Shown here piece after piece: positions 1 through 64,000 of a stretch of DNA of 64,000 nucleotides; the first letter of the stretch is position 1, and the number at the start of each line of letters is the position of its first letter. This DNA comes from Microbacterium sp. (GTDB taxonomy: Bacteria > Actinomycetota > Actinomycetes > Actinomycetales > Microbacteriaceae), in NCBI GenBank assembly GCA_013823625.1, contig PNMM01000002.1:641061-705060 (forward strand). The letters run 5' to 3'. The translations under genes and the position numbers were made by a program. The notes beneath the pieces were generated by a model. It was not told where the DNA came from. It did not search any database and saw only the letters and a program-made list of their open reading frames with translations.

Positions 1-32
1 CGTCAACAGGTCATCCCCATCCGCCAAGGAAG

Positions 33-41
33 TTATCCACA
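33..41 (+). promoter_or_regulatory. DnaA box TTATCCACA in the region 3' of dnaA (dnaA-dnaN intergenic / oriC flank)
   Basis: Perfect TTATCCACA; actinobacterial oriC normally lies between dnaA and dnaN. Confidence 0.6.
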
Positions 42-115
42 GGCTGTCCCCAGTGTGCGAAACGTGCAATGAAACTGAACGACTGCTGTGTCGAATGCAC
101 CGAAAGGCTCGTCGC

Positions 116-1528
116 TTAGCCGTAGCGGTGGTTTTGCTTGATGCGACTCGTGAGCTCGGTGACTTGGTTGTAGATCGACCGGCGCTCTTTCATGAGGTCG
201 CTGATCTTCTTGTTGGCGTACATCACCGTGGTGTGATCTCGGTTGCCGAAGAGCTGCCCGATTTTGGGCAGCGACAGGTTGGTCAGTTCACGACAGAGGT
301 ACATCGCGATCTGTCGCGCTGTGGCAACCGCTTGTGATCGAGACGAGCCATAGAGATCGTCGACGGTTAGCTTGAAGTAGGCAGCGGTGTGATTGATGAT
401 GTCGACCGGCGCGATGACATTGTCTTCATCGAGAGTGATGAGATCTTTCAGCACCGTCTGGACGAGCTGCATGTCGACTGCTGTTCGGTTGAGGTTCGCG
501 AACGCCGTAACCCTGATGAGTGTGCCTTCGAGTTCGCGGATGTTGCTCGAGACTTTCGAGGCGATGTACTCGAGCACGTCATCCCGAACCTGCAGTTTGT
601 CGTTCTGCGCCTTCTTGCGAAGAATCGCGATGCGCGTCTCGAGGTCGGGTGCTTGAACGTCGGTGATGAGCCCCCACTCGAACCGGCTGCGCATGCGGTC
701 TTCAAAGCCCGTGAGGTGCTTGGGCGGCAAGTCGCTCGTGATGACCACCTGCTTGTTGTGGTCATGCAGTGTGTTGAAGGTGTGGAAGAACGCCTCTTGC
801 GTCGAGTCTTTGCCCTGCAAGAACTGAATGTCGTCGATGAGCAAGATGTCGATCTCGCGGTAGCGCGACTGAAAGAGGCTTGCCCGGTTGTTGGCGATCG
901 AGTTGATGAAGTCGTTCGTGAACTCTTCAGAGCTGACGTAGCGAACACGGATTCCCGGGTAGAGGCTCTCGGCGTAGTGGCCGATGGCGTGAAGCAAGTG
1001 GGTTTTGCCCAGACCCGATTCGCCATAGATGAAGAGAGGGTTATAGGCCTTGGCCGGCGCCTCGGCCACCGCGACGGCGGCCGCGTGCGCGAAGCGGTTC
1101 GACCCCCCGATGACGAAGTTGTCGAAGCTGTACTTGTCATTGAGACGGCTGTCGCCGCGTCGACCCGACGCATCGGTCGTCGTGGGCGCAACACTGTTCT
1201 CGATATACAGCGGGCTTTGTTCCATGGGCTCAACGCCGGCGTCGAGCTCTTCATTCTGAATCTCAGGATTCACGACGATGGCGAAGCTCGACACCGTCTC
1301 GCCCGCGACGGTCGTGAGAGCGCTAAGGAGGGGGAGACGGATGCGTTGCTCCAGCATTCCGCGCGTGAGCTCGTTGGGGACCTCGAGATAGAAGGTGCCC
1401 GCCATGACGCCGCGCGGCTCGACCAAGTTAATGAAGCCGTGCAGCTGGGGCGTGATGCGATCGTCAGCAGTGAGCACTGCCTTCACCGACTCCCACAAGT
1501 CGTGCGGGGAATCGGTTTCGTCAGGCAT
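116..1528 (-). CDS. dnaA: Chromosomal replication initiator protein DnaA
   Basis: GESGLGKTHLLHAIGHY Walker A, LLIDDIQFL, C-terminal GNRDHTTVMYANKKI; start chosen at MPDETDS inside the longer ORF. Confidence 0.97.
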   Translation of the reverse strand: MPDETDSPHDLWESVKAVLTADDRITPQLHGFINLVEPRGVMAGTFYLEVPNELTRGMLEQRIRLPLLSALTTVAGETVSSFAIVVNPEIQNEELDAGVEPMEQSPLYIENSVAPTTTDASGRRGDSRLNDKYSFDNFVIGGSNRFAHAAAVAVAEAPAKAYNPLFIYGESGLGKTHLLHAIGHYAESLYPGIRVRYVSSEEFTNDFINSIANNRASLFQSRYREIDILLIDDIQFLQGKDSTQEAFFHTFNTLHDHNKQVVITSDLPPKHLTGFEDRMRSRFEWGLITDVQAPDLETRIAILRKKAQNDKLQVRDDVLEYIASKVSSNIRELEGTLIRVTAFANLNRTAVDMQLVQTVLKDLITLDEDNVIAPVDIINHTAAYFKLTVDDLYGSSRSQAVATARQIAMYLCRELTNLSLPKIGQLFGNRDHTTVMYANKKISDLMKERRSIYNQVTELTSRIKQNHRYG

Positions 1529-1578
1529 CGCCCAGCTCCTTCGGTGAAAAACGCGCGACGTGATGAGGTGGACGCCGC

Positions 1579-1688
1579 TGTGGATAAGTTGTCGATGCAC
1601 CCACAGAGGAGGCGTCGAGAAGACTGGTGCCTACTGTAATCCGACGCGGCGCGTCGTTACCAATGGTCTTTGCACATCATGTGGATAA
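1579..1688. promoter_or_regulatory. DnaA-box-like sites upstream of dnaA (TGTGGATAA at 1579-1587 and 1680-1688)
   Basis: Two reverse-orientation TTATCCACA boxes in the dnaA 5' region. Confidence 0.55.
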
Positions 1689-1828
1689 TGCACTCTCGCA
1701 CCGAGGGAGTTTGACCGGGGCATGGTCGGGACCTATTGTTAACCGGTTGACTTCTGTCCGGACCTGAATCGCAGCGATCGGACATCCGAGTTCCGTCGTC
1801 GCTGGCCCTGAGGGCCGAGGAGAGAACC

Positions 1829-1966
1829 ATGACCAAGCGCACCTTCCAGCCGAACAACCGCCGCCGGGCGAAGGTTCACGGCTTCCGTCTGCGCATGCGC
1901 ACTCGCGCTGGCCGCGCCATTCTCGCTGCGCGCCGCCGCAAGGGCCGCAGCGAACTCTCCGCTTAA
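1829..1966 (+). CDS. rpmH: 50S ribosomal protein L34
   Basis: 45-aa [45 protein letters not shown]; read from sequence, too short for the ORF track. Confidence 0.97.
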
Positions 1967-1974
1967 GCACGCCG

Positions 1975-2313
1975 GTGCTCCCGCGAGCTCACCGGGTCGT
2001 CGTTGCCGACGATTTCCGGAGGGCTGTGCGCCGTGGCCGGCGCACGAGCACGCCGCACGCAGTGGTGTATCGCGTGAGTGGTGAGCCCAGCGGGCCGCGT
2101 TTCGGGGTCATCGTGTCGAAGCAGGTCGGAGGCGCTGTCGTGCGCAATCGCATTCGGCGCCGCATCCAGGCGATCTGCGCCTCGTCGTTGACGACCGTTC
2201 CAGCGGCCGAGCTCATTGTCGTCCGCGTTCTTCCGGGTGCGCATGAGGCCTCGTGGGATACCCTGCGGTCGGAGATCGGTGACGGATTGCGACGGGCGGT
2301 GACGGCTTCATGA
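1975..2313 (+). CDS. rnpA: Ribonuclease P protein component
   Basis: VGGAVVRNRIRRRIQ motif; follows rpmH. Confidence 0.93.
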   Translation: MLPRAHRVVVADDFRRAVRRGRRTSTPHAVVYRVSGEPSGPRFGVIVSKQVGGAVVRNRIRRRIQAICASSLTTVPAAELIVVRVLPGAHEASWDTLRSEIGDGLRRAVTAS

Positions 2314-2627
2314 ACGAGACGCTCGTTCGCGGTGCCCGCGCGATCGCACTCATCCCCCGCAATCTCGTGGTGATCGTCTTGCGTGGATACCGTGCCGTCA
2401 TCTCGCCGCTCTACGGCGACGTCTGCCGGTACTACCCCAGCTGTTCGGCCTACGCTCTGGGTTCGGTTCAAGAACACGGTGTCGTGAAGGGCGGGTGGCT
2501 GGCGTCACGTCGCCTCGCTCGGTGTCACCCGTGGGCCGAAGGCGGCATCGACGATTGGCCCGTCAAAGAGAACTCTCCCTATCGGCGAACCCGCTGGGGC
2601 TTGATCGTGCTTGAGAGAAAGGCATAA
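2310..2627 (+). CDS. yidD: Membrane protein insertion efficiency factor YidD
   Basis: YPSCSAYALGSVQEHGVVKGGWLASRRLARCHPW signature; overlaps rnpA. Confidence 0.93.
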   Translation: MNETLVRGARAIALIPRNLVVIVLRGYRAVISPLYGDVCRYYPSCSAYALGSVQEHGVVKGGWLASRRLARCHPWAEGGIDDWPVKENSPYRRTRWGLIVLERKA

Positions 2628-2636
2628 CCCGCCACT

Positions 2637-3596
2637 ATGGATATCTTCGCCATCATCCTCTGGCCCATTAAGTGGGCGATCGAGGCGATCCTCGTGGGCT
2701 TCCACACGCTCTTCACCGTCATGGGCCTCGAGAGCGAGGCGGGCCTCACCTGGGTGCTGTCGATCGCTGGCCTCGTGGTGGTCGTGCGCGCAGCCCTGAT
2801 TCCGATCTTCGTGCGTCAGATTCAGAACCAGCGCAAGATGCTCGAGATCTCTCCTGACCTCAAGAAGATTCAAGACAAGTACCGCGGTAAGCGTGACCAG
2901 TTCTCGCGCGAGGCGATGTCGCGCGAGACGATGGCGCTCTACAAGAAGCACGGCACGAACCCCCTCTCGTCGTGCCTGCCGATCTTGCTGCAGATGCCGA
3001 TCTTCTTCGGCCTCTTCTCGGTGCTCAACAGCTCGTTCATGGGCCTCTCTGGTGTGGGCCTTCTGAACGAACAGCTCTCGCAAGAGTTCGGTCGGGCAAC
3101 TCTCTTTGGCATCGCTCCTCTCGGCGCGACGATGGTCAACAACGGCGGAAACGTCTGGGTGATTGTCATTGCGGCCGTGCTCATCGTTCTGATGACGGCC
3201 TCGCAGTTCATCACGCAGCTGCAGATCATGTCGAAGAACCAGAGCCCCGAGATGAAGGCCTCGCCGATGTATCGGCAGCAACGCATCTTGCTCTACATCC
3301 TCCCCGTGGTCTTCTTGTTCTCGGGCGTCGCCTTCCCGCTCGGCGTGATGTTCTACTGGTTCGTCTCCAACATCTGGACGATGGTGCAGCAGTTCATCGT
3401 CATCCGGAACATGCCGACTCCCGGTAGTGAAGCGGCGTTGGCGCGAGAGGCCCGCCTGGCCAAGAGGCGTCAGCGTAAGGGCATCGTTGACCCCGAGTCG
3501 GAAAACGGCGGCTCGCTCGCCGTCGAAGAGCCCAAGAAGACCCAGCGCGCCCAGCCGGTCAACAAGAACCGCGCGAAGAAGAAGGGTGGTCGCTAG
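2637..3596 (+). CDS. yidC: Membrane protein insertase YidC
   Basis: YidC/Oxa1 motifs, hydrophobic segments and basic C-terminus; conserved order. Confidence 0.95.
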   Translation: MDIFAIILWPIKWAIEAILVGFHTLFTVMGLESEAGLTWVLSIAGLVVVVRAALIPIFVRQIQNQRKMLEISPDLKKIQDKYRGKRDQFSREAMSRETMALYKKHGTNPLSSCLPILLQMPIFFGLFSVLNSSFMGLSGVGLLNEQLSQEFGRATLFGIAPLGATMVNNGGNVWVIVIAAVLIVLMTASQFITQLQIMSKNQSPEMKASPMYRQQRILLYILPVVFLFSGVAFPLGVMFYWFVSNIWTMVQQFIVIRNMPTPGSEAALAREARLAKRRQRKGIVDPESENGGSLAVEEPKKTQRAQPVNKNRAKKKGGR

Positions 3597-3599
3597 ACC

Positions 3600-4127
3600 A
3601 TGACCGACACCGTAGAGAATGTGCTCGACCCGATGACCGTCGAAGAGCCAGTCGGCACGACGGCGCATGAGTCGACCGATGCTGACGAGGGCGACATCGC
3701 CGCCGACTATCTCGAAGAGCTGCTTGACCTGGCTGACCTCGATGGCGACATCGAGATCGCTTCGCGAGGCGGGCGCATCTACCTGTCGATCGAGGCGGAA
3801 GAGGCGGATGCCCTGCGCACCCTGTCGAAGCCCGACACCGTCTCGGCCCTGCAAGAGCTCACGCGACTCGCGGTGCACGCTCGCACCGGCGAGTTCTCGC
3901 GCCTCATCCTCGACATCGCCGGATCCCGAGACGCACGCGCCGACGAGCTTCAGCGTCTTGTCGACCGCGCGATCGAACGCATCGACGCGGGCGCGGCCTC
4001 CGCTGCTCTGCCGCCCATGTCGAGCTACGAGCGCAAGCTCGTGCACGACCTCGTGGGCGAGCGTGGATTCACCTCGGAGTCGGAGGGCGAAGGGGCCGAG
4101 CGCCACACCGTCATCCGTCGTGGCTAA
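3600..4127 (+). CDS. jag: Jag/KhpB-type R3H domain RNA-binding protein
   Basis: ERKLVHDLV...GFTSESEGEGAERHTVIRR; between yidC and rsmG. Confidence 0.88.
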   Translation: MTDTVENVLDPMTVEEPVGTTAHESTDADEGDIAADYLEELLDLADLDGDIEIASRGGRIYLSIEAEEADALRTLSKPDTVSALQELTRLAVHARTGEFSRLILDIAGSRDARADELQRLVDRAIERIDAGAASAALPPMSSYERKLVHDLVGERGFTSESEGEGAERHTVIRRG

Positions 4128-4815
4128 CGACAACTCCCCCACTGTTTCACGTGAAACATTCGTGACCTCGTCGAGCCCTGTTGTGATCGAGCCAGAGCCG
4201 GCCGCGGCCGCCGTGGTTTTTGGGGAACACATCGAGCGCGCGCGGGCGTTCACGGCACACCTCGGCGAGCAGGGCGAGACCTTGGGCCTTATTGGCCCAC
4301 TCGAGGCGGCTCGCCTCTGGTCACGCCACATCATCAACTGTGCGGTGGTGGCACCGTTCCTCACCGCTCACGGCCGCGTCGCTGATGTGGGAAGCGGCGC
4401 GGGTCTACCGGGCCTTGTGTTGGCCATCGCTCGCCCCGATGTGCACCTGACGCTGATCGAGCCCATGGAACGCCGAACCGATTGGTTGCGCGACGAGAGC
4501 GAGCGGCTGGGGCTCACGAACGTCACGGTGCTGCGGGCCCGTGCTGAAGAAGCGGTGTCGGCGGGTCCCTTCGATCAAGTGACTGCCCGCGCAGTGAGCG
4601 CGCTGACGAAACTTGTTCCCCTCACAGCACCCCTGGCTCGCGCCGGAGGAGAGCTGATCTTCTTGAAGGGAGCGCGCATCACCGAGGAGATTTCCGCCGC
4701 GACATCGGTGCTTCGCCGCCATCGCGTAACCGACATCGAGGTGATCGAGCTCGGTGAGGGCATCGTGCCCGAAGTGACCCGACTGTTTCGGGCTACAGTA
4801 GGCGGGGCATCCTGA
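4120..4815 (+). CDS. rsmG: 16S rRNA (guanine-N7) methyltransferase RsmG
   Basis: VADVGSGAGLPGLVLAIARP SAM motif; GTG start overlapping the jag stop. Confidence 0.9.
   Translation: MANDNSPTVSRETFVTSSSPVVIEPEPAAAAVVFGEHIERARAFTAHLGEQGETLGLIGPLEAARLWSRHIINCAVVAPFLTAHGRVADVGSGAGLPGLVLAIARPDVHLTLIEPMERRTDWLRDESERLGLTNVTVLRARAEEAVSAGPFDQVTARAVSALTKLVPLTAPLARAGGELIFLKGARITEEISAATSVLRRHRVTDIEVIELGEGIVPEVTRLFRATVGGAS
4143..4158. promoter_or_regulatory. parS centromere site TGTTTCACGTGAAACA (inside the rsmG 5' coding region)
   Basis: Perfect 16-bp parS consensus. Confidence 0.95.
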
Positions 4816-4872
4816 CGTTCTGCGGTCTTTGACGGCGGTGCGGATGCTCGCCCGGCGTCACGCGATGACGCC

Positions 4873-4888
4873 CGTTTCACGTGAAACA
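4873..4888. promoter_or_regulatory. parS centromere site CGTTTCACGTGAAACA (upstream of parA)
   Basis: 15/16 match to parS with an intact GTTTCACGTGAAAC core. Confidence 0.93.
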
Positions 4889-4908
4889 TTCGAGCAGGAG
4901 GCTCAAGA

Positions 4909-5802
4909 GTGACGACCCAGGGACAGTACGACGAGACCACGCCTTTGGCGCGCGAGGTCGCCGAAATCACCCGTCGCCGCATTGCGCTCGAAGCAACGAC
5001 GCTCCCATTGCCGGCGTCGACCCGCGTGTTCACCGTGTCGAACCAAAAGGGTGGCGTGGGAAAGACCACCACGACCGTCAACCTTGCAGCGGCTTTGGCG
5101 CGGTCGGGTGCACGCGTGCTCGTGATCGACCTCGACCCCCAGGGAAACGCGTCGACGGCCCTCGGCGTCGAGCACCGCGCTGAAACACCCAGTGTGTACG
5201 ACGTCGTGGTGGGCGACGTTGCGCTTGCTGACGTCGTGCAGAAGAGCCCCGAGTTCGACCAGCTCTATTGCGTTCCGGCGACCATTCACCTCGCCGGAGC
5301 CGAGATCGAGCTCGTCTCGCTCGTCGCCCGCGAGCAGCGACTGCGCACGGCCCTTGACGCGTTCCTCGCGGCGCAAGAAGACATGTTCCACTACGTGTTC
5401 ATCGACTGCCCGCCGTCGCTGGGCCTGCTCACGATCAACGCCTTCGTCGCGGCGCGCGAAGTGCTCATTCCCATTCAGTGCGAGTACTACGCCCTCGAAG
5501 GCCTCAGCCAGCTTCTCAACAGCATTCAACTCATCGAGCGTCATTTGAACCCCCAGCTTCGGGTCTCGACGATCTTGTTGACGATGTACGACTCTCGTAC
5601 CAACCTGGCCAATCAGGTCGTCGACGATGTGCGCGAGCACTTTCCCCAGCAAGCCCTCACGACCGTCATTCCTCGCTCGGTGCGCATCAGTGAGGCGCCG
5701 AGCTACGGCCAGAGCGTCATCAGCTACGACGAGGGGTCACCGGGCTCGCTCTCATACCTTGAGGCAGCAGCCGAGATCGCACACCGCGGGGTGAGTGCCT
5801 GA
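4909..5802 (+). CDS. parA: Chromosome partitioning ATPase ParA/Soj
   Basis: NQKGGVGKTTTTVNLAAALA deviant Walker A. Confidence 0.95.
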   Translation: MTTQGQYDETTPLAREVAEITRRRIALEATTLPLPASTRVFTVSNQKGGVGKTTTTVNLAAALARSGARVLVIDLDPQGNASTALGVEHRAETPSVYDVVVGDVALADVVQKSPEFDQLYCVPATIHLAGAEIELVSLVAREQRLRTALDAFLAAQEDMFHYVFIDCPPSLGLLTINAFVAAREVLIPIQCEYYALEGLSQLLNSIQLIERHLNPQLRVSTILLTMYDSRTNLANQVVDDVREHFPQQALTTVIPRSVRISEAPSYGQSVISYDEGSPGSLSYLEAAAEIAHRGVSA

Positions 5803-6755
5803 TGGCTCAGAAACGTACCGGGTTGGGCCGTGGCATCGGTGCCCTCATTCCCACGGGCGAGGGCGAGCGGCCCGTCGACGTCTTCTTCCCCGCGCCTGCC
5901 ACGACTGAGGGTGAAGAGCTCGCGGTCGTTCCCGGCGCCCGTCTCGCGGCCATCGCGCCGAGCGACATCGTGCCGAACCCCCAGCAGCCCCGCACCGAGT
6001 TCCGCGAAGAAGAACTCGCTGAGCTCGTGCACTCTGTGCGCGAGTTCGGGGTACTGCAGCCCATCGTGGTGCGCGAGCGCACGGGAGCCCGGGCAGGAGA
6101 GCCCGCCTACGAGTTGATCATGGGCGAGCGGCGTCTGCGGGCATCCACGATCGCCGGCCTCGAGGTGATTCCCGCGATCGTGCGCAATACGAGCGACGAC
6201 AACATGCTGCGGGATGCTCTGCTCGAGAACCTGCACCGGGCGCAGCTCAACGCTCTCGAAGAGGCCAGCGCGTACCAGCAGTTGCTCGAAGACTTTGGCA
6301 TCACGCAAGAGCAGCTCGCCGAGCGTCTCGGCCGCTCGCGGCCGCAGATCACCAACACGCTGCGCTTGCTCAAGCTTCCGCCGCAAGTGCAGGCGCGGGT
6401 CGCTGCTGGCGTGCTCACGCCGGGCCACGCTCGGGCGATTCTCGCGGCGGGCAGCACGCCGGCCATGCTCAAGCTGTCGGACAAGATCGTCAACGAAGAG
6501 CTTTCGGTGCGTCAGGCGGAAGCCGCGGCATCGCTGCTCAGCGGCTCTGGCCCCCGCGTTCCCGTCGCCAAGAAGCCGTCGGCCGGATCACGACAGGGTC
6601 AGCTCAACGAGATCGCTGAGCGCCTGGGCGACCGCCTCGACACTCGCGTCACGATCAGCCTGGGTCAGAAGAAGGGCACAGTCGTTATCGACTTTGCGAC
6701 TATCGGTGACCTCAACCGCATTCTGGGCGAACTGGGCGACGACGGCTTTCGCTAA
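5802..6755 (+). CDS. parB: Chromosome partitioning protein ParB
   Basis: GLGRGIGALIP, QPIVVRE...GERRLRAS (CTP-binding box), HTH. Confidence 0.95.
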   Translation: MAQKRTGLGRGIGALIPTGEGERPVDVFFPAPATTEGEELAVVPGARLAAIAPSDIVPNPQQPRTEFREEELAELVHSVREFGVLQPIVVRERTGARAGEPAYELIMGERRLRASTIAGLEVIPAIVRNTSDDNMLRDALLENLHRAQLNALEEASAYQQLLEDFGITQEQLAERLGRSRPQITNTLRLLKLPPQVQARVAAGVLTPGHARAILAAGSTPAMLKLSDKIVNEELSVRQAEAAASLLSGSGPRVPVAKKPSAGSRQGQLNEIAERLGDRLDTRVTISLGQKKGTVVIDFATIGDLNRILGELGDDGFR

Positions 6756-6767
6756 CCCGATGCGCGC

Positions 6768-7763
6768 CTAGGCGCGTGAGTCGCGCACGGCGGCTTGGGC
6801 AAGCTCGGCGTAGACCCACCCGACGTCGTGACCGGCGGCTTCGAGAGCGAGAGCGAACGTTGACGTCTCGGTGAGACCCGGCATGACGCTCGCCTCGAGA
6901 AACCACGGGGTGCCGGCGCCATCGATGATGAGGTCGATGCGGCTGATGTGGCGCAGGCCGAGGGCACGGTGCGCCGCGAGAGCCACCTCGGTCGCGCGTG
7001 CGGCCGTGGCGTCGTCAATGCGGGCCGGCGCGTAGAAGCGCGTCTCTCCGGCGTTGTAGCGCGCCTCAAAGCCGTAGACGCCCGACAGCGGCTCGATCTC
7101 GACCGCCGGCAAGGCGACGGGCCCGTCGCCCGTATCGATGATGCCGATCGCAACCTCAACACCCGTGATGCGTTGCTCGATGAGGGCAACGTCGCAGTAC
7201 GTGTAGGCGAGCACCATCGCGCGACGCAGCTCGTCATCCGTATTGACGAGGCTCACGCCCTGCGCTGAGCCGCCCTGGGCCGGCTTGACGGCCAAAGGCG
7301 GCGGAAGCTCTCCGCGCACGACCGACAGCACACTCTCGGCGCCGAGCTCGCGAAACGCATCGCGGGTGAGAGCGATCGAGTGTGGCGTCGGAACCCCCGC
7401 GCGCTCGACGATCGTCTTGGCGCGCGGCTTGTCCCAGGCGAGGCGCGTTGAACTCGCGGATGATCCGACGTAGGGCAGCCCAAGAAACTCGAGCAGGCTG
7501 CGCAAGGCACCGTCTTCGCCGCTCGCGCCGTGCAGAGTCGGCCACACGACATCGGGCCGGGTGGCGAGCAGCGCGGGCAGCAGCGCGGCATCCGGGTCGA
7601 GCAGTGTCACCTCGAGCCCGTGGGCGGCAAGGCCGTCGGCGACGCGGCGCCCCGACTTGAGCGAGATATCACGCTCGTGCGAAATGCCGCCGGCAAGAAC
7701 GACGACGCGCTGGGCGGGAGAGGGAGCGGGGGAGTCGGTCATGAGCGCAGCATCCGTCGTCAA
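6768..7763 (-). CDS. ddl: D-alanine--D-alanine ligase
   Basis: ATP-grasp features, VLAGGISHERDISLKSG, VKPAQGGSAQGVSLV, LEASVMPGLTETS. Confidence 0.88.
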   Translation of the reverse strand: MTTDAALMTDSPAPSPAQRVVVLAGGISHERDISLKSGRRVADGLAAHGLEVTLLDPDAALLPALLATRPDVVWPTLHGASGEDGALRSLLEFLGLPYVGSSASSTRLAWDKPRAKTIVERAGVPTPHSIALTRDAFRELGAESVLSVVRGELPPPLAVKPAQGGSAQGVSLVNTDDELRRAMVLAYTYCDVALIEQRITGVEVAIGIIDTGDGPVALPAVEIEPLSGVYGFEARYNAGETRFYAPARIDDATAARATEVALAAHRALGLRHISRIDLIIDGAGTPWFLEASVMPGLTETSTFALALEAAGHDVGWVYAELAQAAVRDSRA

Positions 7764-9070
7764 GAAAGGTTGGGCGGCGGGCTCGCCACATGCGGGTCGT
7801 AGGCGGGCACAGCGATGGGCCCCGTGGTCGCGAAGGTCTCAAGCAGTTCTTGTTCGCCGCGCACGACCGTGGCAAGGCGACGGATGCCCTCACGCACTTC
7901 GGCGGGCGGCGGGTAGCAGAACGCGAGTCGCAAGTGCCCGCGGCCCGAGCCATCGGCAAAGAAGGCGGTGCCCGGCGTGTAGGCCACCAGCTCTTTGACG
8001 GCCCGCGGCAGCATGCCCTTCGAGTCGAGGCCCTCGGTGAGGGTGACCCACACGTAGAAGCCGCCGTTCGGCACCGTGTAGCTCAGATCGGGCAGGTATT
8101 GCTCCAGCGCTTCGATCATGGCGTCGCGACGTTCGCGGTAGAGCGAGCGGAACACGTCGATCTGGCCCCGCCAGTCGGCCTGGTCGAGGTAGTCGCTGAT
8201 GACCATCTGGTTGAGCGAGCTGGGGCTGAGAATGGCAGCTTCGGCCGCAAGAACGAGTTTTTCTCGGATAGCGTGAGGGGCGAGAGCCCAGCCGACGCGG
8301 AACCCGGGGGCGAGCGTCTTCGAGAACGAGCCGAGGTAGACGATGCCATCGGTCTCGACACTGCGCATGGCGGCGGGCGCCGGACGGTCGAACCACAAGA
8401 GCCCGTAGGGGTTGTCTTCAAGAATCAGGATGCCCGCCGAGCGTGCAATGTCGATGATCTCGAGGCGGCGCTCGCTCGAGAGTGTCACGCCCGCAGGGTT
8501 GTGGAAGTTGGGGATCAAGTACAGCAACTTGAGCTGCTTGCCCGCGGCGCGCAGCGACTGGATGCGCTCGGTGAGGGCCGCGGGGATCATGCCGTCCGCG
8601 TCCATCGCAATGTGGGCGACTTCGGCTTGGTACGAGCGGAAGATGCCCATCGCGCCGACGTACGAGGGCGACTCGGCGAGCACGACGTCGCCCGGGTCGA
8701 GGAAAAGCTTGGCGACGAGGTCGAGAGCTTGCTGCGAGCCCGTCGTCACGACGAGGTCGTCGACGCCCGCGCGAATGCCTTCGAGGGCCATGATCTCGAG
8801 GATGTGCTCGCGCAGCTCGGGGGTTCCTTGACCGGAGCCGTATTGCAGGGCCGCGGGGCCCCGGTCGCGCATGACACGCTCCATCGACTCCGTGACGGTC
8901 GCGAGCGGCAACGCTGACACATAGGGCATGCCGCCGGCGAGAGAGACCACTTCGGGGCGCGAGGCAACCGCAAACAGGGCGCGAACCTCAGAGGCGCTCA
9001 GGCCAGACGTGCGCGCGGCATAGTGCCCGTACCACGGGTCGAGGTTGGTGCCCTCGCGGGAGATCGTCAT
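7760..9070 (-). CDS. PLP-dependent aminotransferase (class I/II, 2-aminoadipate/MocR-like fold)
   Basis: YLGSFSKTLAPGFRVGW PLP-lysine motif, LEDNPYGLLWF. Confidence 0.9.
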   Translation of the reverse strand: MTISREGTNLDPWYGHYAARTSGLSASEVRALFAVASRPEVVSLAGGMPYVSALPLATVTESMERVMRDRGPAALQYGSGQGTPELREHILEIMALEGIRAGVDDLVVTTGSQQALDLVAKLFLDPGDVVLAESPSYVGAMGIFRSYQAEVAHIAMDADGMIPAALTERIQSLRAAGKQLKLLYLIPNFHNPAGVTLSSERRLEIIDIARSAGILILEDNPYGLLWFDRPAPAAMRSVETDGIVYLGSFSKTLAPGFRVGWALAPHAIREKLVLAAEAAILSPSSLNQMVISDYLDQADWRGQIDVFRSLYRERRDAMIEALEQYLPDLSYTVPNGGFYVWVTLTEGLDSKGMLPRAVKELVAYTPGTAFFADGSGRGHLRLAFCYPPPAEVREGIRRLATVVRGEQELLETFATTGPIAVPAYDPHVASPPPNLS

Positions 9071-9166
9071 GCTGTGCCCGTTCTGGATGAGTGGCGCGCT
9101 GCCAGTGCAGAGCGCCCTCACGGCGGCTCCCCCAGAGCACGTGGGTTCCAGAATACGGGCCAGACG

Positions 9167-9206
9167 CCGAGAAGCCCGCCCCCCGGTGAGGGGACGGGCT
9201 TCTCGG
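9167..9206. terminator. Long GC-rich hairpin downstream of trxA
   Basis: CCGAGAAGCCCG...CGGGCTTCTCGG inverted repeat. Confidence 0.7.
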
Positions 9207-9216
9207 TGTGAACGCT

Positions 9217-9540
9217 TTAGGCCAAGAACTCGGCCAAGTCAGCCTCGAGTGCGGGCTTGGGCTTGGCACCAATGACGGTCTTGACGACCTCGCCGCCACG
9301 GAAGACCTTCATCGCCGGAATCGACGTGATCTGGTACTTCATGGCCGTCTCGGGGTTGGCGTCGACGTCGAGCTTGACGATTTCGAGCTTGTCGGGGTGC
9401 TCGGCCGCGATGGCGTCGAGGATGGGTGAGACGGCACGGCACGGGCCACACCATTCAGCCCAGAAGTCGACCATGATCGTCTTCTCGTTCTTCAGAACTT
9501 CGGCCTCAAAAGTGGCGTCAGTCACATCGCGCGTGCTCAT
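9217..9540 (-). CDS. trxA: Thioredoxin
   Basis: FWAEWCGPCRAVSPI active site. Confidence 0.95.
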   Translation of the reverse strand: MSTRDVTDATFEAEVLKNEKTIMVDFWAEWCGPCRAVSPILDAIAAEHPDKLEIVKLDVDANPETAMKYQITSIPAMKVFRGGEVVKTVIGAKPKPALEADLAEFLA

Positions 9541-9567
9541 GGGTTCTCCTTGTGTCAGGTGGTCAGA

Positions 9568-10524
9568 TTAGGCCGACGCAGTTGCCGCAGCGCGGCTGGC
9601 GTCGTGAACGGTCTCGAGGTAGTGCTGCGCATCGAGTGCGGCCACCGTGCCGCTTCCGGCGGCGGTGATGGCTTGCTTGTAGGTCGGGTCAACGACATCG
9701 CCGGCGGCGAAGACGCCTGCCACGCTCGTGCGAGACGAGCGGCCATCCACGGCAATCGTGCCCTGCTCAGTGAGTTCAAGCAGGCCGTGCACGAGGTGCG
9801 TGCGCGGGTCGGCGCCGATCGCGACGAAGACTCCCTGCACATCGAGAACGCGCTGCTCGCCCGTGACGGTGTCGACGATGCCGATGCCGCTCACGAGATC
9901 GGCGCCGAGGATCTGCTCGACGCGCGCGTTCATGATGAACTCGATCTTCTCGTCGGCCTTCGCCCGATCGACCATGGCGGCGGATGCTCGAAAGTTCTCG
10001 CTGCGGTGGATGAGGTACACCTTGTCAACGAAGCGCGTGAGGAAGGTGGCTTCTTCCATCGCCGAGTCGCCGCCACCGATGACAGCGACGGTCTTCTGCC
10101 GGAAGAACGCGCCGTCACACGTGGCGCACCACGAGACTCCGTAGCCGCTCAAGCGGTCTTCGTCAGGCAGGCCGAGCTTGCGGTAGGCCGAGCCGGTCGC
10201 ATAGATGACGGCGTGAGCTTCATGGCGGTCGCCGTTGCCGAGAGTCACGGCCTTGACGGGCCCGTCGAGCTCGAGCGACACGACGTCGTCATAGACGATC
10301 TCGGCACCGAACTTCTCGGCCTGCTGCTGCATGCGCACCATGAGGTCGGGGCCCATAATGCCGTCGGGGAAGCCCGGAAAGTTCTCGACCTCGGTGGTCT
10401 TCATGAGCTCGCCGCCGAACTCGACCGAGCTCGCGATGACGAGCGGCGACAGGTTGGCGCGAGCGGCGTAGATGGCGGCGGTGTAGCCCGCGGGGCCGGA
10501 GCCAATGATGATGACGTGACGCAT
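9568..10524 (-). CDS. trxB: Thioredoxin-disulfide reductase
   Basis: GSGPAGYTAAIYAARA FAD motif, WCATCDG redox motif; start at MRHVIIIG. Confidence 0.95.
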   Translation of the reverse strand: MRHVIIIGSGPAGYTAAIYAARANLSPLVIASSVEFGGELMKTTEVENFPGFPDGIMGPDLMVRMQQQAEKFGAEIVYDDVVSLELDGPVKAVTLGNGDRHEAHAVIYATGSAYRKLGLPDEDRLSGYGVSWCATCDGAFFRQKTVAVIGGGDSAMEEATFLTRFVDKVYLIHRSENFRASAAMVDRAKADEKIEFIMNARVEQILGADLVSGIGIVDTVTGEQRVLDVQGVFVAIGADPRTHLVHGLLELTEQGTIAVDGRSSRTSVAGVFAAGDVVDPTYKQAITAAGSGTVAALDAQHYLETVHDASRAAATASA

Positions 10525-10637
10525 GGGATTCCTCACGAGGTCGTCGGCCGCGGAGTGCGTCCGACAGAAGCAGTAACCCAGCATAGGGGGCCGGTATTCC
10601 GCGCCCCGGGGAGTTCACAGAGCGTTCATCGGTGCCG

Positions 10638-12272
10638 TTAGCGGTTGAGACGGCGCCGCACGAGAGCAACAGCGCTCGTCGCCTCGGGCACGCGCATCAC
10701 GAGCAGCGCCGCACCGTAGACGGCAATCATCGGCAGAGCGATGAGCGCGATGCTCGCGGCTGCGCCGCCGACCGTGTCGCGGGCGAATCCACTGTCGCCG
10801 AGGGTGCCGAGCGACCACCCGATCACAAGACCCGTGAGCAGGGATGCCGCGCCGGCCACGATGAACTGGGCGGTGCGGCGGGCGATGAGGGGGGCATCCA
10901 GCGAGCCAATGCGGCGGCGCAAGGCAACGCCACCAATGATCATCTGGAAGAACGCCGCGGCCGAGGTGACGAGTCCGATTCCGGGAACGATCCACGCGGT
11001 GGGCAACAGGCTGCAGAACAGCGCGCCGATGATGAAGAACAGGGTGTGAGCGGCCTGCAACCAAAACGCGGTGCGGGTGTCGTCGATCGCATAGAACACG
11101 CGCTGCATGACGAAGTAGACGCTGAAGGGCACGAGCCCCACGACGAATGCGATCAGCACAATCGCGATCTGATCGATGGCGGCAGCGTCGAAGATGCGAC
11201 CGAACGGCACGGCGACAGCGATGAGCCCGACGGTGGCGAGCGTCATGAAGAGCGCCGTGAGTCGGATGGCCTCGTTGGTGTCAACGCGAACCGACTCGCG
11301 ATCGCCGTCTCGGGCGTGTGTGCTCATGCGCGTGAGGTAGGCCGTCACGAGCGAAACGACGACGATGGAGTGCGGAAGCATGAAGAGCAACCACGCCGTG
11401 CGCATGACCATGAGCGATGCATCGTCGGGCGTTGCCGCGATGGAGGCAACGCGTGTCTGCACGATGCCACCAATCTGCATGACGATGATCATGGCGAAGA
11501 CCCAGCCGGCCGCGCGGCCTGTCGCGCCGAGCCCGGCGCCCCGCCAGCGGAAGTCGGGTCGGTAGCGCAAGCCTGCACGTCGCCAGAACAGCACGAGCAC
11601 GAATGCTTGGGCGGCGACACCGAGAGTGGCGGTGCCGGCCAGCACGGCGATCATCTCGGGCGTCCATGCCGTGGCATCGCTAACATCGGCGTCGAACAGC
11701 AGGCCGAACGCGATCATGCCCCCGATGGCCACGAGGTTGTTGACCGCGGGTGCCCACGTGAACGGCCCGAACACCCGGCGCGCGTTGAGCACCTCGCCAA
11801 ACAGCGTGTACAGCGCATAGAACAGCACTTGCGGCAGGCACCAGTAGGCAAACGAGACGGCGAGAGACATCTCGTCGGGTGTAAAGCCGCGAGAGCCTGA
11901 GCTGTCGGCCGATGCTGCGTAGAGGCTCACGAGAAGGGGGGCCGCGAGCGTTGCGACAACGCCGGCGACGAGAAAGACCACGATGCCGATCGTCACGAGC
12001 CGGTTGATGAATCGCTGACCGCCATCGGCGTCAATGCTTGCCCGCACGATCTGTGGAACGAGCACAGCGCTCAGCACACCACCGGCGACAATCGCGTAAA
12101 TGTTGTTGGGCAATTGGTTGGCGAGGGCAAAGGTGTTGGCTCCCGAGCCGAGCGCGCCAAGAGTCGTCGTGAGCATGACCGCGCTGATGAAGCCGAGCAC
12201 GCGTGACACGAGAGTGCCCGAAGCCAGAACGAGGCTCGCGCGGCCGACGCCGCCCTCGCTCGTGGTTGTCAC
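10638..12272 (-). CDS. murJ: Lipid II flippase MurJ/MviN
   Basis: SRVLGFISAVMLTTTLG..., many TM segments; start overlaps the stop of the upstream gene. Confidence 0.9.
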   Translation of the reverse strand: MTTTSEGGVGRASLVLASGTLVSRVLGFISAVMLTTTLGALGSGANTFALANQLPNNIYAIVAGGVLSAVLVPQIVRASIDADGGQRFINRLVTIGIVVFLVAGVVATLAAPLLVSLYAASADSSGSRGFTPDEMSLAVSFAYWCLPQVLFYALYTLFGEVLNARRVFGPFTWAPAVNNLVAIGGMIAFGLLFDADVSDATAWTPEMIAVLAGTATLGVAAQAFVLVLFWRRAGLRYRPDFRWRGAGLGATGRAAGWVFAMIIVMQIGGIVQTRVASIAATPDDASLMVMRTAWLLFMLPHSIVVVSLVTAYLTRMSTHARDGDRESVRVDTNEAIRLTALFMTLATVGLIAVAVPFGRIFDAAAIDQIAIVLIAFVVGLVPFSVYFVMQRVFYAIDDTRTAFWLQAAHTLFFIIGALFCSLLPTAWIVPGIGLVTSAAAFFQMIIGGVALRRRIGSLDAPLIARRTAQFIVAGAASLLTGLVIGWSLGTLGDSGFARDTVGGAAASIALIALPMIAVYGAALLVMRVPEATSAVALVRRRLNR

Positions 12273-14341
12273 TCCGGCTCCGCCCGGCGACGGCGTCGCT
12301 TGCGAATGTCGCGTGCGATCCCGAAGCCCAGAAGCAAGACCAGCGCGATGGCAATCGCGATCGTTCCGGCGGTCTCCCATCCGGCCTGCAGATTGAGCGA
12401 GACACGCTTCGGGTCGCCCACGATTCGATCGTCGGCATCGCGCACGCTGATCGTAATGTCGACCTGACCGTTGGTCAGCGACTCGACCGGAACCAACGCT
12501 CGAGTCTGTGACTGTGGCTCTACGAGGGCCTCAACACGGCTATCGAGAACGCGCAATTGTGTGGAGTCAGGCTCAACTTTGACGAAAACTCGTACCGCGA
12601 CATCAAGATCGTTCTGCACGGTGATCGGCAGCGAGGCGCGATCGGCGAGCAAGGTGATCTTGCTGCTTTCGATAACTCGTACCGACGAGCGAAGTGTCGT
12701 CGAGTCGCGAGTGAACTGGTGAAGCGCATCAACCGAGCTCTCACCCCAGCCGAGCGACAGGGCGGCGAGCAATTGCAGTCGGCGAAGATCGGTGATCGCT
12801 GTCGGATTCACCGCGATGCTCGCGAACGTACGGTCGTTGGCTTCGGCGTCGAGGGCGCCTCGCACGGCACCGCTCAGCGCCTCATCGGCCAGCGGTTCGA
12901 TCACGCTTGACGAGACGGCGGGTCGACTCAGGGCCTGCGTCACCGAGGCTCCTGCCGCCCACGGCAGCGCCACCGTTTGCGCGATGGTGTCGATCAAGCG
13001 ATCCGTGCCCGCAAGGCGGTCGCGAGCCAACGGAATGATGGCGGGGATGCTCGGCTCGGTCGAGGCGCTGGCCGCCAAAATCGCAGACACGCGCGCCATC
13101 GCCCGGTCAAAGCGCTGCTGCGACACGGCGAGGCTCGCTTCTCGTGCTGCAGCGCTGAGCGCGTCATCAGCACGAAGAACCCGCAGATCGGCGAACTCTT
13201 GGACGGCACCGGAACTCTCGAGCGACGAAGCCGGCGCAAGGAGAACCGATGTGCCGTCGTCGGTGAGCACCGACACCGCGGCCGACGTGAGCGAGCCTGC
13301 CTCGGCCCACGCCACACCGCCAAAAGTGGCGGGCCACTCGGCCAACTCATCGATCGAGAGTGAGTCGTCGGGCGAGGGGCTCGGTGCAGGAGTCTGCGCT
13401 GCATTGCTCTCTGTTGAGGACACGACGCCGGTGCCTTCGGGTCGCGGGAGGGCAACGGATGCTGCGGTAATGGTGGCGACCGGGTCGGCGTCGGCCCACG
13501 GCAGAACGAAGCTCTCGTTCGGCGCGGCGAGCAAGCGGTCGAGAAACGCAACGGCGTCGGGGGGAGCATCGACTCCGAGCAAGCGAATCGATGCGATCAC
13601 CCGCGGGTCAATGGCGAGAAGCACAGGGCGACCAGCGGCGGCATCGAGAGTTCGCGTCAGCGCGCCGCCTGCCGCGGTGTAGCCCGCGAGAGTCTCGGCC
13701 GAGAGGAAGGCCGCCGATTCGCCGGGAGTGGCGATGGCCGCGACGAACGTGGTTGCGGCAACGGGCGCCGTTGTGTTGTCGGGCAACCACACCACCGCGG
13801 TGCGGTCACGTGCGAGCGCGGGGGCGTCGGCGGGAGCATCCGCCGAGGCCGCTGTGATTGTTGTGAGTCGTGCCCCGAACGAACCAGAGAAGACCGAGTC
13901 GGCGGCGGGAACGATGAGATCAAGCACCGCGCTGGCAGCGGGATCGAGAGCAGACACGCGAGCCGACGCGACGACGACGGATGACGTTGCGATCGTCGCT
14001 CCCGCGAACCACTCGCCCAGCTGTGCAGAGTCAGCAACGGCAGCACCATCGACCTCGAGGCTGACGAGCACATCACCCGTCGACACAGACCCGGTGTTGG
14101 TGATCGTCACTCGAACACTCATGGGCTCGCCCGGCCGAACGATTCCCGACCCGGCGGGAGCGGCGACGAGGTCAATCGCCAGCTCGTCAGAGGTCGTCAC
14201 CGTTGAGGCGCTTGCCGAGCCAACCAACCCCATGGGAACGACGGCAAGCATTGAGAGCGCCAGAGCGAGACCGAGCCGCCCCACGGGCCAGCGGGTGAGC
14301 GAGAGCGCGAGGAGACCTGCTCGTTCCCGCTCGGCCGACAT
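12269..14341 (-). CDS. DUF6049-like secreted/membrane-anchored protein
   Basis: Signal peptide, long extracellular region, C-terminal TM plus basic tail; characteristic position between murJ and the CCA-adding enzyme. Confidence 0.7.
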   Translation of the reverse strand: MSAERERAGLLALSLTRWPVGRLGLALALSMLAVVPMGLVGSASASTVTTSDELAIDLVAAPAGSGIVRPGEPMSVRVTITNTGSVSTGDVLVSLEVDGAAVADSAQLGEWFAGATIATSSVVVASARVSALDPAASAVLDLIVPAADSVFSGSFGARLTTITAASADAPADAPALARDRTAVVWLPDNTTAPVAATTFVAAIATPGESAAFLSAETLAGYTAAGGALTRTLDAAAGRPVLLAIDPRVIASIRLLGVDAPPDAVAFLDRLLAAPNESFVLPWADADPVATITAASVALPRPEGTGVVSSTESNAAQTPAPSPSPDDSLSIDELAEWPATFGGVAWAEAGSLTSAAVSVLTDDGTSVLLAPASSLESSGAVQEFADLRVLRADDALSAAAREASLAVSQQRFDRAMARVSAILAASASTEPSIPAIIPLARDRLAGTDRLIDTIAQTVALPWAAGASVTQALSRPAVSSSVIEPLADEALSGAVRGALDAEANDRTFASIAVNPTAITDLRRLQLLAALSLGWGESSVDALHQFTRDSTTLRSSVRVIESSKITLLADRASLPITVQNDLDVAVRVFVKVEPDSTQLRVLDSRVEALVEPQSQTRALVPVESLTNGQVDITISVRDADDRIVGDPKRVSLNLQAGWETAGTIAIAIALVLLLGFGIARDIRKRRRRRAEPE

Positions 14342-14360
14342 GGGGGAAGTCTAGACTCTG

Positions 14361-15794
14361 GTGACTATGGAGAGCGTGGCCCAGGCCGTCACCCGACTCG
14401 AGGCCCTCGCGACGTCTGAGCCGCTCGCCACGCTCGCCGAGCGGTTTGCCGCGGCCGGGCACGAACTCGCGCTCGTCGGCGGGCCGGTGCGCGATGCGTT
14501 TTTGGGGCGAACGGTTAACGACCTCGACTTCACGACTTCTGCGCGCCCCGACGAGATCATTCGCATCATCGCGCCGGTTGCCGACGCACACTGGGACATC
14601 GGGCGCGCATTCGGCACCATTGGCGCTCGACTCGGTGACCACACCGTCGAAATCACCACGTACCGCGCCGACGCCTACTCGCCCGACTCTCGTAAACCGG
14701 AGGTCGCGTTCGGCGACACTCTCGAGGGCGATCTGATTCGCCGCGACTTCACGATGAACGCCATGGCGTTGCGCTTGCCAGCGCGCACGCTCGTTGACCC
14801 CTCGGGGGGCCTTGACGATCTCTTCGCGCGGCGGCTCATGACGCCGGGTAGCCCCGATGACTCGTTTGGCGACGACCCACTCCGCATGCTGCGCGCTGCC
14901 CGATTTGCCGCCCAATTGGCTGTAGAGCTCGACCCGAGCGTCATTGAGGCGATGAGCCGAATGCGTGAACGCCTCGACATCGTCTCGGCCGAGCGGGTGC
15001 GCGACGAGCTGATCAAGCTGCTCAGTACTGATTCTCCCCGCCGGGGCCTCGCTTTGCTCGTCGATACCGGACTCGCTGAAATCGTGGTTCCCGAACTGTC
15101 TGCATTGCGGCTTGAGGTCGATGAGCATGCGCACCACAAAGACGTCTACGAGCACTCGTTGACCGTGCTCGAGCAGGCAATCCAGCTCGAGGCCCAGCGC
15201 GCACCCGGTGCGGCTCCCGATGTGACTCTGCGGCTTGCCGCGCTCTTGCATGACATTGGCAAGCCGGCGACCAAGCGCGTCGAGCCGGGGGGCGCTGTGA
15301 CCTTCCACCACCACGACGTCGTGGGGGCCAAACTCGCACGCAAGCGACTCACCGCCTTGCGTTTCGACAAAGACACCATCACGGCCGTCAGCCGATTGAT
15401 CGAGCTGCACTTGCGGTTCTTTGGCTACAGCGATGCTCCGTGGACCGATTCGGGGGTGCGCCGCTATGTGCGTGATGCGGATGCCCTACTCGAGCGCCTG
15501 CACATTCTGACCCGCGCCGACGTCACGACGCGCAATCGCCGCAAAGAAGAGAGGCTACGCGGCGCCTACGACGAGTTGGAGCGCCGCATCGCCGAACTCG
15601 CGGAGCAAGAAGAACTGCAGTCGATTCGACCTGATCTCGATGGCGAGCAAATCATGGCGCTCCTCGGTCTGCGGCCGGGGCCGCTCGTCGGTGAGGCCTA
15701 TCGCTTTTTGCTCGAACAGCGTCTTGACGAGGGACCTCTCGGTGAGGCCGAGGCCGAACGCCGACTGCGGGAGTGGTTCGCTTTGCGGGCGTAA
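14361..15794 (+). CDS. CCA tRNA nucleotidyltransferase
   Basis: ALVGGPVRDAFLGRTVNDLDFTT, HD motif LLHDIGKPATK. Confidence 0.9.
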   Translation: MTMESVAQAVTRLEALATSEPLATLAERFAAAGHELALVGGPVRDAFLGRTVNDLDFTTSARPDEIIRIIAPVADAHWDIGRAFGTIGARLGDHTVEITTYRADAYSPDSRKPEVAFGDTLEGDLIRRDFTMNAMALRLPARTLVDPSGGLDDLFARRLMTPGSPDDSFGDDPLRMLRAARFAAQLAVELDPSVIEAMSRMRERLDIVSAERVRDELIKLLSTDSPRRGLALLVDTGLAEIVVPELSALRLEVDEHAHHKDVYEHSLTVLEQAIQLEAQRAPGAAPDVTLRLAALLHDIGKPATKRVEPGGAVTFHHHDVVGAKLARKRLTALRFDKDTITAVSRLIELHLRFFGYSDAPWTDSGVRRYVRDADALLERLHILTRADVTTRNRRKEERLRGAYDELERRIAELAEQEELQSIRPDLDGEQIMALLGLRPGPLVGEAYRFLLEQRLDEGPLGEAEAERRLREWFALRA

Positions 15795-15893
15795 GAGTAG
15801 TCAGATGGTTTGAGCCAGAGTCGGCGTACGACTAGACTCTGCAGGTTGCCCCGCCGCATGCGAGCGGGCGCACACGATGCCATAACCCTCCTG

Positions 15894-15910
15894 CTGCAGA
15901 CCGTCTGCAG
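15894..15910 (+). ncRNA. Candidate rpsF leader hairpin with CCG loop (possible S6:S18 autoregulatory site)
   Basis: CTGCAGA-CCG-TCTGCAG, 7-bp stem with CCG loop, about 30 nt before the rpsF start. Confidence 0.5.
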
Positions 15911-15940
15911 CCGTTCGAGTCCGAAGGAGGTGGGTGAGTC

Positions 15941-16333
15941 ATGCATCAGTACGAATTGATGGTCATTCTCGACCCGGAGATCGATGAGCGCACTGTCGCT
16001 CCGAGCCTGGACAAGTTTCTTGGCGTGATCCGGAACGACGGCGGTTCTATCGAGACCGTCGACATCTGGGGCCGTCGTCGCCTTGCTTACGAGATCAACA
16101 AGAAGACCGAGGGCATCTACGCCGTCGTCAACTTCACGGCGAACCCCTCGGCAACGCAAGAGCTCGACCGCCAGCTCAAGCTCAGCGAGGCCGTGATGCG
16201 CACGAAGGTTCTGCGCACCGAAGAGGCCGTTGCTCGCGCCGCGTCGATCGAAGCCGACAACTCGGCTCGCGCTGCCGCGAAGGCTGCGCGCGCTGCCGTC
16301 AAGGCCGCGTCGAGCGCTTCGGCTGCGGAGTAG
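15941..16333 (+). CDS. rpsF: 30S ribosomal protein S6
   Basis: [19 protein letters not shown]. Confidence 0.95.
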
Positions 16334-16335
16334 TT

Positions 16336-16851
16336 GTGGCCGGCGAGACGATCATCACCGTTGTCGGCAATCTCACTGCCGACCCCGAACTGCGGTACAC
16401 GCAGAGCGGACTCGCCGTCGCGAACTTCACGATCGCGTCGACCCCGCGTTCGTTCGACCGTGCGTCGAACGAGTGGAAAGACGGTGACGCCCTGTTCTTG
16501 CGCGCGAGCGTGTGGCGTGAGTTCGCCGAGCACGTAGCGAGCTCGCTCACGAAGGGCAGCCGGGTCATCGCTCAGGGTCGACTCAAGCAGCGGTCGTACG
16601 AGACCAAAGAGGGCGAGAAGCGCACCACCATCGAGCTGGAGGTCGACGAGATCGGCCCCAGCTTGCGGTACGCGACCGCCCAGGTCACCCGTAGCGCCGC
16701 TGGCGCTGGTGGCGGCCAGATGGGTGGTGGCCGCGGAAGCGGCGCCCCGATCGCCGACGAACCGTGGGGTGCTCCGGCTTCAGCCAGCGCTCCCTCGGGC
16801 GGCGATGTGTGGAACACCCCCGGCTCGTTCTCGGACGACACCCCCTTTTGA
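16336..16851 (+). CDS. ssb: Single-stranded DNA-binding protein
   Basis: OB fold, acidic DDTPF tail. Confidence 0.95.
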
Positions 16852-16909
16852 TCCGCTCGGTTCTCTGAGCGAATCACTTCTGAACATCCCGTAAGAAAAG
16901 GACAACCAC

Positions 16910-17170
16910 ATGGCTGGCAAGAGCAGCGGCGACCGCCGCAAGCCTCGCGGTGGCAAGGGCGCGAAGAACGCCGCCCCCGCGAAAGCGATCCGCGTTGGCG
17001 TCATTGACTACAAAGACGTCGCGACCCTCCGCAAGTTCATCTCCGAGCGCGGAAAGATTCGTGCTCGTCGCATCACCGGTGTCTCCGTGCAGGAGCAGCG
17101 CCTCATCGCCCGCGCCGTCAAGAACGCGCGCGAGATGGCACTGCTGCCGTACGCGGGCGCGGGCCGATAG
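16910..17170 (+). CDS. rpsR: 30S ribosomal protein S18
   Basis: [19 protein letters not shown]. Confidence 0.95.
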
Positions 17171-17179
17171 GAGCACCTG

Positions 17180-17632
17180 ATGTCGAAGCTCATTCTCACG
17201 CAGGACGTCACCGGTCTCGGTGCTCCGGGCGATGTCGTCGAGGTCAAGAACGGGTACGCCCGCAACTACCTCATTCCTCAGGGTCTTGCCGTGGCGTGGA
17301 GCCGCGGTGGCGAGAAGCAGGTCGACTCGATCAAGGCCGCCCGCGCAGCGCGCGAGCACGCCACGATCGAAGAGGCCCTCGACCTGAAGGCTCGCCTCGA
17401 GGCGAACCCCGTCACGCTCACCGTCAAGGCGGGCGCTGAAGGTCGTTTGTTCGGTTCGGTCAAGACCGGTGACGTGGCAGATGCTGTCGCTGCTGCCGGC
17501 CTCGGCTCGATCGACAAGCGCCTTCTCGAGCTTGTCGCGCCCATCAAGGGGCTCGGTCAGCACGAAGCGATTCTCAAGCTGCGCGACGGTGTCGTTGCGA
17601 CCATCACCATCTCGGTCGTGGCCGCAAAGTAG
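17180..17632 (+). CDS. rplI: 50S ribosomal protein L9
   Basis: [25 protein letters not shown]. Confidence 0.96.
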
Positions 17633-17650
17633 TCGTTCTCAGCACCACTC

Positions 17651-17682
17651 AGCGGTACTCGCGCTTCGGCGCGGGTACCGCT
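17651..17682 (+). terminator. Terminator hairpin after rplI
   Basis: AGCGGTACTCGCGC-TTCG-GCGCGGGTACCGCT. Confidence 0.8.
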
Positions 17683-17717
17683 TTGTGCATCCCCCTGTCA
17701 AGTCCGCTGCGGCGTGT

Positions 17718-17916
17718 TCGTCCACAGACTCATGGGCGCCATCCTCAACCCTCAGGGGTCGGTTGAAGCCTGTTTTTCCACACACCATGTGAACAATGAA
17801 AGTCCTGGTCAGAGGCTTTTCTTCCCTGCATTTCAGTTTCAAGTGCACAGGCGTTTCCACATGTTGCCCACATGACTCCCGGCGTTTCTCCGCACGATTC
17901 CACATGGTTATCCACA
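17718..17916. promoter_or_regulatory. Cluster of DnaA-box-like sequences between rplI and dnaB
   Basis: TTATCCACA at 17908-17916 plus near matches TCGTCCACA, TTTTCCACA, TGTGAACAA, GTTTCCACA, TTGCCCACA, GATTCCACA. Confidence 0.5.
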
Positions 17917-18052
17917 GGGTTGATTTGAGGGTGGATGCGCGGCCTTCCTAGGGTGAACCGTCTCGCTGTCTCGTGCGGCGGGCGCGCCGCGGCACCGAGT
18001 GTCGGCGGTGCGCGGTAGACCTAGGTGCAGAGGGCCAGACGGGGGGTCGGTT

Positions 18053-19447
18053 ATGTCAATTGCGCACATTTCAGCAGCAACCGATCCACGCCCCGCGGGT
18101 GAGTCGCGTGGCACGAGCGACGCGCGCAGTCATGACCGCGTTCCACCCCACGACCTCCTCGCCGAGCAGAGTGCTCTCGGCGGCATGTTGCTCAGCAAAG
18201 ACGCCGTCGCTGACGTTATCGAGAGCGTGCGCGGCGTCGACTTCTACCTGCCGAAGCACGAGGTGATCTTTGAGGCGATCCTCACGCTGTATGCGCACGG
18301 TGAGCCGACCGACGTCATTGCCGTTACCGACGAGCTGACCAAGTCGGGCGCTCTGAGCCGGGCGGGCGGTGCTGACTACCTGCACACGCTGACCGCGATT
18401 GTGCCCACGGCCGCGAATGCGGGCTATTACGCCTCACTCGTGGCCGAGAAGGCGGTGCTTCGCCGGTTGGTCGAGGCCGGCACGCGCATCGTGCAGATGG
18501 GCTACGCCTCTGAGGGCGAAGTGACCGACCTCGTGAACAACGCCCAGGCTGAGATTTACCAGGTGGCCGGCGGCGTTGAGGCAGAAGACTTCATTCCCCT
18601 CACCGAAGCCGTGACCACGGCGATTGACGAGATCGAGGCCGCGAAGGGCCGCGACGGCTCGATGACGGGTGTGCCGACCGGTTTCGCCGATCTCGACGAA
18701 CTCACCAATGGTCTGCACGGTGGGCAACTCATTCTCGTCGCTGCCCGCCCCGCCCTCGGTAAGTCGACCCTCGCGCTCGACTTCGCCCGCGGCGCTGCCA
18801 TCAAGCACGATCTGCCGACGATCATCTTCTCGCTCGAAATGGGGCGCAGTGAGATTGCCATGCGTCTGCTTTCGGCAGAGTCGTCGGTTCCGTTGCAGGC
18901 CATGCGCAAAGGCACCGTTGATGCACGAGAGTGGACGACGATTGCGGCAACACGCGGTCGTATCAATGACGCCCCGCTCTACATCGATGACAGCCCCAAC
19001 ATGACTCTCGTCGAGATTCGGGCCAAGTGTCGCCGGCTCAAGCAAAAGGTCGGGCTCAAGATGGTCATCATCGACTACCTCCAGCTCATGACGAGCGGCA
19101 AGCGCGTTGAGAGCCGTCAGCAAGAGGTCAGCGAGTTCTCTCGCGCGCTCAAGCTCATGGCGAAAGAACTGCAGGTTCCCGTTGTGGCACTCTCGCAGCT
19201 CAACCGTGGCCCCGAGCAGCGCGCCGACAAGATGCCGGCCTTGAGCGATTTGCGCGAGTCGGGCTCGCTCGAGCAAGACGCCGACATGGTGATCTTGCTG
19301 CACCGCGACAGTGCCTACGAGAAAGAGAGCGCTCGCCCTGGCGAAGCCGACCTCATCGTGGCGAAACACCGCAACGGCCCCACGAAGACCATTACGGTCG
19401 CGTTCCAAGGGCACCTGTCGCGGTTCGCCGACATGCCGCGCATCTAG
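18053..19447 (+). CDS. dnaB: Replicative DNA helicase DnaB
   Basis: AARPALGKSTLALDFARGAA, IIDYLQLM. Confidence 0.95.
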   Translation: MSIAHISAATDPRPAGESRGTSDARSHDRVPPHDLLAEQSALGGMLLSKDAVADVIESVRGVDFYLPKHEVIFEAILTLYAHGEPTDVIAVTDELTKSGALSRAGGADYLHTLTAIVPTAANAGYYASLVAEKAVLRRLVEAGTRIVQMGYASEGEVTDLVNNAQAEIYQVAGGVEAEDFIPLTEAVTTAIDEIEAAKGRDGSMTGVPTGFADLDELTNGLHGGQLILVAARPALGKSTLALDFARGAAIKHDLPTIIFSLEMGRSEIAMRLLSAESSVPLQAMRKGTVDAREWTTIAATRGRINDAPLYIDDSPNMTLVEIRAKCRRLKQKVGLKMVIIDYLQLMTSGKRVESRQQEVSEFSRALKLMAKELQVPVVALSQLNRGPEQRADKMPALSDLRESGSLEQDADMVILLHRDSAYEKESARPGEADLIVAKHRNGPTKTITVAFQGHLSRFADMPRI

Positions 19448-19518
19448 CTACCGCGATACGCGCACATCACAACGTCCGTCGCAGGATGCTCTCGGGCGAC
19501 GCGCCGTACGATGGCGGC

Positions 19519-20103
19519 ATGACTTCTGCGCCCTCGACGCCTCCCTCTTCGGTGGCGCGTGCTGCGTGGCTCGGGCCCGTGCTGCGCGCGGTGCCCGCCG
19601 CAATCTCGGGACTCATCATCACTTTCACCGCCAACCATTCGCCCACGCTCGGTCTCGTCATGCTCGGCGTCTTTGGGCTTGGTTCGGCCCTCGTGCTTGC
19701 CGTGTCGAGCGTGCCCCTGGGTGCGGGTGAACCGCTGCGCTCGCTGCAGCTGGGGCTCGCGATCATCGCCGGGGTGGCCGGCGCCGTCGCCCTGGCCGTG
19801 GTGACCCTCATGGGCGCGGGGCTCGCGATGCTTCTGCTCGTGCTCGGGGGGTACGCGGTCGTCGCGGGCGGGCTGGAACTTGTCTGGGGCATCCGTCATC
19901 GAGGGCGTTGCCCTTTCGCGCGCGACGCCATGGTCATCGGTGCCGCCACGCTGGCGTTGGCGATCGTCTTGGCTCTCGTGGGCGACTCGGTCAGCGCCGT
20001 CGGCTTCTTTGGCGCCTATGCCGTCATGCTTGCCATCTTCTTGCTGATCGCCGGCCTCAGCCTCAAGTGGTCGACCCCCATGAAAGAGAGCACCGCCTCA
20101 TGA
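19519..20103 (+). CDS. Multi-pass membrane protein (HdeD/DUF308-like)
   Basis: Regularly spaced hydrophobic helices. Confidence 0.55.
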   Translation: MTSAPSTPPSSVARAAWLGPVLRAVPAAISGLIITFTANHSPTLGLVMLGVFGLGSALVLAVSSVPLGAGEPLRSLQLGLAIIAGVAGAVALAVVTLMGAGLAMLLLVLGGYAVVAGGLELVWGIRHRGRCPFARDAMVIGAATLALAIVLALVGDSVSAVGFFGAYAVMLAIFLLIAGLSLKWSTPMKESTAS

Positions 20104-20339
20104 CCGAACCCCGAACGCGCACCAACCTGCGCCCCAGTGAACTCGTGGCGCTCGCGGCCCTGGTCGCCGTGTTCGTGGCACTCATTACGCTCATGGCCAC
20201 GCGCGAACTCGTCTTCTCGCTCATCGTGTTCGGCGGCGCCTTCGTGCTCGCTCTCGTGGTGCTCGCGATGCTCATGCTCGCCATCACGCCCAATCGCCCC
20301 GCCGATGGCGAGCGCGAGCCCGACACCAAGAACGACTGA
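20100..20339 (+). CDS. Small two-TM membrane protein
   Basis: ATGA overlap with the upstream gene; MTEPRTRTNLRPSELVALAAL... Confidence 0.6.
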   Translation: MTEPRTRTNLRPSELVALAALVAVFVALITLMATRELVFSLIVFGGAFVLALVVLAMLMLAITPNRPADGEREPDTKND

Positions 20340-20362
20340 GGCGCGCGCCTCTCGGCGCCTCG

Positions 20363-21751
20363 CTAGGGGCGAACGACGTAGTCGACGAGACGCGACGCGG
20401 CGCCCACGTAGCCGTGCGGCGTGAGGGCAGCGAGTCGGGCTTTCGCCTCGGCAGAGATATCGAGCCCGTCAATGAACTCGCGCAACTCGACCGCTCCGAC
20501 GCGGTGTCCGCGGGTCAGCTCTTTGAGCAGCGCGTAGGGGTCAGCGATTGAACTGCGGCCTGCGGTGACTTCGGCGCGAATGACCGTTTGAATGGCCTCG
20601 CCGAGCACCTCCCAGTTGCTGTCGAGATCGCGCGCGAGGGCATCCGGATCGATCGCCACCTCGCCGAGACCCTTGATGATGTTGTCGAGAGCGAGCAGTG
20701 AGTGCCCGAGGGCGACGCCGACGTTGCGCTGCGTTGTGGAGTCAGTGAGGTCGCGCTGAAGTCGTGAGGTCACGAGGGTGGCCGCGAGCGAGTCGAGCAG
20801 CGCGCTCGCGAGCTCAAGGTTGGCTTCGGCGTTCTCGAAGCGGATGGGGTTGATCTTGTGGGGCATCGTCGATGAGCCCGTGGCGCCCGGCTGCGGAATC
20901 TGGCGGAAGTAGCCCATCGAGATGTAGCTCCACATGTCGGTGCACAGGTTGTGCAGCACGCGGCCGACGTGGCTGATGCGCTGGTACAGCTGCGCTTGCC
21001 AGTCGTGCGACTCGATCTGTGTCGTGAGCGGGTTCCAGGTCAGTCCGACCCCTGTCACGAAATCGCGGGATGCGCTGATCCAGTCGTGGTCGGGATCAGC
21101 GGCGAGGTGCGCCGAGAACGTGCCCGTGGCGCCCGAGAACTTGCCGCGATACTCGACCTCGTCGACCGAGGCGAGCAGCAGTTCGAGCCGGTGCACGGTG
21201 ACCGCGAGCTCTTTGCCCATCGTGGTGGGGGTCGCGGGCTGTCCGTGGGTGTGGGCGAGCATCGGTTGGTCGCGCAGCTCGACGGCGAGGGTGCGCAGGG
21301 TGTCGACGAGCGAGCGGGCGCGGGGCATCCACACATCGCGCACGGCCGCACGAATCGTGATGGCGTAGGCCAGATTGTTGATGTCTTCGCTCGTGCAGGC
21401 GAAGTGCGTGAGTTCGGCGATCTCGGTGAGGCCGAGCGCCGCGAGCTTGTCGCGGACGAGATACTCGACGGCCTTGACATCGTGCCGGGTCTGGGCCTCG
21501 CGCCGTGCGAGGTCGGCAATGTCGACGTCGCCGAAGTCGGTGACGATCGCGCGCAATTGCCGCGCTTGCTCAGCTGTCAACGGCTGTGAACCAAAGAGGC
21601 CGGCGTTGGTCAGATGAATGAGCCACTCCACCTCGACCTCAATGCGGGCACGGTTGAGCCCCGCTTCGCTCAAGTGTTCGCCCAGACCGGCGACCTGTGC
21701 TTGGTACCGCCCGTCGAGAGGGCTGAGGGGCTGGATGCTGAGCGGGCTCAT
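20363..21751 (-). CDS. purB: Adenylosuccinate lyase
   Basis: GSSTMPHKINPIRFENAEANL fumarase-superfamily signature. Confidence 0.93.
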   Translation of the reverse strand: MSPLSIQPLSPLDGRYQAQVAGLGEHLSEAGLNRARIEVEVEWLIHLTNAGLFGSQPLTAEQARQLRAIVTDFGDVDIADLARREAQTRHDVKAVEYLVRDKLAALGLTEIAELTHFACTSEDINNLAYAITIRAAVRDVWMPRARSLVDTLRTLAVELRDQPMLAHTHGQPATPTTMGKELAVTVHRLELLLASVDEVEYRGKFSGATGTFSAHLAADPDHDWISASRDFVTGVGLTWNPLTTQIESHDWQAQLYQRISHVGRVLHNLCTDMWSYISMGYFRQIPQPGATGSSTMPHKINPIRFENAEANLELASALLDSLAATLVTSRLQRDLTDSTTQRNVGVALGHSLLALDNIIKGLGEVAIDPDALARDLDSNWEVLGEAIQTVIRAEVTAGRSSIADPYALLKELTRGHRVGAVELREFIDGLDISAEAKARLAALTPHGYVGAASRLVDYVVRP

Positions 21752-22275
21752 GAGACGACTCCCTGTCGGATTCCGGGTTCGAGTTGGCGGAAGAGCGCAT
21801 TGCACGACCGCTCGATCATGCCGAGCACGGCGTCGAACATCGCCGCGTCAGAGTAGTAGGGGTCGGGCACGTCGAGAGCGCCTCCGGCCTCGGGGTCAAA
21901 GCTCAACAGCAAGTGCACTTTCGCTCGCGCGTCGTCGTCGGGAGCCCACGACTTCAAGATGCGCTCGTGCGTGCGGTCGAACGCGATGATGAGGTCGAGG
22001 CTTGCGAACCACGCGGTGTCGAATTGGCGCGCGCGGTGGCCGTCGCCGTCGTACCCACGGGCTTGCAGCGAGGCCACGGTGCGCGGGTCACTGCTCTCGC
22101 CGACGTGCCACTCGCCCGTCCCAGCCGAGTGAACCCCCACGTGGCTTTCCCACCCGCGGGCGCGAATGAGCTCGCGAAATACGGCCTCCGCCATCGGGGA
22201 ACGACAGATGTTCCCGGTGCAGACAAAGCAGATGCGAAACATGCCGGGTGCGTCGAGGACCCGGTCAAAGCTCAT
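21748..22275 (-). CDS. Low-molecular-weight protein tyrosine phosphatase
   Basis: ICFVCTGNICRSPMAEAV P-loop, VPDPYYSD acid loop. Confidence 0.92.
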   Translation of the reverse strand: MSFDRVLDAPGMFRICFVCTGNICRSPMAEAVFRELIRARGWESHVGVHSAGTGEWHVGESSDPRTVASLQARGYDGDGHRARQFDTAWFASLDLIIAFDRTHERILKSWAPDDDARAKVHLLLSFDPEAGGALDVPDPYYSDAAMFDAVLGMIERSCNALFRQLEPGIRQGVVS

Positions 22276-22379
22276 GCCCCCATTGTGTCCCAGTTCCCTC
22301 TCCTCCACACCCGACGGCTGTCGCTGCCCGCTTGCGATGTCGACGGTCGGTTCGGGGCAGCCGGGATCATGGCGTCACC

Positions 22380-22754
22380 ATGACGGCGACGGATGCTGTG
22401 CCACCGCAGAGAGGACCTTGCATGTACGGCGCCTCAGCCCACGACCCATTCGCACCCACCACGTCGGCCGCCTGTGCCCCGCCGGCTCCGGTCGGCGACT
22501 CGGCGGAGGAGCTGCGTCGGCACGCGGCTCTCGTCGACGACCTCCGGCACCGACTCGTCGCGGTTGCTGCGCTGTTGCCCGACAACGGAGCGATCGACGG
22601 CTGGTGGGGAGTCGCTCGTGATGCACTGGAGAAAGCCGTAGGCATCGAGCGGGCGCGGCTGTCGCGCCAGGTTGAGCAACTGTATGGCGTGCGCGCGCAG
22701 CTGGAGCTTGAGGCGAGCAACGCGGCAGCGCGCGGCCTGGGGGCCTTGCCATGA
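22380..22754 (+). CDS. Small helical protein with central WWG; WXG100/ESX-like candidate
   Basis: Helix-DGWWGVA-helix layout; ATG/TGA overlap with the downstream gene. Confidence 0.5.
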   Translation: MTATDAVPPQRGPCMYGASAHDPFAPTTSAACAPPAPVGDSAEELRRHAALVDDLRHRLVAVAALLPDNGAIDGWWGVARDALEKAVGIERARLSRQVEQLYGVRAQLELEASNAAARGLGALP

Positions 22755-24145
22755 CGCGAGGCCTTGCGGTCGGCGTGGGCGCGGGCGTGGCGATCGACGA
22801 GCTCGACCGCGTGAGCCGGGCTCTGCAGTCAGCCGCCGAGCACTGCCATGAGGTCGTGGTGCGCATCCCCCCATTGCGCACGGGGGCGAGCAGAGGTCGT
22901 GATGCCGATCTGTGGGAAATCGAGGGCGCCATCGTTCGGTCTCGAGATCAGCTGAGTGAGCTCTCGCGAGCACTCCGCACGGCAGCGTCGCTCTACGAGT
23001 CGACCGAGCGTGCGGCGGCACGTTCGATCGAGCTCATTGCCTCGCAGTGCGCAGCAGCCGCGGCCTTGGTGGTGTCGCGCCTGGGATTGCTGGTGCTGCC
23101 GGGCCTGGTTGTCGCGGCGAGCAGGGTTACTGCCGTCGCGAGCCTCATGCCCGAGCACGCGCGCGAGCTCGTTTCTGACCACCTCGAGGCTGCGCTCGCG
23201 GCGCTGCTGCCCGCATTGCGCGAGCCAGCCGTTCTTGAGGCGATTCGTGTTGCGCTGACGCTCGCCGACGATGCCGTGCTCGGCACGGTGGGTGTGCCTC
23301 CGGGGGTCGTCGCGGCGTTGGGCGAGGCGGGCCTCGACGTCACCGGCATCGACTCGTCGGCACTCGCGGTCGTCGGGCTCGCGGCTCTCGCGGGCGTGAA
23401 CGGCGTCGACCCCGTGCGGGTCGACCGCGCCGGCTCTGATCTGCGTCGCGGCGGCGAGACCCGCCCCGTGGCGCCTCCCGACTCGCTCGCCGATCGCGTC
23501 GGCCGCGTTCCTGACGCGGCCACTCCCGTGACGATCGAGCGTTACACCCTGGCCGATGGCAGCGACCACGTCGAGGTGTACATCGCGGGCACTGACGCCC
23601 ACGCTCCCATGGGCGGTGAGCAACCGTGGGACATGGCGAGCAACATCGCGCTCATCGCTGGTTCTGAGGCCTCGTCGGTGCAGGCCGTGCGCGCGGCGCT
23701 CGCGGCCGAGGGCGTGACGAGCGCAACCTCGATCGTCTTCACGGGCTACTCGCAAGGTGGGGCGATCGCGACGATGCTCGCCGAGTCGGGCGACTACCGC
23801 ACGACGGGTCTCGTGACGGTGGGTGCGCCGAGCGGGGCACTACCGGTTCGAGGCGACTACCCGGCCATCGTCATTGAGCACCGCGATGATCTTGTGCCCG
23901 TGCTGTCAGGCATCCGTCGCGAGACCACCGCCGTCGTCGTTCGTGGCGATGCCGTCACGCCCGGCGAGCACGTCGAGGGGGCTCTTCCCGCCCACGACCT
24001 TGCCCGGTACCTACGCACCGCGGCACAGGCCGACGCGCACGACAGTGTCGCACTGCGGGCGGCGATCGACGCGTTGCCGCAGGTGCCGCAGTCAGGAACC
24101 GCGAGTGCGTACACGGCGACGCGCATCCCGAGCTCGCCGTCGTGA
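22751..24145 (+). CDS. Protein with helical N-terminus and alpha/beta-hydrolase (lipase-like) C-terminus
   Basis: FTGYSQGGAIATMLA nucleophile elbow. Confidence 0.65.
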   Translation: MTRGLAVGVGAGVAIDELDRVSRALQSAAEHCHEVVVRIPPLRTGASRGRDADLWEIEGAIVRSRDQLSELSRALRTAASLYESTERAAARSIELIASQCAAAAALVVSRLGLLVLPGLVVAASRVTAVASLMPEHARELVSDHLEAALAALLPALREPAVLEAIRVALTLADDAVLGTVGVPPGVVAALGEAGLDVTGIDSSALAVVGLAALAGVNGVDPVRVDRAGSDLRRGGETRPVAPPDSLADRVGRVPDAATPVTIERYTLADGSDHVEVYIAGTDAHAPMGGEQPWDMASNIALIAGSEASSVQAVRAALAAEGVTSATSIVFTGYSQGGAIATMLAESGDYRTTGLVTVGAPSGALPVRGDYPAIVIEHRDDLVPVLSGIRRETTAVVVRGDAVTPGEHVEGALPAHDLARYLRTAAQADAHDSVALRAAIDALPQVPQSGTASAYTATRIPSSPS

Positions 24146-24155
24146 GCGCGATCGC

Positions 24156-24560
24156 CTAGGTGCGCTTGCGGCCCACGAGCGGTCGCAGCAGCACGCCGAT
24201 CAGCCAGCTCAGCAGGCCGAGCACGACCGCGCCGAGCACACCCCACCAGAAGCCGTCAACCGTGAGGCCGAACCCGAGCAGGCTCGAGATCCACGCAACG
24301 AGCAAAAGCAGCAAACCGTTGACGATGAGGGCGATGAGGCCCAAAGTCAAGATGTAGACCGGAAACGCGACGATGCGGATCATGTTGCCGATCACGCCAT
24401 TCACGACGCCGAAGATGAGGCCGACGAGCAGGTAGGTCAGCACCAGAGCGACCGTGTCGTCCTCGGCGCCATACGACACAACCTTGACGCCTTCGACGAT
24501 GATCGTCGTGAGCCAGAGGGCGATGGTGTTGATGATCAGGCGAATCAGAAAGCGTCCCAT
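24156..24560 (-). CDS. Phage-holin-family (DUF) small membrane protein
   Basis: MGRFLIRLIINTIALWLTTIIVEGV... four TM helices. Confidence 0.7.
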   Translation of the reverse strand: MGRFLIRLIINTIALWLTTIIVEGVKVVSYGAEDDTVALVLTYLLVGLIFGVVNGVIGNMIRIVAFPVYILTLGLIALIVNGLLLLLVAWISSLLGFGLTVDGFWWGVLGAVVLGLLSWLIGVLLRPLVGRKRT

Positions 24561-24658
24561 GCGTCAACTATGCACACTCGGGTGCCGTAGCGGCAATTGA
24601 CGAACCGGTGAACGGTCGTCGCCGGTGCAGCGCACGCTGGTCGACGTAGGCTGGGCGG

Positions 24659-25741
24659 GTGACCGAGACCCCGATGACGAGCCCGCCATCTGTGCGGCTT
24701 CGACCCGAGATCATGTCGTTGCCCGCCTACAAGCAGGGCCGACCAGCGACGGCGAATGCGTTCAAGCTCTCGAGCAACGAGAACCCTTTTCCGCCGCACC
24801 CGGCCGTGCTCGCCGCGATTCGCGATCTCGACATCAATCGGTATCCGGATGCGACGGCTCTCGCCGTTCGTGAACGGCTTGCCCTGCGGCACGGCGTGAC
24901 CGCCGACGAGGTCATCGTCGGGGCCGGATCCGTCGCGATCCTCGCGCAACTCATTACCGCGGCCGCGACCGTCGGCGATGAGGTCGTGTTCGCCTGGCGG
25001 AGCTTCGAGGCCTACCCGGGCTTGGTCACGGTCGCCGGCGCGACGAGCGTGCGGGTCGCCCTCACCGACGATGCCCGGCACGATCTGCCGGCGATGGCGG
25101 CGGCGGTCACCGACCGCACGCGCGCGATCATCGTCTGCACGCCCAACAACCCCACGGGCACCGTGGTGACGGCCGCAGAGTTCGACGCCTTCATGGCCGC
25201 CGTGCCGAGCGACTTGCTCGTCATTCTCGACGAGGCCTACGCCGAGTTCATCGATGACCCGAGTGCGGTCGACGGCGCCACGCTCCTTCGGCGCTACCCA
25301 AACCTCGTGGTGCTGCGCACGTTCTCTAAGGCCTACGGGCTCGCGGGGCTGCGCGTGGGCTACGCGATCGGTCCGGTCGAGGTGCTCGACGCCGCGCGCA
25401 GCACGGCGATTCCGCTGAGCGTGACCGAGGCGGCGCAACGCGCGGTGCTCGCGGCGATGGAGGTCGAGCCCGAGCTGCTCGAGCGCGTGCGATCCCTGGC
25501 CGTGCGCCGCGATGAGGTGCAGCAGGCACTGCGGGAGCAGGGCTGGCGCGTGCCCGTCTCGCAGGGCAACTTTGTGTGGCTGCCGACCGGGCCGGCCACG
25601 GCCGCCGCGGGTGAGGCGCTTGCCGCGGCCGGGATCGTGGCACGCGTGTTTGCTCCGGAGGGCATCCGTGTGTCGATTGGTGAGGCCGAATCTGTCGAAA
25701 CTCTGTTGGCCGCCACGAGCGAGGTTGTGCGCACCCTCTGA
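24659..25741 (+). CDS. hisC: Histidinol-phosphate/aromatic aminotransferase
   Basis: [33 protein letters not shown]. Confidence 0.9.
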
Positions 25742-25776
25742 CCAGCGGCCGCATGTGCGGGCCTAGAGTGGAATCC

Positions 25777-26892
25777 ATGTCGTACACCCCGGAGACGCTG
25801 CAGCTGCTCGCGCCCGACGGAACGCGAGTGGTCAGTGAGGCCACCGAGGCGTACCTGCCGTATGTGGATGCCCTCACCGAGCAGCAGTTGCGCGAGTTCT
25901 ACCGCACCATGCGCGTTATTCGTCGCTTCGATATCGAGGCCGGCAACTTGCAGCGGCAGGGTCAACTCGCCCTCTGGATTCCGAGCATCGGCCAAGAGGC
26001 GGCGCAAGTCGGATCAGGATTCGCGGCCAAAGCTCACGACCACGTTTTCCCTGCCTACCGCGAGCACGCGGTCGGTCACATTCGCGGCCTTGATGTCGTT
26101 CAGATCATCAAGATGCTGCGCGGCCTCACCCACGGCGGCTGGAACCCGGCCGAGACCGGAAACTTTCACCTCTACACGCTCGTGATCGGCTCGCAGACGC
26201 TGCATGCCACGGGTTACGCCATGGGAATCAAGTTCGACGGCATGGTGGGCACGGGTGACCCCGATAAAGACACCGCCGTGCTCGTCTACTTCGGCGATGG
26301 CGCGACGAGCCAGGGTGACGTCAACGAAGCGTTCGTCTTCGCCCAGAGCTACCAAACGCCCCAGGTGTTTTTCTTGCAGAACAACCACTGGGCGATCTCG
26401 GTGCCCGTGCGCGTGCAGTCGCGCACGCCACTCTTCCACCGCCCTCGCGGCTTTGGCATTCCGAGCGTGCAGATCGACGGCAACGACGTGCTCATGAGTT
26501 ACGCCGCGACGGCCGCAAGTCTCGACGCCGCTCGCGCGGGCGAGGGCCCGCAGTTCATCGAAGCGCTCACCTACCGCATGGGTGCTCACACGACGAGCGA
26601 CGACCCCACGAAGTACCGCGACGACGACGAGCTGCACTACTGGCAAGAGCGCGACCCGATCTCGCGCTTCGAGACCTACTTGCGCGGTCTCGGCGAGAGC
26701 GAGGCGTTCTTCACCGAGGTCAATGACGAGGCGGAGCAGTTCGCCTCGGAGGCGCGCGCGCGCACTCTCGCTCTTGAGCCGCCCGCAGCGGAGTCGATGT
26801 TCGCGCACGTCTACAGCCAGCCGCATCCGGTCATGGATGCTCAGCGCCAGGCGTTCGCTGACTACGAGGCGTCGTTCGAGGGGGGTGCGTGA
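25777..26892 (+). CDS. Thiamine-dependent 2-oxoacid dehydrogenase E1 alpha
   Basis: YFGDGATSQGDVNEAFVFA TPP motif. Confidence 0.92.
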   Translation: MSYTPETLQLLAPDGTRVVSEATEAYLPYVDALTEQQLREFYRTMRVIRRFDIEAGNLQRQGQLALWIPSIGQEAAQVGSGFAAKAHDHVFPAYREHAVGHIRGLDVVQIIKMLRGLTHGGWNPAETGNFHLYTLVIGSQTLHATGYAMGIKFDGMVGTGDPDKDTAVLVYFGDGATSQGDVNEAFVFAQSYQTPQVFFLQNNHWAISVPVRVQSRTPLFHRPRGFGIPSVQIDGNDVLMSYAATAASLDAARAGEGPQFIEALTYRMGAHTTSDDPTKYRDDDELHYWQERDPISRFETYLRGLGESEAFFTEVNDEAEQFASEARARTLALEPPAAESMFAHVYSQPHPVMDAQRQAFADYEASFEGGA

Positions 26893-27872
26893 TGGCAACC
26901 GAAACGTTGACCATGGCCAAGGCCCTGACCCTCGGCCTCGCCGCCGCTATGGAGGCCGACGACAAAGTCGTGCTCATGGGCGAAGACATTGGGCCGCTCG
27001 GGGGCGTGTTTCGCGTGACCGAGGGCCTGCAGAAGCAGTTCGGTGCGCACCGCGTGCTCGACACCCCGCTCGCCGAGTCGGGCATTGTGGGCACCGCGAT
27101 TGGCCTGGCCATGCGCGGCTACCGGCCCGTGGTCGAGATTCAGTTCGACGGCTTTATCTTTCCGGCCTTTGACCAGATCACGACCCAGCTCGCCAAGCTC
27201 ACGGCGCGCCACGAGGGCGCGCTGCAGTTGCCCGTCGTGATTCGCGTTCCCTACGGCGGACACATCGGCGCGGTGGAACACCACCAAGAGAGCCCCGAGG
27301 CGTACTTCGCCCACACCGCCGGCTTGCGCCTCGTGAGCCCCGCGACCCCGCACGATGCCTATTGGATGATTCAGCAGGCCATCGAGAGCACCGATCCGGT
27401 GATGTTCTTTGAGCCCAAGAGCCGCTATTGGCCGAAGGGTGAGGTCGACCTCGCCTCGCCCGGGGCCGAGTTGCACGCCTCGCGCATTGTGCGCGCCGGC
27501 ACCGACGTCACGGTCGTGGGCCACGGCGCCATGGTCAGCATGCTGCTCGACGCCGCAGAGCTCGCCGCCGAAGAGGGCACGAGCATCGAGGTCGTCGACC
27601 TGCGCTCACTCTCGCCGATCGACTACGCCCCGCTGCTCGACTCGGTGCGGCGCACCGGCCGACTCGTCGTGGCGCAAGAAGCGCCGGGCTCGGTGAGCAT
27701 CGGCTCTGAGATCGCCGCGACCGTCACCGAGAAGGCGTTCTACTCGCTCGAGGCTCCCGTGCTGCGCGTGAGCGGCTACGACACCCCCTTCCCCCCGGCC
27801 AAACTCGAGGGCGCCTACTTGCCCGACGTCGACCGCATCTTGCACGCGGTCGACCGTGCCCTGGCCTACTGA
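26892..27872 (+). CDS. 2-oxoacid dehydrogenase E1 beta
   Basis: [32 protein letters not shown]. Confidence 0.93.
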
Positions 27873-27888
27873 TCGCACTGGAGGAATC

Positions 27889-29214
27889 GTGAGCATCTCC
27901 GAGTTCCCGCTCCCCGACGTCGGCGAAGGCCTGACCGAGGCCGAGATCGTGTCGTGGCGCGTCAAGCCCGGCGACACCGTGACCATCAACCAGGTGCTCG
28001 TCGAGATCGAGACGGCGAAGTCGCTCGTCGAGTTGCCGTCGCCGTTTGCTGGCACGGTCGATGCCTTGCTGGTCGACGAGGGGCAGACCGTTGAGGTCGG
28101 AACCCCGATCATCACCGTGCGGGGCGACGGCCCGGCGAGCGGGCCCGGGGCAACGGATGCGGGGGTAGCCGATACGGCATCCAGCATCGTCAGCGAGGCC
28201 GAGGCCGAGAAGCCCGGCGCTGTGCTCGTGGGCTACGGCGCCAAGGGTCATGTGGCCTCGCGCCGCACGCGCGGACGCACTGATGCGGCTCCGGCTCCCG
28301 CCGCAGCGCCCGGCACCTCCCCCCGTCTCGCGTCGGTGCCCGCCGCCGACTCAGGCCCGGTCATCGCGAAGCCGCCGATTCGCAAGCTCGCGAAAGACCT
28401 CGATGTCGACCTGACGGCCGTCACCGCCACGGGCCTCGCGGGTGAGATCACGCGCGACGACGTCATCCGGCACGCGCAGCAGGCGAGCGTCTTCCGCAAC
28501 ATTCAGACGCCCGAGTGGCCCAACGAGCGTGAAGACCGCATTCCCGTCAAGGGCGTGCGCAAGGCGATCGCCGCGGGCATGGTCAAGAGCGCGTTCAGCG
28601 CCCCGCACGTGAGCGTGTTCGTCGACGTCGACGCGACGCGCACGATGGAGTTCGTCAAGCGCCTCAAGGCGAGCCCCGACTTTGCGGGCATCAAGGTGTC
28701 GCCGTTGCTCATCATGGCCAAGGCCATGATGTGGGCCGTGCGCCGCAACCCCACCGTCAACTCGACGTGGACCGATACCGAGATCATCGTGCATCACTTC
28801 GTCAACTTCGGGTTCGCCGCCGCGACCCCCCGGGGCCTCGTCGTGCCGAACATCAAAAACGCACAAGACCTGAGCTTGCGCGAGCTTGCTCAGGCGATCG
28901 AGCTCATGACGAACACGGCGCGCGACGGAAAGCTGCAACCGAGCGACATGGCCGACGGCACGATCACGATCACGAACATCGGTGTCTTCGGCATGGACAC
29001 CGGCACACCGATCTTGAACCCGGGCGAGGTGGCGATCGTCGCGCTCGGCACGATCAAGCAGAAGCCGTGGGTCGTCGACGGCGAGGTGCGTCCGCGCTTC
29101 GTGACGACGATCGGCGGCTCGTTCGATCACCGCGTTGTTGACGGTGACGTCGCGAGCCGGTTCTTGGCCGATGTCGCGAGCGTCATCGAGGAGCCGGCGC
29201 TGCTGCTCGACTAG
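27889..29214 (+). CDS. 2-oxoacid dehydrogenase E2 (dihydrolipoamide acyltransferase)
   Basis: Lipoyl domain [15 protein letters not shown], peripheral-subunit-binding domain, C-terminal [15 protein letters not shown]. Confidence 0.93.
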
Positions 29215-29678
29215 TCCGTCGCGGGCGTCGTCGCGGGCGCAGGCTCGAGAATCACCACGGGAATCTCGCGCTGCGTTTTGCGTTGGTAGCCGGCGTAGCC
29301 GCGGTACGAGCGCACGGCAAGCGGCCACAGTCGCGCGCGCTCGGCCGGGTCGGCCGTGCGAGCAACATAGGGCCGTGGATGCTCGCCCACCCTCGCCACC
29401 TGCACCGCGGGCTCGGCCACGAGATTGAGGTACCACGCGGGCTGCGCGTCGTCACCACCGCGGCTCGCGATCACGATGAGGCGCTCGCCGCCATCTGGCA
29501 TCGGTTCGCGGTGGGGAACGGTGAGGATCGCCGTGCGGGGCACCCCACTACTGCGTCCGACCGTGGTCAGGTCAATCACGGGCATGCCCCCGAGTGATCT
29601 CCCGAGCCGGCCACCGGTCAGGCGCAAGAAGGCGCGGTGAAGCCCGGTCATCGTGAGCATCGCGCGGCGGTTCGACAT
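29211..29678 (-). CDS. Nitroreductase-family deazaflavin-dependent oxidoreductase
   Basis: [21 protein letters not shown]... Confidence 0.78.
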
Positions 29679-29744
29679 GGGGGAACGGTAGCGGGGCATC
29701 CTGAGCCTTCACCGTCGCCCGGCGAGGCTTATTGAGAACGCTTT

Positions 29745-29759
29745 TGACAATCATTCTCG
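29745..29759. promoter_or_regulatory. Candidate Zur box TGACAATCATTCTCG upstream of znuA
   Basis: Near palindrome TGAnAATnATTnTC(A), immediately before a zinc-uptake operon. Confidence 0.55.
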
Positions 29760-29779
29760 ATAAGGCCTATTCTCGAGGC

Positions 29780-30838
29780 ATGATCGCACGCACGCGCACT
29801 ACAGCCATCGTTCTCGCCGCGGCAACGGGAGTGGCCCTCACGGGGTGCACCGCGCCGGCACCGACCACCGAGGGTCTTTCGATCGTCGCCTCGACCAACG
29901 TCTACGGCGACATCGCCGCCTCGATCGCGGGAGACCTCGCAACCGTCACGAGCATCATCGACTCGGCGGCCCAAGACCCGCACAGCTACGAAGCGAGTGC
30001 TCAAGACCAGCTCGCCATCGCCGGAGCCGATCTCGTCATCGAGAACGGCGGCGGCTACGACCCCTTCGTCGACCTGCTCGTCGAGGGTTCGGGAACCAGC
30101 GCTGTCGTCATTTCGGCCTCGGCCGTCGCCGGCCTCGAGGAAGACGCACACTCGCACGGCGACGAAGCGCACTCTGAAGAGGAGGCGCATTCTGAAGAAG
30201 AGGCGCACGCCGAGGGTGAGGCGCACTCTGAAGAAGAGGCGCACGCCGAGGGTGAGGCGCACTCCGAGGAGGAGGCCCACTCGAAGGATGACGGCCACGG
30301 CCACATCGAGGGTGTCAACGAGCACGTCTGGTACGACGTGCACGTGATGGGCGACGTGGCCACGGCCATCGCGACCGAGCTGGCCGAGATCGACTCGGCG
30401 AACGCTGCCACCTACGAAGAGAACCTCGCGGCCTGGCTTGCCGACCTCGAGGCCCTCGAGGGTGAGCTTGAGACGGTCGCCGCAGCGCTAGGTGGCGGTG
30501 TCGTCGCGACGACCGAGCCCGTGCCGGCTTACCTGCTGGCCGAGCTGGGACTCGACGACGAGACGCCGGCCGAGTTCCTCGAAGCAATCGAAGAGGGTGC
30601 CGACGTGCCCCCGCTCGCGCTGCAGCAGACGCTCGACCTCATCGCTTCGGGTGAGATTCGACTGCTCGCCTACAACGAGCAGACCGCGAGCCCTGAGACC
30701 GAGCGCGTGCGCGCGGCTGCGGAAGCCGCGGGTATCCCCGTGGTCTCATTCGTCGAAACCTTGCCCGAAGGGGAAGACTATGTTTCGTGGATGCGCGCCA
30801 ACATCGAAGCGGTCGCCCAGGCGTTGACGCCGGCGTGA
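29780..30838 (+). CDS. znuA: Zinc ABC transporter substrate-binding lipoprotein
   Basis: Lipobox LTGCT, His/Glu-rich loop, NEHVWYDVHVM. Confidence 0.92.
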   Translation: MIARTRTTAIVLAAATGVALTGCTAPAPTTEGLSIVASTNVYGDIAASIAGDLATVTSIIDSAAQDPHSYEASAQDQLAIAGADLVIENGGGYDPFVDLLVEGSGTSAVVISASAVAGLEEDAHSHGDEAHSEEEAHSEEEAHAEGEAHSEEEAHAEGEAHSEEEAHSKDDGHGHIEGVNEHVWYDVHVMGDVATAIATELAEIDSANAATYEENLAAWLADLEALEGELETVAAALGGGVVATTEPVPAYLLAELGLDDETPAEFLEAIEEGADVPPLALQQTLDLIASGEIRLLAYNEQTASPETERVRAAAEAAGIPVVSFVETLPEGEDYVSWMRANIEAVAQALTPA

Positions 30839-31653
30839 CGCCAGAGGGCGTATCGAGCGACCCCGCACCGGTGCTGAGCATCCGGGGCGGGGCGCTCGTC
30901 TTTGGCGAACGCGTGCTCTGGAGCGGGCTCGACCTTGACGTGCGCGCCGGCGAGTTCATCGCCGTGCTCGGCGGAAACGGCACGGGCAAGACGAGCCTGT
31001 TGCGCGCGATGCTCGGCGAGCAGCGCCTCGATGCTGGCGAGGTGCTCGTGGGCGGGCACGCTGCACATCGAGGGCACCGGCGCATCGGTTACATCCCTCA
31101 GCAGAAGATTGCCGCCCCCGGTACACCCTTGCGCGGCCGTGACCTCGTGATGCTCGGCGTCAATGGTCAGCGCTACGGCCCTCCCATCACGACGCGCGCT
31201 GACCGGGCGAGGGTGGATGCCCTGCTCGCGTCAGTCGGAGCCACCGACTTCGCCGACCGCCCGCTCGGCAGCCTCTCGGGCGGCGAGCAGCAGCGGCTGC
31301 GGGTTGCCCAGTCTCTCGCCGACGACCCCACACTGCTGCTGTGTGACGAACCGCTCATGAGCCTCGATCTACAGCACCAGCGCGCCGTGAGCGAATTGAT
31401 CGACGCGCGCCGCCGCGAGCACGGCACCTCGGTGATCTTCGTGACCCACGACATCAACCCAGTTCTCGCCATGGTCGACCGCGTGCTGTATCTCGCGCAG
31501 GGCCGGTTCACCGTGGGCACACCCGACGAGGTGCTGCGTGATGACGTGCTGTCGCGCCTGTACGGAACGCCGGTCGAAGTGTTTCGCTCGCACGGTCGCG
31601 TGATCGTCGTGGGCGCGCCCGAGGCCGAACACCACCACGAGGTGATCGCGTGA
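30835..31653 (+). CDS. znuC: Metal ABC transporter ATP-binding protein
   Basis: GGNGTGKTSLLRAM, LSGGEQQRLRVAQSL, LLLCDEPL. Confidence 0.93.
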   Translation: MTPEGVSSDPAPVLSIRGGALVFGERVLWSGLDLDVRAGEFIAVLGGNGTGKTSLLRAMLGEQRLDAGEVLVGGHAAHRGHRRIGYIPQQKIAAPGTPLRGRDLVMLGVNGQRYGPPITTRADRARVDALLASVGATDFADRPLGSLSGGEQQRLRVAQSLADDPTLLLCDEPLMSLDLQHQRAVSELIDARRREHGTSVIFVTHDINPVLAMVDRVLYLAQGRFTVGTPDEVLRDDVLSRLYGTPVEVFRSHGRVIVVGAPEAEHHHEVIA

Positions 31654-32507
31654 TCGGTGTCGACTGGGCAACGTACGTGCAGCTGCTCGCCCTCGTTCAA
31701 AACTCGATCATCGCGGCGGCCGTTCTCGGTATCGTCGGCGGGCTCATCGGGGTGTTTGTCATGCAGCGCGACATGGCGTTTGCGGTGCACGGCATCAGCG
31801 AGCTCTCGTTTGCCGGTGCGGCGGCAGCCCTCTTGCTCGGAATCAATGTGGTCGCCGGCTCGATCGTGGGTTCGCTGATCGCGGCCGCCATCATCGGCAT
31901 CCTCGGCGCGAAAGCCCGTGATCGCAACTCGATCATCGGCGTGCTCATGCCGTTCGGTCTTGGCCTCGGCATTCTCTTTCTCGCCCTCTACCCGGGGCGC
32001 AGCGGCAACAAGTTCGGCTTGCTCACCGGTCAGATCATCAGCGTTGACCTTCCGCAGTTGGGCCTTCTCATCACCATCAGCATCGTCGTTCTCGTGGCGC
32101 TGCTCATTGTCTGGCGACCGCTCACCTTCGACAGCCTCGACCCCGAGGTCGCGAGTGCCCGTGGCGTGCCGGGCCGTGCCCTCAGCATCGTCTTCATGAC
32201 GCTTCTCGGTCTGACGGTCGCCGTCTCGGTGCAGATCATTGGGGCCTTGCTCGTGCTCGCCTTGCTCGTGACACCGGCAGCCGCAGCATTGCGCGTCTCT
32301 GCGTCGCCCGTGCTCGTGCCCGTGTTGAGCATGGTGTTCGGTTTTGTCTCTGCCGTCGGGGGCATTTTGCTCGCGCTCGGTGGCTCTTTGCCCATCAGCC
32401 CCTACATCACGACGATCTCGTTTGTGATCTACATCGTGTGCCGCATCATCGGCAGCCGGCGGGCCCGACCCGTTGCGCAGGGCCTGTCCGTCCGGAGAGT
32501 CGCATGA
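31650..32507 (+). CDS. znuB: Metal ABC transporter permease
   Basis: ABC-3 family TM protein. Confidence 0.92.
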   Translation: MIGVDWATYVQLLALVQNSIIAAAVLGIVGGLIGVFVMQRDMAFAVHGISELSFAGAAAALLLGINVVAGSIVGSLIAAAIIGILGAKARDRNSIIGVLMPFGLGLGILFLALYPGRSGNKFGLLTGQIISVDLPQLGLLITISIVVLVALLIVWRPLTFDSLDPEVASARGVPGRALSIVFMTLLGLTVAVSVQIIGALLVLALLVTPAAAALRVSASPVLVPVLSMVFGFVSAVGGILLALGGSLPISPYITTISFVIYIVCRIIGSRRARPVAQGLSVRRVA

Positions 32508-32896
32508 AACGCAACACGTGGCAGCGCGAGGCCGTGCGCACAGCCCTTGCCCGATCCGAGAACTTTGTGAGTGCGCAGGCACTGCATGGCGCTTTGAAGG
32601 ATGCTGGCTCAGGCATCGGCCTCGCCACGGTTTATCGCGCGCTTGCCGACCTCGCTGAGGAGGGCGAGGCCGACTCGCTCCAGCAAGATGGCGAGTCGCT
32701 CTACCGCGCGTGTACTCCCGGTAGCCACCATCATCACCTGATCTGTCGAAACTGCGGACTCACCGTTGAAATCGAGGCCGAGGCGATTGAGGAGTGGGCG
32801 CGAGCGGTTGCGGCGCGCCATGGTTTTGTGCAGCCCCATCACATCGTTGATGTCTTTGGCCTGTGCCGAGAGTGCGCGGTCACCCTCGGCGCTTAA
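32504..32896 (+). CDS. Fur-family regulator (probable Zur)
   Basis: GIGLATVYRALADLAEEG, HHHHLICRNCG, CRECAVTL. Confidence 0.92.
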   Translation: MKRNTWQREAVRTALARSENFVSAQALHGALKDAGSGIGLATVYRALADLAEEGEADSLQQDGESLYRACTPGSHHHHLICRNCGLTVEIEAEAIEEWARAVAARHGFVQPHHIVDVFGLCRECAVTLGA

Positions 32897-33049
32897 TCAG
32901 GCCAGAATGGTGGATGAACCAGGTTCGCGTTGCCTAGACGTTGGCTGAATCACGGTTTACGATCAACACACACTTACCGTCGGCGTTGACTCACTGATCG
33001 ACGACGACGAGTGATCTGAGCAGCAAGTATCGACTTAAGGGAGAGTCTC

Positions 33050-33094
33050 ATGCGCGAGTTGCACTGTGCGCGAACGACGGCGGTGCTGTCGTGA
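33050..33094 (+). CDS. Candidate 14-aa leader peptide MRELHCARTTAVLS
   Basis: Preceded by AAGGGAGAG; its TGA overlaps the GTG start of the next gene. Confidence 0.5.
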   Translation: MRELHCARTTAVLS

Positions 33095-33711
33095 GTAACC
33101 CATGGGTGGGCAAGGCGCTTCGAGGCAAAGCCGCCCCCCCGGTTCCCGAAGAGTCAGACGATGACTACAAGGGTTCGTGGGGCGCCAAGCTCGATTCGTT
33201 CGCGCCTCCAGAGATCCCTCCGGCCCCCGCAAAGGCACCCCCGGCGGCGAAACCAGCGGCGGCCGAGAAGGTGCCCGCGGCAAAGCCGGCCGAGGCACCC
33301 GCTGTAAAGCCCGCGGCCGCGCCCGCCGCCGCGGCCCCTGCGAGCACCGAGCGCATGACGATTCAAGAGTCGCTCGACTCGCTCATGAGCCTGCAGGGCG
33401 CCTTGTGTGCCGCGCTGGTCGATAGCGGTTCGGGAATGATCTTGGGCCAGTCAGGGTCAGGCATCAACATGGACATCGCGGCCGCGGGCGCGACCGAAGC
33501 GGTGCGCGCCAAGCTCGCGACCATGAACTCGCTCGGCCTTACCGACACGATCGACGACATGATCATCACGCTCTCGAGTCAGTACCACGTCGTTCGGCCG
33601 CTGACGCGTGACCCGAAGGTCTTCCTCTACGTGATCGTTGACAAGGCACAGTCGAATCTCGCGATGGCCCGGTACAAGGTGACCGAGTACGACGGTCGAC
33701 TGGTCATGTAA
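33091..33711 (+). CDS. Roadblock/LC7-domain protein with Pro/Ala-rich N-terminus
   Basis: LDSLMSLQGALCAALVDSGSGMILGQSGSG...DDMIITLSSQYHVVRPLTRDPKVFLYVIVDKAQSNLAMARYKV; paralogous to 35489-35884. Confidence 0.8.
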   Translation: MSNPWVGKALRGKAAPPVPEESDDDYKGSWGAKLDSFAPPEIPPAPAKAPPAAKPAAAEKVPAAKPAEAPAVKPAAAPAAAAPASTERMTIQESLDSLMSLQGALCAALVDSGSGMILGQSGSGINMDIAAAGATEAVRAKLATMNSLGLTDTIDDMIITLSSQYHVVRPLTRDPKVFLYVIVDKAQSNLAMARYKVTEYDGRLVM

Positions 33712-33822
33712 TGGTGAGCACTCATTTGGATGTTCGGGCCCCCCGGCCTACGCTGAAGTCCTCACAGCGGCGTGACGTCGGGATCGTTCGTCAGCCGCGA
33801 ATCGCGTAGGCGGCAAGGACTC

Positions 33823-34494
33823 ATGGCAGAACAATCTTCCTCCGGTGGCGACGGCGTCATGGTGACCGTTGCGTCGCCCACCGACAGCGTTGACAACGGG
33901 TGGGACGACGCCGCGCGAGCGATCTACTCGGTGAGAAAGATCGCGGCGCCCATGGGCATCGTCTTGCAACCCGACGACCGCACTCCGTACCTCATCGACC
34001 TTCACCGCAAGAAGTTCTTCTCGACCGACGACCTCACCGACTTTCCGACGCATCCTGTGCGCGTCGGGGTGCAAACGTATGTGGTGTCGCTCGATGACCA
34101 AGAACCTGCCGGCCCCGCTCGTAATCTCGAGTTACTGCTGTGGAACGTTGGCCGTAGCTCTTTTCACGGCGGACTTGCCCCGTGGTTGTCACCGACGGCT
34201 CCGTACCGCCTCACCGCGTGGCCCGATTTCACCGGCGTCTTTCACACGACGTTTCACTTGCGGTTGACAGCGCACCTCGCCAACCACGTCACAACGGTCA
34301 ATGACCTCGTCGAGCTCTTTCCCGCGGATGCTGAGTCGGTGCCCGGGGCGATGAACGCGTTCAGCCTTCTCGGAATCTTGGAGCACCTGCCCGCCCAGCC
34401 GGCCGCCGCAGCTCAACCCGTTGAACCCGCAGCCGACGCGGAGCGATCGACCGGGGGCCTCTGGAGCCGACTCCGCGATCGCTGGGGCTTCTAG
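33823..34494 (+). CDS. Uncharacterised protein of the roadblock/GTPase cluster
   Basis: Clean ORF in the operon; C-terminal region possibly winged-helix-like. Confidence 0.65.
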   Translation: MAEQSSSGGDGVMVTVASPTDSVDNGWDDAARAIYSVRKIAAPMGIVLQPDDRTPYLIDLHRKKFFSTDDLTDFPTHPVRVGVQTYVVSLDDQEPAGPARNLELLLWNVGRSSFHGGLAPWLSPTAPYRLTAWPDFTGVFHTTFHLRLTAHLANHVTTVNDLVELFPADAESVPGAMNAFSLLGILEHLPAQPAAAAQPVEPAADAERSTGGLWSRLRDRWGF

Positions 34495-34496
34495 GA

Positions 34497-35066
34497 ATGG
34501 CCGAACACGTCGTTCTCTTTACAGGACCGATGGGCGCCGGCAAGACCGCGGCCATTGCGAGCCTGAGCGATATCGATCCCGTGCGAACCGAAGCCGCGAA
34601 CACCGATCGTGTGACCGCCGACAAGGCGACGACGACGGTTGCTCTTGACTACGGTGAGATCACCATTGGCCCCGACGAAAAGGTTCGGCTCTACGGCATC
34701 CCGGGCCAAACACGGTTTGAGTTCATGTGGAAAGTTCTCATGCGCCGGGCCGTGGGCATGATCTTGCTCGTCAACAACGACAACCCCGACCCCATCGGTC
34801 AGATGCTGTACTTCATCGACTATTTCCACGAACTCTACGAGCGGGGCGGGGCCGTCGTGGCGATCTCTCGCTCAGACGTGGGTTTGGGGCCGACGCGCGA
34901 GGAGTACTACTCTGCACTCGCGGCTGCTCGCCCAGGATTGTCGATTCCGATCTTCTCGGTTGACGCCCGGAGTCCGGAGCAGATGAAGATTGCACTCTTC
35001 TCGCTCATCTTGAACATCGAAAGTCGGGCGGCAGTGCCTTCCCGCTATGAGGAACCCCGTCAATGA
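34497..35066 (+). CDS. Small Ras-like GTPase (MglA/CvnD-like)
   Basis: P-loop GPMGAGKT, LYGIPGQTRFEFMWKVLMRRAVGMILLVNN. Confidence 0.82.
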   Translation: MAEHVVLFTGPMGAGKTAAIASLSDIDPVRTEAANTDRVTADKATTTVALDYGEITIGPDEKVRLYGIPGQTRFEFMWKVLMRRAVGMILLVNNDNPDPIGQMLYFIDYFHELYERGGAVVAISRSDVGLGPTREEYYSALAAARPGLSIPIFSVDARSPEQMKIALFSLILNIESRAAVPSRYEEPRQ

Positions 35067-35461
35067 CCACAGCACTTCATCACAACAAAGACGTCGTCGC
35101 CCGCGGCGGTGTCTTGCTCACAGAACTTGACTCGATCTGCACGTCGTTTCTCTACGCGGTTCTCGTCACCGACGATGGATTCGAGGTGGCGAGTGTTTCT
35201 GGGTCAGACCACGAGCGCTTGGCGAGCATGGTGAGCTCGTTGCAGGCGCTCGCCGAGGGCGTGGCCGAAGAACTCAAGATCGGCACGTCAGAGTACGTCG
35301 TGCTCGCGACCGAAGACGGCCACGTCATTCAATTGCGTATTCCTCGCCAGCAGCTCGTCTTGTCGGCCGTCTTCAACAAGTCAGAGACTCTCGGCAAAGT
35401 CTTGTCTGCCTCGAAGAGCACTGCGGAGCAAATCGCTGTGATGGTAGAGACCAGCAAGTAG
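35063..35461 (+). CDS. Roadblock/LC7-domain protein
   Basis: ATGA overlap with the GTPase; LLTELDSICTSFLYAVLVTDDGFEVASVSGSDHERLASMVSSLQALAEGVAEEL. Confidence 0.78.
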   Translation: MTTALHHNKDVVARGGVLLTELDSICTSFLYAVLVTDDGFEVASVSGSDHERLASMVSSLQALAEGVAEELKIGTSEYVVLATEDGHVIQLRIPRQQLVLSAVFNKSETLGKVLSASKSTAEQIAVMVETSK

Positions 35462-35488
35462 GTCTCTCCTCCCGCGACAGCGGGACTA

Positions 35489-35884
35489 ATGTTGGGCCAA
35501 CTCGAACACGTGGGAAAGGTTGTCGTGGCAAACGTAGACGAAACCCTCAGCGCTTTGACCGACCTCGCCGGCTCGAAGTGGGTCGCCCTTGTCGACAGCC
35601 AATCGGGCATGATTTTGGGTCAGCGCGGTAGCGCGGCAGAGATCGAGATCACGGCCGCCGGCAACACCGAAGTGATGCGCGCCAACCGAACGATGATCAC
35701 GTCGCTCGGCATGAGCGACTCGATCGAAGACATCATCATCACCCTCACGGGCCAGTACCACATCATGCGACCCATCGCCGCAGACCCCTCAATCTTCTTG
35801 TACCTCGTACTGAATCGGGCCAAGTCAAACTTGGCGCTCGCGCGCCAGAAGATCGTCAGCTCGGGCGATTCGCTCACGATTTAG
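35489..35884 (+). CDS. Roadblock/LC7-like protein
   Basis: VALVDSQSGMILGQRGS...DIIITLTGQYHIMRPIAADPSIFLYLVLNRAKSNLALARQKI. Confidence 0.78.
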   Translation: MLGQLEHVGKVVVANVDETLSALTDLAGSKWVALVDSQSGMILGQRGSAAEIEITAAGNTEVMRANRTMITSLGMSDSIEDIIITLTGQYHIMRPIAADPSIFLYLVLNRAKSNLALARQKIVSSGDSLTI

Positions 35885-36068
35885 CTTCCGGCTTTCTGCG
35901 CCCACTTTGCGCGACCGTTCGCGAGCCCGTACCATGGGGAGGTTGCGAGTTCTTCGCACACGTATGCCCTTAGCCGAGTTCACGCTCGGAGAAGAGCGTG
36001 CCGACAAGTGATCTTGGGCAGAGCATCCATCACGGAAGCCCTGCGGTAACCAGAACAGGAGTACACCC

Positions 36069-36305
36069 ATGGCAGCAACCTGCCAGGTGACCGGAGCCGT
36101 TCCCGGCTTTGGACACAACATTTCGCACTCACACCGTCGTACCAAGCGTCGGTTTGACCCGAACATCCAGAAGAAGACGTACTTCGTGCCGTCGCTTCGC
36201 CGCAATGTCACGCTGACTCTGTCGGCCAAGGGCATCAAGACGATCGATGCCCGTGGCATCGAGGCTGTCGTGAAAGACCTGCTCGCTCGTGGGGAGAAGA
36301 TCTAG
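36069..36305 (+). CDS. rpmB: 50S ribosomal protein L28
   Basis: [30 protein letters not shown]. Confidence 0.95.
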
Positions 36306-36472
36306 TGGCCAAGCAGCAAGATGTTCGTCCGATCATCAAACTCAAGTCGACCGCCGGTACCGGGTACACCTACGTGACCCGCAAGAACCGTCGCAACGAC
36401 CCTGACCGCCTCGTGCTTAAGAAGTACGACCCGGTTATCCGCAAGCACGTCGAATTCCGCGAGGAGCGCTAA
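36305..36472 (+). CDS. rpmG: 50S ribosomal protein L33 (cysteine-free)
   Basis: 55-aa [55 protein letters not shown], read from sequence. Confidence 0.95.
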
Positions 36473-36475
36473 GTC

Positions 36476-36781
36476 ATGGCGAAGAAGAGCAAGATCGCGC
36501 GCAATGAGCAGCGCAAGGTTGTCGTCGAGCGGTACGCCGCAAAGCGTCTCGAACTGAAGAAGGCGCTCGTTGACCCCAACGGCACCGACGAGTCGCGCGA
36601 GGCCGCGCGTAAGGGACTGCAGAAGCTCCCCCGCAACGCCTCGCCCGTGCGCGTGCGTTCGCGTGACGCCGTCGACGGCCGCCCCCGCGGTGTGCTGACG
36701 AAGTTCGGCATCTCGCGTGTACGGTTCCGCGACATGGCGCACCGTGGCGAGCTGCCCGGCATCACCAAGTCGAGCTGGTAA
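36476..36781 (+). CDS. rpsN: 30S ribosomal protein S14 (long, zinc-independent form)
   Basis: [24 protein letters not shown]...[30 protein letters not shown]. Confidence 0.95.
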
Positions 36782-36802
36782 CACTCAGCACGTCAGTCTC
36801 TC

Positions 36803-36839
36803 GAGGAGGGGGCATTCCGGTCAGGGATGCCCCCTCCTC
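36803..36839 (+). terminator. Terminator after rpsN
   Basis: GAGGAGGGGGCATTCC-ggtca-GGGATGCCCCCTCCTC. Confidence 0.8.
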
Positions 36840-36983
36840 CTCTGTGCGCAGGTATTCACCACTTGCGGCGCACCGGGCTGACTTGCCCGGAAACACGCGG
36901 AAGTGCTGGTACCGTCGAGGCGGCTCGCGGTCAGAACGTGACCACGAACCGTCCCACCAACGTTGAGGTCCGAGGAGGACACC

Positions 36984-37256
36984 ATGAACCGTTCCGAGCT
37001 TGTCGCGGCGATCGCCGCTGAGTCGGGCCTGAGCCAGGCTGATGTGAACCGCGCTGTCGACGCCCTTTTCTCGGTCGTCTCCGGCGCCGTCAAGAGCGGC
37101 ACGAAGGTTGCTATCCCGGGCTGGATCTCGTTCGAGCGCACGCACCGCGAGGCGCGCACGGGCCGCAACCCGCAGACGGGCGCCGCCATCCAGATCGCCG
37201 CGTCGTACGGCATCAAGGTCAGCGCCGGCACCAAGCTCAAGGCTGCTGCCAAGTAA
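36984..37256 (+). CDS. hup: HU-family DNA-binding protein
   Basis: MNRSELVAAIAAESGLSQADVNRAVDALF...GRNPQTG. Confidence 0.95.
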   Translation: MNRSELVAAIAAESGLSQADVNRAVDALFSVVSGAVKSGTKVAIPGWISFERTHREARTGRNPQTGAAIQIAASYGIKVSAGTKLKAAAK

Positions 37257-37274
37257 GTTCGCATCACACAGCAC

Positions 37275-37320
37275 CACGCACGATGGGCGGCTCCCCTCAG
37301 GGAGCCGCCCATCGTGCGTG
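37275..37320 (+). terminator. 21-bp perfect-stem terminator after hup
   Basis: CACGCACGATGGGCGGCTCCC-ctca-GGGAGCCGCCCATCGTGCGTG. Confidence 0.85.
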
Positions 37321-37382
37321 TGGGCGCCGATGATGCCCGCGCTACCGAGCGCCCACACAGCGGTGTCGCCTAGCCTGGAGCG

Positions 37383-39389
37383 GTGACTGCTCTTGCCCCG
37401 CGCGTGCGCACGACACCCCTGCCCTGGGGCGCCGTGGGTGTGGCCGCCCTCGTGTCGGGCTCTCTCGTTGCGCTGCTCGTCGGGCTCGTGTTCGGCGGGG
37501 GCGCCGATGCTGCTCTCATTTCTGATCCCGGTGCCGCCGTTCGGTACGGGCTTCCGATAGCCAAGCTCGCGGCCACCCTGGGCGCCGCGGGCGCGATTGG
37601 TGGCCTGCTGCTGGCGTTGCTCGCACTCTCGCCCGAGCATCCCGAACACGGTCGTGCCCTTGACGTGGCCGCAGCGTCGGCCGCGGTCTGGACAGTGGCC
37701 TCGGCGGCAACGGCGTTCTTCACTTTTCTTGCTGCCTACCTCGAGCCCGTCACGGTCGATGAGCGCTTCGGCAGGCTCATCGCGGCATTCTTGACGACGT
37801 CTGAGCTCGGTCAAGCATGGCTCGCCACCATCGTCATGGCCGCCGTGGTGACGGTGTTGTGCTTTGCGATTCGAAACCCTTCTCTGTTGGCGATCGTCGC
37901 GCTTCTCGCCGCCGCGGCGTTGTGGCCCGTCGCGCAGACCGGGCACTCGGGTGGTACCGCCGATCACGACGCGGCCGTCACCGCGGTGTATCTGCACAGC
38001 GTCTTTGCGGCGGTGTGGGTGGGCGGCCTGCTCACGATCGTGCTGACACGGAGAGCCCTGGCCGATCGACTGCCCATTGTGCTCGCTCGCTACTCGACGA
38101 TTGCCCTCGTGGCCTTCATCGTGGTTGCCCTTTCGGGACTCGTGAGTGCGCAGTTGCGCATGGGAGGCCTCGAGGCGCTCGCGACGCCCTATGGGCTCAT
38201 CGTTGCCGCCAAAGTGGTCTCGCTCATCGGGTTGGGCGCCTTTGGCGCGGCGTATCGGCGAAGACTTATCGCTCGGCTTGAGCGCGAGGTGCGTCCGCGC
38301 TCAACGTTCTGGCTCATCGTGACGGCAGAGCTCGCCCTCATGGGCGTTGCGTCAGGACTCGCAACGGCGCTTGCTCGCACTCCGACCCCCGTGCCGCAGA
38401 TCCCCGTTGACCTCTTGGCCAATCCGACGCCGGCCGAAATTCTCACGGGCGCACCACTGCCCCCCGCGTTCGAGGTGTGGCGCCTCGCCACCGAATGGGA
38501 CCTCAATCTGCTGTGGGCACTGCTCGCGGGCTTTGGGGCTTTCTTCTACCTCGCCGGCGTCATGCGAATGCACCGCCGGGGTGATCAGTGGCCCATTCAC
38601 CGCACCATTCTGTGGACCCTCGGCATGGTGCTGCTCGTCATTGTGACGAGCAGCGGAATCGCTGTGTACGAGCGCTACTTGTTCAGCATCCACATGCTCG
38701 GCCACATGGTGCTGAGCATGGGTATTCCGGTGATGCTCGTGCTCGGGGCGCCCGTGACGCTCGCGGCACGGGCCATCCACGCCCGCAAAGACGGCTCTCG
38801 TGGCCCGCGAGAGTGGATTCTGATGATCGTGCACTCGCGCTTCGCGGCGATTGTGGGCCACCCCATCGTGGCGTCGGTGGTCTTCGCCGTGTCGCTCTTG
38901 GTGTTCTACTACTCACCACTCTTCTCGTGGGCCGTGAGTGATCACCTCGGCCACCAGTGGATGGTGCTGCACTTTTTGCTGAGCGGCTATCTGTTCGTGA
39001 ACGCCCTCATTGGCGTCGACCCCGCGCCCTACCGGCCGCCGTATCCCATTCGGCTCATCATCCTGCTCGCGACGATGGCGTTCCACGCCTTCTTCGGGCT
39101 CTCCCTCATCACGGGCACGGGAATGCTGCTTCCCGAGTGGTTCGGGGCGATGGGCCGCGAATGGGGCCAGCCCCCTCTGCAAGACCAGCAGACGGCGGGC
39201 GGCATCGCCTGGAGCGTGGGAGAGATTCCCACCCTCGTGCTCGCGATGCTCGTCGTGTGGAGCTGGAGTCGTGCTGATCGCCGCGAGACCAAACGTCTCG
39301 ACCGCCGGGCCGACCGCGACGGCGACGCTGACCTCGAGGCGTGGAACGCGATGCTCGCCGATCGTGCGCGCCAGACTGCGCAGCGTTAG
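37383..39389 (+). CDS. CopD / CtaG-type cytochrome c oxidase assembly fusion membrane protein
   Basis: Copper-resistance D TM region followed by a CtaG-like region (HMLGHMVLSMGIPVMLVLGAPVTLA). Confidence 0.85.
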   Translation: MTALAPRVRTTPLPWGAVGVAALVSGSLVALLVGLVFGGGADAALISDPGAAVRYGLPIAKLAATLGAAGAIGGLLLALLALSPEHPEHGRALDVAAASAAVWTVASAATAFFTFLAAYLEPVTVDERFGRLIAAFLTTSELGQAWLATIVMAAVVTVLCFAIRNPSLLAIVALLAAAALWPVAQTGHSGGTADHDAAVTAVYLHSVFAAVWVGGLLTIVLTRRALADRLPIVLARYSTIALVAFIVVALSGLVSAQLRMGGLEALATPYGLIVAAKVVSLIGLGAFGAAYRRRLIARLEREVRPRSTFWLIVTAELALMGVASGLATALARTPTPVPQIPVDLLANPTPAEILTGAPLPPAFEVWRLATEWDLNLLWALLAGFGAFFYLAGVMRMHRRGDQWPIHRTILWTLGMVLLVIVTSSGIAVYERYLFSIHMLGHMVLSMGIPVMLVLGAPVTLAARAIHARKDGSRGPREWILMIVHSRFAAIVGHPIVASVVFAVSLLVFYYSPLFSWAVSDHLGHQWMVLHFLLSGYLFVNALIGVDPAPYRPPYPIRLIILLATMAFHAFFGLSLITGTGMLLPEWFGAMGREWGQPPLQDQQTAGGIAWSVGEIPTLVLAMLVVWSWSRADRRETKRLDRRADRDGDADLEAWNAMLADRARQTAQR

Positions 39390-40339
39390 CCCCCGGCCGA
39401 AGACAGTCGAATCTCGGGCTGACGGTCGGTGATGGTGACCTCACCGCGAACGACGAACCCCATGAGCTCGTCGCGTGTCGACACCGTGCCGTCGAAGAGC
39501 TTTTGCACGTCGACGACCAGTTGTACCGAGCCTTCCGCGCGCAGCTTCCACGCACCGGGGCGTTCTGCGGGCTCGATCGTCACCGTGTCGAGGGTGTCGA
39601 GACGCCACTCTGGTTCGCCGACCACGCGGTCGCTGATGGTCACGCCAAACGGGCAGCCGGTGGGTTGCAACACCGCTTGCTCGGCGCACTCGGTGAGGAG
39701 GCGCTCAACCTCGGCTTGCACCGCGCGCTGAAGGCGCTCAGATGGTTCGACGGCAAGAGTGATGACCGAGTCCGAAACCTCGGCGCCGACGCGCAGGGTG
39801 CGAGGCTCCGCCACGAGCAAGGGCTCGTCGAGGCGCACACCCACGCGCGAGGGCACGAAGACACTCACGGTCACGGGGAGTCCGGCGGCGTCTGCGACGA
39901 ACGATCGTGTGGTGACCGCGACAACATCGTGCCGGTCGGCGGCGACCTCGAGCGTCGCAACCGGGGGCTCAACGAACGCCCACGCCGGAATGACTCCGAG
40001 CGTTGGCGGCGCGGGTTCGAGGGTGAAGGTCACCTGCACGGCATCCGTGTCGCTGCCATATTCAGCCGTAACGGCGACGGTGCCGTCGGGCGAATCGGTG
40101 CTGCTGATGACGCGGCGGATGCTCGGCGCGCCTTCATCGCCGAGAGGCATCGCGGTCGGCGGCTCGAGGCCGGCGAGTGTTGCGGCCGTGACGAGGTCGT
40201 CGCGTGCAAGTGCATCGAGGTAGCGCTGCACGTGTGCCGCGGGCGTTGCGGCGGTGGCGACGAGCACCGCATAGGCGAGGGCACCGATGCCGAGGAGGGC
40301 CGCGACGGCTCCTCCCCCGATGCGAGCTGCCCTGGTCAT
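39386..40339 (-). CDS. Hypothetical membrane-anchored extracytoplasmic protein
   Basis: N-terminal TM anchor plus beta-rich ectodomain. Confidence 0.6.
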   Translation of the reverse strand: MTRAARIGGGAVAALLGIGALAYAVLVATAATPAAHVQRYLDALARDDLVTAATLAGLEPPTAMPLGDEGAPSIRRVISSTDSPDGTVAVTAEYGSDTDAVQVTFTLEPAPPTLGVIPAWAFVEPPVATLEVAADRHDVVAVTTRSFVADAAGLPVTVSVFVPSRVGVRLDEPLLVAEPRTLRVGAEVSDSVITLAVEPSERLQRAVQAEVERLLTECAEQAVLQPTGCPFGVTISDRVVGEPEWRLDTLDTVTIEPAERPGAWKLRAEGSVQLVVDVQKLFDGTVSTRDELMGFVVRGEVTITDRQPEIRLSSAGG

Positions 40340-40463
40340 GACGTCAGCCTACGCAGGGGCCGCCGCAACGCCGCGAGCTGTGGCACAGTGGCGCTCGCTC
40401 GCGGTTACAGTGGGGTGCCGACGCTCGATCGACGAGGGCGGCGGCCGTGCGAAAGAGAGGGTC

Positions 40464-41804
40464 ATGGCAGTGCGCGATGACCGAGCCCCCGGTGGCCAGA
40501 CCCTGAGTTCTGAGCAGACGGCCGTTCTCGAGCTCATTGAGTCGACGCGAGAGCACGTGTTTGTCACGGGCCGCGCCGGAACCGGCAAGTCGACGCTGCT
40601 CGAAGCCTTTATCGCGTCGACCGAGCGGTCGGTCGTGGTGTGTGCTCCCACCGGTGTCGCGGCCTTGAATGTCGGTGGCCAAACCATCCACTCGCTCTTT
40701 CGGCTCCCCATCGGGCTCATTGCCGACCACGAGTTCGACGACTCGGTCGAACTGCGCAAGCTCCTCGCGTCGATCGACACGGTCGTCATCGACGAAGTGT
40801 CGATGGTGAGCGCTGACCTCATGGATGCCATCGACCGCCGCTTGCGCCAAGCGCGAGCGCGTCGTCACGAACCGTTCGGCGGCGTTCAAGTGGTGCTCTT
40901 TGGTGACCCCTACCAACTTGCTCCCGTGCCCGGTCGCGACGAAGGCGAGCGTGCCTACTACGCCGATCACTATCGCTCGATGTGGTTCTTCGACGCCGCG
41001 GTGTGGCGCGAGGCCGACTTGCGCATCGTTGAGTTGCAGACCATTCACCGTCAGCACGACGCCGACTTTCGCGCCATGTTGACCGCGGTGCGCCACGGCA
41101 CGGTGACGCCTGAGATTGGGTGGGCGCTCAACGAGGCAGGGGCCCGACCGGCGCCCGATGAGGGAGTGCTGACGCTGGCAACGACCAACGCCACGGTCAC
41201 GCGCATCAACATGGATGCCCTGCGCAAACTCCCCGGCGACCCCAAGACTGCTCGCGCCGACATCGCGGGAGAGTTCGGGCCCAAGGGCGGCTACCCCGCC
41301 GACGAAGACCTGCAACTCAAGGTCGGAGCGCAAGTGATGTTCTTGCGCAATGACACCGGCGGCGACGGCCACCCTCGCTGGGTGAATGGCAGCCTCGGCA
41401 CCGTCGAACGCATTGGTCGCACGGTGTTCGTCGAGGTCGACGGTGAGAGCCACGAGGTCGTGCCGGCCACGTGGGAGAAGTACAAATACACCTACTCGGC
41501 CGCGACCAAAAGGGTTTCGAAAGACGTCGTCGCTGAGTTCACCCAGTTTCCGTTGCGGCTGGCGTGGGCGGTCACCATTCACAAGTCGCAAGGGTCGACC
41601 TACGACCGCGCCATCGTCGATCTGGGCCCGCGGGCTTTCGCGCCAGGCCAGACCTACGTGGCGCTGAGTCGCATCCGCTCGCTCGACGGTCTGCATCTTG
41701 TGCGTCCGCTGCGTCCGAGCGACATCATCGTCGACGATGACGTGCGTCGGTTTATGGCCGAGGCCGAGCCGGCCATTGGGCGCGCGATCACCGAGCCCCA
41801 ATAG
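40464..41804 (+). CDS. PIF1/RecD-like DNA helicase
   Basis: VTGRAGTGKSTLLEAF, VIDEVSMVSADLMDAID, C-terminal WAVTIHKSQGSTYDRAIVDLG. Confidence 0.88.
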   Translation: MAVRDDRAPGGQTLSSEQTAVLELIESTREHVFVTGRAGTGKSTLLEAFIASTERSVVVCAPTGVAALNVGGQTIHSLFRLPIGLIADHEFDDSVELRKLLASIDTVVIDEVSMVSADLMDAIDRRLRQARARRHEPFGGVQVVLFGDPYQLAPVPGRDEGERAYYADHYRSMWFFDAAVWREADLRIVELQTIHRQHDADFRAMLTAVRHGTVTPEIGWALNEAGARPAPDEGVLTLATTNATVTRINMDALRKLPGDPKTARADIAGEFGPKGGYPADEDLQLKVGAQVMFLRNDTGGDGHPRWVNGSLGTVERIGRTVFVEVDGESHEVVPATWEKYKYTYSAATKRVSKDVVAEFTQFPLRLAWAVTIHKSQGSTYDRAIVDLGPRAFAPGQTYVALSRIRSLDGLHLVRPLRPSDIIVDDDVRRFMAEAEPAIGRAITEPQ

Positions 41805-41813
41805 GCTGACGGC

Positions 41814-43439
41814 ATGACCACTCGCCGTTGGTGGCATCTCGACCCAGGCGGGGTGCTTGTCGGGCTCGCACTTGTGGCCCTGTCGCTGACGCCATCGTTG
41901 CTTCCTCGTCCAGCGATTCTGCAGGGTGCCCTCACCGCGGTCGCCTTCGGGCTGGGTTACGCGATCGGCGCACTGCTGTGGTGGGTCATCCGCTCGGCTG
42001 TGCAGTGGCGTCCGACTCCTCGAACCCGCCGCGTTTTCTGGTGGGGGATGCTCGCTCTCGCCATTGCGATCATCGTGGTGGTCGGCACTGCAGCGGTGGG
42101 CTGGCAAAACGAGGTGCGCGCTCTCGTCGGTGTTGAGCCCATCGACGCCGTCGCTGCAGGTACGTTCCTTGCCAGCGCGGTCGTCGTGTCGGGCCTCTTG
42201 TTGGTGATCGGGCGTGGTGTGCGTCGGCTTGCTGCGCACCTGCTTCGGCTCGTCGGGCCGGCGATCGCCGGTCTGGGCGTTGTTTCGGTGGTCACGGCGG
42301 CGATCGTGCTGGTCGGGCTCGCCGTCATGGTCACGATCGACAGTGTGTATGCCGCGCGCAATGGCCAGCCTGACGCGGCGCTTCGCGAGCCCGACAGCGC
42401 TACGCGGTCGGCCGGCGAGCTCTCTGCCGTTGAGTGGCAGGGGCTCGGACGCCACGGAGCCGCCTTTGTTGCCGGCGGCCCGCGAGCCGAAGAGATCACG
42501 GCACTGACCGGCATCGATGCCATCGAGCCGATCCGTGTCTATGTCGGTATCGGAAATGCCGATTCGGTCTCTGAGCGAGCCGCGCTCGCCGTTGCTGAGT
42601 TGCGGCGCACGGGGGCCTTTGATCGAGAGCTTCTCGTGGTGGCAACCACCACAGGTTCAGGGTGGCTCGAAGAACAGGCGGTCGATGCCGTCGAGTACCT
42701 GCACGCGGGTGACATGGCGATCGTCGCCCTTCAATACGCCTACACACCCAGTTGGGTCTCGTTTCTGTTCGACCCCGACGCGCCCGTCGCGGCGGCTCAG
42801 GCGACATTCGACGCTGTGTACGCCGAGTGGCTGAGCATGCCATCCACCGATCGACCACGGCTTGTCACCTACGGGCTCAGCCTGGGCGCCCATGGAGCGC
42901 AGTCAGTGTTTGAGAGCCTTGACGATGTTCGTGCGCGCACCGATGGCGCGCTCTTCGTTGGCAGCCCCGCGAGCTCGAGTCTCTGGCAAACCCTCCAGGC
43001 AACTCGCGATGAGGGCTCGCCCGCGTGGCAGCCCGTGCTTGATGAGGGCGAGCGGGTGCGATGGATGTCGCAGCCGGGTGACACCGACCGTCTTCCGGGG
43101 CCGTGGACCGAGCCTCGCGTGCTGTATCTGCAGCACGCGACTGACCCGATCACGTGGCTCAGCACAGACCTGTTGTGGTCTTCTCCTGAGTGGCTCGAGC
43201 CAGAACAACGCGGCCCGGATGTCAGCCCGTCGATGCGATGGATTCCGGTGGTAACGGGCCTTCAGGTCACGATCGACATGCTCATGGGGACGACGCCACC
43301 CGCCCGACACGGGCATAACTTTGGCGACGTGATGGTGGACGGTTGGCGAGCGGTTACGGGCGATGCCGGACTCTCACCCGAGGCACTCGACGCCGTACGT
43401 GCCGAGATCGAAGGTTACGCCATCACCGACGACGACTAA
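41814..43439 (+). CDS. Multi-TM alpha/beta-hydrolase family protein
   Basis: N-terminal TM helices; VTYGLSLGAHGAQSVFES. Confidence 0.72.
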   Translation: MTTRRWWHLDPGGVLVGLALVALSLTPSLLPRPAILQGALTAVAFGLGYAIGALLWWVIRSAVQWRPTPRTRRVFWWGMLALAIAIIVVVGTAAVGWQNEVRALVGVEPIDAVAAGTFLASAVVVSGLLLVIGRGVRRLAAHLLRLVGPAIAGLGVVSVVTAAIVLVGLAVMVTIDSVYAARNGQPDAALREPDSATRSAGELSAVEWQGLGRHGAAFVAGGPRAEEITALTGIDAIEPIRVYVGIGNADSVSERAALAVAELRRTGAFDRELLVVATTTGSGWLEEQAVDAVEYLHAGDMAIVALQYAYTPSWVSFLFDPDAPVAAAQATFDAVYAEWLSMPSTDRPRLVTYGLSLGAHGAQSVFESLDDVRARTDGALFVGSPASSSLWQTLQATRDEGSPAWQPVLDEGERVRWMSQPGDTDRLPGPWTEPRVLYLQHATDPITWLSTDLLWSSPEWLEPEQRGPDVSPSMRWIPVVTGLQVTIDMLMGTTPPARHGHNFGDVMVDGWRAVTGDAGLSPEALDAVRAEIEGYAITDDD

Positions 43440-43449
43440 AGGCGGCGGC

Positions 43450-43750
43450 GTCTGCGCGGTGAGCGAAGCGCGGCGACCGCGCTCGGCGCGCGGAGCGCGC
43501 TGCGCCGCAGGGGCGGCGGCGCAGCCAGAAGTCGACACCGAGGGGATGACGGGAATCGAACCCCGCAGACGCGTCAGCGTCTGCGCCTCGAGCGAAGCGC
43601 GGCGACCGCGCTCGGCGCGCGGAGCGCGCTGCGCCGCAGGAGCGGCGGCGCAGCCAGAAATCAACACAGAGGGGATGACGGGAATCGAACCCCGCAGACG
43701 CGGCAGCGTCTGCGCGTCGAGCGTGAGCCGGTGAGGTTTGGGCGGGCCAG
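43450..43750. repeat. 129-bp tandem repeat (two full copies plus a shortened third leading into the tRNA) carrying tRNA-Gly 3'-end fragments
   Basis: Landmarks GTCTGCGC at 43450/43579/43708 and AGGGGATGACGGGAATCGAACCC at 43541/43670 (and in the intact tRNA at 43751). Confidence 0.85.
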
Positions 43751-43821
43751 AGGGGATGACGGGAATCGAACCCGCGCTATCAGCTTGGGAAGCTGAAGTT
43801 CTGCCATTGAACTACATCCCC
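43751..43821 (-). tRNA. tRNA-Gly (anticodon CCC)
   Basis: GGGGATGTAGTTCAATGGCAGAACTTCAGCTTCCCAAGCTGATAGCGCGGGTTCGATTCCCGTCATCCCCT; folds as a cloverleaf with anticodon loop TTCCCAA. Confidence 0.95.
43780..43821. repeat. attL: 42-bp direct repeat TCAGCTTGGGAAGCTGAAGTTCTGCCATTGAACTACATCCCC
   Basis: Identical to 59599-59640. Confidence 0.95.
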
Positions 43822-43864
43822 GAAGGGCCTTGTTTCTTGAAACAACGGGCCTCTTGCAGTGACC

Positions 43865-43892
43865 ACTTTACCTGCCGCGTGCCTTCCATCAA
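43865..43892 (-). promoter_or_regulatory. Candidate element-borne promoter for tRNA-Gly (TTGATG-16 bp-TAAAGT on the - strand)
   Basis: -35 at 43892-43887, -10 at 43870-43865, reading toward the tRNA 5' end at 43821. Confidence 0.5.
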
Positions 43893-43909
43893 GGCACGCC
43901 CAAGGCACG
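43878..43909. promoter_or_regulatory. Candidate integrase arm-type sites (AAGGCACG: one inverted, two direct)
   Basis: CGTGCCTT 43878-43885, AAGGCACG 43891-43898 and 43902-43909. Confidence 0.5.
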
Positions 43910-44010
43910 GCCCCGTGACGCTCTGAAGTTGTCCACCCACCCCTTGGTTTCGCGCCCCCTCGCGCGTAACAGGTAGTGAGGGGAAGTGACCCTCGGAAAC
44001 GAGGGGACCA

Positions 44011-44829
44011 ATGTCGAGGCGCAAGCAGCCCGCCGACCACCTTGATACATATCGTGCAATCTCGCCCCCCTCGCTTATGGATGAACTCCGTGGTGTGATT
44101 CAGCAGTACGGAGAAAGAAACACTCTGAGGCTCTGCCGCAAGGGGAAGTTGGTTACCCGAGCCGATGGCAGCTCGTACCGGGTTGCCTGTGGGAACAAGT
44201 GGTCGTGTCCCCTGTGCTCTCCTTATTGGCTCGGTGAGCATGCGCGGGACATCTCGCGAGTGCTTCAATCAGCGCCCACCGTTTTCTACGTGACCTTCAC
44301 GCTCGCGCGAGAAAGCGGAGGCATCCCGCAGATCGGATCGCTCGACTCCCTCCTTCAAACGTGGTCGGCGGCGTTCTCCACTGGCTCCTGGATGTCTGAT
44401 TTTCGAGATCGCTCGGAGCTACTCGGCTGGGTGCGAACTGTCGAGGTCACCTTCCGGGAGGGAGGATTCCACCCCCACATCCATGCCGCGTTCCTCTTTG
44501 CCGCACACCTCCATGGAGACCATGTGCAGTCGCTCCTTCAGCGTTGGCTCGTAGCCGCCGAGCGGCGAGGTCTACGTGCCTCAGACAAGGCACAGCGGGG
44601 CTACTACGTGGCACCTGGACGGGACCGGGAGAAGGTCGCCTCCTACCTCTGCAAGCAGAGCGCGATTCGACGGTCGAGCGGTGGGAAGGGACGAACTCCG
44701 GGTGATCTGCTACACAGCGTGGCCAAGACTGGCGACGCTGACGATCTACAGGCCTTGCTGGCCTTCCACCGAGCCGTTGCGGGCAAGCAGAAGATCTCTA
44801 CTTCCCGAGGCTTCTGGAATCTTGCATGA
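44011..44829 (+). CDS. Rolling-circle replication initiator (HUH, Rep_1-like)
   Basis: GGFHPHIHAAFLF HUH motif, KVASYLCKQ catalytic-Tyr motif, CGNKWSCPLC. Confidence 0.8.
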   Translation: MSRRKQPADHLDTYRAISPPSLMDELRGVIQQYGERNTLRLCRKGKLVTRADGSSYRVACGNKWSCPLCSPYWLGEHARDISRVLQSAPTVFYVTFTLARESGGIPQIGSLDSLLQTWSAAFSTGSWMSDFRDRSELLGWVRTVEVTFREGGFHPHIHAAFLFAAHLHGDHVQSLLQRWLVAAERRGLRASDKAQRGYYVAPGRDREKVASYLCKQSAIRRSSGGKGRTPGDLLHSVAKTGDADDLQALLAFHRAVAGKQKISTSRGFWNLA

Positions 44830-44913
44830 CCTGGCGTTGGTCCGAGGGCGCACTCGCGCGTATCAACAAGTGAAGAAAGAGGATCGTCTTCGCAATCACG
44901 ACGGGAGAACGCA

Positions 44914-45183
44914 ATGGAATTCAGGAACTACCTGCTCTACAACGAAGGTGACATCAAGAAGGGGCTCCGGGGTCCGGTGACGCAGGTGCTCCTCGCGCTC
45001 AACGAACTCGATGGAAACCTGTTCGAGAACATGATGGCCATCCGTACTGGGCTGCCCGTCAAGTACGTCCGGGAAGTAATTGTGGAACTGATGGATGAAG
45101 GCCTGTTCAAGCCCGAGCCGTCGCCGCATGAGATGAGTACCGAGGACGACGGCTCCTTCGAGGATCTTCTGAGGGACGTGTAG
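44914..45183 (+). CDS. Small winged-helix-like protein
   Basis: 89 aa, good start context, helix-rich LDGNLFENMMAIRTGLPVKYVREVIVELMDEGLF. Confidence 0.6.
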   Translation: MEFRNYLLYNEGDIKKGLRGPVTQVLLALNELDGNLFENMMAIRTGLPVKYVREVIVELMDEGLFKPEPSPHEMSTEDDGSFEDLLRDV

Positions 45184-45267
45184 TGCAAGCAACTCGTTTC
45201 GAGAAACGGAGTTCTGGCGACCTGGCACGATTCGAGAAACGATTGTCGGGTGACCCCTGCAGATTTG

Positions 45268-45285
45268 TGTAGGGGCACCCCTACA
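45268..45285. promoter_or_regulatory. 18-bp palindrome TGTAGGGGCACCCCTACA
   Basis: 8-bp perfect arms around CA, in the intergenic region before 45422. Confidence 0.55.
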
Positions 45286-45421
45286 TTCGGTGGCGCGAGA
45301 AGCTTCGATTAGGCAATCCTCACCGACCTAGGCGAGATCGAGCTCCCGAGAATGTCGGACGACCACGGCAGACTGCAAGCCGCCCGAGACGGCCGATTGG
45401 GCTCTCAAAGGAGCGCCTGCC

Positions 45422-47431
45422 ATGGCACCATCAGTGATTATGCGAAGACTCTCCGTGTCTGTGAGCCAGGACCACCTGCTCAATCAGGTGAAGTCACCAA
45501 GGCACGGCCTCTTGGAGCTGGTCTGGAATGCATTCGACGCGGACGCAACTCAGGTTGATGTTGTCGCGGAAGAGAACTCCCTCGGGAGCATCACTCGTGT
45601 CACGGTTTCTGACAACGGCACAGGGATCACGGCCGAGCAGGCCGAGCGTCAGTTCGATCAGCTGGGCAACTCTTGGAAGGCTCAACAGAAGATCAGCGAT
45701 AAGGGTAGACAGTTTCACGGCCAGTACGGCCGAGGACGTTGGTCCGCGTTCGGCATCGGAGCGCAAGCGTCTTGGGTTTCCGTCGCCGAAAGAATCACTG
45801 GGGTAGTTGAGAAGCTTCGAATCGATGGCCAGCGCGATGACCTCGCTGGTTTCGACTACGAGGAACCAGAATCAGCGCCTGGTCAGCAGCGAGGGACAGT
45901 CGTCACCATCGCTGGGATTCTAGACAACGCACAGCGCTACTTCCTCAGCCCGGAGCCCCTCACCGACCTGACGACCCAGTTCGCCACATACGTCGAAAAC
46001 TATGGGATCACGATCACGTTCAACGGGACAAAAGTTGACCCGAAAGCGATGCAAACGAGGTCCCACGATCTCGTAGTTGAGGTTCCAACCGCGACCCCGT
46101 CCCGCGTCGAGGTTCGTGTCGTCGAGTGGGAGCTAGCTGTTCACCGCGCCATCTACTTCATGGACAGCAACGGAGCAATCCTGCATGAGATGCGGGCGGG
46201 CATACATGCGCCTTCGTTCGACTTCACGGCTTACGTTCGGTGGGCTCCTGCTCGGGAAAGACAGTCAGAGTTGCTCCTAGAGGAGAGCGCTCCGGACCCG
46301 ATCCCCGCGATCATTCGCGCTGTTCGGAGTGCGCTAAGGGACTACTTCGCGGCTCGTGACAAAGAAGAGCGCTCCAAGGTCCTAGAAAGGTGGAAGAGCG
46401 AGAAGTCCTACCCGTACAAGGGTGACGCTGCGAACACAGTTGAGCGTGCAGAACGTGAGCTCTTCGAGGTAGTGGCTCTGACCGCAGCCAAGGCGATTGA
46501 GCCGATGGAACAGCGGGAGCGACGGCTCTCGTTTGCGCTGATTCAGCAAGCACTGAGCCAGAATCCTCAGGCAGTGCGCGTGATTCTCCGGGACGTGCTC
46601 GACATGCCCGAGCGCAAGCTCAACGACTTGACCTCGTTGCTAGAGCGAACGAGTCTGAGCTCCATCGTCTCGATGGCGAAGACAGTATCGAACCGACTTG
46701 ACTTCGTCCGAGGTCTTGAACACATGGTGTTCGACAAGCAGACGAAGAAGGTCCTTCTCGAACGAAGTCAGCTTCACAAGATCCTGGCTGCTGAAACCTG
46801 GATCTTGAAGGAGGAGTACTCGCTATCTGTCAACGACGAGACGCTCACCACCGCACTTCGCGATCATCTCTCGGAGTTTGGCCGCGACGACGTAACCACT
46901 GCAGACGCGCAGGCCTCGGAGGTGCTCGATACAGATGGCAAGCGTGTCGTGGTTGACCTAATCCTCAGCTCGATCGTTCCGCAGACAGCGAATCGACGTG
47001 AGCATGTTGTTATTGAGTTGAAGAGGCCCACGGTCCACATCAATGCGGCGGGGCTCCTCCAAGCGAACAAGTACGCCGTGGCCGTCAGAAACGATCCTCG
47101 TTTTGAGAAGGTTCAGGTGTCTTGGGAGTTCTGGATTATCGGCGACACAATCGCCGAAGACGCCAAGAACCTACTCGACGAGACAGGACTGTTTGGCAGT
47201 ACTGGGAAGGGCGACAACCTCCCCATCCGCGCGGTCACGTGGGCGCAGGTCATCGAAGACGCGAAGCATCGACTCAAATTTGTCGAGAAGGCTCTGGAGA
47301 TCGAGCCGAGCACTTCTAGTGGTCTGACCTACTTCCGAGAGAACTACTCGCAGTACATGCCCGACATCGACTCAGACGACGAGGCAGACGAGCTGGACAG
47401 CGCCGCCGAGGCACCAGAATCGACGAGGTAG
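45422..47431 (+). CDS. MORC-like GHKL ATPase with predicted C-terminal PD-(D/E)xK nuclease
   Basis: LLELVWNAFDADA, VSDNGTGI, GQYGRGRWSAFGIGAQ; C-terminal VVVDLILSS...HVVIELKRP. Confidence 0.78.
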   Translation: MAPSVIMRRLSVSVSQDHLLNQVKSPRHGLLELVWNAFDADATQVDVVAEENSLGSITRVTVSDNGTGITAEQAERQFDQLGNSWKAQQKISDKGRQFHGQYGRGRWSAFGIGAQASWVSVAERITGVVEKLRIDGQRDDLAGFDYEEPESAPGQQRGTVVTIAGILDNAQRYFLSPEPLTDLTTQFATYVENYGITITFNGTKVDPKAMQTRSHDLVVEVPTATPSRVEVRVVEWELAVHRAIYFMDSNGAILHEMRAGIHAPSFDFTAYVRWAPARERQSELLLEESAPDPIPAIIRAVRSALRDYFAARDKEERSKVLERWKSEKSYPYKGDAANTVERAERELFEVVALTAAKAIEPMEQRERRLSFALIQQALSQNPQAVRVILRDVLDMPERKLNDLTSLLERTSLSSIVSMAKTVSNRLDFVRGLEHMVFDKQTKKVLLERSQLHKILAAETWILKEEYSLSVNDETLTTALRDHLSEFGRDDVTTADAQASEVLDTDGKRVVVDLILSSIVPQTANRREHVVIELKRPTVHINAAGLLQANKYAVAVRNDPRFEKVQVSWEFWIIGDTIAEDAKNLLDETGLFGSTGKGDNLPIRAVTWAQVIEDAKHRLKFVEKALEIEPSTSSGLTYFRENYSQYMPDIDSDDEADELDSAAEAPESTR

Positions 47432-47465
47432 CAGCCCAGCGCAAGTGCTGCTCCACTACGGCGGG

Positions 47466-47927
47466 TCAACGGTTGCTCTTGGCAAAGACCCGTTCGAGTT
47501 CGTCCTCCAGTGCCTTTGCCCATGCGTGGAAGTCGTCCGCGACGCCCATCGCCCCCAGCTCGTCGCGCCAGTCGGGAAGCCAGTTTCGAGTGATTAGCTC
47601 CTGCTTGTCCTTCGCCAGATACAAGCGGTAGGGGTATGCGGCATCACGTGCTTTGCCAAGTTTCTCCCCATCAGACTTGGTGTAGGGCGGCGCATCCTGA
47701 ATGGCGCGCGACTCCATTTCGCGGGACCAGTCGTAGAGGACGCGGTGGTACGACCAGAGCGCGTGCTGGGCGGCGTCCCGACGACTATCGCGGGCGATGC
47801 CGCGCTGAGTCTTGGCGGCGATGAGTGCGCCTAACACGCCACCGCCTAGCCCCGTGATCAGCGACACCGCAATCGTCAGCCCGGCAGGGATCGCGTTGGG
47901 ATCTGACACCGCATCGGCAATGAGCAT
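47466..47927 (-). CDS. Small membrane-anchored protein of unknown function
   Basis: N-terminal TM LTIAVSLITGLGGGVLGALIAA plus soluble domain. Confidence 0.6.
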   Translation of the reverse strand: MLIADAVSDPNAIPAGLTIAVSLITGLGGGVLGALIAAKTQRGIARDSRRDAAQHALWSYHRVLYDWSREMESRAIQDAPPYTKSDGEKLGKARDAAYPYRLYLAKDKQELITRNWLPDWRDELGAMGVADDFHAWAKALEDELERVFAKSNR

Positions 47928-48138
47928 TCCCTCACTCTAGAGAGCAACTCCAAATCGTGGAGCACGGCCGGGCGAACCGCAGGCACGCAGATTGGAGATG
48001 CGGGGGCTTACACACCCGAACCACTCTGCCCGAACCGTTTCGCTGTTCCGTCTCGTAAACGGTGGTTTCTGTGCGATAAGACGGTGGGCGCTGCCGACCC
48101 GCTGAACTCGGTCGAGCGGCCTCTCAAAACTCCTCTCT

Positions 48139-48167
48139 TTACTTATTTCCAGAAACGAGTTATGATC
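48139..48167 (+). promoter_or_regulatory. Candidate promoter of the resolvase gene with a dyad operator in the spacer
   Basis: TTTACT-17 bp-TATGAT; the spacer contains ATTTCCAGAAAC. Confidence 0.6.
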
Positions 48168-48196
48168 GATGAGTAGTGATAATCACGGAGGTGCGC

Positions 48197-48766
48197 ATGG
48201 CAGAAGTCGGGTACGTGAGGGTTTCGACCGCAGATCAGAGTCTCGATCTCCAGCTCCAGGCAATGGAGAAGGCGGGCATAGCCAAGGTCTTCAAGGACCA
48301 CGGGGTCAGCGGAACTCTCGCATCTCGACCTGCCCTAGACGAGGCGCTCGCGTACGTGCGCGAAGGAGACGTGTTCACCGTGTGGAAGCTCGACCGACTG
48401 GGTCGAAGCACGAAGAACGTCTTGGAGGTCATCGACCGACTGAGCGAGGCCGGAGTCGGCTTCCGAAGCCTGACTGAGGGGCTCGACACGACCGGCCCTA
48501 TGGGCAAAGCAATGCTCACGGTGCTCGCGGCCTTTAACCAGCTCGAACGTGACGTGATTGTCGAACGCACGAAGGCGGGCCTCGATGCAGCTCGCGCAAA
48601 GGGCCGCGTTGGTGGTCGCCCCCGCGTCATGGACGAGAAGAAGATCAACACTGCCCGTGCGCTATACGAGTCCGGCAATCACACTGTTGCCGAGATCGCG
48701 TCCATGATGGGCGTCGGCACCGCGACGGTTTACCGCTACTTGGCCTCCGGTCGCGCAGCGAGCTGA
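48197..48766 (+). CDS. Serine recombinase (resolvase/invertase family)
   Basis: GYVRVSTADQSLDLQ, WKLDRLGRS, C-terminal HTH; GGAGG upstream of the ATG. Confidence 0.93.
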   Translation: MAEVGYVRVSTADQSLDLQLQAMEKAGIAKVFKDHGVSGTLASRPALDEALAYVREGDVFTVWKLDRLGRSTKNVLEVIDRLSEAGVGFRSLTEGLDTTGPMGKAMLTVLAAFNQLERDVIVERTKAGLDAARAKGRVGGRPRVMDEKKINTARALYESGNHTVAEIASMMGVGTATVYRYLASGRAAS

Positions 48767-48772
48767 CGGCTC

Positions 48773-49102
48773 CTAAGGGCTCTCGTCGTATAGCGGCTTC
48801 AACAGTTCGCCCAGGGGGATGTCGAACGCCCGAGCGATTCGATACCAGGTCTCCAGGTTCCCGCGCGAGGCAGGCTTCTTCGGATTACGGCGAGGCCTGC
48901 CCGATTCGATAGACACCAGAGTTGCGCGACCGACGCCGGAGCGAGCCGCCAGCTCGTCGTATGACCAGTCACGTTCTACACGAATGCGTCGAAGGTGCAG
49001 AGACAACGCTGCGAAGTTCGCAGGCGGCACCGGACCGTCGTCATCTTGCACACAACCAGTGCATCGGGAAGCGCTCTCGCCACTGTCATGGCTAGCCATC
49101 AC
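48773..49102 (-). CDS. XRE-family transcriptional regulator
   Basis: DWSYDELAARSGVGRATLVSIESGRPRRNP HTH. Confidence 0.88.
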   Translation of the reverse strand: MMASHDSGESASRCTGCVQDDDGPVPPANFAALSLHLRRIRVERDWSYDELAARSGVGRATLVSIESGRPRRNPKKPASRGNLETWYRIARAFDIPLGELLKPLYDESP

Positions 49103-49118
49103 AATTATGGCTAGCCAT
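49088..49118. promoter_or_regulatory. Twin perfect palindromes ATGGCTAGCCAT (probable XRE operators)
   Basis: 49088-49099 and 49107-49118, 19 bp apart start to start, between divergent genes. Confidence 0.8.
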
Positions 49119-49139
49119 CACCCACGGAAGGGGGTCGCC

Positions 49140-50261
49140 ATGACCCTGTACGCACTTCATCACGACTGGATCGACGGGCACGTTGCGCAAGCGCCCGTCG
49201 GCATCTGGAACGAGGACGGTGAAAGCTACTACCCGCCCTTCACCGTCCACCTGCAGCATCGCGGATACCGTGCGGGGTCACGCCCGCCCGAGCGGTCCTG
49301 GGCGGGGCACCTGGAGTACCTCACCGACTCTTCGTCGGCGTACAACGCCAACTGGAGCATCGTCGATTCGGAACTGACCATGCCAGAGATACTCATCACG
49401 CTCCAGGAGCGCTTCTTCGCCGTAGAGCACCCCGAGCCGACACTGAGCGGCAGGGCCGACGGCCTGCCGGGGCACAAACAAGATTCTGAGGGGCGGGAAG
49501 AAGATTCTGACCTGCCCAAAGAAGATTCCGTCGGGCGCAAAGAAGATTCTGGCGAGGACGAGGGCAAGACTTCCGCCTTCACTCCAGCTCACCGATACGT
49601 GATCGCCCAGTCGTGGTGGGTGGCCAGCGAACTCGCTCGACGCCACCCTGATCTCGTCATCCATGAGATGCACCCAGGAGGCGGAATGTACGACTGCCTT
49701 GCGCTTCTCTCGCCGGGCGATTTGAAGCCTTTCGTCCAGTTGAACCGGGTCGGCACCATTCACGTCATGTCCACACCTGAGTACCGCACGACATGGGCCG
49801 AGGCGCTGGAAGCAGCGTCGCCACACGCCGTGGTGAAGGAAATCGAGCAGGTTGCGGACCTGAAGATGCCCGCTAAGGCTCCCGCCAGTACCCCTCGGAC
49901 GCTCGCCTACCGGTTCATAGCGGCAACCCTGAATGCGACTCTGAATGACAGGTACAGATGGGATGCCCGCAATGAGTTCTTCGACTCATCGGAGGACAAC
50001 CCGACAGTGCTCAACGGCTACCTCGCTGGGTTCCCAGAAGTGCGCCGGAGCCTTCCCGCTACGCCGCAGATGGGGCTCTGGCACGAGCCCGAGTCGCATT
50101 ACTGGGCGCTCCTGCGAAACGACAGTCCAGTCGCCATCGTCAGCATCGAAGGTGTCGTCTACAGGCCCGACCGGCAAATCGACCTCACCACTGAGTACCG
50201 GCGTCACGACTCGCGGATGCAACCAGTAGTAGCCTCGGCGCTCGCCGACGTGCTGCCCTGA
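49140..50261 (+). CDS. TY-Chap2-like putative peptide-chaperone protein
   Basis: HEMHPGGGMYDCLALL signature recalled from the TY-Chap families; two related-looking halves joined by an acidic repeat linker. Confidence 0.5.
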   Translation: MTLYALHHDWIDGHVAQAPVGIWNEDGESYYPPFTVHLQHRGYRAGSRPPERSWAGHLEYLTDSSSAYNANWSIVDSELTMPEILITLQERFFAVEHPEPTLSGRADGLPGHKQDSEGREEDSDLPKEDSVGRKEDSGEDEGKTSAFTPAHRYVIAQSWWVASELARRHPDLVIHEMHPGGGMYDCLALLSPGDLKPFVQLNRVGTIHVMSTPEYRTTWAEALEAASPHAVVKEIEQVADLKMPAKAPASTPRTLAYRFIAATLNATLNDRYRWDARNEFFDSSEDNPTVLNGYLAGFPEVRRSLPATPQMGLWHEPESHYWALLRNDSPVAIVSIEGVVYRPDRQIDLTTEYRRHDSRMQPVVASALADVLP

Positions 50262-50275
50262 CCAAAGGAGAAGCC

Positions 50276-50623
50276 ATGGGTGCCGAACTCAACAACATCC
50301 CCCAGCTCGACGGCTGGGTCAACCTGACCGAAGCAGCGGAAATGCTCGGTATCACGCGCCAGCACGCCTTCAAGAAAGTGCGCCAGGCAAACGACGGTCA
50401 CCCGAGCGGCTGGAGAACGATCCGCCGCGTCGGGAGTAAGCCCATGTATGTCATCAGTACCGCGGAGATCGCGGATCTCCAGTCCGCCAGTGACAGCAAG
50501 ACCGACTTGATGAAAGGCACCCTCTCACGAGCAGACCGCGAGCTTTGGCTAAGGAATCATCGACTGCCAGACTCCACGACGGACGAGGACATCCTCATGG
50601 CCATGGGCTCGGGGTTCAACTGA
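50276..50623 (+). CDS. Small HTH (MerR/excisionase-like) DNA-binding protein
   Basis: VNLTEAAEMLGITRQHAFKKVRQA. Confidence 0.6.
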   Translation: MGAELNNIPQLDGWVNLTEAAEMLGITRQHAFKKVRQANDGHPSGWRTIRRVGSKPMYVISTAEIADLQSASDSKTDLMKGTLSRADRELWLRNHRLPDSTTDEDILMAMGSGFN

Positions 50624-50639
50624 TCACCGGCTACCCCGA

Positions 50640-50831
50640 CGGATTAGGGGCTCGCTCGATGATGTCCGAGGGCGCGTCGCCAACGTCAATATGGGGCGAT
50701 TCGTCCGAAGATACGATCGTCTGGTTGACCTCGCTGCAGAGAAAGGGCTTCACGATTGCGGGATGCTCCCGCTCGTAGTCTCGGCGCTCGCGGACCCGTT
50801 GCCATCACCGAATCGGTCGCTCGACGCCTAG
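50640..50831 (+). pseudogene. Decayed C-terminal fragment related to the 49140-50261 protein
   Basis: Frame reads ...RYDRLVDLAAEKGLHDCGMLPLVVSALADPLP vs intact ...RPDRQIDLTTEYRRHDSRMQPVVASALADVLP. Confidence 0.6.
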
Positions 50832-50839
50832 TGATCCGC

Positions 50840-53053
50840 TCACTCCATCGCCATCATCATCTCGTAGTGCCCGGTTTGGTCTGTCTTCGTGAAGATCTCT
50901 GCGAAAACTCGGAGGTAGACGTCCTTGCTCATATTCGAGGGTGAGTAGTCAAAGTCGTCTACAAAGGCATGAGAACCGTGGTGAAGCCAGGCGAGAAGAG
51001 CCTTGTATGCAAGTGCATCGTCCCCGACGCTGCTCTCCATGAGTTCATCCAGATCGGGGTAACTGCCAATTACGGTGAAGTAGTTCTCTAAGATGCGCCG
51101 GAGGACGTTCTCCAACCCAGCGTCACTTGGGCCATTGGTTGAGCTTGCCTCCCTGACCACTTGCCAGAGCCGTTGGTAGTTCGAGCGAACGAGGTTTCGG
51201 CCTGAGCCCGTAATGACGGTGTCGCCGGTGGCGTCGCGGCGTAGCTCATAGAAGCGACGCCCGGCAAGTAGCCCCTTCGAGCGGTCTCTGCCGCGTTCGT
51301 ACGTCAACTCTAGGTAGAACTGCGCGTTGTGGGTGAGTACCACCAACTGGGTCAAGCGACCAAGGCCATCGTGGACCGTCTGAATCAACCTCCGGACGAG
51401 GCTGCTGACGACGAAGAGCACGTCGCTGTCGAGGCTTGATATTGGATCGTCGATTACTGCCACGAGTTTTCGGGCGTCTGCGGTGGTGTGTCGACTTTCA
51501 AGTTGAACGTAGAAATAGAGAAAAGCAATGAAGGTGCGTTCTCCGTCGCTCAAAGTGTCTTCGACGGAGCTGCCGTCTGAGCGCTCCAACCGATAGGCGT
51601 CTTTCGCCGTAGTCGATGCGGCGAGGTTGAACCTTACGAATCCCACCTTTTTCAGCAGACTGTTGAGCCGTGCGATTGCGGGCGCTGATGATACGAGTTG
51701 CGCTTCAAGTGCTTGCGCTCGTTGACGGGACTGTTCGAGAGAGTGGGACGCCCCTTCAAGCTCTGTGGATAGTGTCTGCCGTTTCGTCTCCGTGGCGCTG
51801 ACCACTCCGAGAAAGCGGCTCAACTCAGCCGACATGATGTTCCAAGCGAAGTACTCCCAGCATCTCGATACGAGTGCAGCCTTGGCCTCGCGCCTGTTGG
51901 TGAGACGTTCGTTGTGCTCCAAGATGACGGAATTGGTTGCTGAGATCACACCGTTCAACTGCAGGATCAGTGTGTCAAGGTCCACTAGCTCGACAACCAG
52001 CGTCGGACTCTGGACCTTCGCAGCGACAACACCTTCGTTCGAGACGATCCCCGCTCGCAGTTCCGCCGCGACGGCGGCAAGTTCTGTCTGGTTGACCATC
52101 GTCGAATCGAGTCCCTCCAGCGAACCGATGATGGCTTCCAGGACTCGATGGCTTTCTCTGGCTTGGACTTGGAAGGTATTGAGAGCACTCCGCTTGATCT
52201 CGTACTCGTTGTCAAAGAACTCAGCGAGGTGCTGGAGGAAGTTCGTGGGCAACTCCTGTTGGCAGAAGGGGCATAGATCGTCTGATGAACTGACGAATCT
52301 ACGGCCTTCGGCAACCCAGTCCTGGTTGTCAAGCCGCTCGATCACCGAGGCGAGTGAGACCTCTGAGCTTCCCGCGATTGGGATGCCGAGTAACGCACAA
52401 CCGGGGGAAGAGAACACTGCCGCGTAACTTGGGGCTGGGGCAATCGGATCGATTCGTTGTCCGGCTTGATCGAAAGCGCTGACTGCCTCTCGCAAGAGAG
52501 CCTCAACCTCAGGCGGGTCAGTCTTCACAGTGCCGATGAGCTTCTCGGCAAACACCTCTCGACTTCCGTTGAAGCCGTCGAACATGCTCCGAAGTTCAAC
52601 AGGCATCTTCTCCCGGGCTGCCCATGCCGCAGTTAGCAGGCTCTCCCTGGCGACTCGAATCTGGTTGTTGATGGCCCCCAGGTCCTGCGTCAGAGACCTC
52701 ACTGACTCTTCATGCTGCGCGATATCTCCTGCGGGCTTAGTCAGGCTCGTGTACTCAGCCCGCGCTGTCGGATCTTCGTCGTCAAGAACGAACACGCCGG
52801 GGAGTTGATCGGCTTCTTGGAGCGTCGATGAGATGTAGTCGCGGTTGAAGACATGGACGTCAACTTCAGGGCTGCCTCCACGGAGTTCATACTTTGTGCC
52901 TGGGAACTGCACCGTGTCTTGAAGGATCCGCGAGATTGTCGTCTTCCCAGTTCCATTCGGTCCAAAGACGAAGTTGAATCTGTCCAAGTCTTCAAGCGCA
53001 CAGTCGGTCCCCGAAAAGCTTGGCGCTCCGGTCAGCTGGATTCGACTAAGCAT
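50840..53053 (-). CDS. AAA_13-family ATPase (RloC/PrrC-like)
   Basis: FNFVFGPNGTGKTTISRIL, VFNRDYI, central CPFCQQELP, LSDGERTFIAFLYF, VAVIDDPISSLDSDVLF. Confidence 0.8.
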   Translation of the reverse strand: MLSRIQLTGAPSFSGTDCALEDLDRFNFVFGPNGTGKTTISRILQDTVQFPGTKYELRGGSPEVDVHVFNRDYISSTLQEADQLPGVFVLDDEDPTARAEYTSLTKPAGDIAQHEESVRSLTQDLGAINNQIRVARESLLTAAWAAREKMPVELRSMFDGFNGSREVFAEKLIGTVKTDPPEVEALLREAVSAFDQAGQRIDPIAPAPSYAAVFSSPGCALLGIPIAGSSEVSLASVIERLDNQDWVAEGRRFVSSSDDLCPFCQQELPTNFLQHLAEFFDNEYEIKRSALNTFQVQARESHRVLEAIIGSLEGLDSTMVNQTELAAVAAELRAGIVSNEGVVAAKVQSPTLVVELVDLDTLILQLNGVISATNSVILEHNERLTNRREAKAALVSRCWEYFAWNIMSAELSRFLGVVSATETKRQTLSTELEGASHSLEQSRQRAQALEAQLVSSAPAIARLNSLLKKVGFVRFNLAASTTAKDAYRLERSDGSSVEDTLSDGERTFIAFLYFYVQLESRHTTADARKLVAVIDDPISSLDSDVLFVVSSLVRRLIQTVHDGLGRLTQLVVLTHNAQFYLELTYERGRDRSKGLLAGRRFYELRRDATGDTVITGSGRNLVRSNYQRLWQVVREASSTNGPSDAGLENVLRRILENYFTVIGSYPDLDELMESSVGDDALAYKALLAWLHHGSHAFVDDFDYSPSNMSKDVYLRVFAEIFTKTDQTGHYEMMMAME

Positions 53054-56000
53054 CGAGAATCTCCAGCGGAGGGAGAGATTTCACAATCTTCACCGTTTCG
53101 ACACTCACCGTCACGATGCGCGCGAGTAGGTCGAGAATGTAGCGAGGATTGCCCTGTTCTACCGCCCAATCGTTTGGGTCGTTGACGATGCCAGAGGCCT
53201 TATCAGTTTTGACCTGGTAACGCTCCATGACCCAGTCGAGGGCAGAACGGGAGCCGAGCATGTACTCTTGCGCTTCTTCCGGGATGCCGGACAGTGTGAT
53301 CCCGCTGTTGTAGATCACTTTGGTTTTGTCTACGGTGCGACCTGTCTTTGAGTACTTCATCTTCTCGACGCGGTAGCTCGCGTTTGATGCACGCTGCTCT
53401 TGCAGCGGGTACGGCTCGACCGCCTCGTAGTCGAGGTGCAGCTGCATGAGCTGGCGACCCGCCTCCACGAAGGAGCTGAAGGCTCTGACTTTCGGAATGC
53501 GCGGCAGCTTCTTCTTCAAGTCGGCCCCGAATTGCTCTCGGTAATCAGGACTGTGCAGAACGCCATACACGTAAGCGAAGATCGCGTCCTTGGTAACGTC
53601 GGGGCCGAAGGACTTCTGGTAGTCAGCAAGTATCTCGTCCGTCACATTGTCAATTCGTCGGTAGGGATCGTCGCCTTCGTCAAGTGCACGGAAGAGGCTG
53701 TCATCTTCTTCGCGGGCCTCAATTACGTGCCGTGGGAAGAACTGAACTGCGCTGATCCCGGCTAGCCCTAGGTCTGGGACTACATCCGTCACTAACGCCA
53801 TGAACGGCGGCGCGGAGTTTCCTGGCGCAGGGACCGCGATTCCAAGCGCGCGAGAACCATCCGGGAAAAAGCGCGCGGCGATGGAAGGGCGATCAATCAG
53901 GTCCTGGTCGCCCGTCAGATGTACTCGTGTGAATGGGCGGTAGAGGGCGATGCGTGGCTGGGCAGGCTCGTCATCGAACAAGCGTCCTCTTTCCAGCCGG
54001 GCGACCAGCTTGTCACTCCAACTGATCTTCCTGGGATCGTTGTTCCGTTTCCACGGTAGCCCGGCCTTCTCAGCCGAGAGTTTGGCTTGGACTTCGGAGT
54101 TGAAGACTTGCTTGGTTGCAGCCTCGTTGGACTTTAGTGATGCCTTCGAGAACGAATAGACCCAGGCATCTCTGTTCGTCTTGATTCCGTTCGCATTGGC
54201 GTGAAAGATGTGGGGGACCGTTGCGCCGCTGCCTGATTCCATTGGGTTGAACGCTGCGAAGTCATCACGACGTTGATTCACCCAGTCGCCTTCAGCATTG
54301 GGAGTGATTACCTGCCAATCGACGCCGGACAAGCCTCTTGCTTCCCTCACCAGCCTGAGCTTCTCGTCACGCGAGAGGTAATCCCCGATGTCTCGGTAGT
54401 GGATGACGGCGGGCCGAGACGCTCCTCCGCGCTTTACGAGCAGGAACACCGCCACCGTTGCTCGGCTCCCTGCGCCGAAGACCTTGCCGCCTTCCCGGCG
54501 CGACTGCTCTCCAGCGGTTCGCTGGTTGCCACGTAGGTTGAAGACGTAAATCGAGTCGAATTCCTCGGCGAGGGATACCCGAAGGCCATCCGCCGTGTTT
54601 CCTTCGATGAAGCCGCCGTTTGTAACGAAAGCGACGATTCCTTTGTCGCCGATGCGATCTGACGACCATCGAATCGCGCGGATGTAGGAGTCATAGAGAT
54701 TGTTCTTCAGGGTTGCGGTAGAACGAGCTGCGTAGGTGGCCGCGATCCTCGCGTCGAGAGTCGGATACTTCAGGTTCTGGTTTTCCGCATTGCCGCTCTC
54801 TTGCCCAGCTGAGTACGGAGGGTTCCCGATCACAACCCGAATGTCGAGAGCCTTCTGTGCCTCGACTCGCTCGTTGTTTTCTGGGAAGACCCCCTGACCG
54901 TCGAGCTCATCGTTGGCTTCGTTCATCTGGAAGGTATCGGTGAGGACAATGCCGTTGAACGGTTCGTAGTCACCGCCGCTGAGGGCGTGGAATGTCTCTT
55001 CGATATTGATGGCGGCAACGTAGTAGGCGAGGAGCACGAGTTCGTTGGCGTGCAATTCGTACCGATACTTCCGCGCCAAGTCCTCCGGCTTGATCAGCCC
55101 GGACTGGAGCAGGCGGACGATGAAGGTGCCCGTGCCCGTGAATGGGTCGAGCACGTGGACCCCCTCGTCGGAGAGGCTCGCACCGAACTCCGACTTCAGG
55201 GCATCGTCCACAGAGTGGATGATGAAGTCCACGATCTCGTTAGGGGTATAGACGATCCCGAGTCGGTCGCTCGTTCCCGAGAATGCCGTCTGGAAGAACT
55301 TCTCGTACAGTTCCTTGACAATTTGCTGTTTCGCGGCGGCGTCAGTGATTCCGGCAGCGCGAGTGCGCACGGACTCGTAGAACTTGTCGAGCTTCTCGGT
55401 TTCCTTTTCCAGGTGCTGCTCTTCGAGAGCGTCGATCATTCGCTGCATCACCTGGGACACCGGGTTGTGGTCACTGAAGGCGTAGCCCTCGAAGAGCGCG
55501 TCAAAGACAGGCTTGGTGATGAGGTGTTGCGACAGCATCTCGATGGCATCCCGTTCGGTGATGAACGGATTCAGGTTGTCCTGCAGGCCTTTGAGGAACC
55601 GAGCGAACTCGTCGTGAAGCGTGCCGTCGGATCCCTCGACTAGTGCCCTGATGCGCGTGATGTGGTCAGAGGCGATGCCCGCGACATCCTTGGCCCAGTT
55701 CTCCCAGTAGCGGCGCTCGCCGACCTTCTGGACGATCTTGGCGAGGATGGCGTCGCGCCACTGGTCGAGGGCCGGGAAGTCGAGAGTGACGGATGTATCG
55801 CCAGCCTTGTCTTTGCCGTCCTCGCTACCGCCTCCGCCCACTCCGATGACCGAGAGCTTGCCCTCGGTGGACTTGGTGAGGTCGATCTTGTTGACCATTG
55901 CGTCGAAGCGCTCGTCGTGGGCGCGAAGTGCCTGAAGCACCTGCCAGACGACCTTGTACTTCTTGTTGTCGTTGAGCGCCGTTGCCGGGTCCATGTCGGC

Positions 56001-57809
56001 AGGTACGCCGATGGGAAGGATGACGTACCCGTACTTCTTGCCTTCGAGCTTGCGCATCACGCGACCGACCGACTGCACGACATCGACGACCGAGTCGCGC
56101 GGGTTGAGGAACATCACTGCGTCGAGGGCAGGAACGTCAACGCCCTCGGAGAGGACTCGCGCGTTGGTGAGGATGCGGGCGTTGCCCGCTCCAGGGTCTT
56201 GCTTCAGCCAGTCGAGTTCCTTGTTGCGGTCGAGCACGTTGTAGGTGCCATCGACGTGACGAACCTCGACATCGAGAAGTGAGTCCGCGTCTTCGTCGAG
56301 CGCTTCGATCTCGGCCTCGACGACCTTCTCGAAGAGGTTCGCGATCTTCTTCGATTCGTTGATGTTGCGAGCGAAGGCGACGGCGCGCTTCATGGGCTCG
56401 GGGTCGAGGGAGAACTCTTCGGGGGTGAGCGAGCGCTTGGAGAGCCCGTTCCAGCAGCCGACGATCTTCGCGGCGTCGTCCAGTGTCAGCTCGTTGTTCT
56501 CGTCGGCCAGGAGCCGTTGGAAGCGCTTCGAGATGTAGGACTCGTCCACGGCGAGCACGAGCACTTTGTAGTCGGTGAGTCGGCCCATGGAGACGGCCTC
56601 TCCGAATCCGAGGCGGTGGAACTCCTCGCCGTAGAAGGCAGGGTTGTTCATGTCGGTGAGGACCGCCCCAGCTTCTTCCGCCTTCGACTTGCTGGCGTCG
56701 GCGTAGATGCGCGGTGTCGCGGTCATGTAGAGCCGCTTCTTGGCCTTGATGTAGTCCTGGTTGTGAACCTTGACGAACGCGGACTCTTCATCCCCCGCGA
56801 GCGTGACCCCCGTCGTGCGGTGGGCTTCGTCGCAGATGATCAGATCGAAATCCGGGATGCCCTTGCCCTGCGCCTGAGCGACAACGTCGATGGACTGATA
56901 GGTCGAGAAGACCACGGTGATGCCATCGAAGCCGTCAGGGACCTCGGCGAACTTCTGCACCAGCTTCGTCGTGTTCGTCGTCGCCGGGTACGCGAGGTCG
57001 GTCACCGGGATGTCTTCATCCGACTTGCGCTTACCGACACTCACGTCCGAGCAGACGGCGAACGACCGCAAGGGCAGAGCGGACTCGATGGTCCACTCCT
57101 TCAACGTCTGGGAGAGCAGCGAGATCGAGGGGACGAGGAAGAGTACAGTGCCACCACGGGGGACGACCTCCTCGACGAGCTTCAGGCTCGTGAACGTCTT
57201 TCCCGTGCCGCAGGCCATGATCAGCTTTCCTCGGTCGGCAGCCTGGAAGCCCTCGATGACTTTCGAGATTGCCAGCACCTGGTGAGGGAACGGCTCCTTA
57301 GCGGCCTTCTTCGTCAGCTCACCCGGTCGAGCGAAAGAGAACTGCTCCCAGTCGATAGAAGATTCGTCGAGGTCCTGAACGCGAAGCCGCTGCACCGGAG
57401 GGTTCTGATTCTCGACCGCGTCTTCGGCATTGCGACCCCAGTTGTCGCTCGTAGAGATCACCAGTCGCGCCGAGAACTCAGGCTTGCCGTCGAGGTTCTT
57501 GCTGGAAGCGGCAAGGAACGAGTCCAGCATCGGCTTCGTGACCGTCGTGGAAGGGTCGAAGAACTTGCACTGGATCGCGGTCAGCTCGCCCGTATCCCGA
57601 GCACGCGCGACGAGGTCGATCCCCGTGTCGCGCCGGTTGCCGCGCTGCGGGTAGTCGCTCCACATCCAGACATCGCTGTAGAGCTGCGCGTACTGCGGCT
57701 CAGTATTGAGGTAGGCCTGCATGAGTCGCTCGAACCGGTCGCCCTTGTCGCGCTCGTCGAACGACACCGCCCTGAACTCGCTCAGGATGTCGTGGATGCT
57801 CGTAGCCAT
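53046..57809 (-). CDS. Single-polypeptide restriction-modification enzyme, type ISP-like (nuclease-helicase-methyltransferase-TRD)
   Basis: GIDLVARARDTGELTAIQCKFF nuclease, ACGTGKTFTSL, ICDEAH, QSVGRVMRK, DPFTGTGTFIVRLL, VIGNPPYSAG, C-terminal specificity-like region. Confidence 0.93.
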   Translation of the reverse strand: MATSIHDILSEFRAVSFDERDKGDRFERLMQAYLNTEPQYAQLYSDVWMWSDYPQRGNRRDTGIDLVARARDTGELTAIQCKFFDPSTTVTKPMLDSFLAASSKNLDGKPEFSARLVISTSDNWGRNAEDAVENQNPPVQRLRVQDLDESSIDWEQFSFARPGELTKKAAKEPFPHQVLAISKVIEGFQAADRGKLIMACGTGKTFTSLKLVEEVVPRGGTVLFLVPSISLLSQTLKEWTIESALPLRSFAVCSDVSVGKRKSDEDIPVTDLAYPATTNTTKLVQKFAEVPDGFDGITVVFSTYQSIDVVAQAQGKGIPDFDLIICDEAHRTTGVTLAGDEESAFVKVHNQDYIKAKKRLYMTATPRIYADASKSKAEEAGAVLTDMNNPAFYGEEFHRLGFGEAVSMGRLTDYKVLVLAVDESYISKRFQRLLADENNELTLDDAAKIVGCWNGLSKRSLTPEEFSLDPEPMKRAVAFARNINESKKIANLFEKVVEAEIEALDEDADSLLDVEVRHVDGTYNVLDRNKELDWLKQDPGAGNARILTNARVLSEGVDVPALDAVMFLNPRDSVVDVVQSVGRVMRKLEGKKYGYVILPIGVPADMDPATALNDNKKYKVVWQVLQALRAHDERFDAMVNKIDLTKSTEGKLSVIGVGGGGSEDGKDKAGDTSVTLDFPALDQWRDAILAKIVQKVGERRYWENWAKDVAGIASDHITRIRALVEGSDGTLHDEFARFLKGLQDNLNPFITERDAIEMLSQHLITKPVFDALFEGYAFSDHNPVSQVMQRMIDALEEQHLEKETEKLDKFYESVRTRAAGITDAAAKQQIVKELYEKFFQTAFSGTSDRLGIVYTPNEIVDFIIHSVDDALKSEFGASLSDEGVHVLDPFTGTGTFIVRLLQSGLIKPEDLARKYRYELHANELVLLAYYVAAINIEETFHALSGGDYEPFNGIVLTDTFQMNEANDELDGQGVFPENNERVEAQKALDIRVVIGNPPYSAGQESGNAENQNLKYPTLDARIAATYAARSTATLKNNLYDSYIRAIRWSSDRIGDKGIVAFVTNGGFIEGNTADGLRVSLAEEFDSIYVFNLRGNQRTAGEQSRREGGKVFGAGSRATVAVFLLVKRGGASRPAVIHYRDIGDYLSRDEKLRLVREARGLSGVDWQVITPNAEGDWVNQRRDDFAAFNPMESGSGATVPHIFHANANGIKTNRDAWVYSFSKASLKSNEAATKQVFNSEVQAKLSAEKAGLPWKRNNDPRKISWSDKLVARLERGRLFDDEPAQPRIALYRPFTRVHLTGDQDLIDRPSIAARFFPDGSRALGIAVPAPGNSAPPFMALVTDVVPDLGLAGISAVQFFPRHVIEAREEDDSLFRALDEGDDPYRRIDNVTDEILADYQKSFGPDVTKDAIFAYVYGVLHSPDYREQFGADLKKKLPRIPKVRAFSSFVEAGRQLMQLHLDYEAVEPYPLQEQRASNASYRVEKMKYSKTGRTVDKTKVIYNSGITLSGIPEEAQEYMLGSRSALDWVMERYQVKTDKASGIVNDPNDWAVEQGNPRYILDLLARIVTVSVETVKIVKSLPPLEILDA

Positions 57810-57992
57810 GCGGTGCCCTTCGAAGCGTTGACCTTGGTGCCACGGTATCGGTCGCCCAAGACAACTCGGCGTGACCGGCGGGCGGTTTCTGTCGTGTTCT
57901 CACCATTCCTACGCGCCCAAGATCGGTTCTCTGTTTCTGGGTATCGGCGCTCGCCGAGTGATCGATCCGGGATGCTCTCGCCGGAGGTGCTC

Positions 57993-58262
57993 ATGGGCTC
58001 TTGGGTTGCGCGGTATGAAGAGGGCTACGTGTCTGATGACGGCAGTGACGTGACCCTTGTGGAGGAGCTGCATCTCGCCATTCAGTGGAGCACCCCCGAG
58101 GCAGCTCTTCAGCACTGGGAGTCGCGTGACGACCTCAGAGGCCCCGATGTCGAGAGATTCGGCAACGGGCTTCAGCAGCTCCACGATGTGACGGAGCGCC
58201 CTGAGTTCAGGGCGCTCCGTGTTGCCTCGATCTGGAGACGGGTTACCTTCCAGAAGCTCTAG
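57993..58262 (+). CDS. Small uncharacterised protein
   Basis: GGAGG 5 nt before the ATG; stop shares CTAG with the convergent integrase stop. Confidence 0.55.
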   Translation: MGSWVARYEEGYVSDDGSDVTLVEELHLAIQWSTPEAALQHWESRDDLRGPDVERFGNGLQQLHDVTERPEFRALRVASIWRRVTFQKL

Positions 58263-59377
58263 CCCGACGTGGCGCTCGCCCCCCACGTCCCACCCATCAA
58301 GCGATTCACGTCATCAGCCACCTTGCGGTCGCGGTCTGCATCGGTGTGCTGATAGCGCATCGCAGACTGGAGGGAGCGGTGTCTACCGCGCGCCATCACG
58401 TCCTTGATCGGCGCTCCAGAAGCCGCGACCAAGGTCAAGCCAATGTGGCGGATGTCGTGAACATGGAAGTTTTCCAGTCCCGCCTTCGTCGCCGCGCTGC
58501 GCCAAGCCTTCTGGAGGGAGCTTCGCGGCATGCGCGGGCTCACGACACCAGGAAACATCGGAACAGCACCGATGCCGAGCGGCAGGCGATTGATCGCAGC
58601 GACACCAATTTCGAACAGGTATAGCTCTGCGCGCGCACCGGTCTTCGTCTCCGTGGTGTGTCCGAGGTTCGTCACCTGGCGCTCGATCCGAAGTTCGCCC
58701 GTCTTCCGGTTGAAGTCATTCGCGTTCAGCGCCACTACTTCCCCGAGACGAAGGTGTGCGGCGAACATGACCTCCAGCGCTTCGCGGTAGTAGACGCGCT
58801 TCGCACCAGTCGCACTGTTGACAACGACCTCCGCGGGGACATGTTCGAGTACCCGAAGGAAATCTTCTTTGGACCACGAGGGTCGAGGTTCGCCGACACC
58901 TTTGTTGAGGTCGAGCACTTGGCAGGGAGAGCGGCGAACGTACTTCCACTTCACGGCGTACTTCATGGCGCGGCGCAAGAACGCGTAGACGTTGCGCCGG
59001 GTCTCGGTCGGGCGTTGTGCGGCGAACCACTTGTCTACGGCCTCTTCGTCGAACTCCTCCATGCGCAGGTTCCCGAAAGCGGGCAGCAAGTGAACCTTCA
59101 AGTAGGAGCGGTTGTTTGCCAGCTCGCCTTGGGTAGCCGTCAGTTCGCGGTGCGCCATGTACTCGACCATGAAGTCCCGAAAGCGCGTCTTCCCCTTCCG
59201 TCCGTCCCAGTGCTCACCGCGCCGGATGTCTACCTGGATCTCGTCGAGACGTTGCTCCGCCTGACCCTTGGTATCGAAGGTCCCCGCCGATACTTGCTGG
59301 CCAGTCGGCAGCATGTACCGGGCCTGAAACCTCCCGCTCTTCAGCCTCCGAACATTGCCGTTCTTGTTTCTTGTCAT
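58259..59377 (-). CDS. Tyrosine site-specific integrase
   Basis: LRLGEVVAL Arg, HDIRHIGLT, GRHRSLQSAMRYQH catalytic residues. Confidence 0.95.
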   Translation of the reverse strand: MTRNKNGNVRRLKSGRFQARYMLPTGQQVSAGTFDTKGQAEQRLDEIQVDIRRGEHWDGRKGKTRFRDFMVEYMAHRELTATQGELANNRSYLKVHLLPAFGNLRMEEFDEEAVDKWFAAQRPTETRRNVYAFLRRAMKYAVKWKYVRRSPCQVLDLNKGVGEPRPSWSKEDFLRVLEHVPAEVVVNSATGAKRVYYREALEVMFAAHLRLGEVVALNANDFNRKTGELRIERQVTNLGHTTETKTGARAELYLFEIGVAAINRLPLGIGAVPMFPGVVSPRMPRSSLQKAWRSAATKAGLENFHVHDIRHIGLTLVAASGAPIKDVMARGRHRSLQSAMRYQHTDADRDRKVADDVNRLMGGTWGASATSG

Positions 59378-59463
59378 GTCAGACCTCCGCCGTCAATGCC
59401 CACCAGAGGGGTAGGCGTTTTCTGATACGCAGAAGTCGGGCGTTCGACAACGGTGCGCGCCTG

Positions 59464-59475
59464 GTTTCTGGAAAC
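59464..59475. promoter_or_regulatory. GTTTCTGGAAAC dyad (element motif) near the right end
   Basis: Same GTTTC-NN-GAAAC motif as 43832-43843 and 45196-45207. Confidence 0.6.
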
Positions 59476-59598
59476 GACTACAGGCACACCAAGGCACGCG
59501 CGGAACGGACTTCTCCGGCAAGAGACACGGAGTAGAAGAAAAAGGCCGGTCAGGGGGCTGGTTCGACGAGGTCAATTACCTGAGATCGCGGAGTGCAG

Positions 59599-59640
59599 TC
59601 AGCTTGGGAAGCTGAAGTTCTGCCATTGAACTACATCCCC
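59599..59640. repeat. attR: 42-bp direct repeat, orphan 5' half of tRNA-Gly
   Basis: Identical to 43780-43821; no 3' half follows. Confidence 0.95.
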
Positions 59641-59701
59641 AGTTGCACTGCGGCAGTGCTTCGCCAGTGTAGCGAACCGGCCGTCTCGCTAGGCTGACCG
59701 C

Positions 59702-60292
59702 ATGCTTCTGAGCGACCGCGACATCCGTGCCGAACTTTCGTCGGGCCGTATTGGCCTTGATCCGCTTGATCTCGCGATGGTGCAACCCTCGAGTGTCGAC
59801 GTGCGACTCGATTCGCTCTTTCGGCTCTTTGACAATCACAAGTACCCGTTCATTGACCCCGCTGAAGAGCAGCCCGAGCTGACGCGGCTGGTTGAGGCGA
59901 AACCCGACGAGCCGTTCATCTTGCACCCGGGTGAGTTTGTGCTCGGGTCGACCTACGAGCAGGTCAGCTTGCCCGATGATGTGGCCGCGCGCCTCGAAGG
60001 CAAGAGCTCGCTCGGTCGTCTCGGCCTTCTCACGCACTCGACCGCTGGCTTCATCGACCCGGGCTTCACCGGTCACGTCACTCTCGAGCTCAGCAACGTG
60101 GCGACTCTGCCGATCAAGCTGTGGCCGGGCATGAAGATTGGGCAGCTGTGCTTCTTTAGGCTCAGCTCTCCGGCCGAGAACCCGTATGGCACGGGCCAGT
60201 ACTTGAATCGCTACCAGGGCCAGCGCGGCCCAACGGCGTCACGCTCGTGGCTCAACTTTCACCGCACCGAGATCGCGCCGACGGGCGACTAG
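59702..60292 (+). CDS. dcd: dCTP deaminase
   Basis: [39 protein letters not shown]. Confidence 0.95.
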
Positions 60293-60309
60293 AGCGGGGC
60301 ATCCGTCGG

Positions 60310-60675
60310 TCAGGCGGGCGCGAGGGCGGCGACGCGGGCGATCAGGTCGCGTGAGCTGAAGGGCTTGACGATGTAGTCGTCGACGCCCGCAGCGTATGCA
60401 CGATCAATGTCGTGCTGCTGCGACTTGGCGGTCAGCATCAAGACCTTGGTGCGGCGCTCGGTGTCGGCGGATCGGATGCTCTCACACACGGCGATGCCGT
60501 CAAGCCGGGGCATCATCCAGTCGAGAATGATGACGTCAGGCGCGCGCCTATCAATCGACGCGAGTGCTTGTTCGCCGTCGGTCACGCTGTCAACCTCGTG
60601 ACCAGCGCCGCGCATGCGATTCTCGAGCAAGAGCAGCACATCGGGCTCATCTTCGACGATCAGCACGTGCGCCAT
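60310..60675 (-). CDS. Stand-alone receiver-domain response regulator
   Basis: VLIVEDEPDVL, VIILDWMMPRLDGI, KPFSSRDL. Confidence 0.92.
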   Translation of the reverse strand: MAHVLIVEDEPDVLLLLENRMRGAGHEVDSVTDGEQALASIDRRAPDVIILDWMMPRLDGIAVCESIRSADTERRTKVLMLTAKSQQHDIDRAYAAGVDDYIVKPFSSRDLIARVAALAPA

Positions 60676-60881
60676 GCGACTCCCCGATTCCCTTGATGTG
60701 CGGAAGTCTCTCACGTTCACCCTGGTGAACGGAATCTGTCGTCGCGTCGATTGTGAGTAACCTCATTGCTCAACCACACCCCGATCGCTCGTCGCAAGGC
60801 GCGGCCTTTTGGGCCCGGGCCGCAGTACCATGTGGGGCACGCTGGCGGGCGATGTGCGCGCCACGAGAGCAAGGACACACT

Positions 60882-62573
60882 GTGGATGCTCGGGGCATCG
60901 CTGCACGAATCTATGACCTCCCGACGGCCCGGCGCCGTGCAGTAATCGCGCTCGGGCTCGCCCTCACGGTGGCTGCGTCATGGTGGGCAGTCGTCGATGT
61001 GACACCCGACTTTCCCGTGTCGATTTGGTTTCCTGGCTCAGCCGCCGCGGTCATCACCGTTCTGGTCAGTCGTGGCCGACGCATGGTTGTTGCTGTTCTT
61101 GTGGGTGTCGTGCTGGTGATGGTGGGTGTTGGCGCCGGTCGCCCGATTAATGTGTCGATCGCCTATGGCCTCGCCATTGGGCTTGAAGCGTGGGTCGTGG
61201 CTCGGATGCTCACGCGGGGCCGCCCGCACGCATCGATGCACAATCTCGAGCAGATGGGCTGGTTCTTGATCAGCAGCACCGTCGGGGTGCTCCCGGTGGT
61301 CGTGGTGGCGGGCGCAGGCGCCAGCTTTGTTTCCGGCGTGAACCCAATCCTGGTGGGCGCAGCGCTTCTCGCGTCTCACCTCAGCGCCATTGTCGCGTTG
61401 GTCCCGATCGTTCTTGTGCCCCTCCGTGAGCGATTCACGAAGCCCGTGTGGGAGCCCATCTTTCAATCGGTCACTCTGCTCGGCTTGACCGTCGTGGTGT
61501 TCGGCCCCGCCGCGCCTCTCGCCATCACCTTCTTGCTGCTCACGACTCTCATGTGGGCCGCGGCGCGATTCCCCCCGGTATGGGTGGCCGCACAGACGAT
61601 CGGCCTTGCGACTGCCGCGACGGTGGCCACCTCACTAGGCGTCGGGCCGTTCGCCGTGCTCCTGCAAGACGATCCCCGCGGGTCACTGTTCGCCTTGCAG
61701 CTCTTCTTGCTGACCCACGCGACGGCCGGCCTGTTTGTTGCTGCGCAGAGCGCGGAGTGGCGCACCACCGCGGCTGAGCTTGCCGTTCGGGAGCGCGATG
61801 CCATGCGGGTTGCCGACGAGTTGCGAGAACTGAATCAGCAAAAGGACCACTTCATCGCCTCGGTCAGTCACGAGTTGCGGACTCCCGTGACGAGCATTCT
61901 GGGTTTCTCTGAGCAACTCACCGAACAGGATCAGGCGGATGCTGAGACCGCGCTTGCCGGACGCATCATTTACCGCAATGCCCGCCGTCTGGCCGATGTC
62001 ATTGAAGATGTGCTCGAGCTGAGTCAGCTCACGACCACCGCGAGTGTGCGGCCAGCGACAGAGTTGGATGCGCGGCGGATGCTCATCGATTGTGTCGAAG
62101 ACGCCACGGGTCTGGTGGCGCCGGGGCGCAACGTGAACGTTGAGGTGCAGGCGCCGGAGCATCCGGTGATCATGATCGGGGTCGAGCAAGATCTGACACG
62201 GGTATGCGCGAATCTGCTGTCGAATGCGTTGAAGTTCAGCCCTGTCGGCGGAACCGTGACCGTCGCGCTCATCGACGATGACCCCGACGAACTCGAGCTG
62301 CGCGTGAGTGACGAAGGACCGGGCATTCCTCTTGCCCAACAAGAGGCCGTGTGGGAGCGCTTCTACCGCGTTCAATCACCGCGCCACAGTGAGGTGCCGG
62401 GAACCGGCCTGGGCTTGCCGATCGTTCGCGCGCTCGTGGTGCAGCGCATCGGCGGGTCGATCGAGCTGCACTCAGACGGAGTGCATGGCACCACCATGAT
62501 CGTGCGCGCGCCACGGCACCGCGGCACTCTCGGGCGAACCGGGCAGCCGGGCGCCGAGAACGCGGGCGACTAG
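60882..62573 (+). CDS. Membrane sensor histidine kinase (MASE1-like N-terminus); start uncertain
   Basis: Multiple TM helices; FIASVSHELRTPVTSILGFSEQL H-box; N, G1, G2 boxes. Confidence 0.9.
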   Translation: MDARGIAARIYDLPTARRRAVIALGLALTVAASWWAVVDVTPDFPVSIWFPGSAAAVITVLVSRGRRMVVAVLVGVVLVMVGVGAGRPINVSIAYGLAIGLEAWVVARMLTRGRPHASMHNLEQMGWFLISSTVGVLPVVVVAGAGASFVSGVNPILVGAALLASHLSAIVALVPIVLVPLRERFTKPVWEPIFQSVTLLGLTVVVFGPAAPLAITFLLLTTLMWAAARFPPVWVAAQTIGLATAATVATSLGVGPFAVLLQDDPRGSLFALQLFLLTHATAGLFVAAQSAEWRTTAAELAVRERDAMRVADELRELNQQKDHFIASVSHELRTPVTSILGFSEQLTEQDQADAETALAGRIIYRNARRLADVIEDVLELSQLTTTASVRPATELDARRMLIDCVEDATGLVAPGRNVNVEVQAPEHPVIMIGVEQDLTRVCANLLSNALKFSPVGGTVTVALIDDDPDELELRVSDEGPGIPLAQQEAVWERFYRVQSPRHSEVPGTGLGLPIVRALVVQRIGGSIELHSDGVHGTTMIVRAPRHRGTLGRTGQPGAENAGD

Positions 62574-62596
62574 TTCGTGGGCTACTCGTTCGTGGA

Positions 62597-63139
62597 CTAT
62601 TGCTTCACGGGCGCGTAGTCGCCCTGCCAGGCGGCGAGTTGCCATCCCAGCCAAGGACTGAAGGCAAACGGCGTGGCCTCGACCGCGTCGCGCAGTTCGG
62701 AGGGTTCGACCCAGGCCCACTCGGCGACCTCGTCATCGGCCGGGTTGAGCTCACCGTTGGCCCGCGCCGTGTAGACGGGGCAGATCTCGTTTTCGACGAT
62801 TCCTGAGGCGTCGACGGCGCGATACCGAAAGTCGGGAAGCGCGACGCGCACGTCGGTGAGCGTGAGACCCAGCTCGCGCTCGGCGCGGCGCGTGATGGCC
62901 TGCACGGTGTCTTCTCCTGGTGCCGGATGCCCGCAGAACGAGTTCGTCCAGACTCCGGGCCACGTCTTCTTGCCGAGCGCGCGACGCGTGACGAGCACGC
63001 GACCGGCGTTATCGAACACGTGACACGAGAACGCGAGGTGCAGGGGCGTGTCGGTTGTGTGCACCGTGGCCTTCGGCGCGGTGCCAATGACCGTGCCGTC
63101 GTCGGCGAGGAGCACGACAGTCTCAGGGATTTCGCTCAT
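62597..63139 (-). CDS. idi: Isopentenyl-diphosphate delta-isomerase type 1
   Basis: TWPGVWTNSFCGHPAPGE NUDIX/IDI signature. Confidence 0.94.
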   Translation of the reverse strand: MSEIPETVVLLADDGTVIGTAPKATVHTTDTPLHLAFSCHVFDNAGRVLVTRRALGKKTWPGVWTNSFCGHPAPGEDTVQAITRRAERELGLTLTDVRVALPDFRYRAVDASGIVENEICPVYTARANGELNPADDEVAEWAWVEPSELRDAVEATPFAFSPWLGWQLAAWQGDYAPVKQ

Positions 63140-63160
63140 GGGGCGGGGTAGTCTGCTCAG

Positions 63161-64000
63161 GTGAAGAGGAACGACCTGGAGGCGATCGCAGAGTCGCGAG
63201 CGGCCATGGTCGACGCTGTGCTGGAGCGCTTCTTCAGCCTATCCAAGAAGCGGGCGGCTCCCCTGGGAGACCACTATTTGCACTTGTGGGGCCTGCTTGA
63301 GCGCAACACCCAGGGCGGCAAGCGATTCCGCCCGCGCATGGTCATGGCGGCCTACGCCGGACTCGGGGGCACCGACATGGATGCCGCGGCCTATGTGGGC
63401 GCGTCGTTCGAGTTGCTGCACACCGCGCTCATCGTGCACGACGACGTGATCGATCGCGATTTTGTGCGGCGGGGCATCCCGAACATCTCGGGCGCGTATC
63501 GCGACCACGCGGTTGATCGTGGCGTGAGCGTCGAGATTGCCGAACACCGTGGTGTGTCGGCCGCGGTCATCGCGGGCGACCTCGCGCTCTTCAATGCCTA
63601 CCGCTTGATCGACAAGAGTGGCGTGGGTTCGCCGTTGCGCGAGCGACTGCTCGACGTTCTCGATGAAGCAATGTTCGCGAGCGCCGCAGGCGAGCTTATC
63701 GACGTCGACTTTTCGATCGACCCCGAGATGCCCTTGGTCGATGACATTCTCACGATGGAACGCCTCAAGACCGCGGTCTACTCGTTCGAGACGCCCCTGC
63801 AGGCCGGCGCGATTCTCGCGGGGGCGAGCGAGCAGACGGTCGCGACGCTGGGCGACTTTGGTCGTGACATCGGCATTGCCTATCAAATTGTGGATGACGT
63901 GCTCGGGGTCTTCGGCGAAGAAGAGTCGACCGGCAAGACCACGATCGGTGATCTGCGCGAGGGCAAGCGCACCGTCATGATCGCCTTCGCGTGTTCGACG
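63161..64000 (+). CDS. Polyprenyl synthetase (partial at window end)
   Basis: GGKRFRPRMV, LHTALIVHDDVIDRD, DDVLGVFGEEESTGKT; read from sequence (no stop within window). Confidence 0.9.
   Translation, partial: MKRNDLEAIAESRAAMVDAVLERFFSLSKKRAAPLGDHYLHLWGLLERNTQGGKRFRPRMVMAAYAGLGGTDMDAAAYVGASFELLHTALIVHDDVIDRDFVRRGIPNISGAYRDHAVDRGVSVEIAEHRGVSAAVIAGDLALFNAYRLIDKSGVGSPLRERLLDVLDEAMFASAAGELIDVDFSIDPEMPLVDDILTMERLKTAVYSFETPLQAGAILAGASEQTVATLGDFGRDIGIAYQIVDDVLGVFGEEESTGKTTIGDLREGKRTVMIAFACST

Follow-up and report, generated by a model that had tools for sequence, protein, structure and literature searches.

The window analysed here, a stretch of 64,000 nucleotides of DNA from Microbacterium sp., contains a gene which an initial annotation, made from the letters alone, had interpreted as a MORC/MutL-like GHKL ATPase joined to a C-terminal D...ExK nuclease and as a stand-alone defence effector. 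This raises the question whether such a fusion really exists and whether it acts against invading DNA, in the repair of the host genome or in the service of the genetic element which carries it. The open reading frame was confirmed exactly as it had been delimited (Table 1). It is present as a single copy in the genome, and the sequence AGGAG a few nucleotides 5' of its ATG is a plausible ribosome-binding site.

Table 1 Features of the GHKL-nuclease gene and of the surrounding element (positions refer to the window)
Feature	Position	Strand	Basis
Left attachment repeat, 5' half of intact tRNA-Gly(CCC) 43750-43821	43780..43821	-	Repeat and empty site in L130
Rep_1-like replication protein	44011..44829	+	Pfam Rep_1, E 5e-7, slightly below curated cut-off
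89-aa ORF between rep and GHKL-nuclease gene	44914-45183		No family match
Two GTTTC-N2-GAAAC-type sites 33 bp apart, 5' of GHKL-nuclease gene	45196..45240	+	Sequence scan
GHKL ATPase - PD-(D/E)xK nuclease fusion (paraMORC3 / GHKL-Shedu)	45422..47431	+	669 aa, ATG start
GHKL ATPase and S5 transducer, residues 13-318	45458..46375	+	VIA fold match, invariant motifs
PD-(D/E)xK nuclease domain, about residues 440-650	46739..47371	+	AlphaFold2 model, fold and profile matches
Predicted catalytic residues D512 (46955-46957), E532 (47015-47017), K534 (47021-47023)	46955..47023	+	Invariant in 83/83
Serine resolvase/invertase	48194..48766	+	Pfam Resolvase 6e-45
XRE-family regulator	48773..49102	-	Pfam HTH_3
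AAA_13 / PrrC-like ATPase, PADLOC candidate system PDC-S06, co-resident defence gene	50840..53053	-	Pfam, PADLOC
Type ISP restriction-modification enzyme	53046..57809	-	Pfam Type_ISP_C 4e-95, ISP_coupler, Mrr_cat_2
Tyrosine integrase	58259..59377	-	Pfam Phage_integrase 2e-15
Right attachment repeat, truncated copy of tRNA-Gly 5' half	59599..59640	-	Repeat comparison

The N-terminal half carries the GHKL motifs ELVWNAFDADA, DNGTGI and GQYGRGR and is matched by the Pfam families HATPase_c_3 (residues 29-127, E 1.8e-17) and HATPase_c (5.9e-7). The residues E32, N36, D39, D64-x-G66-x-G68, K86 and G103-x-G105-R106 are invariant among 83 aligned full-length homologs, which come from many phyla and from loci other than plasmids and phages and share 31-43 % identity with the query. 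An AlphaFold2 model of the whole protein based on this alignment reached a mean pLDDT of 88.7. Among solved structures the best VIA matches of this model are the ATPase modules of MORC3, MORC2 and MORC4 (Z about 19-20, residues 13-318), and Hsp90/TRAP1, SMCHD1 and MutL rank below them; a sequence search of the PDB with the 669-aa protein matched the ATPase half alone. A helical connector with the invariant residues W324 and Y330-P331 is predicted to join the GHKL-S5 half to the nuclease half. The initial assignment to a MORC/MutL-like group thus stands for the motifs and the fold, but not for MORC proper, which is ruled out because the MORC-specific S5 motif GhXhhpXXRhl occurs in none of the 83 homologs; the protein is a paraMORC. 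It has the fold of the GHKL-S5 module in common with the eukaryotic MORC2/3/4, and MORCs are not known to have a nuclease domain.

With the single query sequence Pfam reported no family over the C-terminus. GHKL proteins took up the match list of the full-length model, and the C-terminus was therefore modelled and compared on its own. The AlphaFold2 model of the isolated C-terminal 215 residues (pLDDT 81) has its best match in EndoMS/NucS (Z 9.8) and also resembles the Shedu nuclease of B. cereus (Z 8.3, 134 aligned), SduA of E. coli (Z 8.1, 143 residues aligned), AF1548, AspBHI, FokI and MspJI. The top matches are restriction-endonuclease folds, as the earlier reading of the C-terminus would have it, and HSDR_N_2, a family of the same fold, is touched by 60 of the 83 homologous C-terminal domains. 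The nuclease pattern E-D-ExK corresponds to E447/E464, D512 and E532-x-K534, with E447, D512, E532 and K534 invariant throughout the alignment. Because the motif residues of both halves are conserved in all full-length homologs, the alignment indicates a strong constraint on the GHKL and the nuclease motifs alike, well beyond what chance would produce, and it can hardly be doubted that the architecture of a GHKL ATPase with a PD-(D/E)xK nuclease is real and intact.

EndoMS/NucS as the best fold match, together with MutL as the first match of the GHKL profile in the PDB, would suit a function in host repair, with a MutL-like ATPase and a NucS/EndoMS-like nuclease acting on mismatches or damage. 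This is most improbable in view of the distribution: the gene was found in 2 of 26 genomes of the genus, one copy being interrupted by an internal stop, and is absent from the other 24, and its homologs are mobile and lie among restriction and defence genes. A housekeeping role is ruled out by the same occurrence in 2 of 26 genomes.

Comparison of profiles by hhalign links the C-terminus to SduA_C (PF14082) proteins with a probability of 91 % over 145 columns and with D and ExK in register, whereas the N-terminal and middle thirds, used as controls, reached 0.2-0.3 %. PF14082 itself gave no Pfam match in the query, in 15 full-length members or in the 83 C-terminal domains. The SduA proteins of B. 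cereus and E. coli (PDB 8ti9, 8ps4, 8ps5) are alike in the nuclease fold and in the register of the catalytic D and ExK; however, they possess other N-terminal parts in place of the GHKL-S5 module.

The architecture was predicted and named paraMORC3 already in 2008 by Iyer, Abhiman and Aravind, who noted stand-alone members and reported a prevalence in proteobacteria and Bacteroidetes (PMC2292703). Set side by side with that description, the 669-aa protein shows GHKL with intact motifs and S5, a C-terminal nuclease of restriction-endonuclease fold with E-D-ExK and the absence of GhXhhpXXRhl, and both are often stand-alone, sporadic and laterally mobile; in contrast to the original, mainly proteobacterial and Bacteroidetes members it is actinobacterial. 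VcSduA of the V. cholerae VSP-II of WASA, a relative built in the same way (GHKL and DUF4263 nuclease), protects against Drexlerviridae and vibriophage X29, and the protection is lost in the mutants E27A (ATPase) and K557A (nuclease); the growth curves fit direct restriction and not abortive infection (PMC12137116). Its authors assigned it to Shedu type I-D in 2025. By their definition of this type, which is used here (PMC12137116), the 669-aa protein has an enzymatic (GHKL) N-terminal domain and a nuclease whose homology to SduA is supported by profile-profile comparison as well as by the fold, but the PF14082 match by Pfam is lacking. Both proteins are encoded by a single gene on a mobile island and consist of an N-terminal GHKL ATPase, a middle domain and a C-terminal PD-(D/E)xK nuclease with both active sites intact. 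They differ in the response to the SduA_C profile and in the distance from the GHKL glutamate to the nuclease lysine, which is 502 residues here and 530 in VcSduA when compared by the published mutant numbers. What is new is a further, actinobacterial member; both the architecture and the protection that a relative gives against phages have been published (PMC2292703, PMC12137116).

Vibrio genomes contain close homologs as well as a distant sister group (L145-L151), and none of these has the residue numbering of VcSduA. The sister group shares 22-27 % identity and the same layout from GHKL to D...ExK, with a shortened motif III region. Pfam SduA_C had no match in the genomes which carry it; the PF14082 matches in Vibrio lay in genomes other than those with homologs or the sister group.

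The GHKL region is also shared with the BbrUII/HgiDII restriction enzymes (NCBIfam NF050001), and the PADLOC REase_II models match it too. It is nevertheless very unlikely that the protein is an ordinary type II restriction enzyme of this sort, with a fixed cut sequence and self-protection by a methyltransferase. The NF050001 match covers residues 30-142 only and stays at 55 bits against a cut-off of 550, a cognate methylase gene does not adjoin, and the type ISP enzyme of the same element has a nuclease of its own. Moreover, no constant methylase neighbour emerged across the 88 homolog loci.

Clustering of the open reading frames around these 88 loci revealed no constant partner of any kind, in line with the single-gene architecture proposed at the outset. 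Matches of tblastn over at least 80 % of the protein comprise 34 plasmid records and two Pasteurella phages, in one of which the gene sits among phage genes. Scanning the genomes of bacteria and archaea for the pattern yielded 422 related stretches, and the 80 that were kept include Actinomycetota, proteobacteria, Planctomycetota, Acidobacteriota, Verrucomicrobiota, Chloroflexota and one cyanobacterium. Some homologs from the same taxonomic family share only 31 % identity with the query and are thus less similar than those of Glycomyces and Kribbella (41-43 %), as expected for a laterally moving gene. The commonest neighbour clusters, found at 7-11 of the 88 loci, resemble type I restriction-modification operons (HsdS-/HsdR-like), calls which rest on member sequences and were confirmed by Pfam families for locus L044 only. 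This Microbacterium homolog, among the closest, lies downstream of HsdS/HsdR genes, and an Arthrobacter homolog (L042), likewise among the closest, is flanked by McrC-like and FRG-domain genes. Four loci have a large type ISP- or helicase-like open reading frame in common. A Psychrobacter homolog adjoins an LlaMI-type restriction pair and Drt2, and the homolog on plasmid pGal_E78 of Phaeobacter (L031) has a 4-bp overlap with a type ISP gene. The neighbourhood survey which the initial annotation had proposed as a check thus led to plasmids, phages, an integrative element and restriction systems and not to housekeeping contexts. These settings fit a self-sufficient defence gene travelling in defence islands and mobile elements.

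The gene itself was claimed to have an accessory location, and this was borne out. A perfect repeat of 42 nt, the 5' half of tRNA-Gly(CCC), is found at 43780-43821 and 59599-59640, with the intact tRNA gene at the left end. The empty site is seen in another genome of the genus (L130), where the left-flank gene is followed without interruption by tRNA-Gly and by the right flank, which contains a dcd-like gene. Owing to these repeats and the empty site, the region is an integrative element of about 15.8 kb in tRNA-Gly(CCC); its G+C content is lower than that of the DNA to its left. The GHKL-nuclease gene lies between the rep and resolvase genes, and the short open reading frame upstream of it may encode a small DNA-binding regulator. 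The element also codes for a small 153-aa protein, a TY-Chap2 protein and an HTH-like protein.

The 238-bp gap upstream of the GHKL-nuclease gene contains two palindromic sites, an exact one at 45196-45207 (GTTTCGAGAAAC) and a copy with one mismatch at 45229-45240. The exact form GTTTC-N2-GAAAC occurs five times in the whole genome, three times of these inside the element, which makes up about 0.65 % of it. The other two exact sites precede rep (43832-43843) and the integrase gene (59464-59475), and a copy with one mismatch (48145-48156) overlaps a promoter-like sequence of the resolvase gene. A sigma-70 scan found no promoter directly 5' of the GHKL-nuclease gene on its own strand, although the consensus says little for an actinobacterium. 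The upstream region therefore looks regulated, as had been suggested, but its sites are common to other promoters of the element and not its own. The repeat is a candidate operator of an element-wide regulator, perhaps bound by the XRE protein. The simplest reading is that one element-encoded regulator would control replication, recombination and the nuclease together.

The position between rep and resolvase, the sites nearly confined to the element and in front of rep, GHKL-nuclease, resolvase and integrase genes, and the many homologs on plasmids could also mean that the nuclease serves the element itself, by excluding competing plasmids or integrative elements or by cutting during its own transfer, and is not directed at phages. 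The chance of this is small, as homologs occur in many unrelated contexts and the relative with the same architecture restricts phages (PMC12137116).

Taken together, the gene is considered, with a probability of about 80 %, to encode a GHKL-Shedu (paraMORC3) nuclease which works against invaders as a single-gene system and belongs to the cargo of the integrative element, and the stand-alone defence effector of the initial annotation agrees with the nuclease fold and the homolog contexts, its role in this host being presumed. This reading is based on two enzymes supported by fold and motifs, the hhalign result with its low controls, the stand-alone position in 88 loci and a sporadic and mobile distribution (plasmids, phages, the integrative element, two of 26 genomes). 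Furthermore, type I restriction-modification, McrBC, type ISP, LlaMI-type systems and Drt2 are among the neighbours of the homologs, and VcSduA protects against phages with both of its active sites required (PMC12137116). Counted against it were the failure of Pfam SduA_C with the query and all homologs scanned, the differing spacing relative to VcSduA as estimated from residue numbers, and the repair enzyme EndoMS/NucS, which for the predicted model comes slightly ahead of Shedu.

By analogy to VcSduA, for which an entwined clamp has been modelled, and to GHKL relatives, the anti-invader nuclease would dimerise, and on binding ATP its GHKL domains would come together as a clamp that encircles DNA or grips another factor. 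Through the S5 domain and the helical connector this closure could be relayed to the paired nuclease domains and switch them on at the invading DNA, so that the clamp state or the hydrolysis cycle would license the C-terminal nuclease to cut phage or plasmid DNA. For self-protection the nuclease would remain inactive as long as the clamp has not encountered some trait of the incoming DNA, such as ends, topology or a phage protein; trigger and target are likewise suggested by VcSduA and the GHKL relatives. Given the lack of a dedicated methyltransferase partner, the distinction between self and non-self would seem to rest on some trait of DNA or phage and not on a methyl mark. A more specific version is speculative and rather unlikely as a whole: a MORC-like ATP-driven clamp might respond to topology or compaction in the incoming DNA and license a fused NucS/Shedu-type nuclease of a branch undetected by current Shedu profiles, with its expression tied to the replication and recombination genes of the element via the shared operator.

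A clear and intact actinobacterial member is hereby added to a recently validated class of anti-phage nucleases. As Pfam SduA_C missed the nuclease domain in the sets scanned and PADLOC (2023) gave only weak matches to type II restriction enzymes, this branch is probably under-counted. Owing to the fold kinship with eukaryotic MORC ATPases, a simple assay in bacteria could be used to ask what is recognised by a clamp of the MORC type.

Several further observations concern the element and its borders. Integrative elements usually duplicate the 3' end of a tRNA gene. In this case (43750-59640) the 5' half is duplicated, and therefore the element supplies the 5' half and the upstream region of the intact tRNA-Gly gene. 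To the left of the tRNA (43460-43780) partial copies of the tRNA 3' end (GAGGGGATGACGGGAATCGAACC) are arranged in tandem units of about 130 bp, and tRNA-Gly has similar partial copies next to it in further genomes of the genus. The type ISP enzyme comprises an Mrr_cat_2 nuclease, a helicase, a methylase and a specificity domain, and its gene overlaps that of the PrrC-like AAA_13 ATPase (PDC-S06) by 8 bp (50840-57809, minus strand). On pGal_E78 the gene overlapping type ISP is the GHKL-nuclease homolog instead of the PrrC-like ATPase; the second-line effectors carried with type ISP enzymes may be interchangeable. Finally, near the start of the TY-Chap2 gene (49472-49572) an in-frame tandem repeat of 21 bp (AAAGAAGATTC unit) encodes a repeated acidic linker of the EEDS type.

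Follow-up and report, generated by a model that had tools for sequence, protein, structure and literature searches.

In Microbacterium sp. (GCA_013823625.1, contig PNMM01000002.1, positions 641,061-705,060), a gene for a restriction-modification (R-M) enzyme overlaps a gene for an AAA_13 protein, which raises the question of what the second protein is and whether the two act together. We call the whole analysed stretch of 64,000 nt the window, and all positions are window positions. An earlier note on this DNA had described the AAA_13 protein as RloC/PrrC-like and its linkage to an ISP-type enzyme as notable. The features on which the argument draws are the following.

50840..53053, minus strand: RloC-type gene (737 aa; profile, motif and model evidence)
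53046..57809, minus strand: Type ISP restriction-modification enzyme gene (1587 aa; domains and motifs intact)
53046..53053, minus strand: 8-nt overlap of the ISP stop and the RloC start, ATGCTTAG (the same at locus L160, in another genus)
57909..58286, minus strand: small ORF between the integrase and ISP genes (ORF list and profile search)
58259..59377, minus strand: tyrosine integrase of the element, upstream of the pair on the same strand (profile match)
43780..43821, minus strand: attachment site 1, 42 nt, the 5' part of the tRNA-Gly(CCC) gene at 43750-43821
59599..59640, minus strand: attachment site 2, a perfect 42-nt copy (repeat search)

A Type ISP gene overlaps an AAA_13 gene within a mobile element

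The overlap has the 8-nt length given in the earlier note. The ISP stop codon TAG (53046-53048) and the RloC start codon ATG (53051-53053) both lie within the shared ATGCTTAG, and a GGAG is located 7 nt 5' of the ATG, inside the ISP gene. Along the strand, the order is integrase, small ORF, ISP and RloC. An ATG-to-stop overlap alone is no proof of functional coupling; the pairing itself goes beyond chance, because the identical overlap is kept in another genus.

The pair is carried by a 15.8-kb element at tRNA-Gly, with 42-nt att repeats at both ends. The host genome holds two copies of the repeat, whereas two congeners each hold one with the right flank abutting it, that is, an empty site; we therefore regard the 15.8-kb stretch as an integrated element. 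Its GC content is about 58-62%, compared with about 66% to the left of it. The element also encodes a Rep_1-like replication protein (44011-44829, plus strand; below the Pfam cutoff), a hint that the element resembles a plasmid or is an integrative element that replicates, and a 669-aa GHKL/HSP90-like ATPase (45422-47431, plus strand), possibly a further defence gene, whose N-terminus is weakly similar to BbrUII/HgiDII-type restriction proteins. The gene at 48819-50261 (plus strand) encodes a TY-Chap2 protein (YbjN/CesT-like chaperone) and contains tandem repeats of 21 nt, in frame, at 49472-49572. Adjoining tRNA-Gly is a 129-nt tandem repeat (43442-43773), each of whose three copies contains a 26-nt piece of the 3' end of the tRNA-Gly gene (43538, 43667 and 43748); these copies are possibly scars of earlier insertions.

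The R-M partner is a complete Type ISP enzyme

Profile matches to the 1587-aa protein occurred in the order Mrr_cat_2, ResIII, Helicase_C, ISP_coupler, N6_Mtase and Type_ISP_C, and the protein aligned end to end with LlaBIII (4xqk; 1313 bits). It thus combines, in a single chain, an Mrr nuclease, an SF2 helicase-like ATPase, a coupler, an N6-adenine methyltransferase and a target recognition domain (TRD), which bears out the earlier description of a single-polypeptide ISP-type enzyme. The catalytic motifs are intact, namely D65/Q80-C-K82 (Mrr), GTGKT, DEAH, NPPY and DPFTGTGTF (methyltransferase), and all are invariant relative to a Rhodococcus enzyme described below. The window enzyme is accordingly a full-length homologue of LlaGI and LlaBIII, with every motif and the same domain order, but differs from them in having RloC immediately downstream with an 8-nt overlap. 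ISP relatives were absent from the viral contigs searched.

The 737-aa protein is of the RloC type

RloC proteins have been defined as 658-897 aa long, with an ABC ATPase and a coiled coil that bears a CXXC hook; their ACNase motif is Arg-X3-Glu-X36-52-His, often with Ser preceding the His, and their C-terminal region is not present in Rad50/SbcC (Davidov and Kaufmann, PMC2610378). The 737-aa protein shows every one of these features in size, ABC motifs, hook and R-E-H spacing. It matched AAA_13 from end to end (430 bits), and its domain layout is that of RloC: a Rad50-like ABC head (residues 1-~110 and ~456-580) is split by a coiled coil and followed by an ACNase-type C-terminal domain (~590-737) that bears R652, E656, S694 and H695. 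The ATPase described in the earlier note is indeed intact (Walker A GPNGTGKT at 31-38, signature LSDGE at 501-505, Walker B/D-loop DDPISSLD at 535-542 and switch His H575), as is the proposed zinc hook, C261-P-F-C264 (CPFCQQ, 261-266), within the coiled coil. The C-terminus aligned to the Arg-Glu-His triad as R652-X3-E656-X38-H695, at the published spacing and with S694 preceding the His.

These residues are widely kept among homologues. The hook cysteines were invariant in 85/85, R652 was kept in 80 of the 85, and the position of E656 held Glu in 77 and Asp in 6. The unbiased figure for a complete aligned triad is 49 of 85 homologues. R, E, S and H were invariant in 27/27 homologues bearing the triad, with identities as low as about 20%, in a set for which mostly His-keeping sequences had been selected and those without the His mostly left out. 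In gut bacteria, many AAA_13/RloC-like proteins carried by phages (L013, L076-L133) have the hook, Arg and Glu without the catalytic His; these proteins are perhaps inactive or use another residue.

Taken together, the 737-aa protein resembles the RloCs of Geobacillus kaustophilus and Acinetobacter baylyi in size, coiled-coil-split ABC ATPase, CXXC hook and R-X3-E-X36-52-H motif with Ser, and differs in that its gene is joined to a Type ISP gene by an overlap. Its sequence points to an RloC-type protein that we predict to be a tRNA anticodon nuclease, an activity that in RloC entails excision of the wobble nucleotide. The RloC half of the earlier "RloC/PrrC-like" label therefore stood, on size, hook and R-E-H motif, and the PrrC half did not. 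Like our pair, PrrC and EcoprrI combine an ACNase-type triad at the C-terminus with an R-M partner, but PrrC is 341-416 aa long, carries no zinc hook and has its linkage to hsd genes of type Ic; a 737-aa protein with a hook and an ISP partner is ruled out as a PrrC member. To our knowledge, PrrC occurs solely with type Ic R-M systems. The PADLOC PrrC profile covered residues 501-720 (46 bits), while the PADLOC PDC-S06 profile matched the full length (592 bits). PDC-S06 takes in the window protein and other relatives of RloC type, but is a candidate class with no mechanism in the library and covers such proteins in any context.

AlphaFold predicted a Rad50-like head and long helices around the hook (pLDDT 83, pTM 0.48); with so low a pTM, domain orientation was left uninterpreted. 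The best structural matches of this model in the PDB were Rad50 heads. The C-terminal domain modelled alone (pLDDT 81, pTM 0.69) gave no significant PDB fold match, HEPN included; this speaks neither for nor against the published placing of RloC in the HEPN superfamily (PMC3710099), which is marked by a four-helix fold with an RNase motif. The loop bearing H695 was of low confidence in the models. A sequence search found no solved PrrC or RloC structure.

The ISP-RloC pair recurs but is uncommon

Linkage between RloC and ISP genes is recurrent but uncommon. Among 397 Actinomycetota genomes, ISP_C occurred in 42 and AAA_13 in 11, and the two were adjacent only in the window genome. Among 150 genomes of the host family, RloC was present in 6 and ISP in 13, with both in two genomes and adjacent in both; the remaining 11 of the 13 ISP-bearing genomes lacked RloC. 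Co-occurrence in the 150 family genomes, which include the window's genome by construction, was weakly enriched (p = 0.085), and our argument therefore rests on conserved adjacency and overlap.

The second adjacent pair, at locus L160 in a genome of another genus (G856), shares the identical 8-nt overlap ATGCTTAG, with 75% identity between the ISPs (61% in the TRD) and 53% between the RloCs. It forms a block of 57-61% GC (about 59%) inside flanks of 65-75% GC (about 70%), and the two genes therefore appear to have been transferred as a unit. This pair (L160:11281-15434, minus strand) adjoins an SbcD gene; SbcCD-like genes are likewise found near the RloC genes L006 and L008.

A further adjacent pair is located on a Rhodococcus pyridinivorans plasmid, the sole one recovered with a chimeric query of 72,556 plasmids. 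Its RloC begins 106 nt after the ISP, belongs to a distant clade (23% identical to the window RloC) and has the hook CLFC and the motif R668-X3-E672-X40-H713. Because a distant RloC clade is also paired with ISP, the pairing arose at least twice. The recurrent ISP linkage suspected in the earlier note was thus found in one further genus and, as an independent case, on a plasmid, but the surveys of 397 and 150 genomes do not make it a general rule; most ISPs lack RloC and most RloCs lack an ISP neighbour, which rules out a general link. An ISP 72% identical to that of the window also occurs without RloC, so RloC is an optional add-on. At locus L185, the place 80 nt behind an ISP gene (53% identical) is taken by a 636-aa gene whose product has an N-terminus like that of OLD/RecF-type ATPases (LTKFQVRKFRNI); other effectors may occupy this position next to ISP.

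RloC relatives change R-M partners

In the RloC tree, the window and L160 proteins group as sisters with a support of 98. Next to them comes L002 (47%; from a Bifidobacteriaceae MAG), whose gene is preceded by those for a methylase and a nuclease of the PaeR7I/XhoI type. Among their cousins, the RloC gene of L161 comes last in a type III operon, where it overlaps by 4 nt, and that of L163 diverges from a type I hsd operon. With a limited query set, no R-M neighbour of RloC was found at L162 and L164. Five of the seven members of this actinobacterial clade consequently adjoin R-M operons, which fall into four classes (ISP, type I, II and III). Among more distant RloCs, L009 and L010 adjoin type I systems and L008 a PaeR7I system. 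That the partner class can be swapped would favour a DNA-break signal common to the partners over a protein contact specific to one of them.

Several of these neighbourhoods hold further genes. The type III-like operon (L161:8461-19382, minus strand) comprises DUF4391, two N6/N4 methylase genes, Res and RloC. At L150:5658-14532 (plus strand), an RloC-like gene is flanked by a fused HsdM-HsdS gene and a RhuM-Fic gene, with a ResIII helicase next in line; the locus resembles the R-M/Doc/RloC loci of PMC3710099. In two genomes of one genus (L145:1005-4544 and L146:3872-7420), an RloC-like gene is near an opposite-strand gene for an nSTAND-WD40 protein of 1180-1183 aa.

What may connect the two genes

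RloC is described as seldom linked and self-regulated. Linkage between RloC and R-M genes as such has been known since 2008, when a survey counted only type I/III linkage, in 8/73 cases. The earlier note's word "notable" is hence fair for linkage to the ISP class and not for R-M linkage in general. The open-access papers searched, which describe R-M-linked RloC, made no mention of an ISP partner; an earlier description elsewhere is possible.

We lean, by a modest degree, towards reading ISP-RloC as a mobile two-layer anti-phage cassette, in which the RloC tRNase is triggered by DNA breaks that are left uncleared or made by phages. In the first layer, the Type ISP enzyme would methylate its own sites and restrict unmodified incoming DNA; enzymes of this type methylate adenine site-specifically and cleave after convergent translocation. 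In the second, the co-translated RloC would be a latent tRNA anticodon nuclease, restrained by its Rad50-like ATPase and zinc hook and activated either by uncleared linear or broken DNA from restriction or by phage-made breaks. Once active, it would disable translation, and phages escaping restriction would be stopped. What the loci themselves contribute to this reading is their gene anatomy, the conservation of the active-site residues and of the overlap, the recurrence of the pair and its transfer as a unit. Linear-DNA- and break-dependent tRNA cleavage comes from the RloC family: GkaRloC requires linear DNA and ATP, and AbaRloC is activated by DSB inducers in R-M mutants as well (PMC3874168). 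By extension, the window RloC would cut tRNA with ISP-made ends as its trigger, the outcome would matter for phages, and the overlap may set the expression ratio. That close relatives pair with ISP, PaeR7I-like type II, type III and type I systems is what a link through a DNA signal, and not through one protein surface, would predict, and given these swapped partners we regard the reading of DNA ends or unfinished restriction as the most economical model. A difficulty is that normal restriction also yields DNA ends, which a break-triggered toxin must tolerate or respond to.

A broader reading, which we hold tentatively and think somewhat doubtful, is that RloC serves as a second-layer effector, interchangeable between systems and attachable 3' of any R-M operon. 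It would read a common signal, restriction-made ends or stalled restriction, and not a specific R-M protein; the ISP-RloC overlap would then be the most compact, two-gene form.

The ISP enzyme might instead act as a guard, as the earlier note also suggested, binding and silencing RloC until phage anti-restriction factors disable ISP and free the tRNase. PrrC sets the precedent, being silenced by EcoprrI and released by a T4 anti-restriction peptide (PMC2610378); a conserved translational overlap would fix the ISP:RloC stoichiometry, and two of the published RloCs show linkage to ArdC anti-restriction genes. We nevertheless judge such a guard unlikely. In A. baylyi, where the R-M genes are unlinked, R-M mediates neither silencing nor activation of RloC (PMC3874168), the partner class changes inside one clade, which speaks against a dedicated protein contact, and many RloC relatives have no R-M neighbour at all.

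It is comparably improbable that the two are independent defence genes, placed in one island and on one transcript so as to be transferred together, with no functional interaction. Defence genes do cluster in islands, RloC is found alone or beside any R-M class, and ISPs are found without RloC, including the 72%-identical one. Against this, the 8-nt overlap is kept at 53% RloC identity, the L160 pair appears to have been transferred as an isolated block, and an overlapping gene order also occurs in the type III case. A last alternative is that the AAA_13 protein is devoid of RNase activity and serves, like SMC/Rad50, in DNA repair or DNA loading. Its Rad50-head folds, the missing HEPN match and the many His-less phage-borne homologues might suggest as much, but this alternative is very hard to reconcile with R652, E656, S694 and H695, invariant in the window's clade, with a C-terminal region foreign to Rad50/SbcC (PMC2610378) and with a PrrC profile match reaching that region.

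Judged from sequence, the pair looks like a genuine two-layer anti-phage unit of known parts. With a conserved RloC-ISP overlap and swapped partners in one small clade, it offers a two-protein system for testing whether the predicted tRNase is triggered by restriction or by its loss. As ISP is a single polypeptide with well-studied cleavage, its production of DNA ends could be tuned with nuclease-dead, ATPase-dead and methylation-only mutants, which is harder in three-subunit systems.
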